Part shown: piece by piece, positions 1 to 64,000 of the stretch | Position numbering within the stretch: the stretch's first letter is position 1 | Layout of the letters: the number at the start of each line of letters is the position of its first letter | From: Muribaculaceae bacterium | GTDB lineage: Bacteria; Bacteroidota; Bacteroidia; Bacteroidales; Muribaculaceae | Assembly: GCA_023665425.1 (NCBI GenBank) | Contig: JAMPDX010000001.1 | Location: forward strand, 30,154 to 94,153 | Direction: 5' to 3' | DNA: 64,000 nt | Translations under genes and position numbers: made by a program | Notes under the pieces: model-generated | What the model was told of the DNA's origin: nothing | Database searches by the model: none | Seen by the model: the letters and a program-made list of their open reading frames with translations, nothing else

Positions 1-1043
1 AGGTGCGCGAGGTGATAGAACGTTGCAAGGCCGACAGTCGGAGCCTCTTCTCCAAAGGAAGACCTATACTCTTCATAGATGAAATACACCGCTTCTCCAA
101 GAGCCAGCAAGATTCTCTGCTTGGTGCCGTGGAGCAAGGGGTTGTCACCCTGATAGGCGCCACCACCGAAAACCCCTCGTTTGAGGTGATACGTCCACTC
201 CTGTCTCGCTCTCAAGTATATGTATTGCAGCCACTTAGCAAGGAGGACATGGAGACCTTGCTGCACCGGGCACTCACCGAAGACAATGTGCTTGCCGCTC
301 GCGATGTCAAGATAGAGGAGATAGATTCCCTGATGCGTTATGCCGGCGGAGATGCTCGCAAGCTCCTCAATATCCTCGATCTGCTCGAACAGTCTACCCC
401 TGATGACGAGCCTCTGGTCATAAACGATGAGGTGGTGACAGCTCGTCTGCAGGAGAACCCGTCAGCCTACGACCGTGATGGCGAGATGCATTATGACATT
501 ATCTCCGCCTTCATCAAAAGCATCCGTGGGTCTGACCCGGATGCCGCTGTCTATTGGCTTGCCCGAATGGTAGCCGGTGGCGAAGACCCGAAATTCATAG
601 CGCGTCGTCTGTGCATCCTGGCGGCAGAAGATATTGGCCTGGCTAATCCGAATGCCCTGCTGTTGGCTAATGCCACCTTTGACGCCTTAGCTAAGATCGG
701 GTGGCCGGAAGGACGCATCATATTGAGTGAATGTGCCATTTATCTGGCCACATCACCCAAGAGCAACAGCGCCTATTTGGCTATCGATGCCGCCTTGGCC
801 GAGGTAAAGAATAGCGGCGACCTCCCCGTGCCTCTCCATTTGCGCAATGCGCCTACAAAGCTTATGAAGGAGCTTGGCTATCATGAGGGGTATAAGTATG
901 CCCATGACTACCCCGGGCATTATGTAGACCAACAATATCTGCCTGACCAATTGATGCAGACACGCTTCTGGACTCCTGTTCCAAATCCTGCCGAGGCCAA
1001 GATGGTAGATTTGTTGACTCGCCTCAAAGAAATAAGTCAATGA
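1..1043 (+). CDS. rarA: RarA/MgsA replication-associated recombination ATPase, 5' truncated by window edge
   Basis: AAA+ ATPase of the clamp-loader-like RarA (MgsA/WRNIP1) family, which acts at stalled replication forks. The reading frame is open from the window edge (first full codon at 3), so the gene begins upstream. About 346 residues are visible; family members are usually about 420-450, so roughly 80-100 N-terminal residues with the Walker A motif are missing from view. Visible are Walker B (ILFIDEIHRF, visible residues 22-31), sensor 1 (GATTENPSF, 52-60) and the C-terminal tetramerisation region with the YPHDYPGH-like segment (YAHDYPGHYVDQQYLP). The stop codon overlaps the start of the next gene (ATGA), which suggests co-transcription. 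The truncation is a window artefact, not a pseudogene. Confidence 0.93.
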   Translation, partial: VREVIERCKADSRSLFSKGRPILFIDEIHRFSKSQQDSLLGAVEQGVVTLIGATTENPSFEVIRPLLSRSQVYVLQPLSKEDMETLLHRALTEDNVLAARDVKIEEIDSLMRYAGGDARKLLNILDLLEQSTPDDEPLVINDEVVTARLQENPSAYDRDGEMHYDIISAFIKSIRGSDPDAAVYWLARMVAGGEDPKFIARRLCILAAEDIGLANPNALLLANATFDALAKIGWPEGRIILSECAIYLATSPKSNSAYLAIDAALAEVKNSGDLPVPLHLRNAPTKLMKELGYHEGYKYAHDYPGHYVDQQYLPDQLMQTRFWTPVPNPAEAKMVDLLTRLKEISQ

Positions 1044-1594
1044 AATTACCGCTTATTTTAATTATAATCACCATCGCCTCTACCTTAACGGCATGCAGTT
1101 CGGCCGGAGGTAGCACTGACACGCTATCTGCGCAAGACACCACGATGACAATGTCTGCCGAAGATACACCTGTCAGAGTTGCAGAAAAAAGCAGCTCCGC
1201 CACAGATAATAACAGCGCAATAAGCGATGCTGACTATTCTGTGCCTGAATATACTGCGCCGACATATTATCCATCTTATAAGGGAGGGTCCGGTGAGATA
1301 CCAAAGAATATTGAGGTGGGGATGCCTGTCTCCCTGGCAATGCAGATACAGGGCGTCAAGCAGACTGTCTCTGCTGTGCTGACCGGTGGCAAGATCACCG
1401 GCACAGTTGTGCTCCAACACAAGGGGAAGAGCTATTATACAAATGTAGACTTTGCCGAGGAAGGGGGCTATGCCTTCGGTACTCGCTGCAACATCCCCGA
1501 GCAAGTGGCAGCCTTCATTGAACTCGCTTGCTCTGAACAGCTCACGGCAGATGATTTTTCTCCCGGAGCCGTAGTAACAGAATTAATCAAGTAA
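1040..1594 (+). CDS. putative lipoprotein of unknown function
   Basis: Encodes 184 residues. The N-terminus is a lipoprotein signal: a hydrophobic stretch followed by the lipobox LTAC with Cys19 as the acylation site. A Ser/Thr/Asp-rich, probably disordered region (about 20-85) follows, then a small domain (about 90-184) with alternating hydrophobic residues that looks beta-rich and carries two Cys (CNIP, LACSE) that could form a disulphide in the periplasm. I do not recognise the family. The start overlaps the rarA stop (ATGA), so translation is probably coupled. Location is predicted to be an outer- or inner-membrane-anchored lipoprotein. Confidence 0.75.
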   Translation: MKLPLILIIITIASTLTACSSAGGSTDTLSAQDTTMTMSAEDTPVRVAEKSSSATDNNSAISDADYSVPEYTAPTYYPSYKGGSGEIPKNIEVGMPVSLAMQIQGVKQTVSAVLTGGKITGTVVLQHKGKSYYTNVDFAEEGGYAFGTRCNIPEQVAAFIELACSEQLTADDFSPGAVVTELIK

Positions 1595-1619
1595 TTTACC
1601 AAACACATTCACATTCATT

Positions 1620-2774
1620 ATGCGAACAATAACCCTTATTTTTGCCGGAACACTTCTTTCTGCCGCATCAGCCGCTACCCCTTACATAAGCAAAGTGTAT
1701 GAATATCGCCCAGCACCGGGCCAATTTATCAACACATTGCCCGCATACGAGCAGGGGGACACATACGAAAGTATTCTGTCCAAAGTATCTCAGCAACTTG
1801 TAGGTGACCGCGCCCCGGGCCTGATTTCCTTAGGAGCTTTCGGCGGATATGTAGTCTTTGGTTTCGACCACTCAGTGTTAAACAAGCCGGGGGAGAGTGA
1901 CTTTAAGATTTATGGCAATGCCATGATAACTAATGCAGCCAATCATGCAGGGAGTGCCGAGCCCGGTATTGTAATGGTGAGCAGAGATGACAATGGCAAC
2001 GGCTTGCCGGATGATGAATGGTATGAACTTGCCGGCTCCGATTATACAAAAGAAAGCACACTGAAAGGCTACTCAATAACTTATTACGCACCGGCAGCAG
2101 ATCATGTGGCCGAACCGGACCCCGAAAATAAGTATATCAACGACCGCACTTATATTCGCTGGACAGCTGACATGGGGGATACAAACGAAGGCTATGTGAT
2201 GCAAAACACAAACCATAAGCAGTCTTATTGGCCTGAATGGATCGAAGAAACAACCCTCTCATTCGTCGGCACCAAGTTGGCGGACAACTATTTGGATAAA
2301 AGTGGCAAAGGCACATATTATGAACAGTATTATCTGGACTGGGGCTATGCAGACAATTTGCCTAATGCTCAGGATGCCGGTTTCAATATTGATTGGGCAG
2401 TAGCGGGCGACGGCACTCCGGTGAAGCTCGATAAAATAGACTTCGTGCGTGTCCATACCGCCGTTAACCAATATTGCGGCTGGCTGGGTGAGACATCCAC
2501 CGAGATAGCCGGCGCTGAAGATATTCACCCCGATTATCTAAGCGTCAATGCAATAAATGCGGATAGCGAAATTTTGCTGTTGACAGGGCAGTCTCATGAC
2601 AACCTCACCGTCCGTTCCTCTCGCAATACACACTACTCCATCTATGGCATGGCCGGGAATTTGCAACTTGCAGGTATGCTTACAGCCGGAGAAACGACAA
2701 TCGACATCGCCTTACTCCCTGCCGGTATCTACATACTGCATACAGGCAACAAACACATCAAATTTACGCGATAA
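1620..2774 (+). CDS. secreted cell-surface protein with type IX-like C-terminal sorting domain
   Basis: Encodes 384 residues. A signal peptide is evident (about residues 1-18, ending ASA). The body (about 20-300) resembles a Bacteroidota cell-surface family with the segments LISLGAFGGYVVFGFDHSV and FKIYGNA, and an acidic calcium-loop-like run DDNGNGLPDDEWYEL. I recall relatives near TonB-dependent receptor/YncE-like surface loci but cannot verify this. The last 75-80 residues look like a type IX secretion C-terminal domain: a beta-rich stretch with YSIYGMAGNLQ, then LPAGIYILHTGNKHIKFTR at the very end. The gene lies 25 bp after the lipoprotein gene and is followed by a strong hairpin. Function of the mature domain is unknown. 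Confidence 0.7.
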   Translation: MRTITLIFAGTLLSAASAATPYISKVYEYRPAPGQFINTLPAYEQGDTYESILSKVSQQLVGDRAPGLISLGAFGGYVVFGFDHSVLNKPGESDFKIYGNAMITNAANHAGSAEPGIVMVSRDDNGNGLPDDEWYELAGSDYTKESTLKGYSITYYAPAADHVAEPDPENKYINDRTYIRWTADMGDTNEGYVMQNTNHKQSYWPEWIEETTLSFVGTKLADNYLDKSGKGTYYEQYYLDWGYADNLPNAQDAGFNIDWAVAGDGTPVKLDKIDFVRVHTAVNQYCGWLGETSTEIAGAEDIHPDYLSVNAINADSEILLLTGQSHDNLTVRSSRNTHYSIYGMAGNLQLAGMLTAGETTIDIALLPAGIYILHTGNKHIKFTR

Positions 2775-2786
2775 AAAGCCATAAGC

Positions 2787-2822
2787 AAGACGACCTCCCG
2801 AAATCGGAAGGTCGTCTTCTTA
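2787..2822. terminator. hairpin terminator between convergent genes
   Basis: A 14-bp stem (2787-2800 pairing with 2805-2818, one mismatch, AAAT loop) lies between the stop of the secreted-protein gene and the end of the DUF4301 gene on the other strand. It could stop transcription in both directions; T-richness on either side is modest. Confidence 0.7.
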
Positions 2823-2893
2823 TATGGGTGATATCAAATCACAGCATCAGGAGGTTAGGCGAATTTTCGGAAATGCTTCCGAGATTGGTTATG

Positions 2894-4417
2894 TCAAGAT
2901 TGATGGGCGGAGCGGAGCAAATCGTTGACAGTCTTTACCGGATTGAATGTGCGGGCCGGAACTTCTACAAAGATTGTGTTCCAGTCGCTCATTGCGCCGT
3001 TCCAGAGGCCGGGGAGTTCCAGTGCCTTGATTTCTATACCCTTAACACTCTTTGAGGAAATGAACCCGGTGTTCGGGTCCACAAACTCGCGCAGGTCATA
3101 GGGCCTGCCGCTCACATCGTTGATGTCGCAAACCAGGTCTACCGGATTGAAGTGTGTGGCATGGCTCATAAGCTCCTGACCCTCAGGTTTGGAGGTGTCT
3201 ATTTGTGAGCTTTCGAGGATTTGTGGAGAGACAGTGCCATCGGCATTATAGGTGAGGTAGGGGCCACCGCCGGGCTCACCCTCATTGCGCACCATGCCGC
3301 ACACGCGCAGCGGGCGGTTGAACTTGCATATCAGATAGTCGGCCAGCTCCATGTCGTCCATGTGAGCAGCGTCATCATTGGTCACGCACAGTGTGTCGCG
3401 CAGATAGTCGAGCATCTCGTTAAGCGCCGGACGTGAAGGCATGCCGACACTTAGCTCATTGATATACTCAGCTATCTTGCCTGATGCTTCTACCAGTATA
3501 CCGCCGAGCACTTTCTTGTACTCAATGGTAAGGGCGCGGCCGGAGTCCGGCACCACATTGTCAATATTCTTGAGGAATATGACATCGGCATCAATCTCAC
3601 CAAGGTTCTCAATGAGTGCTCCATGTCCGCCGGGGCGGAAGAAGAGCTTGCCATCCACTCTGAAGGGCTCACCATCAGGGCCGAGGGCTACAGTGTCTGT
3701 TGATGGCTTTTGTATGCTTGTAGTCACATCAAATGTGACGCCAAACTGTTGGCTCAATTTCGGGGTAGCCTCCTTGACCTTTGCCTCCAGCAAGGGTATA
3801 TGTTCGGGGCTCACGGTGAAGTGAACGTGCACTATACCATCAGAGCCGGCAGCATACTGTGCGCCTTCTGCCAAGTGCTCCTCGAGAGCTGTGCGTACGC
3901 TATCGGGATATTTGTGGAACTCAAGCAGTGCCTTGGGCAGCTGGCCGTAATTCATACCCTCAGGCTTGATGAGAGCTGTAACCACGTCGCGGTGACGATT
4001 AGCTGCTAACAATTCATCTATACCAAGTTGGTAGAGCTTGCGGCAAACATTGTCTAACTCGTTGAAGAATGCAAACTTGTGCACACCGTTGAAGAATTCC
4101 TCGATGAATGGAGTGTCGGGGGTCATGCTTTCGCCATCAGCGAATTTAAACAGGTTCTTGAACATGCGTGAAGCGGCACCTGAGGCGGGCACCATCTTTA
4201 CTACCTTTGCCCCGGTAGCCACATAGTTGTCCCAAATTTTCTCATAGTGCTGACGTTCCTTATCGTTGGGAGACAATATACCATTGCCTACAGTAGCGGG
4301 GCCTTGTATTTTGAGGTACGGAAAGCCTCCCTTCAATCTGCGTATTTCTTCCTCATACTTTTGTTCGGAGATGCCACGAGCCTGCAGTGTCTCCAGATCT
4401 TGCTTAGTAATTGCCAT
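2894..4417 (-). CDS. DUF4301 family protein
   Basis: Encodes 507 residues that I recognise as the DUF4301 family, a single-domain cytoplasmic family common in Bacteroidota. Typical segments are MVPASGAASRMFKNLF (about 75-90), the Gly-rich FRPGGHGALIENLGEIDADV and KNIDNVVPDSG. The glycine-rich N-terminal loop and the 'I-D-N-V' region recall nucleotidyltransferase-like folds, but that is only an impression. There is no signal peptide or membrane segment. It is a single gene with its own upstream promoter (4443-4473) and short leader of about 20 bases. Function unknown. Confidence 0.85.
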   Translation of the reverse strand: MAITKQDLETLQARGISEQKYEEEIRRLKGGFPYLKIQGPATVGNGILSPNDKERQHYEKIWDNYVATGAKVVKMVPASGAASRMFKNLFKFADGESMTPDTPFIEEFFNGVHKFAFFNELDNVCRKLYQLGIDELLAANRHRDVVTALIKPEGMNYGQLPKALLEFHKYPDSVRTALEEHLAEGAQYAAGSDGIVHVHFTVSPEHIPLLEAKVKEATPKLSQQFGVTFDVTTSIQKPSTDTVALGPDGEPFRVDGKLFFRPGGHGALIENLGEIDADVIFLKNIDNVVPDSGRALTIEYKKVLGGILVEASGKIAEYINELSVGMPSRPALNEMLDYLRDTLCVTNDDAAHMDDMELADYLICKFNRPLRVCGMVRNEGEPGGGPYLTYNADGTVSPQILESSQIDTSKPEGQELMSHATHFNPVDLVCDINDVSGRPYDLREFVDPNTGFISSKSVKGIEIKALELPGLWNGAMSDWNTIFVEVPARTFNPVKTVNDLLRSAHQS

Positions 4418-4442
4418 ATTCGTTTCGGGTTAACTTGAAATG

Positions 4443-4473
4443 CAAAGTTAATCAATCTTTTTATATAAACAAA
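4443..4473 (-). promoter_or_regulatory. Bacteroidota-type promoter for the DUF4301 gene
   Basis: On the minus strand, TTTG (4473-4470) is followed after 19 bases by TAACTTTG (4450-4443), matching the TTTG-N19-21-TAnnTTTG pattern. The start codon is at 4417. Confidence 0.7.
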
Positions 4474-4560
4474 ACAAAATGCAAAAAGTCTGCTTATGGC
4501 TTATAAAAATTATATTGAACTATGATGTATGGAAGGTGTTTTAACTAAAAAGGATTAACC

Positions 4561-5832
4561 ATGGATGATAAGATACGTTTGCTCATAATTGGTGGCGGCT
4601 TTGCAGGGCTCAATCTGGCAAAACGCTTGAATAATGATAAGTTTGATGTGCATCTTGTGGACAGGAACAATTTCCACGGGTTCCCTCCTTTGTTTTATCA
4701 AGTGGCATCGTCGGGCTTGGATGCATCGTCGATAGCCTTCCCATTGCGGCGTGAATTCCGACGCATTGGCAAGCATACCACCTATCACATGGGGCATGTC
4801 AAGAATATTGATGTGGATGCACACACCGTCACAACGAGCTATGAGACACTGAGTTATGATAAGCTGGTGATTGCTGCAGGTACGACCAACAACTTCTTTG
4901 GCATACAGGGTCTGAGCGAGAGCGTATATGGCATCAAGACAATTGCCGAGGCCTCTCATACCCGCGATGAGATACTTGACCGCCTTGAGCGTGGTGCTAT
5001 ATGCAAAGACCCGCTGCGACGCCGACAATTGCTTAGTTTTCTGGTGGTAGGCGGTGGTCCAAGCGGTGTGGAGATAGCCGGTGCATTGGGTGAGATGAAG
5101 AAGGATATCCTGCCGCGCGAGTACCCCGAGTTGCGGCCCGAGGATGTGCGTATTGTATTGGTGGAGGGGAGCGACAAACTGTTGGCCGCACTCGACCCGC
5201 GTGCCGGGCAAAAGGCTAAGGAATACCTTGAGGATTTGATGGTGGAGGTACGCCTCAATACCGTGATGAAATCATATCAGGACAAGATGGTCTCCTTTGG
5301 TGACGGCTCGCAAGAGTATTGGGAGACACTTATCTGGACCGCCGGCGTTGTGGGTGAGCCAATGCCGGGATTTCCGGCTGCTACTATCGGCCATGGTGGC
5401 AGGATTGTGGTAGATGATTACTGCCGTGTCAAGGGTGTTGAGGATGTCTACGCCATTGGTGATATCGCACTGTGTATGACCGAAGATGCTCCCAAGGGAC
5501 ATCCCCAAGTGGCACAGGTGGCAATACAGATGGCCAAAAACCTGGCCTCCAACCTCAATGGCAATGCCCCTAAGCGCTTCATCTATAAAGACAAAGGGAG
5601 TATGGCTACAATAGGCAAGGGGCGTGCTGTCGTGGACATGAAGGGTAAATTTATTTCCGGGCTGATGGCCTGGTGGGCATGGATGCTGATACACCTCATC
5701 TCAATCCTGGGTATGCGCAATAAGTTGACAGTGTTCATCACATGGTGCTGGAACTATATAACTTATTCCACCTCCCTTCGTTTACTCTTTAGGCCAACTC
5801 GATATCCCGAGCGTCGCCATTGGGGTGATTAG
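4561..5832 (+). CDS. ndh: type II NADH:quinone oxidoreductase (NDH-2)
   Basis: Single-subunit flavoprotein that oxidises NADH and reduces quinone at the inner membrane without pumping ions. Of 423 residues, the N-terminal FAD-binding Rossmann motif is GGGFAG (11-16), the second, NADH-binding, motif is GGGPSG (164-169), and the second FAD contact is DVYAIGDIA (about 296-304). Near the C-terminus a hydrophobic segment (GLMAWWAWMLIHLISILG) fits the membrane-anchoring helix of NDH-2 enzymes. Together with the neighbouring Rnf complex on the opposite strand (convergent, 25 bp gap) this end of the window concerns NADH redox balance. Some members of the wider family are annotated only as pyridine nucleotide-disulphide oxidoreductases, but the C-terminal anchor favours NDH-2. 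Confidence 0.9.
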   Translation: MDDKIRLLIIGGGFAGLNLAKRLNNDKFDVHLVDRNNFHGFPPLFYQVASSGLDASSIAFPLRREFRRIGKHTTYHMGHVKNIDVDAHTVTTSYETLSYDKLVIAAGTTNNFFGIQGLSESVYGIKTIAEASHTRDEILDRLERGAICKDPLRRRQLLSFLVVGGGPSGVEIAGALGEMKKDILPREYPELRPEDVRIVLVEGSDKLLAALDPRAGQKAKEYLEDLMVEVRLNTVMKSYQDKMVSFGDGSQEYWETLIWTAGVVGEPMPGFPAATIGHGGRIVVDDYCRVKGVEDVYAIGDIALCMTEDAPKGHPQVAQVAIQMAKNLASNLNGNAPKRFIYKDKGSMATIGKGRAVVDMKGKFISGLMAWWAWMLIHLISILGMRNKLTVFITWCWNYITYSTSLRLLFRPTRYPERRHWGD

Positions 5833-5857
5833 AGTTTATTTTATAAAAAATTTAACC

Positions 5858-6439
5858 TTAGCCGATTTTTATACCAGAGAAGCCCATAAATGCCATTGCC
5901 AAGATGCCGGCACCTATCAGGGCCAGGGGCACACCTTTCATGGCCTTGGGTACCGGTGTCACTTCCAGTTGCTCACGGATACCGGCAAACAGCAGCAGCG
6001 CGAGGGTGAAGCCAAGAGAGGTGGAGAACCCATAGACGATAGACTCCAAGAGGGTGAACTCCTTTTGTATCACAAGGATAGCGACACCTAATACAGCGCA
6101 GTTGGTGGTGATTAGGGGCAGGAAGACTCCCAATGCTTCATACAGTGAGGGTGCTATCTTGCGTATGATTATTTCGAGCATCTGCACCAGCGAGGCTATC
6201 ACCAAGATGAAAAGTATGGTCTGCAAAAATCCCAAATCGAGCGGGTCGAGAACATAAGTCTGTAAGCACCATGTCACAGCAGTAGACAGAGTGATGACGA
6301 ATGTGACAGCCATGCCCATACCCAAGGCTGAGTCAGTCTTCTTGGACACACCCAAGAAGGGGCATATCCCGAGGAATTGCGCGAGGACAATATTGTTGAT
6401 GAATATCGCAGTGACGATGATGGATATATATGTGAGCAT
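5858..6439 (-). CDS. rnfA: Rnf electron transport complex subunit RnfA
   Basis: Integral membrane subunit (193 residues, six predicted helices) of the ion-translocating ferredoxin:NAD+ oxidoreductase. Family signatures visible are the N-terminal NNIVLAQFLGICPFLG segment, including the conserved Cys of the half-inverted-repeat RnfA/NqrE fold, and TNCAVLG in the centre, whose Cys helps hold a membrane-embedded iron-sulphur cluster shared with RnfE. It is the last gene of the rseC-rnfBCDGEA operon, 5 bp after rnfE. Confidence 0.95.
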   Translation of the reverse strand: MLTYISIIVTAIFINNIVLAQFLGICPFLGVSKKTDSALGMGMAVTFVITLSTAVTWCLQTYVLDPLDLGFLQTILFILVIASLVQMLEIIIRKIAPSLYEALGVFLPLITTNCAVLGVAILVIQKEFTLLESIVYGFSTSLGFTLALLLFAGIREQLEVTPVPKAMKGVPLALIGAGILAMAFMGFSGIKIG

Positions 6440-6444
6440 GGCAA

Positions 6445-7041
6445 TTACTTATTGAAGTGGCGGATTAGAGAGTTGACTATGGCTATCAAATAGCCGAGGG
6501 CTATAAAGGCACCGGGGGCAAGGACAAAGAGTAGCATACCATAGTCTTCGGAATATAATGAGAGTCCGAACAGTGAGCCGGTACCGAGCAATTCTCTTAC
6601 GGCTCCCAAAATGGTGAGGGCCAGTGTAAAACCGATGCCGCAGCCCAGGCCGTCAAGGGCGGAGTCTACCACACTGTTGCGGGAGGCGAATGCTTCGGCT
6701 CTACCAAGCAAGATGCAGTTTACCACAATCAAGGGAATGAACAAGCCGAGGCTCTGTTCCAATGCCGGGGCCCATGCGCGTATGGCAAGCTGAAGCAGTG
6801 TCACAAAGGTGGCTATGACCACAATAAAGACCGGTATGCGCACCTTGTCGGGCACAAGGCTCTTCATCATGGAGATTACGGTGTTTGAGCATATCAATAC
6901 AGCGGCTGTGGCAAGCCCCATCATTAAGCCGTTAGTGGCAGACGAGGTGGTGCCAAGGGTTGCACACATACCCAGCAGTAACACCAGTACCGGGTTAGAG
7001 GGGAGTATGCCGTTCCAGATTATTTGGAATTTATTCTTCAT
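6445..7041 (-). CDS. rnfE: Rnf electron transport complex subunit RnfE
   Basis: Integral membrane subunit (198 residues), paralogous to RnfA. Conserved parts include NPVLVLLLGMCATLGTTSSATNGL near the N-terminus and IPLIVVNCILLGRAEAFA in the middle, each with the cluster-ligand Cys. The start at 7041 lies 3 bp from the rnfG stop (7045), giving tight translational spacing. Works with RnfA, D and G in the membrane sector. Confidence 0.95.
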   Translation of the reverse strand: MKNKFQIIWNGILPSNPVLVLLLGMCATLGTTSSATNGLMMGLATAAVLICSNTVISMMKSLVPDKVRIPVFIVVIATFVTLLQLAIRAWAPALEQSLGLFIPLIVVNCILLGRAEAFASRNSVVDSALDGLGCGIGFTLALTILGAVRELLGTGSLFGLSLYSEDYGMLLFVLAPGAFIALGYLIAIVNSLIRHFNK

Positions 7042-7044
7042 GGC

Positions 7045-7803
7045 TTAGAGCTTGTTTTTCTGGTCATTGTGTTTGGGAGAAGTGCCGGAGGCTGCATCGT
7101 GGGTCGGGGCTGACTCCTTGTTTGCCTTCTTGTTACCTTGCTTATCGGCTTGTGATGAAGCGCCGGAGACACCGTCACCTTTGGCACCTTCGGCCTTGAT
7201 ACCGGTCTTCTCGGTCTTGACTTGTGTGTAAGCATCAAAGGCCTCACGCAGTGCACCAAGGAATGCACGGGAAGATATTGTGGCAGCGGTGATGCCATCT
7301 ATCTCGCCATGTTGCGCTTTGTCTTTCACTACATAAAATGATATCTGTGCCGGAGATTTACCAATCACGGAGCGTGCTCCGGTGGGGTCGCGAAACCATT
7401 CTTGCATCTTGCTGCCCAGGCCGGGGGTCTCGGCGTGTGAGAGCACCTGATAGTCCTTGACAGTGCCATTGGCGTTAAAGCCGGCCATTATCTGTATCTC
7501 GCCACCGAAGCCGGCCATAGTGAATGTGGAGACGGCGGCGCCATTAAATTTGCCATTCAAGTAAGCCGGATAAACGGTGCATTTGGTACCGGAGGGAGTA
7601 GTGACTTCAACGGCATCGGCCACCGGGTCATTGTCCATCTGCGGGGCAACGCGGCGGATAGCCTCAACACGGTTCTTTTGTTCTGTCTGCGCTATTGGCT
7701 CCTTGGTGATGATATACATGCCGGCGAGCAGGGCAGCGGCCACGATACATACAATCCCAAGCGAGAGTATCATGTTTGGCAGGGTGGATTTCAGCTTTTT
7801 CAT
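7045..7803 (-). CDS. rnfG: Rnf complex FMN-binding subunit RnfG
   Basis: Periplasm-facing subunit (252 residues) with one N-terminal membrane helix (about 10-30) and an FMN-binding domain. The covalent-FMN motif is present as GITAATISS (family S/T-G/A-A-T-x-S/T). I chose the ATG at 7803 rather than the longer in-frame ORF because it forms an ATGA overlap with the rnfD stop and gives the normal RnfG N-terminus (MKKLKS followed by the helix). Odd feature: the last 60 or so residues form a hydrophilic Lys/Ala/Gly/Ser-rich low-complexity tail not needed by the FMN fold. Confidence 0.93.
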   Translation of the reverse strand: MKKLKSTLPNMILSLGIVCIVAAALLAGMYIITKEPIAQTEQKNRVEAIRRVAPQMDNDPVADAVEVTTPSGTKCTVYPAYLNGKFNGAAVSTFTMAGFGGEIQIMAGFNANGTVKDYQVLSHAETPGLGSKMQEWFRDPTGARSVIGKSPAQISFYVVKDKAQHGEIDGITAATISSRAFLGALREAFDAYTQVKTEKTGIKAEGAKGDGVSGASSQADKQGNKKANKESAPTHDAASGTSPKHNDQKNKL

Positions 7804-8771
7804 GCAGCAGCCTCCTTTCTCTTTTTGCCGGAGCCGAAGCGGCGCGGACGACAATATTTATTGAGCAAGGGTGTGCAACTGTTTCCTAACAGAATAGCGA
7901 AAGAGACACCCTCGGGATATGCGCCCCACAGGCGTATCACAATGGTTATCACACCTATAAGCACACCGTATATAATTTGCCCCTTATGTGTCATAGGCGA
8001 GGTGACATAGTCGGTGGCCATAAATACGGCGCCGAGCAGCATGCCGCCGGTGAGCAGTTCCACTATCGGGTTAGCTCCACAAACCCATGCCAAAATAGCG
8101 GCAGAGAGGAGCATTGACACCGGGATGTGCCATGTTATGGTACGTGTAATGAGCAGATAAGCCAGCCCGATGAGTATGGCAATGGAGCCAACTTCGCCCC
8201 ATGAGCCATTCATGTCGCCTACGGAGACTGCGAGCCAATCAATGGTTGATGAGTCTATATGGTGTCCGCTCATCTTGAGTGTGCCGAGTATTGTGGCGCC
8301 GGAGGAGGCATCAGCACCGGCTACCCCATTGCCCACCGTAGTGCTCCAGGTAGTCATGGCTGCCGGGAAGGAGAGAAGCAAAAATACACGCCCTACAAGC
8401 GCCGGGTTCCATATATTGGTGCCCAAGCCGCCGAAGGACATTTTGCCTATGCCTATGGCTACTATTGCGCCGATAATTACCATCCACCATGGCAGAGAGG
8501 CCGGCACATTCATGGCTAACAGTATGCCGGTGATGAGCGCCGAGCCATTCAGGAGAGTGAAGGGGCGCTTCATGATGAGTGTGGCTATAACCCACTCGGT
8601 GAGCAGGCATGCACCCACACTTATAAGCAGGCAGGTCAGAGAGCTCAGTCCAAACACCCAAATACCGACGGCGATGGCCGGCAGCAGGGCTATGACCACA
8701 TTCCACATACGCCGATTCACAGTGTCTGACGTATGCACATGGGGTGATCCGGATATTATTAATTGCTGCAT
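7800..8771 (-). CDS. rnfD: Rnf complex subunit RnfD
   Basis: Membrane subunit (323 residues, about 8-10 helices) of the NqrB/RnfD family. It carries a covalently bound FMN on the Thr of the SGAT motif, seen here as ASSGATILGTL near the middle. Other family features are NGSALITGILLAMNVP and GGLGTNIWNPALVGRVFLL. The stop overlaps the rnfG start (ATGA). Position between rnfC and rnfG is the canonical rnf order. Confidence 0.95.
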   Translation of the reverse strand: MQQLIISGSPHVHTSDTVNRRMWNVVIALLPAIAVGIWVFGLSSLTCLLISVGACLLTEWVIATLIMKRPFTLLNGSALITGILLAMNVPASLPWWMVIIGAIVAIGIGKMSFGGLGTNIWNPALVGRVFLLLSFPAAMTTWSTTVGNGVAGADASSGATILGTLKMSGHHIDSSTIDWLAVSVGDMNGSWGEVGSIAILIGLAYLLITRTITWHIPVSMLLSAAILAWVCGANPIVELLTGGMLLGAVFMATDYVTSPMTHKGQIIYGVLIGVITIVIRLWGAYPEGVSFAILLGNSCTPLLNKYCRPRRFGSGKKRKEAAA

Positions 8772-8806
8772 AGATAAAGTCTGATATTATCTGTTTGAGT
8801 AGACAT

Positions 8807-10117
8807 TTATAGTTTGCGGATTTGGCGTTTTGCCAAACGGATAAAATCGAGCAGAGGGCGTGAGGCAGGACATGTATAAACGCATGAGCCGCATTCTATA
8901 CAGTCGGCTACATTGTGTGCCTTGGTGTCGGCCCACATATTCTGTACGCTCTGAGCTGCGAGCAGGTAGGGCTCGAGGCCCATGGGGCATACATCGACAC
9001 ATGATGCACACCTTATACATGGCTCCGGCTCGCAGCGATGGCTCATGGACTCGGGCAGAACGAGTATGCCGCTCATTCCCTTGGTAGTAGGGGTGTCGAG
9101 TGTAGCCATGGCACGCCCCATCATCGGACCACCGCTGATTACCTTGCCGGTATTTTCCGGCAGGCCTCCGGCAGCCTCGATAAGGTCTTTCACTGGGGTG
9201 CCTATCTGCACCAGGAAGTTTCCGGGATTTGTGAGCTCCGGGCCGGTAACAGTCACTACTCTTGAGGTGAGAGGCAGTCCCTTCTCGCATGCTTGATATA
9301 CGGCGTATGCGGTGGCCACATTGTCCACTATGGCACCCACATATACCGGGAGGGCACCTGAGGGTACCTGGCGGTTGAGAATGGCGTCGATAAGCTGCTT
9401 CTCACCACCTTGTGGATATTTCTTTTTAAGCTCGACAACTTCCACATTCTTATGGTGGCCGGCAGCCTCACGCATGGCGGCAATAGCCTCCGGCTTGTTT
9501 TCCTCGATACCGATGTAACACTTTTGCACCTTTACAGCCTTCATGAGCCAGCGTGCGCCACGCACTATGCCATCGGCATGCTCACGCATCAGCCGGTCAT
9601 CGCATGTGAGCCAGGGCTCACATTCGGCACCATTGATAATGACGAATTCAGGACGATTGCCTTTGCCCGGAGAGAGTTTTACAGATGTGGGGAAAGTAGC
9701 ACCACCCAGACCGACTATTCCGCACTCAGCCACACGGGCCACGATGTCGGCCGGAGCGTAATGAGCGCTAAGGTCCATAGCAGGGAGGGGCTCGAATGTA
9801 TCTTCAGCCTCGGGGTCACGTTCTATCTCAATGGCCTCCACAGGGTAGCCTGCCACATCTCGTGTGGTGGTAATCTTCTTCACTGTGCCGGAGACGGGGG
9901 AGTGGAGTGATGCACTCACATAACCGCCGGGCTTGGCTATCATCTGGCCGGCCAGCACCTTGTCGTTAACTTTGACTTCGGCCTGAGAGGGCGCGCCTAT
10001 ACTTTGGCTCAATATTACGGTCAGCACGTTTGGCTGCACCGGTGCAGTGATAGGCACATTGGCCGTATGTTTGCAATCATCGGGGTGAATACCCCCTTTT
10101 CGGAATGTCTTTTTCAT
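8807..10117 (-). CDS. rnfC: Rnf complex subunit RnfC (NADH-binding, two 4Fe-4S clusters)
   Basis: Peripheral subunit (436 residues) that exchanges electrons with NAD(H). It has the N-terminal GGIHP/barrel-sandwich segment, an NADH/FMN-binding Rossmann region (VGLGGATFPTSVKL, NGAECEPWLTCDDRLM) and two C-terminal 4Fe-4S motifs: CIRCASCVDVCP and CIECGSCVYTCP. Start chosen at 10117 because it gives MKKTFRKGGIHP, the normal family N-terminus, and an ATGA overlap with the rnfB stop; the longer in-frame extension runs through rnfB and is not plausible. It lacks the long C-terminal extension found in E. coli RsxC. Confidence 0.95.
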   Translation of the reverse strand: MKKTFRKGGIHPDDCKHTANVPITAPVQPNVLTVILSQSIGAPSQAEVKVNDKVLAGQMIAKPGGYVSASLHSPVSGTVKKITTTRDVAGYPVEAIEIERDPEAEDTFEPLPAMDLSAHYAPADIVARVAECGIVGLGGATFPTSVKLSPGKGNRPEFVIINGAECEPWLTCDDRLMREHADGIVRGARWLMKAVKVQKCYIGIEENKPEAIAAMREAAGHHKNVEVVELKKKYPQGGEKQLIDAILNRQVPSGALPVYVGAIVDNVATAYAVYQACEKGLPLTSRVVTVTGPELTNPGNFLVQIGTPVKDLIEAAGGLPENTGKVISGGPMMGRAMATLDTPTTKGMSGILVLPESMSHRCEPEPCIRCASCVDVCPMGLEPYLLAAQSVQNMWADTKAHNVADCIECGSCVYTCPASRPLLDFIRLAKRQIRKL

Positions 10118-10941
10118 ACTGTTTGGGGGGTGTTTTCTATTAATATCGTCTTGCGCGGACAGGCTTCTATACAAGCGCCGCAGCGGGTACAAGCGTTAGT
10201 GTCAATCATTGCCAATGGTCCGATAAGAGTTACAGCACCGGAGGGGCATGTCTTCTTGCATTTGCCGCAGCCAATGCAGCTAACCTTGCACTCTTTAAGG
10301 GCCTGAGCACCCTTGTCTTTGTTTCGGCAAGCTACAAACACGGTGGTGTCATAGCCATCGGGCACAGAGACTATTTCCATTACTCCTCGCGGACAAGTGT
10401 CGGCACATTTGCCACATCCCACACATTTAGAAATCTCCACCACCGGAAGCTCTGTCTCGGGGTCAATATGCAGGGCGTCGTAGGGACAAGCCTCCACACA
10501 GTCGCCACATCCGAGACATCCGTAGGCGCAGTCAGACTCACCCTCGCAGAACGATGCTTCAATAGAGCAGCGATGTACACCGTCATATCGGCGCACGTCA
10601 GGGCGAAGGCTGCATGAGCCGTTGCAAGCCACAACGGCGCGCTTCATGATGGCGTTGCCGGGGTTCAGTCCGAGTATCTCACCAATGCGCTTCATGCCGG
10701 AAGCACCCGCGCCCGGACACATAATATTATCAAGAGATGAAGCTGCGCAGCATGCGGTGGCGAAGTCGTGACACCCTTTGTAGCCACATGCACCGCAATT
10801 GGCTCCGGGTAGACATTCCTCCACTAAGGCAATGCGCTCATCTTCATGCACATAAAAGCGCCTTGAGACAAAGTACAACACTGCTCCGGCCAGAATACCG
10901 ATACCTCCCATGAGCAGTATTGTTAACCAAAAAATATCCAT
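10114..10941 (-). CDS. rnfB: Rnf complex ferredoxin-like subunit RnfB
   Basis: Electron entry subunit (275 residues). One N-terminal membrane helix (about 5-25) is followed by the RnfB-type 4Fe-4S domain (CLPGANCGACGYKGC, with a further Cys downstream) and four ferredoxin-type motifs: CLGCGDCVEACP, CVGCGKCADTCP, CIGCGKCKKTCP and CTRCGACIEACP. Four ferredoxin motifs are more than the two of E. coli RsxB and are usual for anaerobe Rnf complexes that take electrons from reduced ferredoxin. Followed by rnfC with ATGA overlap. Confidence 0.95.
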   Translation of the reverse strand: MDIFWLTILLMGGIGILAGAVLYFVSRRFYVHEDERIALVEECLPGANCGACGYKGCHDFATACCAASSLDNIMCPGAGASGMKRIGEILGLNPGNAIMKRAVVACNGSCSLRPDVRRYDGVHRCSIEASFCEGESDCAYGCLGCGDCVEACPYDALHIDPETELPVVEISKCVGCGKCADTCPRGVMEIVSVPDGYDTTVFVACRNKDKGAQALKECKVSCIGCGKCKKTCPSGAVTLIGPLAMIDTNACTRCGACIEACPRKTILIENTPQTV

Positions 10942-10987
10942 ATATGTAGTTGTAGGTCAAAAAGTTATGAATTGTGTAAAAGGTCGG

Positions 10988-11410
10988 TTATGTCAGAATA
11001 ATAAACTGGTGGTTTGTGTTGATATCCTTGCGACACCACCACAGTATCAGATATGTGAGAGTGCAAGCGCCTATACCGGCAAGCAGAGCAGCCCATTCGG
11101 GCACGCCGAGCTGGCATAGCGATACGATAGGCAGGATAAGCATAAGGCATGGGAGCCCCAGCATAAGCCCTACGGCCCGCCTATGTGTCCCGTTAGAAGC
11201 ACCTATTCGTACCCGCTGTCCCTGTGTGAAGTCAGCCGGGTTGGCCACATGTATCCTTATCGTTCCGCCAGAGTGCTTGCAAAGGGCAGCAGCAGCGCAT
11301 GCGGAGCAATTATCAGACTCATTGTCGGAGATAACTACTTCCACTTCAGATGAATACGGCAATATACGCCGTATAACCGCTTGATGCTCTATGCTGACGT
11401 TCTGACTCAC
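10988..11410 (-). CDS. rseC: RseC/MucC family membrane protein, first gene of the rnf operon
   Basis: 140 residues of the RseC/MucC family. The N-terminal soluble part contains a Cys cluster (NCSACAAAALC) that could carry an iron-sulphur centre, followed by a small beta segment and two transmembrane helices (about 80-120). In Proteobacteria RseC relatives act with Rsx/Rnf in reducing SoxR; in Bacteroidota this gene heads the rnf operon, so a role in assembly or redox sensing of the complex is a reasonable inference. It is the first gene after the promoter at 11422-11453 and is followed by rnfB after 46 bp. Confidence 0.88.
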   Translation of the reverse strand: MSQNVSIEHQAVIRRILPYSSEVEVVISDNESDNCSACAAAALCKHSGGTIRIHVANPADFTQGQRVRIGASNGTHRRAVGLMLGLPCLMLILPIVSLCQLGVPEWAALLAGIGACTLTYLILWWCRKDINTNHQFIILT

Positions 11411-11421
11411 TATCCGCCCAC

Positions 11422-11453
11422 AAAATTACAAAATCTAAATGAGCTGAACAAAG
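11422..11453 (-). promoter_or_regulatory. promoter of the rseC-rnfBCDGEA operon
   Basis: Minus-strand TTTG (11453-11450), 20 bases, then TAATTTTG (11429-11422), a full match to the Bacteroidota promoter pattern. The rseC start is at 11410, so the leader is only a few bases long. Confidence 0.75.
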
Positions 11454-11496
11454 AAAATTACGGAAATTTTTCTGTAATTAATCCTTTGCATTTTCG

Positions 11497-11528
11497 TTTG
11501 CAAATATGGAGCGTTTTTCGTAATTTTG
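11497..11528 (+). promoter_or_regulatory. promoter directly abutting the start of the tandem Cys/His gene
   Basis: TTTG (11497-11500), 20 bases, TAATTTTG (11521-11528). The ATG follows at 11534, so transcription should begin at or next to the start codon, suggesting a leaderless mRNA. Confidence 0.65.
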
Positions 11529-11533
11529 CGTGT

Positions 11534-11971
11534 ATGAAAAAGATACTTGCGCTACTCGTTTTTGCTTTGTGCTGTCTGACAATGGCAGCAGATAATTATT
11601 ACTGTACATATTGTGGATCGCGTTACTCATCAATCAGCTCGATGACAGCCAACAAATGCTCCCGTCACCCTGATGGCGCATATAAGGGGTATCATACTCC
11701 TTATCAGGGAGATAGTTCACAGAAAAAGTTTTATTGTGCTTATTGCGGATCCTCGTTCACATCTATCGGCTCGATGACGGCCAACAAGTGTTCTCGCTAT
11801 CCTGATGGTGTATACATGGGATATCATTCACCTTACAGCGGCAGTGCCTCCAACAAGTATTATTGCATCTATTGCGGATCCTCGTTCACATCCATTGGCT
11901 CGATGACGGCCAACAAATGCTCGCGCCACCCAAAAGGGGCATATAAGGGCTATCATTCTCCATCTCGATAA
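11534..11971 (+). CDS. secreted protein of three tandem Cys/His zinc-ribbon-like modules
   Basis: Encodes 145 residues: a signal peptide (1-19, ending TMA) and then three near-identical modules of 43-44 residues beginning near Cys24, Cys68 and Cys111. Each module reads YYCxYCGSxFxSIxSMTANKC followed by SRxPxGxYxGYH. Conserved potential metal ligands are C-x2-C-x14-C-x11-H; the His right after the third Cys is replaced by Tyr in module 2, so the distal GYH His is the better fourth ligand. Modules 2 and 3 are also nearly identical in DNA, implying recent duplication. I chose the ATG at 11534 because it gives a clean signal peptide and follows a promoter; the upstream in-frame extension is non-coding in character. 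Function unknown; a periplasmic or surface zinc-binding role is inference. Confidence 0.75.
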   Translation: MKKILALLVFALCCLTMAADNYYCTYCGSRYSSISSMTANKCSRHPDGAYKGYHTPYQGDSSQKKFYCAYCGSSFTSIGSMTANKCSRYPDGVYMGYHSPYSGSASNKYYCIYCGSSFTSIGSMTANKCSRHPKGAYKGYHSPSR

Positions 11972-12053
11972 TAAGTGTCTCACATTAAATAGTATATGTA
12001 TTCAAGCGACTCGTGTTTAACCTTTTATATGGCTCACTTATAGGCATAAAGGA

Positions 12054-12085
12054 AACGTCATGCCCCGAAAGGAGAGCATGACGTT
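12054..12085. terminator. hairpin between convergent genes
   Basis: Perfect 10-bp stem: AACGTCATGC (12054-12063) with GCATGACGTT (12076-12085), 12-base loop. It separates the tandem-module gene (plus) from the small ORF at 12117-12269 (minus) and probably serves both. Confidence 0.65.
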
Positions 12086-12116
12086 GTCGTTATACCCGTT
12101 AGGGTAATAGTTGCTT

Positions 12117-12269
12117 TCAATTCAAAACCAATGTTCCGGCAGCAGGCGAGTAGTTGTAAGCTCGCGCAAAGTTTCGCAGGAAATTGATAGTAGACATACG
12201 TGGGGTCTTCATGTTAATATCATCGGCTTTCTGTGCCGTGCGAATTTTAGAGGTGTAGATTTTTTGCAT
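12117..12269 (-). CDS. small 50-residue protein of unknown function
   Basis: A short ORF of 50 codons with ATG at 12269 and TGA at 12117. The product begins MQKIYTSKIRTAQKADDIN and continues MKTPRMSTINFLRNFARAYN, ending AAGTLVLN. The composition is protein-like (balanced basic residues, an amphipathic FLRNFARAY helix) and it has correct stop placement before a convergent hairpin. I recall very short Bacteroidales proteins built around an MKTPR-x-ST-x-x-F-x-R-x-FAR core, but this is unverified. A second in-frame ATG at residue 20 could be the real start. It lies 90 bp downstream of znuC on the same strand but is probably a separate unit. Confidence 0.6.
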   Translation of the reverse strand: MQKIYTSKIRTAQKADDINMKTPRMSTINFLRNFARAYNYSPAAGTLVLN

Positions 12270-12359
12270 AGGCAAACATGGTGTTAAATGATAGTTTACA
12301 TTATACTAACGCATGTTTCTGGATAATATTGTAAAAATCTAAAAAAATCGTAAGGTGTC

Positions 12360-13067
12360 CTATATGTCGCACTCTTGGCTTGTGGGGATGTAGTGGTGCA
12401 GGGCGTGGCAATGGGTGAGTGTCTGCTCCACAATGATGTGCTTGTTGGCCATGCCGGAAATGATGGACATCTCGTGGCTCACAAGGATGATGGTGGTATG
12501 CTTTGCCAATGCTTCTACTATCCCGTATATTTGTTGCTCAAAACGCTTATCGACGTATGACAATGGCTCATCGAGGACTAATAGCTCGGGCTTGGAAATA
12601 ATTGCACGGGCCAGCAAGGTACGTTGCAATTGGCCGCCGGAGAGTTCGCCAATACTTTGCGACATAAATTTATCGGTATTGGTGAGCGCGACAACTTCAT
12701 CCAGGCGCTCATAGTCCGTAGCTGTGGGGCGGCTCCAGGGCTTGCGATAAAGGCCTGAAAGTATCACCTCTTTGACAGTAATGGGGAAGCTGGTGTCGAT
12801 AGCGCTCTTCTGCGGCAGGTAGCCAATGTGCAGATGCTTAACCTTATTACCCTGTATGTCAAAATATTGCACTGTACCGTGGGTGGGCTTTAGTAGTTTC
12901 AGCAACACGCGCAGCAAGGTGGTTTTGCCTCCTCCGTTGGGGCCCGATATGGCCAAAAAGTCGCCGCGGTCTATTGTCAGATTAATGTCGGTAAGTGCGG
13001 GCGGTCTATGGCTTTCATAACTCACCGAGACATTGTTGAGCTCAATGATTGGTCTGTGTGAGTGCAT
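12360..13067 (-). CDS. znuC: zinc/manganese ABC transporter ATP-binding protein
   Basis: ATPase (235 residues) of a metal-type ABC importer. Motifs: Walker A GPNGGGKTTL (about 40-49), ABC signature LSGGQLQRTLLARAI, Walker B ELLVLDEPLSYVD, switch His in VSHEM. The start overlaps the end of znuA by 26 bp. The product should energise import of the metal bound by ZnuA. No membrane permease gene follows: downstream on this strand are only the small ORF and a terminator, so the permease must be encoded elsewhere. Confidence 0.9.
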   Translation of the reverse strand: MHSHRPIIELNNVSVSYESHRPPALTDINLTIDRGDFLAISGPNGGGKTTLLRVLLKLLKPTHGTVQYFDIQGNKVKHLHIGYLPQKSAIDTSFPITVKEVILSGLYRKPWSRPTATDYERLDEVVALTNTDKFMSQSIGELSGGQLQRTLLARAIISKPELLVLDEPLSYVDKRFEQQIYGIVEALAKHTTIILVSHEMSIISGMANKHIIVEQTLTHCHALHHYIPTSQECDI

Positions 13068-13947
13068 GTGTCAGAAAACGTATTTGAGCAGCGATATCGG
13101 GCTGCATTAACGAAATGTTTGTAGTGGGGATACCCAACTCTTTGGCCATTACGTCAGCCTCGCGAGAGTCAAACTCAGCTTGGGTGAAAAAGATCAGGGC
13201 ATTGGGCTGCCCGGCTTGCTCAATGCGTTGCTTGTATTGAGCAACAGACGTCTCTTTACCTGTAGTTTCAAGCCCGGTCTGCACCAATCCGTAATCGCGG
13301 GCAAAGTAGCTGAGAGAGGGATGCCACACCACAAACGCGCGCCCCTTCAGCGTACTTAACGCTGTCTTGACAGAATCATCAAGGGCGGCAAGGTTTGTGT
13401 CAAGGTCTTTGTATCTTGTTGTGTAATAATCCTTTCCCTCCGGGTCAAGGGCGATGACCTTCTCATACATGTTTTTAGCCATGATGCGCGCATTGAGCAG
13501 GGATGTCCATACGTGCGGGTCGGGGGCGTGGTCATGGTCTGTGCCGGCAGAGGCCGCATGGCCATCGGTCAGCACATTAATGCCGGCTGAGGAGTCAACT
13601 ATTTGCAGGGATGGGAAATTCTCCTGTATCTTTGGCAGGGATGTCAGTTCGAAAGCCAGATTACCCACGGTGAAGTAAGCCTGACTGGCCTGGAGGTTCA
13701 TGAGCTGATGCATTGAAGGCTCAAATGTCTCCGGGTTTGAGTCTGCCTTCAGCATGGAGACAACAGTAAATCTGTCTCCCACTATACTGTCGAGCAGCCA
13801 CTTTTGTGGCGGGATGCTCACTGTGAGCACATTCGTATCCGAGCTGTGAGTGCAGCTGCACAGCAGACACAAAATTGCACACAGCATTGCTGTGAGGCAA
13901 CGCTGTGGCAATAATATCGGTATGTCGGGGATATGTCGTTTTGTCAT
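13042..13947 (-). CDS. znuA: zinc-type ABC transporter substrate-binding lipoprotein
   Basis: 301-residue member of the cluster 9 (ZnuA/TroA) metal-binding family. The N-terminus has a late lipoprotein signal (lipobox LCSC, Cys32). A short His/Asp loop (DHDHAPDPHVW) precedes the central metal site, and conserved ligand contexts follow (VVWHPSLSYFARDYG; FTQAEFDSREADVMAKELG). The start codon shares one base with the trpS stop (TGATG), so trpS, znuA and znuC appear to be one transcript. Zinc is the usual substrate for the His-loop subclass; manganese cannot be excluded. Confidence 0.9.
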   Translation of the reverse strand: MTKRHIPDIPILLPQRCLTAMLCAILCLLCSCTHSSDTNVLTVSIPPQKWLLDSIVGDRFTVVSMLKADSNPETFEPSMHQLMNLQASQAYFTVGNLAFELTSLPKIQENFPSLQIVDSSAGINVLTDGHAASAGTDHDHAPDPHVWTSLLNARIMAKNMYEKVIALDPEGKDYYTTRYKDLDTNLAALDDSVKTALSTLKGRAFVVWHPSLSYFARDYGLVQTGLETTGKETSVAQYKQRIEQAGQPNALIFFTQAEFDSREADVMAKELGIPTTNISLMQPDIAAQIRFLTHALTQTNH

Positions 13948-15020
13948 CAGAACTTTTTGATACCCATTATTTGACGCACATCGTGCAGTGTGTCGGAAGC
14001 TATCGCTCTTGCCTGCTCAGCGCCGCGCCGCACCACCTTGCTTATATACTCATCATTATTGCGAATGTCAAGGATGCGTTCGCGGATGGGCAGTGTTACC
14101 TTCAGAATATCTTCAGCGAGCTGCTTTTTGAGGTCGCCATAGCGGATTGAGCAGTCTGCGTATGCATTCTTGAAGTGTTCCACTGTCGAAGGTTCGCTCA
14201 CTAACTCCATGAGGGTAAACAGATTTGCTATCGGCTCGGTAGGAGTAGAGTTGGGCTCTGTGGGGCCGGCATCAGTCACTGCGCGCATCACCTTCTTGCG
14301 CAGGGTCTTCTCATCGTCGATGAGGTAGATGCAGTTACCTTCGCTCTTACCCATCTTGCCGGATCCGTCGAGTCCGGGCACCTTGACCGGCTTGCCATCG
14401 AAGTTGAAGTTGACGGCATCATGGAAGTAATCGGTCTTATAGAATGAATTGAAGCGGCGGCCAAAACGGCGTGTAAGCTCCAAATGCTGCTCCTGGTCCT
14501 TGCCTACGGGCACAAAGTCTGCTTTATGTATCAGGATATCCACGGCCATGAGGGTGGGGTAGGTGAGAAGGCCGGCGTTAACACTCTTATTACTCTGATT
14601 GCCAATGATTTCCTTCTCTATCTCATCCTCGCTCTCATCAGCCTTGACTGATATGCCGAGTGCCTTGCGCGCTTTGTCCTTGAAGGAGGCCGTTCGCATC
14701 AACTCTCCTATGCCGGCGTGCATATTCATTAGCAGATACATCTCGGAGATTTCGGGCACATCGCTCTGGACATAGAGTATGTTCTTTTCCGGGTCAAGAC
14801 CGGCGGCCAGATATTCGGCAAGAATACTTTTGACATTCTCGTGGAGCATCTTCGGGTCGGGATGTGTGGTGAGCGCATGTAAGTCAGCTATGAAGAAGCG
14901 GCAATCAAAATCGTCCTGCATACGGACGAATTTGTTGAGCGCTCCATAGTAGTTGCCTAAATGTAAATTACCGGTGGCGCGGATGCCGGAGAGTACTATT
15001 TTTTTCTTATTGTCAGACAT
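13947..15020 (-). CDS. trpS: tryptophanyl-tRNA synthetase
   Basis: Class I aminoacyl-tRNA synthetase charging tRNA-Trp (357 residues, family about 330-350). The HIGH-like signature is TGNLHLGNYYG near the N-terminus and the KMSKS-like signature is GKMGKSEGN. Other family segments are ADLHALTTHPDP and PVGKDQEQHLELTR. It leads the trpS-znuA-znuC cluster. Confidence 0.96.
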   Translation of the reverse strand: MSDNKKKIVLSGIRATGNLHLGNYYGALNKFVRMQDDFDCRFFIADLHALTTHPDPKMLHENVKSILAEYLAAGLDPEKNILYVQSDVPEISEMYLLMNMHAGIGELMRTASFKDKARKALGISVKADESEDEIEKEIIGNQSNKSVNAGLLTYPTLMAVDILIHKADFVPVGKDQEQHLELTRRFGRRFNSFYKTDYFHDAVNFNFDGKPVKVPGLDGSGKMGKSEGNCIYLIDDEKTLRKKVMRAVTDAGPTEPNSTPTEPIANLFTLMELVSEPSTVEHFKNAYADCSIRYGDLKKQLAEDILKVTLPIRERILDIRNNDEYISKVVRRGAEQARAIASDTLHDVRQIMGIKKF

Positions 15021-15024
15021 AGAG

Positions 15025-15050
15025 TAAGAGCTTGTTTTAATAAAAGTTAA
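15025..15050 (+). repeat. isolated end-like fragment of the 335-bp element family
   Basis: TAAGAGCTTGTTTTAATAAA at 15025-15044 closely resembles the element end at 63948-63969. It lies between trpS and the SGNH hydrolase gene; only the end sequence is recognisable. Confidence 0.45.
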
Positions 15051-15068
15051 GGCCGAATGTGGGCTTGC

Positions 15069-15743
15069 TTATAACGATTGGTTCATGCGGCGGTATATGA
15101 AAGTCTTGCCACGTTTCATCTGCTGGCCGGTTGGCTTGTGCAGAGAGTGGAAGTTTATACCGGTGCTCGGTAGCCAGGATACAATGTGGTCCATGAGCAG
15201 AGCTGCCCCATCGCGTGTGGGATGCGGGTTGGTCTTGCTCTGGCGAGGGATTGACTCATTTGAGGCATTGTAGAAGTGTCCGTTAGGGGCGCTCTCCACA
15301 CTCTGCTTCAGCCAGTTGACCAGAGTCTCACCTTTACCCTTACCGGGCCATGACAGCGGGCCTATCCAAACAAAGGGCGTTTTGCCGATGGCCTTTTTAA
15401 TAGTAGCCATTGAGGGGCCCAAACTTGCCTGCGGGTTGCGTTCCAACAAGGCATTCATACCCAAATTGATAAAGATTACGTCAGGCTTGTGCTGGGCTAT
15501 CAAGGAGGGAAGTTTGCCCGATTTGGCATACTTCTGCGGGGTGGCACCATCCCATGTTATTGTAGCCACATCGAAGCCGTTCTCAGCTCCGTATGCGGTG
15601 AGGCGTTCACCCATCCAGCCGGTCTGGGAGTCGCCTATGAACAACACTTTTTTGACCGGCTTGGTTTCTGCCATTGCCGGGAGCGTGGAGAGCAGAGCCA
15701 GCAATATCAGAGCCAAAAAGTGATATGTATTTAATTTTTTCAT
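15069..15743 (-). CDS. secreted SGNH/GDSL-family hydrolase
   Basis: Encodes 224 residues from the ATG at 15743, which gives a clean signal peptide (cleavage after PAMA, about residue 25); six extra upstream codons are possible but less likely. The esterase signature block I is LFIGDSQTGW with the nucleophile Ser, block III is INLGMNALL (Gly-x-Asn) and the C-terminal block V-like segment is NPHPTRDGAALLMDHIV with the His/Asp pair. The family removes acyl groups from lipids, polysaccharide or peptidoglycan; the substrate is not evident. The basic C-terminal tail (KRGKTFIYRR) is unusual. Confidence 0.78.
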   Translation of the reverse strand: MKKLNTYHFLALILLALLSTLPAMAETKPVKKVLFIGDSQTGWMGERLTAYGAENGFDVATITWDGATPQKYAKSGKLPSLIAQHKPDVIFINLGMNALLERNPQASLGPSMATIKKAIGKTPFVWIGPLSWPGKGKGETLVNWLKQSVESAPNGHFYNASNESIPRQSKTNPHPTRDGAALLMDHIVSWLPSTGINFHSLHKPTGQQMKRGKTFIYRRMNQSL

Positions 15744-15750
15744 AATCAAT

Positions 15751-15769
15751 CTATTAGACACACTATTAG
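15751..15769. repeat. isolated end-like motif of the 335-bp element family
   Basis: CTATTAGACACACTATTAG sits across the stop codon of the YitT gene and resembles the element termini at 37634 and 37968 (TTAGACACACTCTTA). Confidence 0.35.
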
Positions 15770-16785
15770 TCGGCAGCCAAATTTGGCTCCTCGTCGGGGC
15801 GATATGGATGAGCTGCTTCGGATGCCTTATGCTCCGGCAGGGTGCTGTGGTGTTTGGGCTTTTTCAGACGCACCTTCATCGTATCGAAGCCTTTGCCATA
15901 GACACCATTGGCTTTACTCTGAGCTATAAATGCATCCGGGTCGATGCTCTTAATGATGCGGAACATGGTCACTGACTCAATCTTGCGACACCACACGAGC
16001 AATATCTTCACCTCATGCTTGGAGTACCAGCCCATACCATCCATTACAGTAACACCTCTGTGTGCCACTGAGTTTATTCCATCTGCAATTTTTTGCCATT
16101 CGCGAGAGAAGATTATGAATTGAGTAGCCTGACGGTTAGTATTTATGAGCATATCTGTCATGAATGATGTCAAATATGTCACAACAAGGCCGTAGACTAT
16201 CAAGGGCAGTCGCACCTGAAAACGCTCCATGAGTGTGCCGTCAAAAGGCAAGAATATAGAGCTGCTCACAATGAGCATATCGGTGATAATCATGGTGCGA
16301 CCTATGCTGACATTGCTCAGCTTGCTCACCATAGCAGCCACAATATCAGTACCACCCGAGGAGCCGTTGTGGATGAAGATGGTGCCTATACCCAGACCAC
16401 AAAGCAGACCACCGAGCACAATACTCATTGTCGGGTCTTCCATGAGCGGATGGCTAAGCCCTAAAAATACAGGCTGCATCCATCCAATCATAATAGCTAC
16501 TATGGTGGCACCGAAGATTGTGCGCTTAACAAAGGTTTTACCTACTATCTTGAAGGCTATAGCGAGTAACGTCAGATTACAAGCATAGCCGGTAACGGCT
16601 ACCGGTATTAACTCGTTGCTGGCATAGAATACAAGTGTACCCACACCGGTGAGGCCACCCATTACCACATGGTGGGGCAGCACAAAAGCGGTGAACCCAA
16701 AAGCATAGAAGGCTATACCCAGGACGATAAAAAAATAGTCCTTGGCTGAGTGAAACAGCGAGTCGTAATGAATCTTTTTGGTCAT
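15766..16785 (-). CDS. YitT family membrane protein (DUF161 plus DUF2179)
   Basis: 339 residues. The N-terminal half has five or so hydrophobic helices with the YitT signatures FVLPHHVVMGGLTGVGT and HNGSSGGTDIVAAMVSK; a cytoplasmic DUF2179 domain follows (about 225-310, with RGVTVMDGMGWYSKHEVKILLVWCRK and ...DPDAFIAQSKANGVYGKGF). The C-terminal 30 residues are a charged tail. The family is widespread in Firmicutes and Bacteroidota and is of unsettled function, probably transport. A candidate promoter -7 box lies at 16911-16904 on the minus strand. Confidence 0.9.
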   Translation of the reverse strand: MTKKIHYDSLFHSAKDYFFIVLGIAFYAFGFTAFVLPHHVVMGGLTGVGTLVFYASNELIPVAVTGYACNLTLLAIAFKIVGKTFVKRTIFGATIVAIMIGWMQPVFLGLSHPLMEDPTMSIVLGGLLCGLGIGTIFIHNGSSGGTDIVAAMVSKLSNVSIGRTMIITDMLIVSSSIFLPFDGTLMERFQVRLPLIVYGLVVTYLTSFMTDMLINTNRQATQFIIFSREWQKIADGINSVAHRGVTVMDGMGWYSKHEVKILLVWCRKIESVTMFRIIKSIDPDAFIAQSKANGVYGKGFDTMKVRLKKPKHHSTLPEHKASEAAHPYRPDEEPNLAAD

Positions 16786-16814
16786 AGAATCTCAAACAAG
16801 TTATAGCCGGATTA

Positions 16815-16830
16815 ATTAGATACACTCTAA
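16815..16830. repeat. isolated end-like motif in the YitT leader
   Basis: ATTAGATACACTCTAA resembles the termini of the 335-bp element (TTAGACACACTCTTA). It sits in the leader region upstream of the YitT gene. Confidence 0.3.
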
Positions 16831-16970
16831 AGCCCAACCCGGTCAATTAGTGTAAAAAACTCCGGCCCCATCAATCGTTAATGAGGAGGAGCTAAATTTG
16901 CCGCAAAATTACGGAAAAATTTCCATAATGCACCCACATTCCTCTAAAAATATTTCCATGCGTACTCAGA

Positions 16971-17115
16971 ATTCAAGTTTCTCAAGTATTATCCAATTGA
17001 ATATGTTATGATTAGGAGTGTACGGAAGGACACCGACTTATCGTAACTCCGTACACACGCGGCGATAGCAAAGGGTGTGTGAGGTTTGGAAGGCAGACAA
17101 ATTGCGTGCGTAGCC
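16971..17115 (+). repeat. degenerate copy of the three-hairpin intergenic repeat
   Basis: From about 16998 the sequence follows the repeat at 18960-19075 (shared pieces: GTGT..G..GACACCGA, CTCCGTACACACGCGGCG, GGCAGACAAAT, CCGATTTACT) with many substitutions. The 50 bases before it (16971-17020, ATTCAAGTTTC ... CCAATTGAA) match 48269-48318 beside the other copy, in the same orientation. The remainder of the 700-bp gap 16786-17482 holds the ompA promoter and AT-rich sequence; I see no gene in it. Confidence 0.55.
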
Positions 17116-17335
17116 CGCCGATTTACTTCTTGTTAATGTTATACGCGAGCACTTGCGAAATTTGGACTAAAAATTCCATACACCTTATTAATATATACCT
17201 ATTGTAGGACCATGGTGCAAGTCTCAAAATAGTGTATGACCTCCTCCAATTATTAACAATAGGAGGGTGAGTATCGTTATTGCAGGCTAATAGAAGCTCT
17301 ATTTTTAACATAATTAACATTTAATAATTAAAATA

Positions 17336-17367
17336 TTTGCCAAATCAAAAAAAGTGTTATATCTTTG
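17336..17367 (+). promoter_or_regulatory. strong promoter of the OmpA-type gene
   Basis: TTTG (17336-17339), 20 bases, TATCTTTG (17360-17367). An AT-rich leader of about 110 bases precedes the ATG at 17483, as is common for abundant outer-membrane proteins. Confidence 0.75.
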
Positions 17368-17482
17368 CGCCGAAAATGCGAACCATATCGTTTTTGGTTT
17401 GTTTCTTAATTAAAGTGAATAATTTAGCTCAAAAGCTAAATTTATTGAAATTATTAATTGTAGAACTAAATAAATTTAAATT

Positions 17483-18742
17483 ATGAAGGTTAGAAATCTT
17501 TATTTCGGTGCAGCTGTAGCAGCAGTAGCTCTGTGTGCTTCAACTGATGCCAACGCGCAGACAGTCTACGAGAGTGAGACTATCGCCGTTACCGAATTCG
17601 AATGTGACCCCAATCCCCACTATTTCTCAAATTGGCGTAACAACTGGTTTATCCAGCTCGGTGCCGGTATCAACCAGCCCTTCGTAGAGAGAGGTGATGG
17701 TATCCGTGAAGATATCAAGGCGATCGACCGCAAGCGTATGACAGTAGCTTACAACTTCGGCTTCGGTCGTTGGTTCAGCCCTTATCTGGGTTTCCGCATC
17801 AACGCTATTGGTGGCGCAATGCACTGGGATAACCCTACACTTGCCCAGCCCCACAACGGCTGGACCCGCGCTAAGCACGTTAACGTAAACTTCGAGCTTA
17901 TGTGGGATATGTTCAACTCACTGGGTGGCGTAAATGCTAACCGTGTATTCTCAATCATACCCTTCGCCGGCTTTGGTGGTGACTACATGTGGCGCATCCA
18001 CGACTCTCAGGATAACTTCGCTGCCGCTTCAAACATCAACGGCAAGGGTGAGCAGGGCATCAAGGATGAGTCTTGGACTCTTCCCGTTACTGCCGGTATC
18101 CAGTTCCGTTTCCGTCTCTGCAAGTATGTTGACTTCTTCGCTGAGGCTCGCGCTACATTCTACGGCGACAACTGGAACAACTGCTCATACGGCGACCCCA
18201 TCGAGGCTAACGTAGCTGCTATCGGTGGTTTCAACATCAACTTCGGTGGCCGCGGCTGGAACACATTCAACGAGTGTGACTATGTTAACCAAATTGCTGA
18301 CCTCAACAATCAGGTTAACGCCCTCCGTGGTGAGCTCCTTTCTACTACTCAGGCCCTCGCAGCTTGCGAGGCTCAGCTCCCCTGCCCCGAGCCCGTGGTA
18401 CAAAAAGACTGTGTTAACGCTCCTCTCATGACTACTGTACGCTTCACCATCAACTCTGCTAAGATCATGCCTACAGAAGAGGTTAACGTATACAACATGG
18501 CTGAGTGGCTCAAGGCTAACCCCAATGAGAAGGTTAACATCGTAGGTTACGCTGACAAGGATACCGGTACAGCTGAGTACAATATGCAGCTCTCTGAGAA
18601 GCGTGCCAACGCAGTTGCTGATGCTCTGGTTAACACTTACGGCATCTCACGCGACCGCTTGAATATCCGCTTCGACGGCTCAGACGTACAGCCTTACAGC
18701 ACAAACGACTGGAACCGTATCGTAATCTTCACTCAGAAGTAA
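17483..18742 (+). CDS. OmpA family outer-membrane protein
   Basis: 419 residues. Signal peptide 1-25 (DANA cut), an N-terminal eight-strand-like beta-barrel (about 30-255, many aromatic/Gly alternations such as NNWFIQLGAGINQPF and FGFGRWFSPYLGFRINAIGG), a short coiled segment (NQIADLNNQVNALRGELLSTT) with a Cys pair, and a C-terminal OmpA peptidoglycan-binding domain (about 310-419) with NIVGYADKDTGTAEYNMQLS and KRANAVADAL. It anchors the outer membrane to the wall and is probably very abundant: codon use is unusually uniform (AAC, GGC, CTC, AAG preferred) relative to neighbours, with a strong promoter and terminator. Monocistronic. Confidence 0.93.
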   Translation: MKVRNLYFGAAVAAVALCASTDANAQTVYESETIAVTEFECDPNPHYFSNWRNNWFIQLGAGINQPFVERGDGIREDIKAIDRKRMTVAYNFGFGRWFSPYLGFRINAIGGAMHWDNPTLAQPHNGWTRAKHVNVNFELMWDMFNSLGGVNANRVFSIIPFAGFGGDYMWRIHDSQDNFAAASNINGKGEQGIKDESWTLPVTAGIQFRFRLCKYVDFFAEARATFYGDNWNNCSYGDPIEANVAAIGGFNINFGGRGWNTFNECDYVNQIADLNNQVNALRGELLSTTQALAACEAQLPCPEPVVQKDCVNAPLMTTVRFTINSAKIMPTEEVNVYNMAEWLKANPNEKVNIVGYADKDTGTAEYNMQLSEKRANAVADALVNTYGISRDRLNIRFDGSDVQPYSTNDWNRIVIFTQK

Positions 18743-18764
18743 GATACCCACCTATACAAAATCG

Positions 18765-18796
18765 CCCCGGCAGCCATCTGTCGGGGTTTCTTTTTT
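18765..18796 (+). terminator. intrinsic terminator of the OmpA-type gene
   Basis: Stem CCCCGGCAG (18765-18773) with CTGTCGGGG (18778-18786), CCAT loop, then a T-rich tract to 18796. Confidence 0.88.
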
Positions 18797-18929
18797 GTTA
18801 GCGGCTATTGGTGCGCTCAGTAGTACATTGTGTATTCTTACTGTAGGGGCACCACCTGCAGCGACCGTGACAACCCTCGATAATGACCTATAAATCAGGC
18901 TTGTAGGTTACAAACCCATGAGAACTAAA

Positions 18930-19140
18930 ACAGGCGCATCGCGAGGTCATAAACGCAGGGATAGTGTCCGTCAAGACACTGATTTATCAGTAACCCCGTA
19001 CATACGCGGCGTAGCCGTGGATGCGCGGGGGTAAATATGCAGACAAATGGTGTCCGCCCGGACACCGATTTACTGTGAAAATGCTTCAACTGTTGTGGAG
19101 TAGCGCGGTTTATGAGTCTGTGCTCACCAACCGTTCCTGT
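18930..19140 (+). repeat. three-hairpin intergenic repeat, plus copy
   Basis: About 200 bp that recurs inverted at 48319-48533 (roughly 80-85% identical by eye) and degenerate near 16998. It contains three successive hairpins: GTGTCCGTCAAGACAC (18964-18979), a longer one at 18994-19030 (CCCCGTA...CGCGGGG arms) and GGTGTCCGCCCGGACACC (19049-19066); the first and third are each followed by GATTTA. The flanking part of the gap 18797-19260 holds no gene that I can support. Confidence 0.75.
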
Positions 19141-19260
19141 CCGCCGACTGCAAATAAACAAGAAGGTTGAAGTGGTCGCCACAGGAGGCGAGCCCTACAG
19201 TGACAGCACACAACGTTGTTAGGGTTGGTGCGAGTGACGTGGCGGGGAGTCAATAGATGC

Positions 19261-19290
19261 CAAAAGAGGGCGAGCGTTGCTCGTCCTCTT
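19261..19290 (-). terminator. intrinsic terminator of tRNA-His
   Basis: 12-bp stem 19264-19275 / 19279-19290 with a GTT loop and A-tract at 19262-19265 (T-tract on the minus strand), immediately 3' of the tRNA. Confidence 0.75.
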
Positions 19291-19294
19291 ACGG

Positions 19295-19369
19295 GGTGGA
19301 AGATGGGGCTCGAACCCACGACCTACGGAACCACAATCCGTCGCTCTAACCAACTGAGCTACATCCACC
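19295..19369 (-). tRNA. tRNA-His (GTG)
   Basis: Cloverleaf read on the minus strand with anticodon GTG in the loop TTGTGGT, D-arm GCTCAGTTGGTTAGAGC and T-arm with GGTTCGAGCC. The extra 5' G (G-1), opposite a C at position 73, is the tRNA-His identity feature. One acceptor-stem pair is a T-T mismatch. CCA is not encoded. Confidence 0.95.
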
Positions 19370-19422
19370 ATGTATTGATATTGAGGTGAGTTTGATAGCT
19401 TTGTTCGCCCTCAAATGCACTG

Positions 19423-19454
19423 CAAAGTTACGGACTTTTTTTTATATGAACAAA
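19423..19454 (-). promoter_or_regulatory. promoter of tRNA-His
   Basis: Minus-strand TTTG (19454-19451), 20 bases, TAACTTTG (19430-19423), 54 bases upstream of the tRNA 5' end. Confidence 0.7.
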
Positions 19455-19548
19455 TTTTTTTGTTAAATATTTTTACATCAATAGCTAAGCGTTTGAAAAT
19501 AAATACCCTAACATTCTCTGCTATCACTCTGAGAGGCATAGTTATGTG

Positions 19549-19959
19549 TCATATGCCAAGTATATTGCGCACCACAAACCAAATGCAAAAGAGTGTGACG
19601 TATGTCCAGGCCGGTATGGGGCCGGTGATAAATCGGCTTAGCTGTGTGTGGCATTTGAGTGACGGTATATAGCAGACAGCGCATACAGACAGGAAGTAGG
19701 GGATGGAGATGATAAAGAACCAATTGTAGGACAGGGCCTCGTACAGCCGTCCATGTAGCAAAGCGTGTGTAGCTCTGGATATGCCGCATCCGGGGCATTG
19801 AAAGCCTGTGAGCAGATGCACCGGGCATTGAGGTGCCCATGCTATCTTTGTGGGGTCATATTTCCATAATATAATAAGGCTCGTTACTATTAAAGTGACG
19901 AACCCTATGCGTAATATTGCCTTCGACCTATTTGGCATATATGCGTTGAACTCAGGCAA
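19549..19959 (-). CDS. DUF2752 family membrane protein
   Basis: 136 residues with three hydrophobic helices. The DUF2752 signature is complete: CPVHLLTGFQCPGCGISRATHALLHGR, giving C-x10-C-x2-C and the conserved R-A-x-H, followed by AL-x-YN. The two Cys/His groups could bind a metal or form a redox site, but no function is established. It follows the GYF_2/CD225 gene (28 bp) on the same strand, a common pairing in Bacteroidota as far as I recall. Confidence 0.85.
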   Translation of the reverse strand: MPEFNAYMPNRSKAILRIGFVTLIVTSLIILWKYDPTKIAWAPQCPVHLLTGFQCPGCGISRATHALLHGRLYEALSYNWFFIISIPYFLSVCAVCYIPSLKCHTQLSRFITGPIPAWTYVTLFCIWFVVRNILGI

Positions 19960-19987
19960 GCTGAGATAGCTTAACTATGGCCAATCA

Positions 19988-20467
19988 TTATGAGTTGGCA
20001 AGAATTGCCAAGAACATTACGACAACTCCGGATATTACTGACAGTATGCACCATTTCATGGCGTCCTTGCTGTTTTGTATTGCCAAATCGCGATTGCCGG
20101 CATACCACGCGCTTTTTACGTTTGATGCTTTGATAATGGCTACGATACCAAAAGGCAGACAGCAAAAGATAGTGCAGAGGATAGCCCATACCATGTTGTT
20201 GGATGGGGGCATCTCATTGATTTGAGAGGGTTGCTGTTGCATGTGCTGTTGTTGCATGTGCTGTTGCTGCATGGGTTGCTGGTACCCCATGTTGTGGGCA
20301 CCATTCAGATATGGCTGAAGTTCGGGTATGGTGCCGGCCACTACCCATTGGGTGCCTCCCACAGGACATACTAATGTTTGGGAGTGAATACCGCACTGTG
20401 CACATTGCTGGGGCATGATTGGGCCATGGCTCTGATTGTCCGGCCCTACATAATAATATTGGCTCAT
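19988..20467 (-). CDS. GYF_2 domain plus CD225/dispanin-like membrane protein
   Basis: 159 residues. N-terminal GYF_2-like domain (about 1-55: YYVGPDNQSHGPIMPQQ, then CAQCGIHSQTLVCPVGGTQWVVAGTIPEL), a short Gln/Met-rich linker with a repeated MQQQH unit (about 62-80), and a C-terminal two-helix CD225/dispanin module (about 92-159) with the hallmark CTIFCCLPFGIVAIIKASNVKSA. Dispanins (IFITM relatives) are re-entrant/transmembrane hairpin proteins; bacterial roles are unknown. Probably co-transcribed with the DUF2752 gene. GYF_2 suggests binding to a proline-rich partner. Confidence 0.85.
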   Translation of the reverse strand: MSQYYYVGPDNQSHGPIMPQQCAQCGIHSQTLVCPVGGTQWVVAGTIPELQPYLNGAHNMGYQQPMQQQHMQQQHMQQQPSQINEMPPSNNMVWAILCTIFCCLPFGIVAIIKASNVKSAWYAGNRDLAIQNSKDAMKWCILSVISGVVVMFLAILANS

Positions 20468-20559
20468 TGACGACTATTGTTTGTATTTACGATGAATTGG
20501 ACTTCTATACCGCAAAGTTACCAATAATATTTCACTTAGACAAATAAATTATGTTAAGG

Positions 20560-21033
20560 CTACTCATGGTGATAGGGCTCGTGCCGGAGTATGGTCATGG
20601 CTCGATACACTTGTTCGGTGAAGAAGAGGCGTATCATCTCATGGCTGAACGTCATGTCAGAGAGCGAGAGCTTGCTGTCAGCACGGGCATACACGTCAGG
20701 CGAAAAGCCATACGGCCCACCCACCACAAAGACCATTCTCTTTAGTCCTGAAGACATTTTTGTTTGCAACCAGTCAGCAAAAGCTATGGAAGTATATCGC
20801 TTGCCCCTCTCATCGAGCAGCATCACAAAGTCTGAGGGCTGCAGAGCTCCAAGCAGCAGTTTGCCCTCTGCATTCTTTTGCTGCTCTTCGCTGAGTGTGC
20901 GTGTGTTTTTGACATCCGGCAACACCTTGATACTATATTGGATGTAATGCTTCAGCCGTTTCAGATATAATTCTGTAGCTTCCAGCAGTGGGCCCGAGGA
21001 GTTTTTTCCGATAACAAGCAATTGTATTTCCAT
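20560..21033 (-). CDS. rlmH: 23S rRNA (pseudouridine1915-N3)-methyltransferase RlmH
   Basis: SPOUT-fold methyltransferase acting on helix 69 of 23S rRNA in the 70S ribosome. 157 residues from the ATG at 21033 (family 155-159); the longer ORF upstream is non-coding. Conserved parts: MLLDERGKRYTS, FVVGGPYGFSPDVYARAD (SAM-binding knot) and the C-terminal LSLSDMTFSHEMIRLFFTEQVYRAMTILRHEPYHH. Divergent from nadC, with back-to-back promoters in the 72-bp gap. Confidence 0.96.
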   Translation of the reverse strand: MEIQLLVIGKNSSGPLLEATELYLKRLKHYIQYSIKVLPDVKNTRTLSEEQQKNAEGKLLLGALQPSDFVMLLDERGKRYTSIAFADWLQTKMSSGLKRMVFVVGGPYGFSPDVYARADSKLSLSDMTFSHEMIRLFFTEQVYRAMTILRHEPYHHE

Positions 21034-21097
21034 AATTTTTTTGTAATTTTGTCGTTTGAAAGATAGAAGATATTTCCTATTTCCCGCTACAAAGATA
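21022..21097. promoter_or_regulatory. divergent promoters of rlmH and nadC
   Basis: For nadC (plus): TTG at 21022-21024 and TAATTTTG at 21044-21051, with a leader of about 50 bases; its upstream box lies within the first codons of rlmH. For rlmH (minus): TATCTTTG at 21097-21090. The two transcripts start from overlapping DNA. Confidence 0.6.
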
Positions 21098-21105
21098 CAA
21101 AAAAT

Positions 21106-21960
21106 ATGAAAACTAAAGAACAGCTTATAGACGAACTGCTCGATTTGGCCTTTGCTGAAGATATCGGCGACGGAGACCACACCACATTATCCACCATCCC
21201 TGCCGAAGCTTGCGGCAAGAGTCGGTTGTTGATAAAGGAGGAAGGTATCCTCTCCGGAGTCAATGTAGCACGTCGTGTGTTGGAGAAGATTGATCCGGAG
21301 TTGAAAATGGAGACCTTTATCGAAGATGGTGCTCATGTAGTGCCCGGCGATGTGGCCTTCACTGTAGAGGGGTCCGTACGCTCTTTGCTCATTGCCGAAC
21401 GCACTATGCTCAATATCATGCAGCGCATGAGCGGTGTGGCAACTATGACTGCTCGTTATCAGAAACGTCTCGAAGGTTTGCATACCCGTGTGCTTGACAC
21501 TCGCAAGACTACCCCCGGTATGCGCATGCTTGAGAAGGAGGCTGTCAAGACCGGCGGCGGCACTAACCACCGCATCGGCCTGTTTGACATGATACTCATC
21601 AAAGACAATCATATTGACTTTGCCGGTGGTATCGAGAATGCTGTCAAGGCTGCCCAAGACTATTGCAAAGCCAATGGCAAAGACCTCAAGATAGAGGTCG
21701 AAGTGCGTTCGCTTGACGATATTCGCCGTGTGCTCGCCATTGGAGGGGTAGACCGCATCATGTTTGACAACTTCACCCCTGAGCTGACCCGCGAGGCCGT
21801 GAAGCTGGTAGACGGCAAATGCGAAACTGAGTCCTCCGGAGGTATCACTATAGAAAATCTCCGCGATTATGGAGAGGCCGGTGTTGACTTCATATCCGTA
21901 GGCGCTCTAACCCACTCAGTCAAAGGGTTGGATATGTCTTTCAAGGCCGTAACTAAATAA
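21106..21960 (+). CDS. nadC: nicotinate-nucleotide diphosphorylase (carboxylating)
   Basis: Quinolinate phosphoribosyltransferase of NAD synthesis: quinolinate plus PRPP gives nicotinate mononucleotide, CO2 and PPi. 284 residues (family about 280-300). Signatures: AEDIGDGDHTT near the N-terminus, LLIAERTMLNIMQRMSGVAT, DTRKTTPGMRMLEKEAVKTGGG (substrate-binding Arg/Lys) and KDNHI, then VDRIMFDN and SGGI. Its TAA stop is shared with the TA target duplication of the MITE-like element that follows. Confidence 0.97.
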   Translation: MKTKEQLIDELLDLAFAEDIGDGDHTTLSTIPAEACGKSRLLIKEEGILSGVNVARRVLEKIDPELKMETFIEDGAHVVPGDVAFTVEGSVRSLLIAERTMLNIMQRMSGVATMTARYQKRLEGLHTRVLDTRKTTPGMRMLEKEAVKTGGGTNHRIGLFDMILIKDNHIDFAGGIENAVKAAQDYCKANGKDLKIEVEVRSLDDIRRVLAIGGVDRIMFDNFTPELTREAVKLVDGKCETESSGGITIENLRDYGEAGVDFISVGALTHSVKGLDMSFKAVTK

Positions 21961-22223
21961 GTGTCTGCTCAATTTAAATTAAATTTTATGTGGCTATGCT
22001 CATTTGTATTTAGAGGCCTTTATTCCGACGCCTTTTTGGCAGCTTTTGCCAAGTTTCCTTTCAGGTAATCGGTACACGCTCGGCATAATCCAAGCAAGCT
22101 TGACTTCTGCTCTCGCTTAATCGATTTCATCAGTCGTTATGCCCGCATAACTCCTTCTTCAACTTGCAAAATCTGCGCAAAAATTCGCTCGGCATAAAGT
22201 TCAATTTAAATTGAGCAGCCACT
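21960..22223 (-). mobile_element. MITE-like element, long copy (264 bp)
   Basis: Terminal inverted repeats of about 30 bp (21960-21990 and 22193-22223; core TGCTCAATTTAAATT) flanked by TA on both sides (21958-21959 and 22224-22225). The body is the reverse complement of the element at 63755-63947, but has 71 extra bases (about 22040-22110). No transposase is encoded; the short ORF inside (FMWLCSF...AFLAAFAKF) is partly shared between copies but is probably incidental. It fills the nadC-amylase gap. TA duplication suggests mobilisation by an IS630/mariner-like transposase (inference). Confidence 0.8.
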
Positions 22224-22252
22224 TAATTCTTACATTTAATTATCTATATTAT

Positions 22253-23692
22253 ATGAGAACTCTAACGACTGCTGCCGTGGCAGCCCTGTTAGGCATCTCC
22301 GCCGTGTCGGCCAAGGATCGCATCACGCGCAATCCCAATGTCACCAACGAAGATGTCATCTTGCATGCATGGAGCTGGAATTTCCCCACAATAGCTGAAA
22401 ATATGAAAGCTATTGCCGATGCCGGCTACACCATAGTACAGACATCACCGGCTCAGGCCTGTCTTACTCCTGAAGGAGGTAACAAGCACCTCTTCTCCGA
22501 GACACCTGATGGCAAAGGGGGCAATTGGTATCATTATTATCAGCCCACCGACTGGACAATTGGTAACGATATAGTGGGTACACGCGACCAACTCAAGCAG
22601 ATGTGTGACTCTGCTGCTAAATACAATGTACGTGTTATCGTGGATGTACTGCCCAATCACACAGCCTTCAACGTTGACTTGGTGAGCGACGAAATGGTGA
22701 AAGCTGTCGGCGGCCGTGATAAATTATATCACACTGAGGGCCTCAACCCGGTGCGCGACTATAATGACCGTCTGCAATGCACACTGTGGGGCTCCGGAGC
22801 GCTACCCGATGTCAATACGGAGAACCCTGATTTCCAAAAGTATTACATGAACTATGTCAACGACCTGCTCGCCCTTGGCGTGCGCGGTTTTCGCTATGAC
22901 ACTGCCAAGCATATCGGTGTGCACTCAGACCCGAAAGACACTGCTGCCGGCGTGACTGAGAATGACTTTTGGGATGTAGCCACCGGCCGCAAGGCTGTCA
23001 AAGGCACCAAGCTCGCATTGCCCGAAGATGATCTCTTTATTTATGGCGAAATCTTGCAAGACAAGAATGTCCCGGAGGCTGAGTATGCAGACTATATGGG
23101 CCAGACTGCTTCCGGCTATGGCTGGCATCTGCGCGATGCTCTTGAGAAAGGCTCAGCTAAAGGTATTGATATGGTAGACTGGCGTCACGAAGCGGCTCCT
23201 GAGTATCTCACCTCATGGGTAGAGAGCCACGATACATATTGCAATGCTCACGAGAGCGCCGGCCTCACTGACGACCAGATACGCATGGGTTGGGTATTCC
23301 TCACCTCTCGCCAGAATGGTATACCATTGTTCTTCTCTCGCCCAATGAACTCCTCCAAGGATAATGTATGGGGCGACAATATAGCCGGCGCGCGCGGTAA
23401 TGACGAATTCTTACACCCCGAGGTTGTTGCCGTCAACCATTTCCGTCAGGCTATGAAAGGCCAAAAAGAAGATATCCAAGTTAGCGACAACGGACACATA
23501 TTACTTGTCAACAGAGGCAAGAAAGGAGCCGCAGTGGTGAATATCTCCACCCAGGCCGGTAGAGTTGACCTTCCCACCGCTTTGCCTAACGGTACATATA
23601 AAGACCAAGTACATGGCAAGGAGTTTAAGGTGAAGAATGGCCGTCTTGTAGGCATTCTCGCTCCCCTCACCTCATATATCCTCGTGAAGTAA
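22253..23692 (+). CDS. secreted GH13 alpha-amylase
   Basis: Glycoside hydrolase family 13 enzyme cutting alpha-1,4-glucans (479 residues from ATG 22253). Signal peptide about 1-20 (GISAVSA). Catalytic regions in order: region I DVLPNH, region II GFRYDTAKH with the nucleophile Asp, region III IYGEI with the acid/base Glu, region IV VESHDT with the stabilising Asp. A C-terminal beta domain follows (about 395-479). I chose the second ATG because it gives the signal peptide and lies beyond the MITE-like element, which occupies the region up to 22223. Periplasmic or secreted starch/glycogen breakdown is likely; there are no susC/susD neighbours. Confidence 0.93.
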   Translation: MRTLTTAAVAALLGISAVSAKDRITRNPNVTNEDVILHAWSWNFPTIAENMKAIADAGYTIVQTSPAQACLTPEGGNKHLFSETPDGKGGNWYHYYQPTDWTIGNDIVGTRDQLKQMCDSAAKYNVRVIVDVLPNHTAFNVDLVSDEMVKAVGGRDKLYHTEGLNPVRDYNDRLQCTLWGSGALPDVNTENPDFQKYYMNYVNDLLALGVRGFRYDTAKHIGVHSDPKDTAAGVTENDFWDVATGRKAVKGTKLALPEDDLFIYGEILQDKNVPEAEYADYMGQTASGYGWHLRDALEKGSAKGIDMVDWRHEAAPEYLTSWVESHDTYCNAHESAGLTDDQIRMGWVFLTSRQNGIPLFFSRPMNSSKDNVWGDNIAGARGNDEFLHPEVVAVNHFRQAMKGQKEDIQVSDNGHILLVNRGKKGAAVVNISTQAGRVDLPTALPNGTYKDQVHGKEFKVKNGRLVGILAPLTSYILVK

Positions 23693-23714
23693 TACATCTC
23701 GTTTAACCTGAGAT

Positions 23715-23759
23715 GGCCCTATTTCCCGATGCGCAACCAGTCGCTCGTGAAATAGGGCC
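23715..23759 (+). terminator. hairpin terminator after the amylase gene
   Basis: Perfect 11-bp stem GGCCCTATTTC (23715-23725) with GAAATAGGGCC (23749-23759), loop of 23 bases, then GTTATTTG. Confidence 0.65.
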
Positions 23760-23792
23760 GTTATTTGTCGCCACCGGAATATGTCGGCCGGG

Positions 23793-23823
23793 TTGCATGT
23801 GTCAGAATTTTTTGCTAACTTTG
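23793..23823 (+). promoter_or_regulatory. promoter of the pyrB-pyrI' gene
   Basis: TTG (23793-23795), 20 bases, TAACTTTG (23816-23823). Start codon at 23898, so the leader is about 70 bases. Confidence 0.65.
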
Positions 23824-23897
23824 CCTTGTCTTTGTGAGTCGGTTGTTACGACCCCGTAGCTCAGATATTAATCGAGCTCTAAAATTAGTTATTGTCT

Positions 23898-24986
23898 ATG
23901 AGTAATATAGTGTCCATCAATGACTTAAGTAAGTCAGAAATTCTCGAGTTGCTTAATACAGCCTCTGAGTTTGAGGCTAATCCCAATCGTAAAATATTAG
24001 ACGGTAAGGTCATAGCTACGCTCTTCTTTGAGCCCTCAACTCGCACGCGTCTGAGCTTCGAGACCGCAGTCAACAGGCTTGGCGGACGTGTTATCGGTTT
24101 CTCTGACCCGGCAGCTACATCTACCTCCAAGGGGGAGACACTGAAAGACACCATTAAGATGGTAAGCAACTATGTGGATCTCATCATCATGAGGCATTAC
24201 CTTGAAGGGGCGGCACAACGCGCCATTGAAGTAACCGACACTCCGGTAATAAATGCCGGCGATGGGGCACATCAGCATCCCTCACAGACAATGCTCGACC
24301 TTTATTCCATCTATAAAACTCAAGGGCGCCTGGATGACATCACCGTCACTATGGTGGGTGACCTCAAATATGGTCGCACTGTGCATTCATTGCTGCAGGC
24401 TCTCAGCCATTTCCGCGTGAAGTTCAACTTTGTGGCATGCCCGGAGCTCAAGATGCCCGATGAGTTTATTGCCTTCTGCAAGGAGAAAAATATCCCCTTC
24501 ACCGAGACCGAAAGCTTCTCAGAGGAGATTATCAATAATACCGATATCCTATACATGACTCGTGTGCAGCGCGAGCGTTTTGCAGACCTTGATGAATATG
24601 AGCGCGTGAAGGACATTTACTCACTGACAGCCGATATGCTCAAGAATGCGCGCCCCGGTATGCGTGTGTTACATCCGCTTCCACGTGTCACTGAGATAGC
24701 CCAGGATGTAGACGATACCCCATATGCGTATTACTTCCAGCAAGCTAAGAATGGCTTGTATGCACGCCAGGCAATGATTTGCAAATGTCTCGGTATTGAC
24801 CCTAACGGCAACCCGCTCCCCGCCAATAATCAGGAGAATAAGAAGCTCGAGAGTGTGCCCCCCACCCACGAAGGACAGAAGTGCATCAACCCCAAATGTA
24901 TCACAAACAGTGACCCCATGCCACAGCGTTTCATTGAGGTGGATGGCAAACTGCGTTGTGCCTACTGCGAGCATGATTTAGACTGA
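23898..24986 (+). CDS. pyrB: aspartate carbamoyltransferase fused to the zinc domain of its regulatory chain
   Basis: First committed enzyme of pyrimidine synthesis (carbamoyl phosphate + aspartate to carbamoyl aspartate). 362 residues from the ATG at 23898 (a TTG two codons upstream is in frame). Residues 1 to about 306 are a complete catalytic chain: [44 protein letters not shown] and HPLPRV. A 20-residue linker follows (about 307-325), and the C-terminus (326-362) is the PyrI zinc domain with C329-x4-C334-x19-C354-x2-C357 in [12 protein letters not shown]...LRCAYCE. The PyrI nucleotide-binding domain (about 100 residues) is absent, and no separate pyrI follows: the next gene starts 17 bp later. 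Hence allosteric control by CTP/ATP through PyrI is probably lost. Confidence 0.93.
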
Positions 24987-25003
24987 TTATTGTCAACCAA
25001 GAT

Positions 25004-25570
25004 ATGGCAAAAGTTATGTGGAAGCCGGGGACAATGATAAATCCTCTCCCGGCATTATTGGTGACATGCGGCAGCTCTCCCAAGGATTGGAATGTGCTCA
25101 CTGTAGCGTGGACAGGCACTATATGCACTGACCCGGCAATGTGTTACATCTCGGTGCGAAAGGAGCGCCACAGCTATGGCTTGATAGCAGAAAATATGGA
25201 GTTTACCATCAATCTTACCACCGAGGATATGGCACGCGCAACTGACTGGTGCGGTGTGAAAAGCGGGCGTGATGTCAATAAATTTGAAGCTACCGGCCTT
25301 ACACCTATCCCCGGCGAATTGGTCAGTTCTCCAACTATAGAGCAGAGCCCGCTGAGCATAGAGTGTGCTGTCACCGAAATCATGCATCTCGGCAGCCACG
25401 ATATGTTTATGGCAAAGGTGCTTGGAGTTCGAGCCGATGATAGATATATAGACCACTCAACCGGACGTTTTGACTTGGATAAGGCACGTATGATAGCCTA
25501 TTCGCATGGTCACTATTATGCTCTTGGTCAGCATCTTGGCCATTTCGGTTTCTCCGTCAGAAAGAAGTGA
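25004..25570 (+). CDS. flavin reductase family protein
   Basis: 188 residues of the FMN-binding split-barrel flavin reductase family (FlaRed type). Segments typical of the family: NVLTVAWTGTICTDPAMCYISVRKERHSYGLI (FMN phosphate region) and FTINLTTEDMARATDWCGVKSGRDVNKF. Reduces flavin with NAD(P)H or acts as a flavoprotein of unknown substrate. It lies 17 bp after pyrB; as I recall the same neighbourhood (pyrB-pyrI-flavin reductase) exists in Bacteroides. Confidence 0.85.
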   Translation: MAKVMWKPGTMINPLPALLVTCGSSPKDWNVLTVAWTGTICTDPAMCYISVRKERHSYGLIAENMEFTINLTTEDMARATDWCGVKSGRDVNKFEATGLTPIPGELVSSPTIEQSPLSIECAVTEIMHLGSHDMFMAKVLGVRADDRYIDHSTGRFDLDKARMIAYSHGHYYALGQHLGHFGFSVRKK

Positions 25571-25598
25571 GTGTGTGGACCTATGGTCAAAATTGGGT

Positions 25599-26348
25599 CT
25601 AAAATGCTGCCCCGATAGTATCATTGAGGATGAGGTCTGCTTTATTCTCCAATTTGTAGTATTCCTTGGAGCACAGATACTCGCGTATTACCTCCAGATG
25701 CGAGGGACGGTGTAAGTCGCTGCCTACAAAGTTAACCATGTCGTGTGCCAACAGCCATTCAGCTGTTTGCTTTATTTGCTTGCCGTAATGTCCGGCCAAA
25801 GAGAGAAGATTGACCTGCAGAGCCACACCATTGTCAAACAGTTGCTCAAGTCTATCATAATGGCGCTGATAATATGGGTATCTCTCCGGGTGTGCAAGAA
25901 TAGGCTTCAGCCCGTGGCCGCTGCGCAGATCAAACAAGAAAGCCTCCAATCCAAACGGCTCTTGGAACCATGAATTTTCGACCAACAGCCATCCACCCGG
26001 TATCGGAGAAATGATGTTTTGCTCCACCATATTATATAGGATGTCGTCTACACGATATTCTGCCGAACAGCGTAATTGCATTTTCAACCCGGCTTGTTCG
26101 CAAGCCTTGGTGAGGATTTCAAATGAGTCGTGAATTATTTCGGGAGTGTTAGGGAATGTTTCGTCAGTGACATGAGGGGTGACCACCATTTTTGTAAATC
26201 CCAAATCAGCCATACCTCTTACTAACTGCACACTTAACTGAGATGATGGTGAGCCGTCATCTATGCCGGGGCATACATGGCTATGAATATCAGTGTGCCA
26301 AAACAACTCAGGCAGTATATTATTTTTCCTGCGAAATAATCCTAACAT
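25599..26348 (-). CDS. CpsB/CapC-type PHP-domain tyrosine-protein phosphatase
   Basis: 249 residues of the PHP superfamily. Metal-binding motifs: HTDIHSHVCPGIDDGS (HxH, about 18-33), MVVTPHVTDE, AEYRVDD, HPERYPYY, and GSDLHRPSH near the end. Such proteins are manganese-dependent phosphatases that dephosphorylate tyrosine autokinases controlling capsule or exopolysaccharide export. No kinase or capsule genes are next to it, so its partner is elsewhere. Convergent with the flavin reductase gene (28 bp). Confidence 0.88.
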   Translation of the reverse strand: MLGLFRRKNNILPELFWHTDIHSHVCPGIDDGSPSSQLSVQLVRGMADLGFTKMVVTPHVTDETFPNTPEIIHDSFEILTKACEQAGLKMQLRCSAEYRVDDILYNMVEQNIISPIPGGWLLVENSWFQEPFGLEAFLFDLRSGHGLKPILAHPERYPYYQRHYDRLEQLFDNGVALQVNLLSLAGHYGKQIKQTAEWLLAHDMVNFVGSDLHRPSHLEVIREYLCSKEYYKLENKADLILNDTIGAAF

Positions 26349-26372
26349 AGTATATAGTAAAAAGAAGTATAT

Positions 26373-26402
26373 GGTGCCTGTGAGTTTGCGCTCACAGGCA
26401 CC
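26373..26402 (-). terminator. terminator of the phosphoglucomutase gene
   Basis: Perfect 12-bp stem GGTGCCTGTGAG (26373-26384) with CTCACAGGCACC (26391-26402), six-base loop; the minus-strand exit is AT-rich with a run of T after a short spacer. Confidence 0.75.
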
Positions 26403-26417
26403 TGGAAGTTATCGAGA

Positions 26418-28169
26418 TTATTTTACACCTAACTCACCGAGTATCTTGTCAATCTTGGCATCGGCCTCCTTGACACACTTCTCGTAGTCCTTGGGGTCCT
26501 TCATGTCGCCGCGCACCTCGATGTAGAACTTAATCTTAGGCTCGGTGCCGGAAGGACGGATAGAAATCTTGTCGCCATTGTCGGTGAAGAACTGAAGCAC
26601 ATTGCTTGTAGTGGGGAAGTCCAGCTTCTCTACCTGACCGGTCTTCAGGTTAGTGAAGTTGAGGTCCAGATAGTCCTTCTTGGCTGTAACGGGCACACCA
26701 TCCAGAGTCTTAGGCGGATTCTCGCGGAACTCCTTCATCATGGCCACGATCTCGTCGGCACCGGTCTTGCCCGGGCGCACGATGCTCACACCTCTCTCGC
26801 GAGAGAAGCCATACTTGGCATAAATGTCAATCAACATCTCATAGAGGTTCTGGCCCTTGTCGGCAGCCCAAGCTGCAATCTCGCACATCAGAGAGATGGC
26901 GGATACCGAGTCCTTATCGCGGCAGAATGTCTCGGCAAGGAAGCCGTAGCTCTCCTCACCGCCACCCAGATAGCGGGCTGTCTGCTCATGGTTGCGGATT
27001 ACGTCGGCAATCCATTTGAAGCCGGTGTAGCAGTCGAAGCACTTCACATTGTTGGCATCGGCTATACGTTTGATAGTCTCAGTGGTGACAATGGTCTTGA
27101 CGCAATACTCAGTGCCGTTGAGCAGGCCGAGCTCTACATTGCGGGTGATGATGTAGTACAAGAAAATCATCACGATTTGGTTACCATTCACCAGCTGATA
27201 ATTGCCCTGCTTGTCGCGGACAACGAGACCTATACGGTCAGCATCCGGGTCAGAAGCCACCACTACCTCGGCGCCGGTCTCTTTGGCCTTAGCAATGGCC
27301 ATAGCCATAGCTGAAGCGTTCTCCGGGTTGGGGGAGTCTACTGTGGGGAAGTCGCCTGAGAGTACATCCTGCTCCGGTACGTGAATAATGTTCTTGAAGC
27401 CCCAAAGCTTCAGAGAGTCGAAGATCAGCATCTTGCCGGTGCCATGGATAGGAGTATAAACAATCTTCATGTCCTCGTGGCGCTTGATAGCGTCGGGTGA
27501 GAGTGACAGCTTGTGCACGTCGTTCAGGAAGTCTTGGTCTATTTCCTTACCGATGATTTGGATAAGGTCCTTGTTGGGGGTGAACTTGATCATGTCAACA
27601 GAAGTAATCTTATTGACATACTCAATGGTCTTGACATCGTGCGGGGCAATCATCTGAGCACCGTCGCTCCAGTATGCCTTGTAGCCGTTATACTCCTTGG
27701 GGTTGTGTGAGGCAGTGACCACCACACCGCTCTGGCAGCCGAGGTGGCGGATACCGTAAGAGATTTCGGGTGTGGGACGGCAGTCATCAAACAGGTACAC
27801 CTTGATGCCGTTGGCTGAGAAGATATCGGCAGCCAGCTCAGCAAACTTGCGTGAGTTGTGACGCACATCGTGGCCAATACATACACTAATCTGGGGTATA
27901 TCCTTGAATGTATCGTTCAGGTAGTTGGCAAGACCTTGAGTGGCAGCACCTACAGTGTAGATATTCATACGGTTTGAGCCGGCACCCATGATGCCGCGCA
28001 GACCACCGGTACCGAATTCCAGGTCTTTGTAGAATGCTTCAATCAGAGGAGTCTTGTCTTCAGCATCGAGCATGGCTCTTACCTCAGCACGTGTCTCTTC
28101 GTCGTATTGTGGGCCAAGCCATTTCTCGGCTTTGGCAGTGACTTGTTTCAATAATTCGTCGTTTTCCAT
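26418..28169 (-). CDS. phosphoglucomutase/phosphomannomutase family protein
   Basis: Alpha-D-phosphohexomutase (583 residues, the longer PGM2-like/PgcA subfamily) interconverting glucose-1-P and glucose-6-P. Motifs in order: GTGGLRGIMGAGSNRMN, the phosphoserine loop VVTASHNPKEYNGYK, the metal-binding loop ASDPDADRIG, the sugar loop GGGEESYGF and the phosphate-binding SIRPSGTEPKIKFY. It follows the glucanotransferase gene on the same strand but a hairpin lies between them. Its role fits entry of glucose-1-phosphate from glycogen/maltodextrin into glycolysis. Confidence 0.95.
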   Translation of the reverse strand: MENDELLKQVTAKAEKWLGPQYDEETRAEVRAMLDAEDKTPLIEAFYKDLEFGTGGLRGIMGAGSNRMNIYTVGAATQGLANYLNDTFKDIPQISVCIGHDVRHNSRKFAELAADIFSANGIKVYLFDDCRPTPEISYGIRHLGCQSGVVVTASHNPKEYNGYKAYWSDGAQMIAPHDVKTIEYVNKITSVDMIKFTPNKDLIQIIGKEIDQDFLNDVHKLSLSPDAIKRHEDMKIVYTPIHGTGKMLIFDSLKLWGFKNIIHVPEQDVLSGDFPTVDSPNPENASAMAMAIAKAKETGAEVVVASDPDADRIGLVVRDKQGNYQLVNGNQIVMIFLYYIITRNVELGLLNGTEYCVKTIVTTETIKRIADANNVKCFDCYTGFKWIADVIRNHEQTARYLGGGEESYGFLAETFCRDKDSVSAISLMCEIAAWAADKGQNLYEMLIDIYAKYGFSRERGVSIVRPGKTGADEIVAMMKEFRENPPKTLDGVPVTAKKDYLDLNFTNLKTGQVEKLDFPTTSNVLQFFTDNGDKISIRPSGTEPKIKFYIEVRGDMKDPKDYEKCVKEADAKIDKILGELGVK

Positions 28170-28264
28170 TTTCGGTTTGGGTTATAATTGATTAATATTG
28201 TACACACTCAATAGGGGAGAGTTATGCTCTTCCACAGTGGAGAAAGCATCACGAAAGGATTGTA

Positions 28265-28297
28265 GAAGTGAGGGCTTTTGTCATTAGCCCTCACTTC
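28265..28297 (-). terminator. terminator of the 4-alpha-glucanotransferase gene
   Basis: Perfect 12-bp stem GAAGTGAGGGCT (28265-28276) with AGCCCTCACTTC (28286-28297), loop of nine bases. The rest of the 170-bp gap upstream of the phosphoglucomutase start shows nothing else clear. Confidence 0.7.
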
Positions 28298-28340
28298 ATA
28301 TAACAATTAATCTATGTCTTTTGTTGTAGACCGAAGCAGA

Positions 28341-31022
28341 TTATCTTCCTGAGTTTTTGACCTTCTCGGCTACCATATTATTGAAGTCAGTTTGGCTCAA
28401 CAAATTCTCTACTGTGAGATGCATGCGGTATCTCCAGTAGTGGCGTGAGATGGCCGGGATATTGATTTGCTCATCGGTGGGGTTCTCGCGGCGCAGACTT
28501 CCGTCGGCACTCAGCCAGTCTTGCAAGGGCAGTATGCAAAGCATTGAGGGTGAGTTGAGTTGCAAATCCAGGATGCGTGAGCAAATCCAGGGCTCGGCAT
28601 AGAAGGGAGCCTCACCGTTCTCATGAAGCACCTGATTGAAGTATCGCTGTGCCATGGCATGGTCGCTCTCCCACCAGCCGCGTATGCCCGGCATATCGTG
28701 GGTGGAAGATGTGCATACACTATAATACGGATAAGCCCATGTGTTGCCAAACTCCACTTTGGGGTCTTTGGGCATACGCTGTATCTCCAGGCTCAATATC
28801 TGCAGATTGTGCATTACTGCAGGTACACAATCAGGTATCATGCCCAAATCCTCGGCACAACAGAGCATCTTGGTGGAGTCAATCAACGGGGGCAGTTTCC
28901 ACATAGCTTTGCCATACCAGAAATCATTGTGGCGGTGATAGAAGAAGTCGTTGTACAGACGGTCGAAGCACCAGCGCTCATAGTCGCTCAGGCAGCGATA
29001 CTGGTGAGTCATCTGAGCGGCAATGCGCGGGTGATAATGCCCCTTTTGCTCCTGGTCCTCGATAAACAATACATTATCTATCAGGCCCAACAGGCCATTG
29101 CACAGCTGCTCATTGTCCTCATCTTTATCCTGAGTGGCAAAGTAGTCTACCACTTTGCGCTGAGTGTCAATCCATGGGAGTAGCTCATAGCGGTCACCAC
29201 CCACAGGATGCATAAATCGCTCCTTGGCCTGCCGTGTGTTGCCGCCAAAGAAGTCAGTGAGCATCCATTCGAGTATCAACGGTTTAGTCTGTATCTCCGG
29301 ATTAATCCAGAAGTCGAAGTCATTACGGAGCTCATCGGCAGAGAAGGGGAGTGCGGGCTGGAATGTGCCCAACAGGCCATGAACGGCATCCATCGGGATT
29401 TGCCATATACGGAAGAAGCCCAACACATGGTCAATGCGGTAAGCATCAAAATATTCGCTCATCTTGGAGAAACGAGCCTTCCACCAGGCAAAGCCGTCGC
29501 GGCTCATCTCCTCCCAGTTATAGGTGGGGAAGCCCCAGTTCTGGCCCATGATAGAGAAGTCATCCGGCGGTGCACCTGCCTGGCTTTCCATATAGAAGAG
29601 GTTAGGGTAAACCCATGCATCCACACTTGTGCGCGATATGCCGATAGGAATGTCTCCCTTGAGCACCACACCCTTCTGGTGAGCGTAATCACGGACAGCG
29701 CGCAGCTGCTTGTCAAGGTGATATTGCTGGAAATAGACAAAGCGCATCTGAGGCTCATGTTCCTCCCACAAACGATCTATCAGCTCGGGTGTGTAGACTG
29801 AATATTCACCCCACTTGTTGAATTCGGGGGTATGGTGTATGTCGCGCAAGGTGCAGAAAGCGGCGTATGGTTTAAGCCAATACTCATTGGCTGAGACAAA
29901 CTCCTGATAGGCGCGGTCTTTGAGGGTGGATGCTCCCTTCTCGGCGAAGAGCTCGCGCATGAAGGCGTTTTTGGCATTGTTCACTTGCTCATAATCCACT
30001 GTATCGAGCTTATTGAGCTCGCGCCCCAAGTTGTCATAGTAAGCCTGGCGATCCTTGTCTTTGAGCTTGCCTACGGCCGACAGTCTCAGATACATGGGAT
30101 GCAGGGCAAATGTGGAATTGGCATTGTAAGGATAAGAATCGGTCCAGCTGCCGGTCATTGTGGTGTCGTTCACCGGGAGTAGCTGTAGCACCTTCTGGCC
30201 TGTCCCCACGCACCAATCCACCATCTTCTTGAGGTCCATAAAGTCGCCCACGCCAAAATCCTCCTCAGAGCGAACAGAGAATACGGGGATGGCGGTGCCG
30301 GCCCCCTTCCAAGGGGTCATCGGGTTCAAGAAGCGCATGCCGGCCTCCACCACAGCCTCACTTTTAGAATCAGCGTTCGCAGGGTCGAGCACACGGTTGT
30401 TGCGCATTTCCCAAGCTACCACCTCGCCGCTGTTCTCCTTCAGAATTAAAAACTTATATTCGCAAGGGAATTTCAGGTCGGCGAGAGGTATATTTGCCTC
30501 CCATTCGGGGAAACGAGCGTCGTTCATGCGTACTGCCAGCTTGGGGTCCCACTTGCCGAGTGCGTCACACTCACCGGCAATTGCCAGTATTTCGTCGGGA
30601 GCCACCATGGGAGCCTGCACCCGAATATTGAGCATACCAGCCTCAATCTTGAGGGGCTGTGAGCGGAACGGACGATAAAGTATGCCATCCACAAACGCGC
30701 TCGAATAATAGGGCTTGTCGTATGGTTGGTCTTGCCAGCGGTCATAGACTTCTACATGTGATACCCCGTTGCCGGCATTGAAGCGATGAGGCTCGCCCCA
30801 TTCCAGACGCCAAGGCTGATTGGCAGCTTTGACGATATATCGATAATTGAAATCAGCCTTCTGCTCAGGCACCTCAATCTCTAATTGCCATGTCTCCCCG
30901 CCCAGGTAATTGAGCTGTGGTGCGGCATGGTCGTTATCATCGCCCAAGGCCGGGATGTTGCCGCAGATATACAAGGCCTCACCCCAAAATGTGCGATAAT
31001 TGATATTGAACGTAATTTTCAT
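28341..31022 (-). CDS. malQ: 4-alpha-glucanotransferase (GH77) with two N-terminal starch-binding domains
   Basis: Amylomaltase-type enzyme (893 residues from ATG 31022) that transfers maltosyl/glucan units during maltodextrin use. Two CBM20-like modules occupy about 1-240 (first: ALYICGNIPALGD; second: LAIAGECDALGKWDP), then a GH77 catalytic domain about 260-870. Catalytic signatures: GDIPIGISRTSVDAW, YRIDHVLGFFRIWQIP with the nucleophile Asp, CCAEDLGMIP with the acid/base Glu, and SSTHDMPGIRGWW. The two-CBM20 form is the plant DPE2-like type also found in Bacteroidota. No signal peptide, so cytoplasmic. Start chosen because MKITFNINYRTFWGE begins the first CBM20. Confidence 0.95.
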   Translation of the reverse strand: MKITFNINYRTFWGEALYICGNIPALGDDNDHAAPQLNYLGGETWQLEIEVPEQKADFNYRYIVKAANQPWRLEWGEPHRFNAGNGVSHVEVYDRWQDQPYDKPYYSSAFVDGILYRPFRSQPLKIEAGMLNIRVQAPMVAPDEILAIAGECDALGKWDPKLAVRMNDARFPEWEANIPLADLKFPCEYKFLILKENSGEVVAWEMRNNRVLDPANADSKSEAVVEAGMRFLNPMTPWKGAGTAIPVFSVRSEEDFGVGDFMDLKKMVDWCVGTGQKVLQLLPVNDTTMTGSWTDSYPYNANSTFALHPMYLRLSAVGKLKDKDRQAYYDNLGRELNKLDTVDYEQVNNAKNAFMRELFAEKGASTLKDRAYQEFVSANEYWLKPYAAFCTLRDIHHTPEFNKWGEYSVYTPELIDRLWEEHEPQMRFVYFQQYHLDKQLRAVRDYAHQKGVVLKGDIPIGISRTSVDAWVYPNLFYMESQAGAPPDDFSIMGQNWGFPTYNWEEMSRDGFAWWKARFSKMSEYFDAYRIDHVLGFFRIWQIPMDAVHGLLGTFQPALPFSADELRNDFDFWINPEIQTKPLILEWMLTDFFGGNTRQAKERFMHPVGGDRYELLPWIDTQRKVVDYFATQDKDEDNEQLCNGLLGLIDNVLFIEDQEQKGHYHPRIAAQMTHQYRCLSDYERWCFDRLYNDFFYHRHNDFWYGKAMWKLPPLIDSTKMLCCAEDLGMIPDCVPAVMHNLQILSLEIQRMPKDPKVEFGNTWAYPYYSVCTSSTHDMPGIRGWWESDHAMAQRYFNQVLHENGEAPFYAEPWICSRILDLQLNSPSMLCILPLQDWLSADGSLRRENPTDEQINIPAISRHYWRYRMHLTVENLLSQTDFNNMVAEKVKNSGR

Positions 31023-31158
31023 ACTATATATAGTGTGTAAGTTTTTCGAAAGCGGGAAATCACATATATAGCCCCGGCAGCCACTTATAAGCAGCCGGAC
31101 CATAAATTATATCTATCGGTATTGACCGGGTTATCATATACCTAACTCTATCATAATT

Positions 31159-31230
31159 AGTGAGTTTTAATCTTAATCAGGATAGGCTATGGAGTCTCCT
31201 TGACTATCCTTTTATTCTGATTAGCTCACT
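31159..31230. other. nested inverted repeat upstream of the glucanotransferase gene
   Basis: Three nested complementary pairs: AGTGAG (31159-31164) with CTCACT (31225-31230), AATCAG (31175-31180) with CTGATT (31217-31222), AGGATAG (31179-31185) with CTATCCT (31204-31210). Could be a structured leader of malQ or a terminator after the kinase gene; the 300-bp gap 31023-31320 has no ORF I can support. Confidence 0.4.
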
Positions 31231-31320
31231 TTATGTGTGCAAATTTACTCAAAAGCGTTGACTTTTCCAACATCCACAGCATGTTTTATAGCATAACGGA
31301 CCAATATTTTTCAGATTATG

Positions 31321-32061
31321 TCAATTCCGATTGCGACATGGATGCTTAATGCGCTTTTTTAAGGCCACGCGAGCTTCATGTTTGCTCTTGATACTCACAC
31401 CTATATTAAAATAATCTTGTGGCAAATGAGAGCAGCGCAGATATTCCTTGAAGAAAAATTTGAAATCCTTGTCAAAATAGCTGAATCGGCACAAGTTGGC
31501 AAATCGCTCATGCAAAGGAATTCCCTCTCCGCGGGGGTATATTTGCATACGGTTAAGGTCTATTAACGTGAAGGAGAATTGGTTGTTGTATGCTACCCGT
31601 ACATTGGTGTTATTCAGGTCTTTATGAATTATTCCATTTGCATGAAGGTCAGCGACAAAAGCTGCGAAGGCAGACAGACATTCACGCCCATATTTTTCTA
31701 TCCCCTCCTTCAGAGACTCACGGCTGTCGTATTCGCAAACATAATAAGAATCGAGCAGGGTATTAAACTTTCCGCGGCACTCGGCGTACCCTATCGGGGC
31801 CGGTGTGCCAATGCCCCGGGCTGCCAATTCGGTAGCGTTGGCGAAGGATTTATGTGCTTTCGATTTAAATATGGCATACACCAACTTGTTCTTGATGCCT
31901 GAGGCAAAGCGCTTTACCACCAACTTGTTACCCTTATATGGGACGCTGATGAGTTTGTTCCTGCCATCAAAAATCACAGTGCCCCGATTGGCGGCTGCAG
32001 TGATGATGTCCGACAATTGCTGTGAACTGACGTCGGCAGTGGTGTGAATTAGTGTGTTCAT
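31321..32061 (-). CDS. Kdo kinase/WaaP-like lipopolysaccharide kinase
   Basis: 246 residues with an ABC1/Kdo-kinase-type protein-kinase fold. Phosphate-loop region SVPYKGNKLVVKRF with the ATP-anchoring Lys, conserved ARGIGTPAPIGY, catalytic loop GIIHKDLNNTNV (H-x-D-x4-N) and metal-binding LIDLNRM. Family members phosphorylate Kdo or heptose of the LPS inner core on the cytoplasmic face. Its neighbour 12 bp upstream is a core-type glycosyltransferase, in keeping with LPS/LOS core assembly. The C-terminus is very basic. Confidence 0.85.
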   Translation of the reverse strand: MNTLIHTTADVSSQQLSDIITAAANRGTVIFDGRNKLISVPYKGNKLVVKRFASGIKNKLVYAIFKSKAHKSFANATELAARGIGTPAPIGYAECRGKFNTLLDSYYVCEYDSRESLKEGIEKYGRECLSAFAAFVADLHANGIIHKDLNNTNVRVAYNNQFSFTLIDLNRMQIYPRGEGIPLHERFANLCRFSYFDKDFKFFFKEYLRCSHLPQDYFNIGVSIKSKHEARVALKKRIKHPCRNRN

Positions 32062-32073
32062 ACCGCAAAACAG

Positions 32074-32850
32074 TTATTTCTTCTTTGTGTCAGACGAGAT
32101 TTTAAGACCCTCTTCTGTCAATTTTGACAGCAACATAATTTGATACACCGAGTCCATGTATGCTTTTACAATACCCCGACGCCCCTGCTTGAAGCCGCCC
32201 CCTATTATATAGCTCTTGATGAAGAACCATACCGGGCGAAACAGCAGACTTCCGGCCCCATACTTTTTATGTTTGCGTTTCGGGGCCTCATAGTCAGAAT
32301 ACAGATTGAGCTTGTTGAGGCGTTGAGCTACAGTGGGATTATCCAGATGAATGATGCTTAACTCGCGCTTTGCCGGGATGCTTTCGATGTCACCATCAAT
32401 CACCGGGCGTGCATGAATGATGGGTGGCCAAACCGCTTTGTTCTTCAAGAAAAATCGCAACTGATAGTCCGGGGTGTCATGGACCTCCATACCCATAAAC
32501 TTATTGATGCGGGATATTGCCAAGGCATTTGTAAAGGAAGCATCGGATATACGGTCATAAAGATACCGGCGCAGGGTTGGGGGAATCAGCTCATCGGCGT
32601 CAACTACGAGCACCCAATCATGAGTCGCCGAGTGGATGGCGAAGTCGCGTGCCGGTTCGCAAATCTTGTGCTCTCCCTTGGGAAATGTCACAATTTTGCA
32701 ATCAAAACGGCGAGCAATCTCAAGGGTGTCATCGGTACTCTCCATGTCACAGATTACTATTTCGTCAAAATCCTTGACGCTCTCAAGTACCTGTGGCAGA
32801 TGCTCCGCTGCATTATATGTATTTATTACGACTGAAATCTTGGTGGCCAT
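32074..32850 (-). CDS. family 2 glycosyltransferase, LPS-core type
   Basis: 258 residues of the GT2 family (WaaE/KdtX-like branch): N-terminal SVVINTYNAAEHLPQVLESV nucleotide-sugar fold, the DAD metal motif in VLVVDADEL, and C-terminal RPVWFFIKSYIIGGGFKQGRRG typical of membrane-associated core glucosyltransferases. No signal peptide; probably peripheral at the inner membrane through the basic C-terminal segment. Precedes the Kdo-kinase-like gene in a two-gene operon. Confidence 0.87.
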   Translation of the reverse strand: MATKISVVINTYNAAEHLPQVLESVKDFDEIVICDMESTDDTLEIARRFDCKIVTFPKGEHKICEPARDFAIHSATHDWVLVVDADELIPPTLRRYLYDRISDASFTNALAISRINKFMGMEVHDTPDYQLRFFLKNKAVWPPIIHARPVIDGDIESIPAKRELSIIHLDNPTVAQRLNKLNLYSDYEAPKRKHKKYGAGSLLFRPVWFFIKSYIIGGGFKQGRRGIVKAYMDSVYQIMLLSKLTEEGLKISSDTKKK

Positions 32851-32953
32851 TAGATGTCAAAATATAGTCTTTTCGAAATTCAGTGCAATATACAAAAAAT
32901 TCCCCAATGCAGCAAATCCCGATATTTTGGGCCTATAAAATGGTGATAATTTT

Positions 32954-32984
32954 TTGGCGGGTTGATAAAAATAGTGTAATTTTG
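32954..32984 (+). promoter_or_regulatory. promoter upstream of the dapF remnant and glnN
   Basis: TTG (32954-32956), 20 bases, TAATTTTG (32977-32984). The first downstream ATG is that of the dapF remnant (33031); glnN starts at 33276 and has no other good promoter, so this is probably its promoter. Confidence 0.65.
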
Positions 32985-33030
32985 CGTTTTCGAAGTGTTA
33001 GGTTTACGTTAATATTGAGTGGTAGTTTAA

Positions 33031-33243
33031 ATGGTTCCATTATATGATACCGGGCCGAAGAAGTTGCATTGCTATAAGATGCAAGGTCTCGGAAATGACT
33101 ATATTTACATGCTTGGTGAGGAGATGCCGGCCGGTATTGACTTGTCTGAGCTTGCTCGCTCTGTCTCCAATCGGCACTTCCTTTTAGGCTCTGATGTGAT
33201 GATTAATAAACAAACACCTCTGCATAAGAGGCCATGGGGATAA
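33031..33243 (+). pseudogene. dapF: dapF (diaminopimelate epimerase) 5' remnant
   Basis: A 70-codon ORF whose first 60 codons encode the start of a Bacteroidota-type diaminopimelate epimerase: KKLHCYKMQGLGNDYIYM, then ELARSVSNRHFLLGSDVMI. Intact DapF has about 260-280 residues and two catalytic Cys; both, and all the rest, are missing. Even the retained part is altered (the usual HFGIGSDG is HFLLGSDV). After residue about 60 homology stops and a short unrelated tail ends at TAA 33241-33243, 32 bp before glnN. The promoter and start codon are kept, so the ORF may still be translated as a leader. A functional dapF should exist elsewhere if the cell wall contains meso-DAP. Confidence 0.75.
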
Positions 33244-33255
33244 TCCCGGCCTTTT
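33217..33255 (+). promoter_or_regulatory. attenuator-like competing hairpins before glnN
   Basis: Hairpin 1: CCTCT (33217-33221) with AGAGG (33227-33231). Hairpin 2: AGGCC (33229-33233) with GGCCT (33248-33252), with inner GGG/CCC, followed by TTTT (33252-33255). They share bases 33229-33231 and cannot both form. The stop codon of the dapF remnant lies in the loop of hairpin 2. The geometry resembles transcription attenuation by a translated leader; this is inference. Confidence 0.4.
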
Positions 33256-33275
33256 GGCGGACAAAACGAAATAAT

Positions 33276-35468
33276 ATGTCAACATCCTTACGATTTAAGA
33301 GCGTGGAAGAGGCTTCTTCACGCAAGGCAAAGGCAGTGGAAATTCCTGCCAGCCGCCCCGAAGTGTATTACGCTTCAAAGGTGTTCAACCGCCAGAAAAT
33401 GTTTGAATACCTCCCCAAGGAGACATACGACGCGCTTGTGAAGGCCATAGACCTCAAGCAACCCATCTCCCGTGACTTGGCTGATGATGTGGCCCGCGGC
33501 ATGAAACGCTGGGCTCTTGACAATGGAGCGCGCCATTATACCCACTGGTTCCAGCCCATGACCGACGGCACAGCCGAAAAGCATGATGCATTCATTGAGC
33601 ATGACGGCAAGGGTGGCGTGCTCGAAAAGTTTACCGGCAAGCTGCTGGTACAACAGGAGCCTGACGCATCATCATTCCCCAACGGTGGCATCCGCAATAC
33701 CTTCGAGGCTCGCGGTTACTCAGCCTGGGATATTTCTTCACCGGCTTTTATCACTGACGGCACTTTGTGTATTCCCACCATCTTTATATCATATACGGGC
33801 GAGGCACTTGACTTCAAGACCCCACTACTACGCGCGCTCAACAGTGTAGACAAGGCTGCCACCCGTGTGGCAAGGCTCTTCGACCCCTCAGTCAACCACG
33901 TAATCAGCAATTTAGGCTGGGAACAGGAATATTTTCTGGTAGATGAGGCACTGTATGCCGCCCGCCCTGACCTGGTGATGACCGGACGTACTCTAATGGG
34001 GCATGAGAGTGCCAAAAACCAGCAGCTTGAAGACCACTACTTCGGAGCTATTCCCTCACGTGTAGAGGCTTTTATGCTCGACCTGGAGATAGAGTGCCAC
34101 AAGCTCGGCATCCCGGCCAAGACTCGCCATAATGAGGTGGCTCCCAACCAGTTTGAACTTGCTCCTATCTTCGAGGAGACTAACCTGGCCAACGACCATA
34201 ACCAGCTGCTCATGTCACTGATGGCTGAAGTGGCACGCCGCCACAACTTCCGTGTACTCCTCCATGAGAAGCCTTTTGATGGTGTCAACGGCTCAGGCAA
34301 GCACAACAATTGGAGTCTCTCCACAGACAATGGCAAGCTACTCTTCGGCCCCGGCAAAACACGACGCGACAATCTCGAATTCATCACATTTGTGGTCAAC
34401 GTCATGGCTGCCGTGCATCGCCATAACGCGCTGATTAAGGCCTCAATTATGTCGGCTACCAATGCCCACCGTTTGGGAGCCAACGAGGCTCCCCCGGCTA
34501 TCATATCCATGTTCCTTGGCGCTCAGCTCTCTACAGTGCTCGACAAGATTGAGGAGAACTCTACGGCCGACCTGCTCGACCTCTCCGGTAAAGAGGAGAT
34601 GAAGCTTGATGTGGTGCAGATACCTGAAATTCTGATGGATAACACCGACCGCAACCGCACCTCACCATTCGCCTTTACCGGCAACCGCTTCGAGTTTCGC
34701 GCTGTCGGCTCTTCAGCCAACAATGCCTCTGCCATGATTGCCATCAATGCAGCCACTGCCGACCAACTGAATATGTTTGCCGACAAAATCGAGGCTGACC
34801 TTGCTGCCGGCAAGAGCCTTGAGCAGGCCCTCCTCGATGAGGTGCGCATACTTATCTCCCAAAGTAAAAACATCCATTTCGACGGCAATGGCTACTCTGA
34901 TGAGTGGAAACAAGAGGCTGCCCGCCGCGGACTTGACACTGAGACCTCGGCACCCCTCATGTATGATGCTTACCTGAGCAAGCAGTCTGAAGAGATGTTT
35001 GCACGCACCGGTGTCTTCAGCCGCCTGGAACTGGAGGCTCGCAATGAGGTGAAGTGGGAGATGTATGCAAAGAAAATCCAGATAGAGGCTCGTGTGTTGG
35101 GCGACCTGGCCATAAATCATATCCTCCCGGCTGCTACCCGCTATCAGAGCACTCTGCTCGACAATGCTGACAAAATCATGCGCCTCTTCCCGGAGAATGA
35201 GGCCAAGGAGATAGCTGCCCCGGACCTGAACTCCATCCGCGAAATGGCTCGCCATATGACAGCCATCAGAGCCGAAGTAGACAAAATGGTGGAGGCTCGC
35301 AAGGTAGCCAACCGCATGACATCAATCCGCGACAAGGCTATTGCTTATCATGACACTGTGGTGCCTCGCATGGAGACCATCCGTACGCACATAGACAAGC
35401 TCGAGCTTATGGTGGACAATGAGATTTGGCCTCTCCCCAAATACCGCGAGCTCCTCTTCATTCGCTAA
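33276..35468 (+). CDS. glnN: glutamine synthetase type III
   Basis: ATP-dependent amidation of glutamate, the main ammonia-assimilation step. 730 residues, the length of the GSIII class typical of Bacteroidota. Landmarks: RHYTHWFQPMTDGTAEKHD, the GSIII signature segment FPNGGIRNTFEARGY, the metal/ATP site KTRHNEVAPNQFELAP, GSGKHNNWSL, and NRTSPFAFTGNRFEFRAVGSSAN. ATG at 33276 chosen over an in-frame upstream ATG (33234) that lies within the terminator-like hairpin. Probably expressed from the promoter at 32954-32984, through the dapF remnant. Confidence 0.97.
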   Translation: MSTSLRFKSVEEASSRKAKAVEIPASRPEVYYASKVFNRQKMFEYLPKETYDALVKAIDLKQPISRDLADDVARGMKRWALDNGARHYTHWFQPMTDGTAEKHDAFIEHDGKGGVLEKFTGKLLVQQEPDASSFPNGGIRNTFEARGYSAWDISSPAFITDGTLCIPTIFISYTGEALDFKTPLLRALNSVDKAATRVARLFDPSVNHVISNLGWEQEYFLVDEALYAARPDLVMTGRTLMGHESAKNQQLEDHYFGAIPSRVEAFMLDLEIECHKLGIPAKTRHNEVAPNQFELAPIFEETNLANDHNQLLMSLMAEVARRHNFRVLLHEKPFDGVNGSGKHNNWSLSTDNGKLLFGPGKTRRDNLEFITFVVNVMAAVHRHNALIKASIMSATNAHRLGANEAPPAIISMFLGAQLSTVLDKIEENSTADLLDLSGKEEMKLDVVQIPEILMDNTDRNRTSPFAFTGNRFEFRAVGSSANNASAMIAINAATADQLNMFADKIEADLAAGKSLEQALLDEVRILISQSKNIHFDGNGYSDEWKQEAARRGLDTETSAPLMYDAYLSKQSEEMFARTGVFSRLELEARNEVKWEMYAKKIQIEARVLGDLAINHILPAATRYQSTLLDNADKIMRLFPENEAKEIAAPDLNSIREMARHMTAIRAEVDKMVEARKVANRMTSIRDKAIAYHDTVVPRMETIRTHIDKLELMVDNEIWPLPKYRELLFIR

Positions 35469-35486
35469 GACCGAATACGATGTAAC

Positions 35487-35521
35487 AAAGCGCCGGGCAG
35501 TCAATGCTCGGCGCTTTCTTT
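35487..35521 (+). terminator. intrinsic terminator of glnN
   Basis: 13-bp stem (35487-35499 with 35505-35517; one G-T pair), GTCAA loop, ending TTTCTTTAT. Confidence 0.85.
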
Positions 35522-35657
35522 ATGAGATGGGGTCTAAAACAAAGGCCCGGGTTTCACAATCCAGGCCGTTCGTCAAGCATTAATTTTAATACCTTGAATA
35601 AAACACAGTGCAAATACAATAATCGTACCATTACAACCACCATTATGGCTGATTGGT

Positions 35658-36188
35658 TCATAAATTTTTACACTTTTTTATTAAAAAATCTGCCTCACCC
35701 GCCTCTTCCAGATGTTCGTATGGGATATGGATAATGCCCGGGGGTGCTCCATGCAGGTATATTATGATGGATGAGAGGGTAACTCTAATCTTTTTAATGT
35801 CGGTATAACGAGCTGTGAATGACAATGTTTTGGGCGATGCCGGCTCTTGGTTTTCATTATTTACATCATCCTCTTTCGGTGGCAATGGGGGTATCTCTGC
35901 CACCACGGTGAAGTCCTCATCGTTAAAGGTCACGATGTGAGGGAAGGCATCGGGAAGGCAACGCAAAGACATGGCATAACTCAAATACAGGAGTCCCATT
36001 ACTCCCGGGGCAAGCACCAGTACCAGCATGGTCGTCACGAGTCCCCAGCGCCAATCGAACAGGACAGCTGCCAGTGTGCCGGACACCACCATGACCGCCA
36101 GCGCTACCCACACCCATCTGTAGGTGGAGGTGTGTAGTGCTGACTTGAGTATAGTGCTCCGCGATATCTTGAATTGCTTGGTCTTCAT
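35658..36188 (-). CDS. small membrane protein, possibly YcxB-like
   Basis: 176 residues: a basic N-terminus, two adjacent transmembrane helices (about 25-72: VWVALAVMVVSGTLAAVLF and GLVTTMLVLVLAPGVMGLLYLSY), then a cytoplasmic beta-rich domain with an acidic insertion (PPKEDDVNNENQEP) and TARYTDIKKIRVTLSSIIIYLHG...IIHIPYEHL. The order of two helices followed by a PH-like domain recalls YcxB family proteins, but I am not certain of this. It sits 9 bp downstream of the Ntn hydrolase gene on the same strand. Confidence 0.6.
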   Translation of the reverse strand: MKTKQFKISRSTILKSALHTSTYRWVWVALAVMVVSGTLAAVLFDWRWGLVTTMLVLVLAPGVMGLLYLSYAMSLRCLPDAFPHIVTFNDEDFTVVAEIPPLPPKEDDVNNENQEPASPKTLSFTARYTDIKKIRVTLSSIIIYLHGAPPGIIHIPYEHLEEAGEADFLIKKCKNL

Positions 36189-36197
36189 GTCTGCGAG

Positions 36198-37265
36198 CTA
36201 TCGGTGAAATGAGTCATATATCCGGCGATTTTGACGACGAAAGACCTGCATATATCCGTTGCCGTCAGGCTGTATCAACATATTAAGATTTACATATCTA
36301 TCCTTGTTGCCATCTTTGACATTGAATACGTGGCTCTTTCGTGCCTTGGCCAGATTGCAAGCTTGGGAGGTGCCACCTTGTTGAAGCCCTCTCAAATCAT
36401 CAGCTACACCATCCGGAGCACACCACACAGGTATCACCTCGGCTACCGGAGGATAACCAAGAGCTGTCCACATCACACCATCTTCTATGGCCACAGTGGC
36501 TGTCGTGGTGTAGCGGGGGATGAAATCCTGGTCTATCAGATATTGCTCACCGCAAGTGCTCATGTCTTGTCCGTACAAGTCATGATAAAAGGAGCATGAC
36601 AATATATCAGTAAGCGTATACGGTTCAATCACTCCGGCCAGAATATACGGCTTGAGCAGGTGCTCCGCATTGCGCTCGCGTATCTGTCCGTAGCCCTCCC
36701 CCTTGCGGCCTGAATGACTGTAGTTGGTCCGCACAAGGACCCCATCCTCCTCATCCTTCAGGTCGTAGCGGGTATAGTCATGGTTATTGCACTCAAAATA
36801 AGCACCATTGCCGACAGCATCGATTACGCCGAAATTAGCCTCAACACCCAAGGGCTTGGGGAGCTCCTCAAGTAGGGTGGCAAAATCGTCAACCGTGGTG
36901 CAGTGCTTCAAGGCATGGGCCATAACATAGCCTTCACGGTCCATCTTTGATGATGGTACATTGTCATCTTTCAGGTTATAAGAGGCGGTATTCATCACTG
37001 CAAAGCCGGCTTCATTCAGGCCTATCCATGCCTGCTCGCATTTCTTGTCGTTGGCATTAAACAGGCCTACATATGCCAGTTCTCCCGGTAGCGCGGCAGG
37101 TATATATTCCACCTTATTGTCTATGGCTGATGTGTCGCGGTTTTTCCATAATATGGGTTTGCCACTCGGGGTCAGTCTGCCCGACACAATAGCGGATGTA
37201 CACGGGTTACCGTGTATAGATATCTGGGCAAATATCAGAAGTATCAAAAATTTTATATAGCACAT
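36198..37265 (-). CDS. secreted Ntn-hydrolase, C45/linear amide hydrolase type
   Basis: 355 residues. Signal peptide 1-19, then the mature N-terminus would expose Cys22 in NPCTSAIVSG, the expected autoprocessed nucleophile of Ntn hydrolases; ILWKNRDTS that follows is the usual second motif (conserved Arg/Asp). Further family-type segments: WIGLNEAGFAVMNTASYNL, ANFGVIDAVGNGAYFECNN and VLVRTNYSHSG. This class covers C45 acyltransferases, penicillin-V and bile-salt hydrolases and acid ceramidase-like enzymes; length and sequence fit the general 'C45 autoproteolytic acyltransferase/hydrolase' group. Substrate unknown. Operon with the small membrane protein. Confidence 0.75.
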   Translation of the reverse strand: MCYIKFLILLIFAQISIHGNPCTSAIVSGRLTPSGKPILWKNRDTSAIDNKVEYIPAALPGELAYVGLFNANDKKCEQAWIGLNEAGFAVMNTASYNLKDDNVPSSKMDREGYVMAHALKHCTTVDDFATLLEELPKPLGVEANFGVIDAVGNGAYFECNNHDYTRYDLKDEEDGVLVRTNYSHSGRKGEGYGQIRERNAEHLLKPYILAGVIEPYTLTDILSCSFYHDLYGQDMSTCGEQYLIDQDFIPRYTTTATVAIEDGVMWTALGYPPVAEVIPVWCAPDGVADDLRGLQQGGTSQACNLAKARKSHVFNVKDGNKDRYVNLNMLIQPDGNGYMQVFRRQNRRIYDSFHR

Positions 37266-37514
37266 ACTGCAAAGTTACAACAAATAATTGAGGTGTCAAT
37301 GTTTGCATAATGTTAAAAATGGACAAAACAGCTTAAAAGAGTCAACAAACCTCTCTGACATGTGTTTTAAGTATAGAAAAAGGAAAGAAACAGACAAGGC
37401 GATTTGAATTAAATGAAGATGTAAATCTTCAAAAAGCAAAAAATATTCATCAGTTCGTGAGAATAGGCGAATATGGTTTAAGTTTTAGTTAGATATAGTT
37501 TATAGTAGAGAGCG

Positions 37515-37544
37515 GAGGGAGACACTTTGATGAGTGTCTCCCTC
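37515..37544. terminator. orphan terminator-like hairpin
   Basis: Perfect 12-bp stem 37515-37526 / 37533-37544, TTGATG loop, then TTGTTT. No gene ends beside it on either strand; the AT-rich gap 37266-37514 and 37545-37630 contain no ORF I can support, apart from a short protein-like minus-strand stretch at about 37545-37628 (HHRKAEGMKPLTNLEDSFN) that may be a gene remnant. Confidence 0.5.
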
Positions 37545-37633
37545 TTGTTTAGATAGGCAAACAAGCGGATCATTGAAACTATCTTCCAGGTTGGTTAATG
37601 GTTTCATGCCCTCGGCCTTGCGATGGTGTCTTA

Positions 37634-37968
37634 GAGTGTGTCTAATAAAAAATGTTAACATCAGGACGGTGGATTTTTTAGCTGATTTGGCTTATCTTGT
37701 AGGGAGCATAGCGGGCTATGTGACCGGAAAGATGAGTCAAAGCAGCCAAAAAGACACCGTACCCGAAATTAAAAATATGTAAATTAACAATCATAAACAA
37801 TATAATTATATTGATAAATTAAAAAATAAATTTGCATTGGTATCGCAGCTGTACCTCATCTTTGGGTCTTTGGTTCAGTCACATAGCCCGCTATGCTCAC
37901 CCACCTGCAGTCTCAAATCTGAGGTATATCTGCGACCCTGATGTTAACATTTTTTATTAGACACACTC
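37634..37968. mobile_element. 335-bp element with 32-bp perfect terminal inverted repeats
   Basis: Left end 37634-37665 (begins GAGTGTGTCTAATAAAAAAT) is exactly complementary to right end 37937-37968; TTA flanks both sides (37631-37633 and 37969-37971) as a direct target duplication. Inside, a second inverted pair (GAGCATAGCGGGCTATGTGA, left arm near 37711, right arm near 37883) makes much of the element palindromic. The centre is AT-rich. No ORF with transposase features is present, so it is non-autonomous. It lies 1 bp from the stop codon of the LolC/E-type permease. A second copy starts at 63950. Confidence 0.85.
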
Positions 37969-37972
37969 TTAG

Positions 37973-39196
37973 TTATTCAAACCGCAAGGTGCGGGTGGGG
38001 CGGATGCGGCCCGCCAGCTGTGAGGGGAGGATGAGGGCTATCCATGTGATAATGATGAAGGCTATGGGTACACACACCAAAGGCAGCCAGTCGAGGCTCA
38101 CGGGTACAAAATCAATATAATATGCCTCGGCATTGAGGGGTATGAAGTGAGTGTAGTGTTGAAGCACAATAATGGCAATGGCCAAAATGCCACCTATGAG
38201 CATACCAATGAAGGCTACTCTGACGGCCAACAATACAAATATATTGCGGAGCTGCCGGCGCGTGGTGCCTAATGCGCGCATCACTCCTATAAAGCGGATT
38301 TTCTCGAGTATGAGTATCAACATACCGCTGATGAGTGTGAACAGGGCTACTGCGGTCATCAGTGAGAGGATGACCCACACGTTGATGTCCAGCAGGTCCA
38401 GCCATGCAAAATAGTGGGCGCCCTTCTGCTGCACAGTCATGGACCTTATGCTCTGATTGACAGTGCCGTCAATAATGGCTTTGTTCAGGTCATCAATCAG
38501 CATGGCATTATATTCGGGCACTCGGTCGAGGTTGTCAGTGGTGATTTCAACAGTGGCTCCCTGTAGAGTGTCTAATTTGGTCAATTCGCGCACCAGCGGG
38601 GCTGTGCCATAAGCGAAGTAGCGATCATAGCTGTCGAAGTGGGTATTGAATATACCAGCCACACGCACTTTGCGAGCCTTAAGATCGTCGCTCATATACA
38701 GGTTGACGGAGTCGCCGGCGTGGGCGCCTATCTTGTCAGCTGAGTTTTTTGATATGATGACATCGGCTTTTCCGACGGGGGTACTACCCTCCACAAGGTT
38801 CTTTCTGAGGAATGTGAAGTCGTAATCCTTCTCTACACCCCTCATATAAAGCCCCTTGAAGGACTTATTGGTCTTGAGCATTACCGGAGTAGTAATAAGC
38901 AGGTCGGCCCGCTTGATATATGGCTTGGAGTGCAGAAACTTTTGCAACTCGGGTGTGTATGATATTATCGGCGAGTCGGTATCGTATTGTAATGTGGGAT
39001 AGAGGCTTATGTGGGCATCGAAACCGGTGACTTTGTTGCGTATCTCGCGCCGAAAGCCACCCACTACACTTACGGCCAGAAGCATTATGGCCATGGAGAG
39101 GGCTGTGGATATAATCGCCACTTTTATGGCTGGCGAACTCTTCTTGCCGGATGATGATAAGGAGAGTTTTTGTGCTATGTATCTTGTAGTGTTCAA
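37973..39196 (-). CDS. LolC/LolE-type ABC transporter permease
   Basis: 407 residues of the FtsX/MacB permease family in lipoprotein-release type arrangement: N-terminal helix (about 20-50), large periplasmic MacB-like domain (about 50-265), then three helices (about 275-400) including IRFIGVMRALGTTRRQLRNIF, the coupling region. The C-terminus (ILPSQLAGRIRPTRTLRFE) is the normal end of the family, so the nearby element did not truncate it. It needs an ATPase (LolD-like) that is not encoded here. Probably moves lipoproteins from inner membrane toward the outer membrane. Confidence 0.88.
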   Translation of the reverse strand: MNTTRYIAQKLSLSSSGKKSSPAIKVAIISTALSMAIMLLAVSVVGGFRREIRNKVTGFDAHISLYPTLQYDTDSPIISYTPELQKFLHSKPYIKRADLLITTPVMLKTNKSFKGLYMRGVEKDYDFTFLRKNLVEGSTPVGKADVIISKNSADKIGAHAGDSVNLYMSDDLKARKVRVAGIFNTHFDSYDRYFAYGTAPLVRELTKLDTLQGATVEITTDNLDRVPEYNAMLIDDLNKAIIDGTVNQSIRSMTVQQKGAHYFAWLDLLDINVWVILSLMTAVALFTLISGMLILILEKIRFIGVMRALGTTRRQLRNIFVLLAVRVAFIGMLIGGILAIAIIVLQHYTHFIPLNAEAYYIDFVPVSLDWLPLVCVPIAFIIITWIALILPSQLAGRIRPTRTLRFE

Positions 39197-39212
39197 TTTG
39201 ATAATATTATTG

Positions 39213-39227
39213 ATTAGACACTATTAG
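39213..39227. repeat. isolated end-like motif of the 335-bp element family
   Basis: ATTAGACACTATTAG overlaps the TrmH stop codon region, like the motif at 15751-15769 beside the YitT stop. Confidence 0.3.
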
Positions 39228-40027
39228 AGATGGCGGAGCTGCCAAAAGGCCACGGCGGAGGCAGCGGCAACATTCAGCGAGTCCACTCCATGCTTCATAG
39301 GTATGCGAAGCACATAGTCGGCATCACCGATGGCATCCTTGCTCAGACCATCACCCTCGGTGCCCAAACGGAGGGCCAGGCGAAGAGTTTTAGCCACCTC
39401 GGGGTCATCGATAGGGAGTGAATTATCACTCAGGGCAAGAGCTGCCACTTTGAACCCCAAGGCCTTCAACTCGCTCAACGAGGGGTCGACCCATGTCCAT
39501 GGCACAAGGAATACACTACCCATTGACACACGCACTGCGCGCCGGTTGAGAGGGTCGCACGAGGTGGGTGTGAGCAGTACGGCATCAATACCAATAGCAG
39601 CCGCTGACCTGAAGATGGCGCCGATATTGGTGGTATCGGTCACTTCATCAATGACTGCCACCCGTTTTGCATCCTGACATATTTCTGCTACTGCGGGGTG
39701 CGGACGCCTGCGCATGGCACATAGCACACCGCGTGTCAGTTTGTAGCCGGTGAGCGATTGCAGCAGCTCTCTGGAGCCGGTGTATACCGGCATCTCCTCG
39801 GGGGAGCGAGCTATGATATCAGCCGCATCTCCATGGATATGTCGCTCCTCACATAGCAGCGACACAGGCTCATAGCCTGCCGTCAATGCCACATTTATCA
39901 CCTTGGGGCTCTCGGCTATAAACAGGCCATCCTCCGGGTGCAGACGGTTGCGTAGCTGCGCCTCTGTGAGCGAGGCGTAGGGGGGGAGACCCTCTTCATG
40001 TATGTTGTGTACTTCTATCAGTTTCAT
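39224..40027 (-). CDS. TrmH/SpoU-family RNA 2'-O-methyltransferase
   Basis: 267 residues from ATG 40027, which forms an ATGA overlap with the thioesterase stop. SpoU/SPOUT signatures: AVIDEVTDTTNIGAIFRSAAAIGIDAV (N-x-G-x-x-x-R motif), LALRLGTEGDGLS and IPMKHGVDSLNVAAASAVAFWQL. An N-terminal substrate-binding domain is present. It methylates a ribose in tRNA or rRNA; the specific target cannot be read from the sequence. The longer upstream ORF lies inside the thioesterase gene and is rejected. Confidence 0.92.
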   Translation of the reverse strand: MKLIEVHNIHEEGLPPYASLTEAQLRNRLHPEDGLFIAESPKVINVALTAGYEPVSLLCEERHIHGDAADIIARSPEEMPVYTGSRELLQSLTGYKLTRGVLCAMRRRPHPAVAEICQDAKRVAVIDEVTDTTNIGAIFRSAAAIGIDAVLLTPTSCDPLNRRAVRVSMGSVFLVPWTWVDPSLSELKALGFKVAALALSDNSLPIDDPEVAKTLRLALRLGTEGDGLSKDAIGDADYVLRIPMKHGVDSLNVAAASAVAFWQLRHL

Positions 40028-40785
40028 TTGGCCTTCAGAGGGGTAACGGGTTTTGCACGGCGACACCATTTGATGCGGGCTGACACAACTTTTGTACCAT
40101 CGCGGAGCAGCTCGCAGTCGCTCACTTCGCTCGACTGGTCTGTACGCACTCTCACTGTCTCCAGAAAGTGACATTCTCTGGCAAACGAGATATCAAATCT
40201 GCCTATATAGTTGTGATCATATTTATCCAAATTCCACCTGTTGAGGATAAGATCAATATATCTCACAGTGTTGACGTGGCGGTTAAAGTCCAAATCGCAG
40301 TATCGAAATGTATAGTCAAACTCATGGCTGCCTGCGGCTGGAGAAATCAGTCGCGGCATCTTTGCGATGGGACATGGTAAATCGGCCTTGGGCAGATTCA
40401 TTGACTCCATAAATGACAGGTCTGCCATAGTACGGGCCTTGAAATCGATAGCCACCCATATGGTGCGCGCATATCCTATTGTCATCCCTTTAGCATTGAC
40501 TATGTGCATATTGCGCTCGGAGAAGTGGCGATTAAGGTCCTCGATCCAGGTGGTGATGGTGTATGTGTCGTTAATGCCGGGATACTCAGTCATCTCAATA
40601 GACAGGCGCGATAAGACCCACCCGATGCCGCGGGTGACAAGAGTGCTGTAGCCTATACCCAAAGCATTGGCATGCTCTGTGGCCACTTCTATAAGGCGCT
40701 CCGTGAGCGATGTGAGCGGCAGAGAGCCGGTAGCATCGCACTCCCCGGCGGTCAAGTGATATGTATGTTGATGTATCTTATTCAT
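40024..40785 (-). CDS. acyl-ACP thioesterase
   Basis: 253 residues with two hot-dog domains, as in plant/bacterial FatA/FatB-type acyl-ACP thioesterases that release free fatty acids from ACP. Landmarks: GYSTLVTRGIGWVLSRLSIEM, IEDLNRHFSERNMHI in domain 1 and CDLDFNRHVNTVRYIDLIL in domain 2, the latter holding the Asn/His catalytic pair. ATG at 40785 is preferred over a TTG two codons upstream. Operon with the downstream TrmH-type gene. Confidence 0.9.
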   Translation of the reverse strand: MNKIHQHTYHLTAGECDATGSLPLTSLTERLIEVATEHANALGIGYSTLVTRGIGWVLSRLSIEMTEYPGINDTYTITTWIEDLNRHFSERNMHIVNAKGMTIGYARTIWVAIDFKARTMADLSFMESMNLPKADLPCPIAKMPRLISPAAGSHEFDYTFRYCDLDFNRHVNTVRYIDLILNRWNLDKYDHNYIGRFDISFARECHFLETVRVRTDQSSEVSDCELLRDGTKVVSARIKWCRRAKPVTPLKAK

Positions 40786-40811
40786 TTTCAAATTTTCAGT
40801 ATTGACACTTA

Positions 40812-42185
40812 TTACCCGAAGAGGGAGCGGAATAAGGTTTCCACTCTGCTTACCTCTTCTATTTTTATGGTGAATTTGTCTTTAATACCTTTGAGGTTGC
40901 CGGTAGGTATGTATATGGTATCGAACCCCAATTTCTGTGCTTCGGCCACTCTTTGCTCTATGCGTGTCACGGTGCGTATCTCACCGGAGAGTCCCACTTC
41001 GCCGGCAAAGGTAACACCCTGCGGCACAGCCATATCGAAATTTGATGAGAGGATTGCCGTCACCACAGCCATATCCAATGCCGGGTCTGAGACCTTGAGA
41101 CCTCCGGCAATATTCAGGAAGACATCCTTGGCGGCAAGCTTAAAGCCTACACGCTTCTCCAAGACGGCTAACAGCATATTCATGCGGCGAGGGTCGAAAC
41201 CGGTGACTGAACGTTGAGGGGTGCCGTAAGCTGCCGTGCTCACCAATGCTTGTATTTCAATCATGAAGGGGCGGGCACCCTCCACACTCACACCGATGGC
41301 TATGCCGCTCATCTGCTCATCACGGTTTTGCGACAGTAGCATCTCGGATGGGTTCTTAACTTCTCTAAGCCCCTTTTGCACCATTTCATAGATGCCTATT
41401 TCAGAGGTGCTTCCGAAGCGATTTTTTATCGCTCGCAAGATGCGGTAGAGATATTGGCGGTCACCCTCAAACTGCAGCACGGTGTCTACAATGTGTTCCA
41501 ACACTTTTGGGCCGGCGATAGAGCCCTCTTTGTTGATGTGCCCCACAAGGATTACGGGCACTCCCGACTCCTTGGCATATCGTAATAGCGAAGCGGCACA
41601 TTCGCGCACCTGACTCACACTGCCGGCGGCGCTCTCGATGTCGCTGCTCGCTATCGTCTGGATAGAATCGATAATTACCAGCTGTGGCCGGACATTCTTT
41701 ATATGGGTGAATATACGGTCAAGGCTCGTCTCGCATAATATAAATGTATTGTCAGCCACCTTGCCTATGCGGTCAGCACGCAGCTTGAGCTGAGTGGCAC
41801 TCTCCTCGCCGGATACATACAGTATGCGCTTCCCTCTGATGCTCAATATGTTCTGCAATATCAGTGTGGACTTACCTATGCCGGGCTCACCCCCTATGAG
41901 GGTGAGAGAGCCGGCCACCAAGCCCCCACCAAGCACTCGGTTAAGCTCTTCGGAGGGCATGTGTATGCGTGGCTCTTCGAGGGCCTGTATTTCGCTCAGT
42001 GGTACCGGTTTGGCATCTGCCGTGACCAGTGTGCCGCGGTTTGACCGACCGCTGCTTTTGGATACTGTGACCTTCTCCTCTACAAAGGTGTTCCACTCTC
42101 CGCACTCCGGACAACGTCCAACCCATTTGGGCGACTCATAGCCGCAATTGTTGCAAAAATATGCTGTCTTCGTCTTAGCTGCCAT
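40812..42185 (-). CDS. radA: DNA repair protein RadA/Sms
   Basis: RecA-like ATPase (457 residues) that drives branch migration in recombinational repair. N-terminal C4 zinc finger CNNCGYESPKWVGRCPEC (10-27), Walker A GEPGIGKST, Walker B LVIIDSIQT, the RadA-specific KNRFG motif (IKNRFGSTSEIG) and the C-terminal Lon-protease-like domain (about 280-457). Five bases separate it from the upstream methyltransferase gene. Confidence 0.97.
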   Translation of the reverse strand: MAAKTKTAYFCNNCGYESPKWVGRCPECGEWNTFVEEKVTVSKSSGRSNRGTLVTADAKPVPLSEIQALEEPRIHMPSEELNRVLGGGLVAGSLTLIGGEPGIGKSTLILQNILSIRGKRILYVSGEESATQLKLRADRIGKVADNTFILCETSLDRIFTHIKNVRPQLVIIDSIQTIASSDIESAAGSVSQVRECAASLLRYAKESGVPVILVGHINKEGSIAGPKVLEHIVDTVLQFEGDRQYLYRILRAIKNRFGSTSEIGIYEMVQKGLREVKNPSEMLLSQNRDEQMSGIAIGVSVEGARPFMIEIQALVSTAAYGTPQRSVTGFDPRRMNMLLAVLEKRVGFKLAAKDVFLNIAGGLKVSDPALDMAVVTAILSSNFDMAVPQGVTFAGEVGLSGEIRTVTRIEQRVAEAQKLGFDTIYIPTGNLKGIKDKFTIKIEEVSRVETLFRSLFG

Positions 42186-42190
42186 CTGGT

Positions 42191-42970
42191 TTATAACAAA
42201 AGTTTACGCCGAAATTCGGCAAGTGTTATAGCCGTAGCCATGGCTACATTGAGTGACTCAACTGTGGGTGAGCCGAGAGGATAAGAGGGTATCAACAATG
42301 GAGCATCTATAAGGGCTTTTATTTCCTCTGTCAGGCCTTGTCCCTCATTGCCCATGATTATCATGCCGGTGGCTGACAATGGGGCGGCATACATATTCCT
42401 CCCGTTGAGCAGAGTTCCATATACGGGAAGTGAGGTTTGGGCTTTATAGGTGGCGACATACGCGGGCAGATCAGTGTAGGAGATGTGCACACGACCTATA
42501 GCTCCCATAGTGGCTTGCACCGCCTTGGGATTGAAGATGTCCACAGTCTGATGTGAAGCTATTATATGCTTGACACCGAACCAATCTGCGGCGCGCATTA
42601 TGGTGCCCAAATTGCCCGGATCTTGCACTCCGTCAAGCACTAACACCAATTCATCTCGGAGGGCTTGCGGCTCGGGGACAATCAAGCGCGGTTGCCGGTA
42701 AACGGCAACCATGCGCGGTGGGGTGGACAGGCCTGATATCTGCTCTATCTGCTTTTTATTCACCTCATAAACATGACTCATTTCTACTCCGCTGGGAATA
42801 CCCTTTTCTTCAACCAAAGATTTCTCAATTACAAGGGCTTCGAGCTCGAAAAAGTCAAGTGTTTCTTCCACACATTTAACCCCTTCTGCTATAAATAAGT
42901 GCTGGATATCACGCTGTTTACGGCGCCCCAGGGATGCATACAACTTTATTTTAGCTTTCGATATTTCCAT
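42191..42970 (-). CDS. TrmH/SpoU-family rRNA methyltransferase
   Basis: 259 residues. N-terminal SpoU substrate-binding domain (KLYASLGRRKQRDIQHLFIAEGVKCVEE) and C-terminal SPOUT domain: LVLDGVQDPGNLGTIMRAADWFG, IIMGNEGQGLTEEI and GSPTVESLNVAMATAITLAEF. Full-length TrmH/RlmB-like; the precise nucleotide target is not evident. It is a distant paralogue of the 39224-40027 gene in the same window. Divergent from nfo. Confidence 0.92.
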   Translation of the reverse strand: MEISKAKIKLYASLGRRKQRDIQHLFIAEGVKCVEETLDFFELEALVIEKSLVEEKGIPSGVEMSHVYEVNKKQIEQISGLSTPPRMVAVYRQPRLIVPEPQALRDELVLVLDGVQDPGNLGTIMRAADWFGVKHIIASHQTVDIFNPKAVQATMGAIGRVHISYTDLPAYVATYKAQTSLPVYGTLLNGRNMYAAPLSATGMIIMGNEGQGLTEEIKALIDAPLLIPSYPLGSPTVESLNVAMATAITLAEFRRKLLL

Positions 42971-43021
42971 GTTTCAGACAATAAAATTACGCCAAAATTA
43001 TAAACTATACAAATTTTTTCG

Positions 43022-43029
43022 TAACTTTG
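43022..43029 (+). promoter_or_regulatory. promoter -7 box of nfo
   Basis: TAACTTTG, 21 bases before the nfo ATG at 43051; a clear TTTG box 20 bases upstream is not visible (only a T-run). Confidence 0.5.
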
Positions 43030-43050
43030 TGTGTTTTTTGACACGTAGTT

Positions 43051-43893
43051 ATGAAATACATAGGTGCACACGTGAGTGCTGAAGGGGGAGTCCAATACAC
43101 GCCTGAGCGCGCAAAAGAAATTGGTGCTCAAGCATTTGCATTATTTACTCGCAATTCTAACCGGTGGAAGAGTGCCCCTCTCAAAGCCAAGCAAGTCGAC
43201 ACATTCAAGCAGCAATGTGCCGATATGGGTTATACCCCCGCGCAGATACTCCCCCACGATAGTTTTCTGATTAATCTCGGTAGCCCCGATGAGGAGAAAT
43301 TGCTCAAGAGCCGCGAAGCATTTCTCGATGAGTTTCGCCGCTGTGAGCAGCTCGGCTTGTGTATGCTCAATTTCCATCCCGGCAGCCACCTTGGGCTCAT
43401 AGATGAGGACCGATGTCTTGATCTGATTGCCGAGTCTATCAACTATACTTTGGATGACACTCAGGGAGTCACCGCCGTGATTGAGAATACTGCCGGACAG
43501 GGCTCAAACCTGGGATACACTTTTGAGCAGATAGCTCATATTATTGACAAGGTTGAAGACAAGTCTCGCGTGGGAGTATGTATAGATACATGCCACACAT
43601 ATTCCGCCGGTTACGACCTGCGCACTGAGGAGGGTTACCGCAAGACCTGGCAACAGTTTGACGAGGTGATAGGGGCTCAATACCTCCGCGCTATACACCT
43701 CAACGACGACAAGCGAGAGCTGGCCAGCCGCATTGACCGACATGCCTCGATAGGTCAGGGCACTCTGGGCAAGGACTTTTTCACCCGTCTTGTTAACGAC
43801 CCTCGCTTTGACAATATGCCTATCATCCTCGAGACTCCGGAGCCGCTCCTGTGGCCCGACGAGATAGCATGGCTTTATTCGCAAATAAAATAA
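43051..43893 (+). CDS. nfo: endonuclease IV (AP endonuclease)
   Basis: 280 residues of the Nfo TIM-barrel family, which cuts 5' of abasic sites in base-excision repair with a trinuclear zinc centre. Signatures: [11 protein letters not shown] at the N-terminus, [10 protein letters not shown] with zinc-ligand His, [12 protein letters not shown] (Glu ligand), [15 protein letters not shown] (Asp/His ligands), [22 protein letters not shown] and ILETPEP. Complete and of normal length. Confidence 0.97.
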
Positions 43894-43966
43894 TTTTCCC
43901 GGTTACGATAATTTACACAAAACGAAGAATAATCAATCTCAGTTAACTAAATAAAATTCTTAACAC

Positions 43967-45808
43967 ATGAAAACTAAACCGGATTTAAGCTTCTGGAAAT
44001 TATGGAACCTGAGCTTCGGTTTCTTCGGGGTTCAAATCGCCTACGCGTTGCAGAGTGCCAATGTGTCTCGCATATTCTCCACTATAGGAGCCGACCCGCA
44101 TGACCTCAGTTACTTTTGGATTCTTCCCCCATTGATGGGTATGATAGTACAGCCCATCGTGGGCACCTTGAGCGATAAGACTTGGAATCGATTCGGACGC
44201 CGTCTTCCTTATCTCATCATAGGTGCCATTGTAGCTGTAATAGTGATGTGTCTGCTTCCTAACGCCGGTTCTTTCGGCTTGGGCCTGTCGAGCGCGATAC
44301 TCTTCGGCCTTGTCTCACTGATGCTGCTTGACACTTCTATCAACATGGCAATGCAGCCCTTCAAGATGCTTGTGGGTGATATGGTCAACGAGAAACAAAA
44401 AGGCTTGGCGTACTCAATACAGAGCTTCCTGTGCAATGCCGGTTCGGTAGTAGGTTTCGTTTTCCCGTTCGTATTCGCCTGGATAGGTATCAAAAGCACC
44501 GCCCCCGATGGCGTTGTGCCTGACACCGTAATATGGTCATTCTATATTGGCGCCGCTATCCTCATGATGTGTGTCATCTATTCATTGGTGAAAATAAAAG
44601 AGTGGCCTCCAAAGGTTTATGCCGAATATAACGGCGGTGCTGAGCCGGCAAAGAAGAGCGAGAAGAGCGAGAAGAAGGAGAAGACCAACATTATCACTCT
44701 GCTCAAAAATGCCCCCTCAACATTCTGGACCGTGGGCCTGGTACAGTTCTTCTGCTGGTTCGCTTTCCTGTTCATGTGGACATATACCACCAATACTGTG
44801 GCTACCAGCGCATTCGATACTCCCGTGGTCGAAAAAATTGACGGCATCACAGATGGAAATGCCAAGGTAGATGGCAAGTTTATCCTCATCAACGATACTA
44901 CCATTATTGTCAAGGATGGTAAAGCCCTCGTGCGCGGCATCAACCTCAACGGTACGCTCACTGATGCTGCCTTGATTATAAATGCCAAAGGTGACACTAT
45001 CGTGGCAGAGCACTCTATCCGTTATGGTGAGTCAGGCCACCCGTTAGCCAACTTTACAGAGCCTATTGCCATGGCAGGTGAGACTATATCAGTAGACGGC
45101 AATCAGATCACTCTTCCCACGGATGCAACTCTCGCCACTTATCTCAACGGCCTCAAGGGGAATGTTGAGTTTACCAAGGGCGCCAATGTCAGCATCAATC
45201 ATGAGACAGGTCAATTGCAAGTCATGGAGGCTGAAAATATTACCCTCAATACAGACAATGCCACCTTCGAGAGTCATCCTGACCTTGACACAGCTTCAGC
45301 TCAATACAGCGCTGCAGGTGACTGGGTAGGTATCCTCTTCGCTGTTCAGGCGCTCGCTTCTGTGCTCTGGGCAGTAGTGCTCCCCCGCTTCCGCAGCCGC
45401 AAACTTTCATACGCTTTGAGTCTGCTGCTCGGCGGTATCGGCTTCATCCTCTCCGGATATGTCACCAACCAATATTTGCTGTTTATACCCTTCATTCTAA
45501 TAGGCTGCGGCTGGGCTGCAATGCTCGCATGGCCCTTCACTATACTGACAAATTCGCTGAAGTCCGGCAACATAGGCACATATCTGGGCTTGTTCAATTG
45601 CTCTATATGTCTGCCTCAGATTGTAGCCGCACTGTTGGGTGGCGTTATCCTCAACATCTTCAGCACCCCGGGCGAGATAGCTCCCGTGTATATGATGATG
45701 GTAGTAGCCGGTATATCTATGATTATAGGTGCCGCATGTGTGGGTATCATCAAAGAAGGCAAATCCGATGAGCAGCCCGCTGAGACAGTACCTGAATCCG
45801 AGATATAA
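43967..45808 (+). CDS. MFS sugar transporter (SLC45-like) with a large periplasmic insertion
   Basis: 613 residues; the SLC45/maltose-sucrose MFS group in Bacteroidota usually has about 440-480. Family signatures: LSFWKLWNLSFGFFGVQIAYALQSANVSRIF at the N-terminus, VGTLSDKTWNRFGRRLPYLIIG (loop 2-3 motif) and FKMLVGDMVNEKQKG. A Lys/Glu-rich cytoplasmic loop (about 222-242) follows TM6. Between TM7 (about 253-282) and TM8 (from about 450) lies an insertion of about 160 residues (284-448; DNA 44816-45310) rich in Val/Thr/Asp/Asn, predicted beta structure, on the periplasmic side. Probably a glucoside importer; the insertion's role is unknown. Single gene with its own terminator. Confidence 0.85.
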   Translation: MKTKPDLSFWKLWNLSFGFFGVQIAYALQSANVSRIFSTIGADPHDLSYFWILPPLMGMIVQPIVGTLSDKTWNRFGRRLPYLIIGAIVAVIVMCLLPNAGSFGLGLSSAILFGLVSLMLLDTSINMAMQPFKMLVGDMVNEKQKGLAYSIQSFLCNAGSVVGFVFPFVFAWIGIKSTAPDGVVPDTVIWSFYIGAAILMMCVIYSLVKIKEWPPKVYAEYNGGAEPAKKSEKSEKKEKTNIITLLKNAPSTFWTVGLVQFFCWFAFLFMWTYTTNTVATSAFDTPVVEKIDGITDGNAKVDGKFILINDTTIIVKDGKALVRGINLNGTLTDAALIINAKGDTIVAEHSIRYGESGHPLANFTEPIAMAGETISVDGNQITLPTDATLATYLNGLKGNVEFTKGANVSINHETGQLQVMEAENITLNTDNATFESHPDLDTASAQYSAAGDWVGILFAVQALASVLWAVVLPRFRSRKLSYALSLLLGGIGFILSGYVTNQYLLFIPFILIGCGWAAMLAWPFTILTNSLKSGNIGTYLGLFNCSICLPQIVAALLGGVILNIFSTPGEIAPVYMMMVVAGISMIIGAACVGIIKEGKSDEQPAETVPESEI

Positions 45809-45828
45809 TCCCAATTAACAAATAGGTC

Positions 45829-45860
45829 AAGGCGTGGCAGATTATTCTGCCGCGCCTTTC
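45829..45860. terminator. terminator between MFS and aquaporin genes
   Basis: 12-bp stem AAGGCGTGGCAG (45829-45840) with CTGCCGCGCCTT (45847-45858), one G-T pair, ATTATT loop. Convergent genes on either side. Confidence 0.78.
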
Positions 45861-45880
45861 GTATGGATATATAATGGTAG

Positions 45881-46576
45881 TTAAGCTGTCAAATCCTCGT
45901 TCTTGTTAGAGGGCACAATGCCTCGCCAAACTACTGCGGCTACCAGTGCGCCAAACAAGGGGCCTGCACACATAATCCAGAAGTCTTTAAACGCTGCCGG
46001 GTCCATCAATGCCGGGCCAAATGAGCGTGCCGGGTTAACGGAACAATTATCTACCGGAATACCTACAATATTAACCAGGCCTAATGCCAGACCGATGGCT
46101 ACACCGGCCAGAGCTGCATTATTGCACTTTGAGGTGGCACCAAGCACCACGAAGACAAAGAAGAAGGTGAGCAATGCCTCAACCATCAGTGCCATCCATG
46201 TAGTGGCACCCTTTTGAAGGACATTAGTTGCCAAGAAGAAGTCGCCGGTGGTGCCTCCATAGTTGAAGCCCGGGTTATCCCAAACTATCCAATAAAGGAA
46301 GGCGGCCCCCACGGCTGCACCGCACATCTGTGCTATCACATAGAAGAAGAAATCCTTGAACTTCATACCGCCTGTAATCCACACAGCAAAAGAGACTGCG
46401 GGATTTACATGGCATCCTGATATACCTCCTATTGCATAACACAAGCATACGAGTACAAGCCCGAAACACAGACCAATACCCAACCCACCAATGGAAGGCC
46501 CGGCAAGCACTGCGCTTCCGCATGCCAACAGCACAAGAAACATTGTGCCGAAAAATTCAGCTAAATACTTTTTCAT
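45881..46576 (-). CDS. aquaporin (MIP family, AqpZ-like)
   Basis: 231 residues, six helices and two half-helices with NPA motifs HVNPAVSF and SVNPARSFGP. By alignment to E. coli AqpZ, the selectivity-filter positions are Phe (kept, LCFGL), Asn in place of His174 (VNIVGIP), Cys in place of Thr183 (NCSVNPAR) and Arg189 (kept). Loss of the filter His is unusual for a strict water channel. The protein lacks the extra loop of glycerol facilitators, so water channel is the best call, with altered selectivity possible. Confidence 0.9.
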   Translation of the reverse strand: MKKYLAEFFGTMFLVLLACGSAVLAGPSIGGLGIGLCFGLVLVCLCYAIGGISGCHVNPAVSFAVWITGGMKFKDFFFYVIAQMCGAAVGAAFLYWIVWDNPGFNYGGTTGDFFLATNVLQKGATTWMALMVEALLTFFFVFVVLGATSKCNNAALAGVAIGLALGLVNIVGIPVDNCSVNPARSFGPALMDPAAFKDFWIMCAGPLFGALVAAVVWRGIVPSNKNEDLTA

Positions 46577-46600
46577 AATCTAAACACTTAATATAGTAAT

Positions 46601-46623
46601 AATTAAAATTGAGTAGACACCTA
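46601..46623. repeat. isolated end-like fragment of the MITE family
   Basis: TTAAAATTGAGTAGACACCT at 46603-46622 matches the right end of the element at 63755-63947 (TTTAAATTGAGTAGACACTT) at most positions. No second end was seen nearby. Confidence 0.45.
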
Positions 46624-46751
46624 TCTCCTCAAACTATAATCTTCTTTTCTTTTCTTAACAAATAAACACCGAAAAAGTTAATTTTTACACATAAAGAGAT
46701 AGTTCAAATCGACGTATTCATTGTATTTGTTGAGAAAATAAAGTCTAATGC

Positions 46752-46782
46752 TTGTGTAATTAAAATTATTTTTGTAATTTTG
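46752..46782 (+). promoter_or_regulatory. promoter of the S24 regulator gene
   Basis: TTG (46752-46754), 20 bases, TAATTTTG (46775-46782). ATG at 46844. Confidence 0.65.
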
Positions 46783-46843
46783 TGCAATGATATGCTTGAC
46801 ATATCCCAAATAAGTTATACAGACTCTCAACATCTTACTTGTT

Positions 46844-47503
46844 ATGACAGACAAAGATAAAATTTTAGCACTACGACAGCATACCGGTCTGAGCCTTAAA
46901 CGGCTTGCCGAGGAGTGCAATATCGGTTCTCCACAGACCCTCTACGATATCAAAAATGGCAAACATGGCATCTCGCGCGAAGTGGCTGCGCGTATTCATA
47001 GTCGCTTCCCAGAAGTTAGTATTGGGTGGCTCTTAGCCGGAGTGGGGGAGATGCTTGACTCATCCGATAACTATACTGAAGCGCCGGAAGCACCGTCAGA
47101 AAACCGTGTCCCCCTCGTACCCATATCCGCATTCGCCGGCCCTATAAGGGAGTTTTACGCCGATGGTATACGCAGCCAAGAATGTGAGACAATTTTCAGC
47201 CCCACCTCAGGGGCCGAACTCGCCATAACAGTCTCCGGAGACAGCATGGAACCCAACCTCATGGATGGCTCCATAATTTTTATTAAGCGTATAAACGACG
47301 AGGCTTTCATCCCCTGGGGGCACACTATGGTTATAGATACAGAAAATGGAGCTTTCGTCAAGGATATATTCCCGGGTACTGATGACAGCACAGTCATAGC
47401 CCATAGCAAAAACGAAAGATACCCTGACATGGTGATACCTCGCACAAGTATTTACGGCATTTATCGAGTATTGAATGCTGTCAAGTCTTTCGGGTTGATG
47501 TAA
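46844..47503 (+). CDS. LexA/CI-like regulator (HTH plus S24 peptidase domain)
   Basis: 219 residues. N-terminal helix-turn-helix of the XRE type (about 5-60: LSLKRLAEECNIGSPQTLYDIKNGKHGI), then an S24 serine-lysine peptidase domain (about 95-215). The catalytic Ser is in TVSGDSMEPNL and the Lys in GAFVKDIF. An Ala-Gly pair in ISAFAGP lies 35 residues before the Ser, the spacing of the LexA self-cleavage site. Such a protein could be a damage-inducible repressor. It is a single gene just upstream of the tRNA cluster, with no prophage genes around it; a chromosomal stress regulator is more likely than a phage repressor. Confidence 0.88.
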   Translation: MTDKDKILALRQHTGLSLKRLAEECNIGSPQTLYDIKNGKHGISREVAARIHSRFPEVSIGWLLAGVGEMLDSSDNYTEAPEAPSENRVPLVPISAFAGPIREFYADGIRSQECETIFSPTSGAELAITVSGDSMEPNLMDGSIIFIKRINDEAFIPWGHTMVIDTENGAFVKDIFPGTDDSTVIAHSKNERYPDMVIPRTSIYGIYRVLNAVKSFGLM

Positions 47504-47688
47504 ATGCGCTCCTTCTCATCCTTATATATGGCCTCATTCTACAAAAAAAGTTAATCCAGAACGTCAAAAAGAGCAATTTTTTTAAGGAATGGAGCTTGAA
47601 ACGGATAATTTAGACATTCTATATCTTGCTGTATAGCAATAGATTATGTTGAAAACTAAAAAAAATAATTAATTTTTTAGCTCAAAAA

Positions 47689-47720
47689 TTTGGTCACATC
47701 AAAAAAAGGCGCTAACTTTG
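47689..47720 (+). promoter_or_regulatory. promoter of the tRNA-Gly/Gly/Leu cluster
   Basis: TTTG (47689-47692), 20 bases, TAACTTTG (47713-47720), 33 bases before the first tRNA. The 250-bp gap 47504-47753 otherwise shows only AT-rich sequence. Confidence 0.75.
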
Positions 47721-47753
47721 CATCGCATTTGAGAGGAATGCACTACTAAAAAT

Positions 47754-47826
<73 letters not shown>

Positions 47827-48026
47827 CAAGTTCTTTGAATTTTTGATAAGATGCGAGCATTGAGTCTCAGCCCCTCTTTGAGACAAAATAAAATGTCTTA
47901 GGTCACGAAGTCTGGTATGGTGATAATCGCAAGTAACATTCAGCTCGGCAGAATGAAATTATTCGACGTCACAGACAATGAGTAATGATTATCAGATACT
48001 AAGAGACAGAAGCCTAAGCGTAATAT

Positions 48027-48099
<73 letters not shown>

Positions 48100-48128
48100 C
48101 CAAGCAATGCTCAACGGCATCTTAAAAT

Positions 48129-48213
48129 GTCCGGGTGGTGGAATTGGTAGACACGCTACTTTGAGGGGGTAGTGCCCGTTGAGGGCGTGTGAGTTCGAAT
48201 CTCATCTCGGACA
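48129..48213 (+). tRNA. tRNA-Leu (GAG)
   Basis: 85-nt class II tRNA with long variable arm (GTGCCCGTTGAGGGCGT region); acceptor GTCCGGG/CTCGGAC; anticodon GAG in loop TTGAGGG. CCA not encoded. Confidence 0.95.
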
Positions 48214-48218
48214 CCTTG

Positions 48219-48265
48219 AAAATCTGCAAGCAGTTGACTCTCAACGCTTGCAGATTTTATTTTAT
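48219..48265 (+). terminator. intrinsic terminator of the tRNA cluster
   Basis: Perfect 13-bp stem AAAATCTGCAAGC (48219-48231) with GCTTGCAGATTTT (48246-48258), then ATTTTATATT. Confidence 0.85.
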
Positions 48266-48318
48266 ATTCAAGTTTCGTAAGAAGTCTCCAATTGAACATG
48301 TATAGTAAGGAGGGGTCA

Positions 48319-48533
48319 CCGGAAAGGGGCGGTTGGTGAGCGCAGGCGCATCGACCACGCTACAACACAACAATTGAAGAATTTTCAGTAAATCGGTGTC
48401 CCGGCGGACACCATTTTGTCAGCATATTTACCCCCGCACATCCACGGCTTCGCCGCGTATGTACGGGGGGTACTAATAAATCAGTGTCATGACGGACACC
48501 ATCTTTGCGTATACAGTCTCGTATTGCGCCTGT
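48319..48533 (-). repeat. three-hairpin intergenic repeat, inverted copy
   Basis: Reverse complement of the repeat at 18930-19140, with all three hairpins preserved (for example GTGTCCGTCATGACAC and the CCCCGTACATACGCGGCG block read on the minus strand). Its end lies 3 bp from the dnaA stop codon. The preceding 50 bases (48269-48318) match 16971-17020 beside the degenerate third copy. Confidence 0.75.
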
Positions 48534-48536
48534 GGG

Positions 48537-49943
48537 TTAGTGGCTTTGGAGGGTCTGCTCGATGGCCTGGATTTGTTGGGCGAAGGAGGGTTCGAGGGAG
48601 ATACGGTTTTCGGTGGTCTTGATGCCGTGGAGCACAGTGACGTGTGAGCGGTTGAGCTTATATCCTATCATTTTGCTACTCAAGTCCGTGAGCTTGTAGG
48701 CAAGGTACATAATGACCTGGCGGGCATCGGCGATATCCCTGACACGCGAGCGGGAGAAGACCACATCCGGATCAAGATCAAACTGTTGCGCTACCATCTC
48801 CACAATCATGTCAAAATTTATTCGCCGTTTTGTCAGTTTGACAGTGCTTTGCATCACCACAGAGGCCAGCTGCGGTGTAATGGGCTGATTCATAAGCGCG
48901 GCACGGGCTATGAGTGATACCACAATACCTTCAAGCTCGCGCACTGAATCGGTGACATTTGTGGCTATGACGTTAATCACATCTTCTGAAAGAGCCAGAC
49001 CGTTTTTTACCGACTTCTTTCGCAATATGGATTTGCGCAGGTCGAGGTCAGGTCCCGGCAATTGCTCGGTGACACCCCATTTGAAACGATTTACGAGACG
49101 CTCCATGATGCCCTCAAGCGACACGGGAGGGCGGTCGCTGGTCATTACCAACAAGGTGCCCTTCTGATGCAAGTAGCTAAAAATCTGGAAGAACGCATTC
49201 TGTATACCCGGCTTGCCAGTAAGCTCCTGTATGTCATCTATGAGGAGCACATCTATGCTCTGATAGAAGTTGATGAAGTCGTTTATATGCTTCTCACGGA
49301 CAGCGTTACCGTATTGATTTTCGAAAGTGCGAGCGCGCACGTAGAGCACACGTGCGTTGGGATGATTTTCCTTGACACGCAGGCCTATAGCATGCATCAG
49401 GTGTGTCTTACCCACACCGGTGTTGCCATATAGGAAGAAGGGATTGAAGTCGGTCTTGCGCGGATTATTACCGATTGACTCAGCTATGGTGTACACAAGG
49501 CGATTGCTGGCACCCTGGCAATAGTTCTCAAATGTATATGAATCAATAAGCTGGGAGTCAACCTCCTCATATTCTATTTCGGGCTGAACGGAGTCCGATG
49601 TCTTCTGCCGATGTTGGGGCTGGGGGCGCTTTATCTGTTTATCGCCGTCAGAGGTAGACTTCTCAATAGTAACCGCTGATGTGGGGTCAGAGCTGACTAC
49701 ATTATATGTATAATCAATCTTCACTCCGGGGCCATAGACCTCTTTGAGAGCTTTGCGTATAACGGCATACAGACGGTTCTCATATTGCATGACAAAGTAT
49801 TCGGAGGGCACACCTATGGTGAGACGTCCGTTCTCGTACCCCATTGATTCAGCATCCTTAAACCAGACATTGAAAATGTCCGGTGGCAGCTGCTGCTGTA
49901 TGAGAGTCATAGTCCGTTGCCAAAGCTCTTTATGGTCAAGCAT
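48537..49943 (-). CDS. dnaA: chromosomal replication initiator DnaA
   Basis: 468 residues. Domain I (about 1-85) with LWQRTMTLIQQQLPPDIFNVWF, a variable linker rich in Gln/Ser/Lys (about 95-130), AAA+ domain III with Walker A YGNTGVGKTHL and Walker B VDVLLIDDIQ, sensor-type MTSDRPP, and domain IV with the DNA-binding signature KMIGYKLNRSHVTVLHGIKT. In that signature the usual R-D-H-T-T of DnaA-box contacts reads R-S-H-V-T, with one residue fewer just before it. No cluster of DnaA boxes was seen beside the gene, so oriC is probably elsewhere, as is common in Bacteroidota. Downstream end abuts the repeat at 48533. Confidence 0.97.
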   Translation of the reverse strand: MLDHKELWQRTMTLIQQQLPPDIFNVWFKDAESMGYENGRLTIGVPSEYFVMQYENRLYAVIRKALKEVYGPGVKIDYTYNVVSSDPTSAVTIEKSTSDGDKQIKRPQPQHRQKTSDSVQPEIEYEEVDSQLIDSYTFENYCQGASNRLVYTIAESIGNNPRKTDFNPFFLYGNTGVGKTHLMHAIGLRVKENHPNARVLYVRARTFENQYGNAVREKHINDFINFYQSIDVLLIDDIQELTGKPGIQNAFFQIFSYLHQKGTLLVMTSDRPPVSLEGIMERLVNRFKWGVTEQLPGPDLDLRKSILRKKSVKNGLALSEDVINVIATNVTDSVRELEGIVVSLIARAALMNQPITPQLASVVMQSTVKLTKRRINFDMIVEMVAQQFDLDPDVVFSRSRVRDIADARQVIMYLAYKLTDLSSKMIGYKLNRSHVTVLHGIKTTENRISLEPSFAQQIQAIEQTLQSH

Positions 49944-49964
49944 TGTGGGCGATACGTGTTATTT

Positions 49965-50909
49965 TTATAGAAGTTTGATACTGATGTAACGCTTGGGATT
50001 GCGCTTGATGTCGACAATGAGAGAGTCGATGTCGGCAGCAGTTTGGCTCAGGCGGTTATAGAATGTGGGGTCGTTGAGCATCTTACCGACAGTGCCATTG
50101 GGGTTATTCAGGTTGTCGCTCAGCTTCTCAAGGTTGGCCGACAGGCTCTTGAGATTACCCATTATGACATTCAGATCCTCCATGGTGGCATCTACCGGTA
50201 TGTTTTTCAAATTTTCTGACAATGCCACCATATTGGCTGCCATGGCGTCGAGGTTAGCGGTTATTGAATTGGCATTATTCAATAGGGTGGGCACATTTGC
50301 ACCCAACGACTTGCGCAAGTCGCCGCTGAGTGCGGTGATGTTGGCTGTTATCTCGTCGAGGCGTTCCACTGAGCTGTTTATTGCAGGGTGGCCTGAGATG
50401 GCATTCAAGTTGGCAGCAGTGGCATTGAGGTTGTTCATCAGAGAGTCGAGTACCGGCAGTATTTCGGTGACCTTGGGCATGATATCATCGCTAACGGTTG
50501 ACATCAGGCCGGGAGCCACACCGCTCACAATTGTGCCGCCCACAGGGAGCATTTTCTTGCTTACACCGAGCTGAAGCACTATTGAGGGACCGCCCAACAG
50601 TGAGCTCTCTATCACCGCATGGCTGTCTTCAGGTACGCGGAGATTTTCGTCAAGGGCGAGAGTCACTTTAATCTTTCCGGGCTTGGCATAGTCAAACTCA
50701 ATGTCGCGAACTTGTCCCACTTTATAACCGTCGATAGTGACGGAGGCAGCTGTCTCAAGCCCCATGACATTGTCATACTCCACGACGTAATAGTTAGCGG
50801 GTTGAAATAAATTTATACCCTTCAAGTAGTTGATGCCAAAGAACAGGATGGTAAGGGCCACAATCACACATAGTCCTATTATCAGTTCTTTTGAGAATAT
50901 CTTTTTCAT
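49965..50909 (-). CDS. MlaD/MCE family protein
   Basis: 314 residues: one N-terminal membrane helix (about 8-28), an MCE domain (about 38-120: YYVVEYDNVMGLETAASVTIDGYKVGQV ... SSLLGGPSIVLQL) and a long helical C-terminal region (about 135-300) with repeated Asn/Leu heptads (NNLNATAANLNAIS, LSANLEKLSDNLNN). MCE proteins form lipid-conducting hexamers in Mla-type phospholipid transport between the membranes. The matching ATPase and permease are not in this window. Downstream of the amidase on the same strand. Confidence 0.9.
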   Translation of the reverse strand: MKKIFSKELIIGLCVIVALTILFFGINYLKGINLFQPANYYVVEYDNVMGLETAASVTIDGYKVGQVRDIEFDYAKPGKIKVTLALDENLRVPEDSHAVIESSLLGGPSIVLQLGVSKKMLPVGGTIVSGVAPGLMSTVSDDIMPKVTEILPVLDSLMNNLNATAANLNAISGHPAINSSVERLDEITANITALSGDLRKSLGANVPTLLNNANSITANLDAMAANMVALSENLKNIPVDATMEDLNVIMGNLKSLSANLEKLSDNLNNPNGTVGKMLNDPTFYNRLSQTAADIDSLIVDIKRNPKRYISIKLL

Positions 50910-50989
50910 ATATCTAATTTTCCGGTTTATGGGTCATATTTTAGTGCTTGGTGCAAGCTGTCTGTTTATAGTGAGGATGAGTGGAAGCA

Positions 50990-52678
50990 TTACCGTCGGG
51001 CATTCTCGGTCTGCCTCACTTCAACGATTTTGGCATCCGGTATAATCTTCTTAATGTCTTGCAGTCTGCGGTTCATCTCATCCCTGCTATATGAGCTCCC
51101 ATACAGATAATAGTAAGTATTACCCTCTTTCCTACAAGTTATATCGTTCAGGCCATGAAACTCCGGGCTGTTGCGGTTAAGCTTCTCATCGCAGGCCAAT
51201 ATCTGTATCTTATAGACAGTGGTAATCTTATTGAGTTTAACGGGAGATTGTCTGTTGGATTTGGCTACCACATCATTGTTCAGCGTTGTGGCATCCTGAG
51301 CCTTTGGAGTCGGTTTATTGTTCTTGGCTTGCTCCTTACCGTTATCTTTAAATTTTGTCAGGGATATGTCGTCATTGACTTTTGACTTATTTGATGCCAA
51401 CTGCTGGCCGGAGGGCTTGGTAGAAGTCTTGACTTTGGGCTGCTGTTTGGTGCTCTGCTGCTTAGTGCTTTTGGGAGCCTTATTGCCGCTATCTTTGGTT
51501 ACCTTCTTATCAGAGGCAGATTTCTTAGTTTTGCTATTGGAATTCTTGCTGACGTTTTGCACATCCTTTGCTTGATCCCCGACTGCCGCATAATCATAAT
51601 CTTGAGCAACAACTGCCGAAACATTGTTATCTACATATACATTGTCATCCTTGATAATGGCCTCGGCATACTGCTGGCGTTCACTCTTCTCGCGAGAGGC
51701 GTCAGAACGGCGGCGTCGTGTGGCGGGCTTTCGGGTGCGCTCAGATATAACATCCTGAGGGGCAGAAATTTTTACCTCCTCATCAATCACTGAGGCCATG
51801 ACCGCACCATCGCCATTGGCTATATCCATATCTATCTCAGAAGGAGCCTTTTGCTCGGTGTGCAGGCGCTTCTTGTCATGCTCCTCCAGGGCTTTAAAAT
51901 AAGCTATTGCGGCGGAACCGATAGCTTTGCCCAGCTTTGTCTGGCCAGCTGAGGAGGTCAGAAATTTAGCTGACTCCGGGTTGCATATAAAATCCAACTC
52001 CACCAGCACCGCGGGCATGGAGGTAGCCCACAAAACCCAGAAACCGGCTTGGTGCACCCCTCTATCCTGACGGTCAGCAGTAGTGCGCATCTGCTTCTGC
52101 ACCATGTCTGCAAATTTGACAGCATTAGCCATATTGCCCTTCTGAGCCATCTCAAAGATGATATAAGACTCGTCAGACTTGGGATCAAAACCGCTGTAAG
52201 TCGTCTCATAGTTATTCTCCAGGGTCATCACAGAGTTCTCCCTGCGGGCTACATTCATGTTGTCATCATCCTTATGCAGACCTAATGTATAGGTGGATGC
52301 CCCGGCCACTGATGTGCGTTTCGGGTTATTCTTGTCGAGCGAATTTGTATGGACAGAAATAAACAGGTCAGCCTTGGCTTTGTTAGCGATATCGGCACGC
52401 TGCTGCAGGGTGAGGTACTCATCCTTATCGCGGGTATACACCACCTTGATGTCTTTAGAATTCTTCTTGATATACTCACCTACCTTGAGAGCTACATCAA
52501 GGTTAATATTCTTTTCGGTGGCGCCATTATCCATGGCACCGATATCTTTGCCACCATGGCCGGCATCAATTACCACAGTAAACTTCTTGGCTGTGACAGT
52601 CCCTGCTGAGCCCAACAGGCACAGTATCAACACAATAAGGGAGCGCAGCGTTATATAATAGAGGTATTTTGATTTCAT
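50990..52678 (-). CDS. N-acetylmuramoyl-L-alanine amidase with SPOR-like C-terminus
   Basis: 562 residues. Signal peptide (1-30), zinc-dependent Amidase_3 catalytic domain (about 32-255: FTVVIDAGHGGKDIGA, FISVHTNS, PAVLVELDFICN), a long low-complexity Lys/Ser/Gln-rich linker (about 300-475, with KSTKQQSTKQQ), and a C-terminal 70-residue segment (VYKIQILAC ... YYYLYGSSYSRDEMNRRLQDIKKIIPDAKIVEV) that looks like a SPOR peptidoglycan-binding domain. It splits the glycan-peptide amide bond during cell separation. The preceding minus-strand TAACTTTG (about 52706-52699) is a candidate promoter. Confidence 0.92.
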   Translation of the reverse strand: MKSKYLYYITLRSLIVLILCLLGSAGTVTAKKFTVVIDAGHGGKDIGAMDNGATEKNINLDVALKVGEYIKKNSKDIKVVYTRDKDEYLTLQQRADIANKAKADLFISVHTNSLDKNNPKRTSVAGASTYTLGLHKDDDNMNVARRENSVMTLENNYETTYSGFDPKSDESYIIFEMAQKGNMANAVKFADMVQKQMRTTADRQDRGVHQAGFWVLWATSMPAVLVELDFICNPESAKFLTSSAGQTKLGKAIGSAAIAYFKALEEHDKKRLHTEQKAPSEIDMDIANGDGAVMASVIDEEVKISAPQDVISERTRKPATRRRRSDASREKSERQQYAEAIIKDDNVYVDNNVSAVVAQDYDYAAVGDQAKDVQNVSKNSNSKTKKSASDKKVTKDSGNKAPKSTKQQSTKQQPKVKTSTKPSGQQLASNKSKVNDDISLTKFKDNGKEQAKNNKPTPKAQDATTLNNDVVAKSNRQSPVKLNKITTVYKIQILACDEKLNRNSPEFHGLNDITCRKEGNTYYYLYGSSYSRDEMNRRLQDIKKIIPDAKIVEVRQTENARR

Positions 52679-52762
52679 AGCTATGTGTTCAGGATTGCAA
52701 AGTTAGCAAAAAAAGTTGGCATACTCAACCCGACAGACGATTTTTTTGCTTAATTTTGCATA

Positions 52763-53980
52763 ATGAAAGTGAGCGAGCAGACATACACCTTTATCCGCGA
52801 ACATGTGGGTGAGCCCCCCGCGGCGTTAAGATTAAAATACTCGGGCAAGAAAGTTGAGGGTGTAGATATATCTCTGGCACTTACACAGATAGAGGCCCGA
52901 AGGAAAGCCTCATCAAAGCTTCCGGAGCTGCTGAGTGAACATGAAGAATTCCTGTTTCCGGACACTTTAAGCGCCGAGCAATGTACATCGTGGCCCTTAG
53001 CCTGCCTTCATGGCCGGATAGCGGGTCAGCAATCAGATGTTCTTGACCTGACATGCGGCCTTGGTATCGATACCTTAGCTTTGGCCGGGAGTTCCGAGCG
53101 TGTCACTACTTGCGACTTGAATGCCACACACATCGACTATGTCACGCATAATTCCAAAGTATTGGGGCTTGATAATATACGTGGGTTCAGCACTGAGAGT
53201 GGGGCATATTTAGCCGCATTGGCCGATGATAAGTATTTCTCACTCATATTCGCTGACCCGGCACGCCGAAGCGCCACGAATAAACGAATTTTTGCTCTTG
53301 AGGATTGCAGTCCGGACATCACGGCATTATTACCTATCATAACGGCTCATACCGACAGACTGCTTTTGAAGGTGTCGCCGATGCTGGATGCTGACCGTCT
53401 GCTGAATCAGTTGCCAGGCGTGCACACCATATATGCCATAAGCCTGCGGGGTGAGTGTAAAGAATTGCTGGTAGATTGTCGGTTTGATGAGGAAATCAAA
53501 ACCACAAAATACTCGGCTATAGATATACTCACCAACGGACACATTTCCGAATATACATTTGAGCAAGGGGCAATGCATGACGATGTGCCGATTGTGGGAG
53601 ATATTGACTGCATAAAGCCGGGGCAATATATGTTTGAGCCCAACGCATCCTTAATGAAATTCCTGCACAAGGCTCCCCTTATGGTTCATTACTCAACCCT
53701 GCGCAAGCTGGGGATAAATACACATATATATATATCAGATGCCCCGTTGCCCTCTGATATGCCCGGGCGCATACTTCAAATTGAGAAGGTGCTGTCCCCG
53801 TCAAAAAAAGCCATCAAGGAAATGCCCCAATATGCTAATATTGTAACACGCAACTATCCGGAATCGGCAGCAAATTTGAAGTCAAAAATGAAAGTGAAAG
53901 AAGGGGGAGAGCACTTTTTGTACGCATGTCGCATCCATGACAAGACCGCACGACTTTTGCTGTGTACACCCCTAAAATAG
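52763..53980 (+). CDS. class I SAM methyltransferase with THUMP-like C-terminal domain
   Basis: 405 residues. Central Rossmann SAM site VLDLTCGLGIDTLALAG (about 92-108), DPARRS catalytic-type motif (FADPARRSATNKRIFALEDCSPDI), and a C-terminal THUMP-like domain (about 300-405; ILQIEKVLSPSKKAIKEMPQYANIVTRNYP). The family occurs in Bacteroidota and probably modifies RNA; the substrate is unknown. TAATTTTG at 52751-52758 lies 4 bp before the ATG, so a leaderless transcript is possible. Confidence 0.85.
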   Translation: MKVSEQTYTFIREHVGEPPAALRLKYSGKKVEGVDISLALTQIEARRKASSKLPELLSEHEEFLFPDTLSAEQCTSWPLACLHGRIAGQQSDVLDLTCGLGIDTLALAGSSERVTTCDLNATHIDYVTHNSKVLGLDNIRGFSTESGAYLAALADDKYFSLIFADPARRSATNKRIFALEDCSPDITALLPIITAHTDRLLLKVSPMLDADRLLNQLPGVHTIYAISLRGECKELLVDCRFDEEIKTTKYSAIDILTNGHISEYTFEQGAMHDDVPIVGDIDCIKPGQYMFEPNASLMKFLHKAPLMVHYSTLRKLGINTHIYISDAPLPSDMPGRILQIEKVLSPSKKAIKEMPQYANIVTRNYPESAANLKSKMKVKEGGEHFLYACRIHDKTARLLLCTPLK

Positions 53981-53992
53981 CACTCCGCCTAC

Positions 53993-54035
53993 AAAAAAAC
54001 GCGCCTAAGGCACTTGTATCAAGGACCTTAGGCGC
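53993..54035. terminator. terminator between methyltransferase and Crp/Fnr genes
   Basis: Perfect 10-bp stem GCGCCTAAGG (54001-54010) with CCTTAGGCGC (54026-54035); A-run at 53993-53999 provides the T-tract for the minus-strand Crp/Fnr gene. Confidence 0.78.
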
Positions 54036-54056
54036 ATATGATTATCTGCGTATGCT

Positions 54057-54758
54057 TTATCCGAATTTGGATATTTTGCGGAGCTGGGGCTCATTGATGA
54101 TACGTATGCGGCGTCCATCAACAATTATAAGTTTCTCATTTACAAAGCCTGAGAGGGTGCGTATGGCATTAGAGGTAGTCATGTTCGAGAGGTTTGCCAA
54201 ATCTTCGCGGCTCATATAAATCTTTAATGTGGAGCCATCCTCCTCCAAGCCGTAGCTCTCTACCAACAATAGCAACGCCTCTGCCAATCGCCCACGGATG
54301 TGTTTCTGTGTAAGATTGACAATTTTAGTGTCCGAGCCACCAAGATTTTTGGATAACTCATGGATGAAGAACATTGCCAAATCCATATTGCCGCGTATAA
54401 GTTGTTCTACCAATTGTAGTGGCAATGCGCCTATAACCGCCGGCTCGAAAGCAGCAGCCGATGACACATACAACTCATTGGCGAAATAGGCACGGTAGCC
54501 GAAATACTGCACCGGGCGATACAGTCGAAGTATCTGCACGCGATCTCCGATGCCATTCTTATACATCTTAACCTTGCCTTTGAGCAGACACCAGAGATAC
54601 TCCGGCTCCTCTTTTTCGGCGTATATAATTTGATTTTTTTTGAAGTTATGTATAACGAAGTTATCCGTGACGAGACGTTTCTCTTCACGTGTCAACACAC
54701 TCCATAATTCACTAAGGTCATGACTGATGACATGCTCCAGTGTAGCCTTTTTTAACAT
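54057..54758 (-). CDS. Crp/Fnr family transcriptional regulator
   Basis: 233 residues from ATG 54758 (a TTG two codons upstream is in frame). N-terminal cyclic-nucleotide-binding-like beta-roll (about 15-130: FKKNQIIYAEKEEPEYLWCLLKGKVKMYKNG ... QILRLYRPVQYFGYRAYFANE), dimer helix, and C-terminal winged helix (about 160-225) with SREDLANLSNMTTSNAIRTLSGFVNEKLI as the recognition region. No Cys cluster for an iron-sulphur centre, so it is not a classical Fnr oxygen sensor. A perfect inverted repeat sits just upstream (54771-54811). Confidence 0.9.
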   Translation of the reverse strand: MLKKATLEHVISHDLSELWSVLTREEKRLVTDNFVIHNFKKNQIIYAEKEEPEYLWCLLKGKVKMYKNGIGDRVQILRLYRPVQYFGYRAYFANELYVSSAAAFEPAVIGALPLQLVEQLIRGNMDLAMFFIHELSKNLGGSDTKIVNLTQKHIRGRLAEALLLLVESYGLEEDGSTLKIYMSREDLANLSNMTTSNAIRTLSGFVNEKLIIVDGRRIRIINEPQLRKISKFG

Positions 54759-54770
54759 TGTCAATCCACT

Positions 54771-54811
54771 TATACAAATAACACAGACAGTGGAGTACCA
54801 CTATTTGTATA
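54771..54811. promoter_or_regulatory. candidate operator upstream of the Crp/Fnr gene
   Basis: TATACAAATA (54771-54780) and TATTTGTATA (54802-54811) are perfect 10-bp inverted repeats; within them GTGG/CCAC (54791-54802 region, loop AGTA) forms a second palindrome. Placement 13-53 bp upstream of the start suggests autoregulation. The remaining gap to 55215 is AT-rich with no ORF I can support. Confidence 0.5.
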
Positions 54812-55215
54812 GTTATTCACTATTTAATACCACGATTTAGAAGCCGGCAACTGATTTTCCTTCCTAAAACACACTCAAATGGAGGGATAGCCGGGGTAAA
54901 CTATGTTACAGAACACAAATTTACAACATTATTTTGAATTAAAGAATACTTTAGTGTTAAAATTTTCGCTAAAGAGGAATTTCGCCGTAATTAACAATGT
55001 TAAAATAGCTATACAGGATTAAAAAAATTCGAAAAAGCATCATTTTCCACTGTTGGCAGATATACAAGCAACCAATATCAAGGTGAATTGAAATGAATAT
55101 TTATGGATAATATAATTGAATGTATAATTATGGTATATTTTTATGTTGACATTATTATATAAAGCCAATCATTATGAAAAATTCAATAAGATCGTGCAAA
55201 TTTGGGGCCTAAAAG

Positions 55216-55247
55216 TTTGGTAAAGAGAATAAAAAAGCGTAACTTTG
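55216..55247 (+). promoter_or_regulatory. promoter of rpsF-rpsR-rplI
   Basis: TTTG (55216-55219), 20 bases, TAACTTTG (55240-55247), with a leader of about 120 bases. Confidence 0.78.
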
Positions 55248-55299
55248 CAGTCGGATTTGGCATATCTGCTCCTTAAAGAAGGGTTAAGTGCTTAATCCT

Positions 55300-55336
55300 C
55301 AGTTGATTATATGGTAATTTTACCACCTATCGACTG
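55300..55336 (+). promoter_or_regulatory. structured leader hairpin before rpsF
   Basis: Outer stem CAGTTGAT (55300-55307) with ATCGACTG (55329-55336), inner perfect palindrome TGGTAATTTTACCA (55312-55325), with an internal loop between. Leaders of rpsF operons in many bacteria bind the S6:S18 complex for autoregulation; this hairpin is a candidate but I cannot confirm the conserved loop. Confidence 0.4.
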
Positions 55337-55376
55337 AATTAAAGTTTAATCAATTCACAACACAACTAATTCAATT

Positions 55377-55775
55377 ATGAATCAGTACGAAACCGTTTTC
55401 ATTTTAACTCCCGTTTTGTCTGACGTTCAGATGAAGGAAGCGGTAGACAAATTCAAAAGCTTTCTCACAGAGAATGGCTGCGAGATGGTAAATGAAGAGC
55501 TGTGGGGTCTGCGCAAACTCGCTTATCCCATCGAGAAGAAGAGCACAGGCTTCTATGTGCTGTTCCAGTTCAAGGGCGAACCCAGCATTGTCAAGAAACT
55601 CGAGACCGCCTTCCGTCGTGACGAGCGTGTAATCCGCTTCCTGACATTCCGTCTGGATAAATACGCCGTAGAGTATGCCGAGAAGCGTTGTCATGTCCGC
55701 GCCCAGAAGGCCGCCGAGGCAGCTGCCGCTCCCGCTGAAGTAGTAGAAGAAACTGTAATCGTTAAGGAGGACTAA
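55377..55775 (+). CDS. rpsF: 30S ribosomal protein S6
   Basis: 132 residues: the ferredoxin-like S6 domain (about 1-95: [56 protein letters not shown]) plus an Ala/Glu/Val-rich C-terminal tail typical of Bacteroidota S6. Binds 16S rRNA with S18. First gene of rpsF-rpsR-rplI, the standard order; rpsR follows after 4 bp. Confidence 0.98.
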
Positions 55776-55779
55776 TCAG

Positions 55780-56049
55780 ATGGCACAGAACAACAGCGAA
55801 ATTCGTTACCTCACTCCCCTGTCTGTAGACACAAAGAAGAAGAAATATTGCCGCTTCAAACGCAGCGGTATCAAGTATGTAGACTACAAGGACCCTGAGT
55901 TCCTCAAGAAGTTCCTCAACGAGCAGGGTAAGATTCTGCCCCGCCGTATCACCGGCACTTCACTCAAGTTCCAGCGTCGTGTAGCAAAAGCCGTGAAGCG
56001 TGCCCGCCACCTGGCTCTGCTTCCCTACGTAACTGACCTTATGAAATAA
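55780..56049 (+). CDS. rpsR: 30S ribosomal protein S18
   Basis: 89 residues, basic: [64 protein letters not shown] contains the S18 signature (shown here by its start KKKYCRFKR and end [10 protein letters not shown]). Partner of S6 on the 30S platform. The single Cys version, that is, the zinc-free form. Confidence 0.98.
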
Positions 56050-56079
56050 GTATAACCATCCACACAAAACATCAAAGAT

Positions 56080-56526
56080 ATGAAGATAATTCTGAAAGAG
56101 AACGTAACCAATCTCGGTTATAAGGACGATGTTGTCGAAGTAAAGGATGGCTATGGCCGCAACTATCTCATCCCCCAGGGCAAAGCAGTGATTGCCAACG
56201 CATCTTCACTTAAACAGCTCGCAGAGGACCAGAAACAGCGTGCCCACAAGATTGCCAAAATGCTCGAAGATGCCCAGGCAGCTGCCGCTGCTCTTGATGG
56301 CGTAGCACTGACTATCCCCACCAAGACAAGCGCTACAGGCACTATCTTCGGCTCCGTTGGCGCCATCCAGATTGCCGAAGCTCTCGAGAAGCTCGGCCAC
56401 AATGTTGACCGCAAGATCATCACCGTCAAGGAGACAGTGAAGGAAGTAGGTAACTATACTGCCACTGTGAAGTTCCACAAGGAAGTGAGCGTAGAGATAC
56501 CCTTCGAGGTTATAAGCGAGGAGTAA
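56080..56526 (+). CDS. rplI: 50S ribosomal protein L9
   Basis: 148 residues: N-terminal domain with MKIILKENVTNLGYKDDVVEVKDGYGRNYLIP, the long connecting helix, and the C-terminal domain with GTIFGSVGAIQIAEAL. L9 binds 23S rRNA near the L1 stalk. Last gene of the ribosomal operon and followed by a terminator. Confidence 0.98.
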   Translation: MKIILKENVTNLGYKDDVVEVKDGYGRNYLIPQGKAVIANASSLKQLAEDQKQRAHKIAKMLEDAQAAAAALDGVALTIPTKTSATGTIFGSVGAIQIAEALEKLGHNVDRKIITVKETVKEVGNYTATVKFHKEVSVEIPFEVISEE

Positions 56527-56588
56527 TTCACCTTTAATCAGACCCGGAGAAATATAAATGCTCCGGCTCTGCTCACTCATAGAATAAG

Positions 56589-56630
56589 AGGGCGTGTCTC
56601 CACACCGGAGTCGCGCCCTTTCTTCCTTTT
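56589..56630 (+). terminator. intrinsic terminator of rpsF-rpsR-rplI
   Basis: Stem AGGGCGTG (from 56589) with CGCGCCCT (to 56619), inner CTCC/GGAG, followed by TTCTTCCTTTT. Confidence 0.82.
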
Positions 56631-56644
56631 CAGCATATTTTAAA

Positions 56645-57964
56645 ATGTATTTTGACGAGCTAAACATAGGAGATGATTTGCTGGATGCCTTAGACGCAAT
56701 GCATTTTGACGAGTGTACCCCCATTCAAGCTCTTGCTATTCCTCCGGCTCTTGAGGGACACGATCTTATTGCTATTGCACAGACAGGCACCGGCAAGACT
56801 GCTGCATACTTGCTCCCGGTGTTGGAACAACTCACATACGGCGACTACCCCACAGATGCCATCAACTGTATCATCATGACCCCAACGCGCGAATTGGCAA
56901 TGCAGATAGACCATCAAATGGAAGGGTTTGCCTATTTCTTGCCCGTGAGCTCGTTGCCCATTTACGGGGGTACTGACGGCAAGGAGTTTGCACGCCAACA
57001 GAAGGGCCTAAAAAATGGTGCCGACGTAGTTATTGCCACTCCCGGGCGTTTGTTGGCTCATTTGCAGATGGGGTATTGTGACCTCTCAAAAGTCAGCTTC
57101 TTTATTCTCGATGAAGCCGACAGGATGCTCGACATGGGCTTCTATGATGATATAATGGCAATAGCCAAGCACCTTCCCTCCAAGCATCAGACATTGATGT
57201 TCTCGGCTACAATGCCTAAGAAAATCAAACAATTGGCCGAAACATTGCTCAATGACCCCATCGAAGTAAAGACCGAAATCAGCCGGCCGGCAGAGGCAAT
57301 TGAGCAAACTGCTGCAATAGTTTATAATCCTCAAAAGGAGCCTGTTTTGAGACATCTTCTCACCACAAAGGCAGCCAATAGAGTTATCGTGTTTGTCTCT
57401 TCCAAGTTGAAGGTTAAGGAATTGACACGCCAGTTGCGGCATGCAAATATCAAGGCAGCCGAGATGCATTCGGATCTGGAGCAGGATAGACGCGAAGAGG
57501 TGATGCTCGCCTTTCGTGCCGGACGTATAGATGTGCTCATAGCCACCGACATTGTGGCACGTGGTATTGACATAGACGATATCGCAATGGTAGTGAACTA
57601 TGATGTGCCGCGTGAGGCTGAAGACTATGTGCATCGCATAGGCCGAACAGCTCGTGCCGGCGCCGGCGGCAAAGCTGTGACCCTTGTAGGACCGGATGAC
57701 CGCCGTCGTTTCCAATCTATAGAGCGCTTTTTGAAGTATGAGGTACCCAAAGAAGTAATTCCTGAAGAATTTGGCGAAACCCCGGCATATAATGTTCAGA
57801 GCCCCAATAAGGGTAACTCGCACGTCAGCAAGAAACACAATAATCACTGCCGGCATCGTAATAAGAGGTCGAACCAAAAGAAGCCGGAACCCAACTATCA
57901 GCAATCCCCCAAGCATGAGCAAATCAATAAACCTACCAACAACAAACGTCGTTATCATCACTAA
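56645..57964 (+). CDS. DEAD-box RNA helicase (RhlE/CsdA-like)
   Basis: 439 residues from ATG 56645, which begins the Q-motif region (MYFDELNIG ... TPIQALAIPPAL). Helicase motifs in order: I AQTGTGKTAA, Ia PTRELA, Ib TPGRLLA, II DEADRM, III SATMP, IV VIVFVSSK, V ATDIVARGIDI, VI HRIGRTARAG. A basic Asn/His/Lys-rich tail (about 385-439) likely binds RNA. RhlE-type helicases act in ribosome assembly or mRNA decay. The codons before 56645 lie in the terminator of the previous operon, so the longer ORF is rejected. Confidence 0.95.
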   Translation: MYFDELNIGDDLLDALDAMHFDECTPIQALAIPPALEGHDLIAIAQTGTGKTAAYLLPVLEQLTYGDYPTDAINCIIMTPTRELAMQIDHQMEGFAYFLPVSSLPIYGGTDGKEFARQQKGLKNGADVVIATPGRLLAHLQMGYCDLSKVSFFILDEADRMLDMGFYDDIMAIAKHLPSKHQTLMFSATMPKKIKQLAETLLNDPIEVKTEISRPAEAIEQTAAIVYNPQKEPVLRHLLTTKAANRVIVFVSSKLKVKELTRQLRHANIKAAEMHSDLEQDRREEVMLAFRAGRIDVLIATDIVARGIDIDDIAMVVNYDVPREAEDYVHRIGRTARAGAGGKAVTLVGPDDRRRFQSIERFLKYEVPKEVIPEEFGETPAYNVQSPNKGNSHVSKKHNNHCRHRNKRSNQKKPEPNYQQSPKHEQINKPTNNKRRYHH

Positions 57965-58031
57965 AGACAAAAAAGAAGCAAGAAAAATTTAGCCTAAAAT
58001 ATAATTATTTACCCGAATTCACGTTAATAAA

Positions 58032-58080
58032 GTGGTATGATGAGTGTGCCTGCTCTACTCAGGTGGCCTCGGCATACCAC
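58032..58080 (+). other. long-loop inverted repeat in the helicase-SurA gap
   Basis: GTGGTATG (58032-58039) pairs with CATACCAC (58073-58080), with a GC-richer loop. It lies 90 bp before the SurA-like gene; it could be a weak terminator or a leader structure. Nothing else is evident in 57965-58168. Confidence 0.3.
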
Positions 58081-58168
58081 CTTACGTGATATCCGGAGCT
58101 GCAGTCTAACTTAAAAGTAAGCTGCCACGGTTGTCTAATATATTGATAATCAACAATTACACATACAG

Positions 58169-60106
58169 ATGAATAAGAAATTCCTTCTGGCAGGTGCTAT
58201 TGCCGGGTGTGTGGTGATAGGTTTTGCTGCCAAGAAAGACCCTGTGGTGATGTCGGTGAATGGGGTGGATGTGCCCCGTTCAGAATTTGAGTATCTTTAC
58301 CACAAGAATGCTAATCAGCAACTCCAGCCACAGACCATTGAGGAGTATGCCGAGATGTTCAAGCTCTATAAGCTGAAAGTGGCCGATGCTTTAGCAGCCG
58401 GTATCGATACCACCGAGGCCTTCCGCAACGAATACAACGGATATTTGAGTGAGCTGCGTCATCCCTACTGTTCAGACACTACCTATGTAAAGCAGCTCAT
58501 GCATGAGGCATATGACCGTCTGGGCGAAGAGGTAGAGGCGCGCCATATCATGATTATGAAGCCCCGCGGCCTTGAAACTCCCAGAGATATTTATCCTACT
58601 GCAGACTCATTGCTCACCGTACTCCGTAATGGTGGTGACTTCGAGGTGCTTGCTCAACAATACTCAGAAGACAAACCTTCTGCTGCCAAAGGAGGGTTCA
58701 TGGGGTGGATTACATGTTTCCAGACCCCTTATGAGTTTGAGACTGCTGTCTATAACACCCCCGAGGGCCAGTATTCTGATATTGTAGAGACCGACTTCGG
58801 TTATCATATAATCAAGGGAGGCAAGCATCGTCCGGCCTCCGGCGAAGTGCTGACTGAGCACATACTCATCTTGAGTAACCCACAAATGTCAGCCGAGGAC
58901 CAAGCCCGTGCCAAGGAGCTGGTTGACAGCTTGTATACTGTTGTAACAACTCCCGGTTCAAACTTTGAAGCTGTAGCAGCACAATACTCACAAGACCCCG
59001 GTTCAGCCCGTCAGGGTGGCAAGCTGCCCTGGTTTGGCACCGGACGCATGGTGCCTGAATTTGAGGCCGCAGCTTTTGCACTGACCAACGGCGAAATCTC
59101 TCAGCCGGTAAAGAGCAACTATGGATATCATATCATCAAGAAGCTTGACTCTCGTGGCCTTGAGTCCTACGAGGAGATGGAGCCTCGTCTACGCCAAGCC
59201 ATGGACAACCGCAATGACACTCGCGGCCGCTGGAAGGCCAAAAACTTCGCTGAGGGCTTGCGCAAGAAATATGGCTTTAAGTATGACAAGAAGGTGAGAC
59301 AAGAAATGATGGACTATGTGGCTCAGAATGGTATGACTGCTGACTTTAACGACCACTTCAAACCCATGGCCGATAAGTACTACATGAGTTTTGCCGACAA
59401 AAAATATACCGTGGGAGACTTCCTCGAGCACATGACCCACTTCCGCAACATATCTTTCCCCTCAACCGGGCAGAGAGACTTGGCCAAACGCATCGAGAAT
59501 TTTGAGCAGCAGGAGTTGTATCATTATTTCTTGAAACATTTGCCCGAGGAAAATGTCGACTACAGAAATCTCACCAATGAGTATCGCGACGGCATGCTGC
59601 TCTTCGAAATAAGCAATCGCAAAGTGTGGGACAAGGCGACAAAAGATAAGGAAGGTCTTAAGGCTTATTTTAACGCCAACAGAGATGACTACAAGTGGAC
59701 CAAACCCCACGTGAAGGGTGTGCTGGTTCAGGCCGAGAATGACTCTGTAGCCGGCGTGGTACGCACTATGCTTGACACTATCCCTGATGTAGCAGAAGCT
59801 GTACCAACTATCCGCAAAGAGCTCGGCTCACAGGTAAAGATTGACCGCATACTCATGTCTGAAGGTGATAATGAGTTGGTAGATGCTTGTGTGTTTGACA
59901 TTAAGGATATGCCCAACCCCAACACCAAATATCCCATTTACTTCGTCTCAAACATACGTATGCTCAATGCTCCGGAAGATGAGAATGATGTGCTCCCGCT
60001 GGTGACAGCCGACTATCAGAATGCACTTGAGGCTGAATGGGTAGAAGAGCTCCAGACAAAATATCCGGTAGTCATCTACGAAAAAGAGCTGAAGAAAGTA
60101 AAGTAA
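58169..60106 (+). CDS. periplasmic peptidyl-prolyl isomerase, SurA/PpiC type
   Basis: 645 residues. A short N-terminal hydrophobic export signal (about 1-21, [12 protein letters not shown]), an N-terminal chaperone region, then two parulin rotamase domains: about 113-220 ([13 protein letters not shown] ... [12 protein letters not shown] ... [15 protein letters not shown]) and about 225-335 ([11 protein letters not shown] ... [25 protein letters not shown] ... [17 protein letters not shown]). The C-terminal third is less conserved. It helps fold outer-membrane proteins. Single gene followed by a perfect terminator shared with tonB. Confidence 0.9.
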
Positions 60107-60151
60107 AAACAAAAATAGTCAAAGCCTCCTACTGACTATTGATATATGCAA

Positions 60152-60192
60152 CCAAAAAGGCCTTGAGCAAATCTCGCTCAAGGCCTTTTTGG
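60152..60192. terminator. bidirectional intrinsic terminator
   Basis: Perfect 17-bp stem 60152-60168 / 60176-60192 (CCAAAAAGGCCTTGAGC and its complement), seven-base loop; A and T runs inside the stem ends serve both the SurA-like gene and the convergent TonB gene. Confidence 0.92.
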
Positions 60193-60228
60193 TAATTATT
60201 AGTAGTTTGGATAGATCCGGCAACTGAT

Positions 60229-60879
60229 TTAGTTTTGAAGTTTGAAAGTCACCGGAAGGGTATATTTCGACCTTACGATGACACCATTGTTCTTGCCGGG
60301 ATTCCATTTAGGCATCTTGCGTACCACACGTATCGCTTCTTTATCCAAGTCTTTGTCTACGCCACGAGCCACTTTGACGTCGGTGATTGACCCATCTTTC
60401 TCAACATTAAACGTGACGATAACCCTACCCGAAATGTTGTTCTCCACAGCTGCTTTCGGATATATGATGTGGGCGGCTAACCACCGCATGAGTTCAGTCT
60501 GACCGCCGGGGAATGATGGCATCTCTTCAACAGTAACAAAAACCTTCTCGTCATCAGTCATTGCGGCTGCATCATTTACAATCATCACATCTGTAATCAT
60601 TTCCTGCTCAGGCTCTTCATTAGCAGATACAGCGCCTATCTGTCTCTCCTGATACTTGGGTGCCGTTTGCTTCTTGATTTGAGTTGATTTTTTAGCAGCA
60701 GCCTTCTTTTTACCGGCAGTGTTCTTAGATGCTTTTGATTTGGCCGTCGAATTAGATTTGACCGATTTCTGAGGGGTCGCACAACTTATACCGTCAATAG
60801 CCGGTACGGATGCAGACAAAGCGGCATCACTAATCAACAAAACCGATGCCGAAAATACAAAATAAATAATACTTTTCAT
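60229..60879 (-). CDS. TonB-family energy transducer
   Basis: 216 residues from ATG 60879. An N-terminal hydrophobic segment (1-25, signal/anchor), a Lys/Ala/Ser/Thr-rich spacer (about 38-75) in place of the usual Pro-rich one, and a C-terminal TonB domain (about 125-216: PSFPGGQTELMRWLAAHIIYP, GRVIVTFNVEKDGSITDVKV, NPGKNNGVIVRSKYTLPVTFKL). Couples inner-membrane proton motive force to outer-membrane receptors. Minus-strand TATCTTTG (60891-60884) ends 4 bp before the ATG. ExbB/ExbD are not here. The anchor lacks the usual SHLS-type motif, so cleavage as a signal peptide cannot be excluded. Confidence 0.85.
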   Translation of the reverse strand: MKSIIYFVFSASVLLISDAALSASVPAIDGISCATPQKSVKSNSTAKSKASKNTAGKKKAAAKKSTQIKKQTAPKYQERQIGAVSANEEPEQEMITDVMIVNDAAAMTDDEKVFVTVEEMPSFPGGQTELMRWLAAHIIYPKAAVENNISGRVIVTFNVEKDGSITDVKVARGVDKDLDKEAIRVVRKMPKWNPGKNNGVIVRSKYTLPVTFKLQN

Positions 60880-61022
60880 ACCGCAAAGATAACAATAAAT
60901 CCACAAACTTCAACATACCGGCGATAAAAAAATACGAATTCGACACCTTGCACTCTGCTTTGTCCGCTGCCCCCTTATCCGTGGACATAGGGTGGGAAAG
61001 CCATCGTTGTGCGGGGCATGGC

Positions 61023-61050
61023 AACAAAAAAGGACACCTATTGGTGTCCT
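61023..61050 (-). terminator. intrinsic terminator of tRNA-Arg
   Basis: Perfect 8-bp stem AGGACACC (61031-61038) with GGTGTCCT (61043-61050), TATT loop; AAAAA at 61026-61030 gives the T-tract on the minus strand. Confidence 0.85.
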
Positions 61051-61055
61051 TTGGG

Positions 61056-61129
61056 TGATTCGCACAGGATTCAAACCTGTAACCTTCTGATCCGTAGTCA
61101 GATGCTCTATTCAGTTGAGCTAGCGAACC
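61056..61129 (-). tRNA. tRNA-Arg (ACG)
   Basis: 74-nt cloverleaf on the minus strand: acceptor GGTTCGC/GCGAATC, D-arm GCTCAACTGAATAGAGC, anticodon ACG in loop CTACGGA, T-arm ACAGGTTTGAATCCTGT. A34 is expected to be inosine. CCA not encoded. Confidence 0.95.
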
Positions 61130-61303
61130 ATTATGTGTGAGGCTGAGAATGTGTGTCTTACCCCTTTGCGAGTGCAAAATTACTGCTTTTTTCTGAACTG
61201 ACAAAATTTTCATGAGAAAATCTGCAAATAACTCTAAATTTTACGATGTGCTCCTAATCACAGATGTCGTTTCCAACGCGCCATTTTGTGATGCTCTGTG
61301 AAA

Positions 61304-61323
61304 AATATGTTACATAACATATT
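61304..61323. promoter_or_regulatory. perfect palindrome upstream of the EF-G2 promoter (Crp-like site)
   Basis: AATATGTTA-CA-TAACATATT: 9-bp perfect arms with a 2-bp spacer, 8 bp upstream of the putative -33 TTTG (61332-61335). This is the position expected for an activator site; half-site TTGTTATGTGA overlaps the promoter downstream. Confidence 0.55.
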
Positions 61324-61331
61324 CTATAAAA

Positions 61332-61362
61332 TTTGTTATGTGATTTTTTTTTGCTAAATTGC
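61332..61362 (+). promoter_or_regulatory. candidate promoter of EF-G2
   Basis: TTTG (61332-61335), 19 bases, TAAATTGC (61355-61362), an imperfect -7 box, as expected of an activated promoter. Leader about 145 bases to the ATG at 61516. Confidence 0.45.
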
Positions 61363-61515
61363 GACATCTTTTGAAAAGACCTCTTATGATATTCTCTTGT
61401 ATTTGTTTTTGCACCTTAATATATAATTAGCCTTGTTCAAAAGATACTTTAGCTCGTCACAACTCATTTTGAGGAGGCAGCTACCCATCTCGAAAATACC
61501 ATAAAACTCAGCTCT

Positions 61516-63669
61516 ATGAAGCAATACAAAACTAACGAGATCAAAAACATAGCCTTGCTTGGAAGCAAAGGCTCCGGAAAAACCACACTCGCTGAAGCTA
61601 TGCAGCTCGAGTGTGGAGTGATAAAACGTCGCGGTACTGTTGAGGCAGGAAATACCGTTTCTGACTATTTCCCTGTGGAGAAGGAGTATGGATATTCCGT
61701 TTTCTCCACTATATTTTATGCCGAGTTCCTCAACAAGAAGCTCAATGTTATAGACTGCCCCGGCTCCGAAGACTTTGTAGGCAATGCTTACACTGCTCTT
61801 GGTGTAGCTGACACCGGCGTCATTGTAGTTGATGCTCAATATGGTGTTGAAGTGGGTACACAAAACATATTCCGCACAACAGCCAAGCTGAAAAAGCCGG
61901 TTGTGTTTGCCCTAAATCAACTTGACGGCGAGAAGGCTGACTATGATAACGCAATGGAGAGCCTTCGTGAACACTTCGGCAACAAGATAGTAGCCGTGCA
62001 GTATCCCCTGCAGAGTGGCCCCGGCTTCAACTCTATGATCGACGTCCTCCTCATGAAGAAATATGAGTGGGGCCCCGAGGGTGGTGTGCCCACTATCAGC
62101 GAAATCCCCGCTGAAGAAATGGATAAGGCCAACGAGCTGCACAATGCATTGGTAGAGGCTGCTGCCGAGAATGATGAGACGCTCATGGATAAATACTTCG
62201 AGCAAGGTCATCTCACCGAAGACGAGATGCGCGAAGGTATCCGAAAAGGCCTCATCGACCGGTCCATCCTCCCCGTATTCTGTGTAAGTGCTGCCAAGGA
62301 TATGGGTGTGCGCCGTATGATGGAGTTCCTGGGCAATGTATGTCCCTTCGTTGACGATATGCCTGCGCCCCAGACAGTTGATGGCCAGGAGGTTAAGCCC
62401 GATGCAAACGGCCCGCTCTCCATCTTCTTCTTTAAGACATCTGTAGAGCCCCATATCGGTGAGGTTAGCTACTTCAAGGTGATGAGTGGTACACTCAAAG
62501 CCGGTGCTGATCTGGAGAATATCAACCGTGGCGGCAAAGAGCGTCTGGCACAGATATTCTGTGTATGCGGCCAGCTGCGTACTCCCGTCGATGCTCTTGA
62601 GGCCGGCGATATAGGTGCTGCTGTCAAGCTTAAAGATGTACGCACCGGCAACACTCTTGATGAGAAGGGTTGCGACTACAAGTTCGACTTCATCAAGTAT
62701 CCGAAGCCCAAATATCAGCGTGCCGTGCGCCCCGTCACTGAGAGCGACGCCGAGAAGCTGAGCGCAATCCTCACCCGCATGCGCGAGGAAGACCCCACAT
62801 GGCTCGTAGAGCAAAGCAAGGAGCTCAAGCAGCTTATCGTGAGCGGCCAGGGTGAATTCCACCTGCGCACCCTCAAGTGGAGAATTGAGAACAACGAGAA
62901 GCTCCCAATTATCTTTGAAGAGCCTCGCATACCTTATCGTGAGACTATCACCAAGGCAGCGCGTGCCGACTATCGCCATAAGAAGCAATCCGGTGGTTCC
63001 GGCCAGTTTGGTGAGGTACACCTCATCATCGAGCCCTACACCGAGGGTATGCCCGAGCCGGATACTTATCGTTTCGGCAATCAAGAGTTCAAGCTCAATG
63101 TTCGTGACAAACAAGAGATACCTCTGGAGTGGGGTGGTAAGCTCGTGGTCTACAACTGCATCGTAGGTGGTGCTATTGACGCTCGCTTTATCCCCGCCAT
63201 CGTCAAAGGTCTCATGGATCGCATGGAGCAAGGACCACTCACCGGCTCATACGCCCGCGATGTACGTGTGATGATCTACGACGGCAAGATGCATCCCGTC
63301 GACTCCAACGAAATATCATTCCGTCTGGCCGGACGTCACGCCTTCTCAGAAGCTTTCCGCAATGCCAACCCCAAGATCCTCGAGCCTGTTTACGATGTTG
63401 AGGTACTCACCCCCGCAGACACTATGGGCGATGTGATGAGCGACCTGCAAGGACGTCGCGCCATCATCATGGGTATGGAGAGCGACAACGGCATCGAGAA
63501 GCTCAAAGCCAAAGTGCCCTTGAAAGAAATGAGCACTTATAGCACCTCTTTGAGCTCCATCACAGGTGGTCGAAGCTCATTCACAATGGAGTTTGCTGAC
63601 TATGAGCTCGTACCCGGTGATGTTCAGGAGCGCTTGCTCAAGGAATACACCGAGACAGATGACGAATAA
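61516..63669 (+). CDS. fusA2: alternative elongation factor G (EF-G2), probably GTPase-defective
   Basis: 717 residues with all EF-G domains (G about 1-280, II about 290-390, III about 395-475, IV about 480-600, V about 600-690). The GTPase motifs are altered: P-loop GSKGSGKTT (16-24) in place of A-H-I-D-A-G-K-T; switch II D80-CPGSED-F87 where the catalytic His of DTPGHVDF is Ser84; G4 NQLD in place of NKxD. Domain IV keeps KQSGGSGQFGEV and SYARDVRV. In Bacteroides thetaiotaomicron a paralogue (EF-G2, fusA2) is reported to support translation without hydrolysing GTP during carbon limitation and to be under the Crp-like regulator Cur. The substitution here fits that type; orthology is my inference. 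Single gene with its own terminator. Confidence 0.88.
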   Translation: MKQYKTNEIKNIALLGSKGSGKTTLAEAMQLECGVIKRRGTVEAGNTVSDYFPVEKEYGYSVFSTIFYAEFLNKKLNVIDCPGSEDFVGNAYTALGVADTGVIVVDAQYGVEVGTQNIFRTTAKLKKPVVFALNQLDGEKADYDNAMESLREHFGNKIVAVQYPLQSGPGFNSMIDVLLMKKYEWGPEGGVPTISEIPAEEMDKANELHNALVEAAAENDETLMDKYFEQGHLTEDEMREGIRKGLIDRSILPVFCVSAAKDMGVRRMMEFLGNVCPFVDDMPAPQTVDGQEVKPDANGPLSIFFFKTSVEPHIGEVSYFKVMSGTLKAGADLENINRGGKERLAQIFCVCGQLRTPVDALEAGDIGAAVKLKDVRTGNTLDEKGCDYKFDFIKYPKPKYQRAVRPVTESDAEKLSAILTRMREEDPTWLVEQSKELKQLIVSGQGEFHLRTLKWRIENNEKLPIIFEEPRIPYRETITKAARADYRHKKQSGGSGQFGEVHLIIEPYTEGMPEPDTYRFGNQEFKLNVRDKQEIPLEWGGKLVVYNCIVGGAIDARFIPAIVKGLMDRMEQGPLTGSYARDVRVMIYDGKMHPVDSNEISFRLAGRHAFSEAFRNANPKILEPVYDVEVLTPADTMGDVMSDLQGRRAIIMGMESDNGIEKLKAKVPLKEMSTYSTSLSSITGGRSSFTMEFADYELVPGDVQERLLKEYTETDDE

Positions 63670-63693
63670 AATAGAACCTTCATCACTTTTACC

Positions 63694-63726
63694 GGGGAGG
63701 CATGCTTGAGTATGCCTCCCCTTATA
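63694..63726 (+). terminator. intrinsic terminator of EF-G2
   Basis: Perfect 10-bp stem GGGGAGGCAT (63694-63703) with ATGCCTCCCC (63712-63721), followed by TTATAAT. Confidence 0.8.
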
Positions 63727-63754
63727 ATATTCATACGCACCCTTTGTCTGTATA

Positions 63755-63947
63755 AGTGGCTGCTCAATTTAAATTAAACTTTATGCCGCGCGAATTTTTG
63801 CGCAGATTTTGCAAGTTGAAGAAGGAGTTATGCGGGCATAACGACTTATGAAACTTGGCAAAAGATGCCAAAAAGGCGCCGGGACAAAGGACTTTAAATA
63901 TAAATGAGCATAGCCACATAAAGTTTAATTTAAATTGAGTAGACACT
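63755..63947 (+). mobile_element. MITE-like element, short copy (193 bp)
   Basis: Same family as 21960-22223, in the opposite orientation. Inverted ends of about 31 bp (63755-63785 and 63917-63947, core CTCAATTTAAATTAAAC, two mismatches between ends), flanked by TA (63753-63754 and 63948-63949). Lacks the 71-bp internal segment of the long copy; the junction lies between GAAA repeats. A 60-codon ORF on the minus strand spans it but has no recognisable domain. Confidence 0.8.
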
Positions 63948-63949
63948 TA

Positions 63950-64000
63950 GAGCTTGTTTAATAAAAAATGTGAACGTCAGGGTCGCAGATGTGCCTCAGC
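63950..64000. mobile_element. start of a second copy of the 335-bp element, cut by window end
   Basis: Reads GAGCTTGTTTAATAAAAAAT and continues GTCAGGGTCGCAGAT...CCTCAG, matching the reverse complement of the right arm of the element at 37634-37968 for at least 50 bases. It follows TTA (63947-63949), the same triplet that flanks the first copy, and abuts the MITE-like element. Confidence 0.7.

Follow-up and report, generated by a model that had tools for sequence, protein, structure and literature searches.

The gene at positions 23898..24986 (+ strand) of the window, by which we mean the whole 64,000-nucleotide stretch of Muribaculaceae DNA that was analysed, encodes the catalytic chain of aspartate carbamoyltransferase (ATCase), PyrB, joined to just the zinc domain of the regulatory chain, PyrI. 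Judging from its sequence, the protein, with a linker of about 28 residues between PyrB and the zinc domain, probably forms a catalytic trimer on which its own zinc domains are docked and which gives no response to CTP or ATP. The first-pass annotation had proposed a structurally stabilised, CTP/ATP-insensitive enzyme, a description that fits the anatomy predicted here. ATCase is a textbook allosteric enzyme, but the PyrI segment that touches the catalytic trimer is not easily studied in isolation from nucleotide sensing. The locus described below occurs in three states, in siblings with a full PyrI, in siblings with a tethered zinc domain, and in cousins with neither, so that what the zinc domain does by itself can be tested directly. 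The series also shows how an allosteric enzyme may shed its regulation step by step.

The gene is a single open frame from the ATG at 23898 to a stop codon ending at 24986 and encodes 362 amino acids. Its catalytic chain is complete, with a carbamoyl-phosphate domain (23904..24314, + strand; residues 3-139; PF02729, 160 bits) and an aspartate domain (24333..24782, + strand; residues 146-295; PF00185, 106 bits), and the protein scored 370.2 bits against the PyrB equivalog TIGR00670 (cut-off 236.95). The carbamoyl-phosphate domain likely holds the zinc-domain docking helix (E. coli c105-c120). The PyrI zinc domain occupies 24882..24983 (+ strand; residues 329-362), where PF02748 (PyrI_C) aligned to residues 328-360 with 41.5 bits (cut-off 23.4); with a PyrI-derived domain present, the protein is by content not of the bare-trimer type. 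The profile search found no PyrI nucleotide-binding domain (PF01948) in the protein, and the score for the full PyrB-PyrI fusion, PRK13376, was 131.8 bits (cut-off 800). The first-pass annotation had described a complete catalytic chain, zinc cysteines at Cys329, 334, 354, and 357, and a missing nucleotide-binding domain, all of which we recovered; its 20-residue linker had to be corrected. The catalytic chain ends in ..LGI, and a linker of 28 residues (24795..24881, + strand; residues 300-328) separates this end from Cys329; residue 305 of the E. coli enzyme aligns with residue 299 of the window protein. In a structure comparison of the catalytic part only, identity to the E. coli chains 3csu and 1i5o was 55-56%. 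An AlphaFold2 model had a mean pLDDT of 89.1 and a pTM of 0.88, with 78-86 by blocks in the zinc part; the model came without contacts or PAE, and docking is not visible in it. No Rfam family matched at gathering score within 4 kb of the gene. Nearby promoter-like patterns numbered 7 (3.2 ± 2.0 in shuffles), and terminator-like patterns numbered 3 (1.3 ± 1.3 in shuffles).

The next gene after the fusion encodes a flavin reductase (25004..25570, + strand; PF01613) and marks an ancestral pyrB-pyrI-flavin reductase locus; as had been noted earlier, no pyrI stands there. Nor was one found elsewhere in the genome (2.17 Mb in 36 contigs, 97.6% complete). PF01948 had no match at E ≤ 1 in the whole genome, and the full PyrI of a same-genus relative, used as a query at E ≤ 10, matched solely the zinc domain of the window gene, so that the separate pyrI gene by which a c6r6 ATCase is recognised was not found in this genome. 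A frame of carbamoyl-phosphate synthase size (1118 amino acids) with an MGS regulatory domain is encoded. The first-pass annotation had named two refuters, a separate complete pyrI elsewhere in the genome and a frameshift or assembly error that removed the nucleotide-binding domain, and a draft of 36 contigs and 97.6% completeness leaves some room for them. However, the gene lies deep within a 1.01-Mb contig, and the same fused layout recurs in 17 other proteins of the window's PyrB lineage (G050, G106, and 15 database proteins) and in 82 same-genus genomes of a second lineage. An assembly error was rejected because independent genomes carry the identical layout, and with no PF01948 match to suggest a hidden pyrI, we regard an explanation of either kind as practically negligible.

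The two lineages differ in sequence and in neighbourhood. In lineage A, that of the window, which includes the fused same-genus genomes G000, G050, and G106, the gene directly precedes a flavin-reductase gene. Twelve genomes of the genus have plain PyrBs, with which the window catalytic chain shares 76-84% identity. The fused proteins of lineage B are 41-48% identical to the window's, and their gene sits in a pyr gene cluster; in G054 the genes before the fusion encode an amidohydrolase, a PyrK-type protein, PyrD, PyrF, and a phosphoribosyltransferase.

We surveyed 111 same-genus genomes and found PyrI_C in 98 and PF01948 in 12; among the 46 with a completeness of 90% or more and a contamination of 5% or less, the counts were 45 and 7. 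Reading the genes placed the zinc domain inside the PyrB frame in 85 of the 98 genomes (including G068, whose PyrB start is cut by a contig end), whereas 12 had a plain pyrB with a separate full pyrI and one (G092) was too short for a layout call. The 13 genomes lacking PyrI_C comprised 11 without a match to the window protein (E ≤ 0.001) and two with pieces at contig ends. In a family survey of 397 genomes, the PyrI_C matches of other genera were all strong (E ≤ 1e-15), with the exception of G333, as is expected of complete separate pyrI genes. By these searches, the fused layout is a trait of the genus and not of the family. The C-terminal parts alone, used as queries of the protein collection, returned 4 and 6 proteins, too few to judge other phyla. 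Five genomes of genus g18 (L251-L255, 96-98% complete) had no PyrI_C, and their carbamoyltransferase matches were only 31-34% identical to the window PyrB, a possible loss of ATCase; other g18 genomes carry PyrI_C.

Conservation extends over both parts of the fused proteins. The 12 positions that we take to be the ATCase active site (S52, R54, T55, S80, K84, R105, H134, Q137, R167, R229, Q231, and L267) are all kept in the window protein and unchanged in all 18 lineage A and all 85 lineage B fused proteins. An alignment of the C-terminal cysteines in homologues, which the first-pass annotation had proposed as a check, found all four in 18 of 18 lineage A and 84 of 85 lineage B fused proteins, the remaining lineage B row having unread bases. 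In 267 lineage B pairs, the catalytic chain, linker, and zinc domain had pN/pS values of 0.057, 0.215, and 0.089, and between the window gene and G050 these were 0.05, 0.46, and 0.18, respectively (34 codons for the zinc domain); the values are rough, with synonymous substitutions close to saturated (pS 0.73-0.82) and pairs that are not independent. By this measure, purifying selection acts on the zinc domain, whereas the linker is fast evolving and little constrained. For the zinc side of the E. coli catalytic-regulatory interface, PMC6981877 names rAsn111, rAsn113, rGlu142, and rLys143. Lineage A fused proteins keep the equivalents of rAsn111 (present by eye in P0004), rTyr140, and rGlu142, the latter two in 18 of 18. 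They have Lys in place of rAsn113 and His or Gln in place of rLys143, as do all 12 plain siblings.

For the surface on which the zinc domain would dock, genus g23 of the same family offers a natural control. Its genomes L246-L249, four in all, lack PyrI_C, and a frame resembling flavin reductase (by eye) comes directly after their pyrB, which on sequence grounds is a complete loss of the regulatory chain; their PyrB proteins are 88-95% identical to each other, so that the loss of pyrI was probably one event. As a reference we used 78 PyrBs accompanied by PyrI, with L065 (which has pyrI) and L094 left out. Of the 162 catalytic columns conserved in this set, five (c108, c117, c131, c188, and c215) were changed in at least three of the four g23 proteins. 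Among the putative c-side docking positions listed beforehand, c109, c117, c130, and c131 are the conserved ones. Two of these four pre-listed positions (c117 and c131) were changed in g23 vs. three of the 158 other columns (Fisher p 0.0045), and the changed column c108 adjoins c109. At c117, the Glu is replaced by Thr or Gly in all four g23 proteins.

The window protein keeps both E109 and E117 of the putative docking helix. Position c117 is Glu in all 13 window-clade proteins and in the five other lineage A fused proteins, and c131 is unchanged throughout the window clade (13/13). Two neighbouring positions differ from the usual pattern, a point against docking. At c113, where Arg is the common residue (61 of the 68 plain PyrBs from other genera, 8 of 12 plain siblings), 11 of 13 window-clade proteins have Gln; the plain siblings G016 and G110 already have this Gln, so the change predates the fusion. 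Position c114, otherwise a conserved Tyr, is Arg in 13 of 13, a clade-specific change. On the zinc side, r139 is Ala in 11 of 13. The RY to QR replacement at c113-c114 and the Ala at r139 are possibly coupled changes, and the docking surface of the window clade looks retuned rather than abandoned. Lineage B has Glu at c117 in 17 of 85 proteins and, at c113, a residue other than Arg in all of the 83 (out of 85) that were listed. Docking in lineage B would thus need other contacts, and the predicted docking in cis rests on lineage A.

The plain siblings suggest how the fusion formed. The order pyrB-pyrI-flavin reductase was found in all three plain siblings examined, and the distance from the pyrB stop to the pyrI ATG is -1 to 56 bases in 12 of 12, so a single in-frame deletion of about 300 bases could produce the fusion. 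Such a deletion would begin at the 3' end of pyrB and extend over roughly the first 90-100 codons of pyrI. The reductive evolution from a pyrB-pyrI pair that had been suggested earlier fits the conserved synteny, these short gaps, and the trees. The joints differ among fused groups: G106, P0016, and P0029 retain the PyrI interdomain linker and C-terminal end, whereas the window clade is mostly without both (by eye), the last PyrI residues after the CxxC being gone.

Phylogenetic trees point to separate origins within lineage A. In a 193-row tree of PyrB catalytic domains, the fused and plain lineage A proteins formed one clade with the fused rows scattered within it. That tree left out repeats of the same gene, L134 and L122 (cut at contig ends), L152 (44 amino acids, contig end), P0011 (360 amino acids, four Cys by eye, without a precomputed PF02748), and the long P0002, P0013, and P0015; L121 (G087), counted as plain in lineage B, is at a contig end and may be cut. 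A 42-row tree, with rows picked after the 193-row tree was seen and the fused label assigned by domain layout, gave five changes for 30 rows, plus 12 plain outgroup rows. On this tree, an AU test rejected a single clade of the 18 fused lineage A proteins (p 1.4e-6), and also one of a 15-row subset that was chosen after the first test (p 8.3e-5). In a tree of RpoB, an independent gene, G000 and G050 grouped with the plain G037, G016, and G110 (100/99) and G106 with the plain G004 and G075 (100/99); a single clade of the three fused genomes was rejected (p 5.6e-50). A single fusion clade in lineage A is thus rejected by the PyrB tests, and one for the three whole genomes by the RpoB test. The agreement of the two trees means that at least two fusions are supported by whole genomes, barring repeated regain of pyrI. 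By both trees, the fusions of the window and of G106 are separate events, and more such events are likely. Up to three further origins are represented by P0016, P0029, and P0100, each a single database cluster, with P0029 and P0100 on long branches. Because PyrB and RpoB group the same species, we do not favour gene transfer as the way in which the fusion spread through lineage A. In a separate RpoB test with 30 selected genomes, placing the 15 genomes with a lineage A PyrB as one clade gave p 0.105.

Since the trees count changes (the five for 30 rows) and not their direction, one could also imagine that lineage A fused once, early on, and that a complete separate pyrI was regained several times later. 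The lost domain could return only through gene transfer or recombination, yet PyrB and RpoB group the same species; moreover, the 12 outgroup rows are plain and the joints are not the same in all fused groups. We consider such a history very unlikely.

For the function of the fused protein, we start from the E. coli enzyme, in which it is the nucleotide-binding domain that joins PyrI chains into dimers. Without this dimerising domain, the protein would neither build the c6r6 dodecamer nor be under nucleotide control. The zinc domain that was kept would dock in cis on the c109-c117 helix, the usual seat of the PyrI zinc domain, and would set the stability of the trimer and its substrate affinity. 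Feedback would shift to carbamoyl-phosphate synthase, for which the frame with an MGS domain is present, or to gene expression.

A simpler reading is that the zinc tail is a functionless relic of the pyrI deletion on an otherwise ordinary unregulated trimer. Unregulated trimers are a known natural type of ATCase (PMC4581275), the g23 relatives live without any PyrI, and both the loose constraint on the linker and the trimmed C-terminal end of the zinc domain are what a decaying remnant might look like. A relic, however, would not readily account for zinc cysteines retained almost without exception in both lineages, for a zinc-domain pN/pS (0.089) well below that of the linker (0.215), or for the retention of the domain after separate origins. 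Furthermore, E117 is kept in 18 of 18 fused proteins and lost in all four PyrI-less relatives. We therefore find a relic unlikely. The zinc domain might instead still couple two trimers, either by docking in trans or by recruiting a nucleotide-binding dimer of unrelated origin, and the resulting hexamer or dodecamer would keep some regulation. In favour of this, residues K164, Y165, D236, and E239, which take part in trimer-trimer contacts of the E. coli enzyme, are unchanged throughout the window clade (13/13), but they are also kept in the four PyrI-less g23 proteins and are thus uninformative on pairing. The genome has no PF01948, and the E. coli PyrI dimerises through the very domain that was lost. 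Coupling of this kind seems to us somewhat less likely still than a relic, and the trimer with zinc domains docked in cis is the reading that we prefer.

Known enzymes share parts of this arrangement. Like the E. coli c6r6 enzyme with its separate PyrB and PyrI, the window protein has the catalytic identity, the active-site positions, the four Cys, and the equivalents of rAsn111, rTyr140, and rGlu142, but its zinc domain is on the catalytic chain and the nucleotide-binding, dimerising domain of PyrI is absent. The full fusion of Thermotoga maritima (NCBIfam PRK13376) also has catalytic and regulatory parts on one chain; the window protein lacks the allosteric domain of about 95 residues, so that its joint falls at the zinc domain. 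With the unregulated trimers of the B. subtilis type it shares the lack of a nucleotide-binding chain and, by prediction, the trimer, but it bears a conserved zinc domain. The nearest relative comes from the Schachman laboratory, which reportedly combined the E. coli catalytic trimer with a separate zinc-domain peptide in the test tube. Both have a trimer and a zinc domain without the nucleotide-binding domain; one is a separate peptide in vitro, whereas the window version is natural, tethered, and inherited. The review PMC4581275 divides prokaryotic ATCases into three builds, namely those with dihydroorotase, those whose regulatory dimers are either separate or fused, and bare trimers; a trimer with a zinc domain alone is not among the three. 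Among the titles and abstract openings listed, none described a PyrB-zinc fusion, which is weak evidence of novelty as subscription journals were mostly uncovered. The fusion is a variant of a known enzyme, with the PyrB-zinc layout being the new part. Going further, we give an even chance to the proposal that it represents a fourth natural bacterial ATCase build, in which each trimer tethers three zinc domains of its own and which would have been selected repeatedly in one genus, the zinc domain being kept for a stability or activity job of its own and nucleotide sensing being dropped.

Lineage B has relatives beyond the genus. Full-length fusions resembling it were found in at least three genomes of another Bacteroidales family (G525, G608, and G673; 392 genomes searched), and in G531 (family f2) a plain relative of lineage B occurs with a separate two-domain PyrI. 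The lineage B pyr cluster looks horizontally acquired and may have replaced native genes, and the lineage has what we take to be a Clostridia-like look. The pyr cluster of L204, L206, and L212, all of lineage B, is partly common to L193 and L194 of another Bacteroidales family. A lone lineage B fusion (L250) was seen in G333, of genus g4 in the same family; it is 62% identical to that of G046 and stands before an IMP-dehydrogenase-like frame (by eye). The database PyrB-like proteins P0002, P0013, and P0015, of 424-529 amino acids, look from their sequences as if part of the catalytic chain had been duplicated internally.
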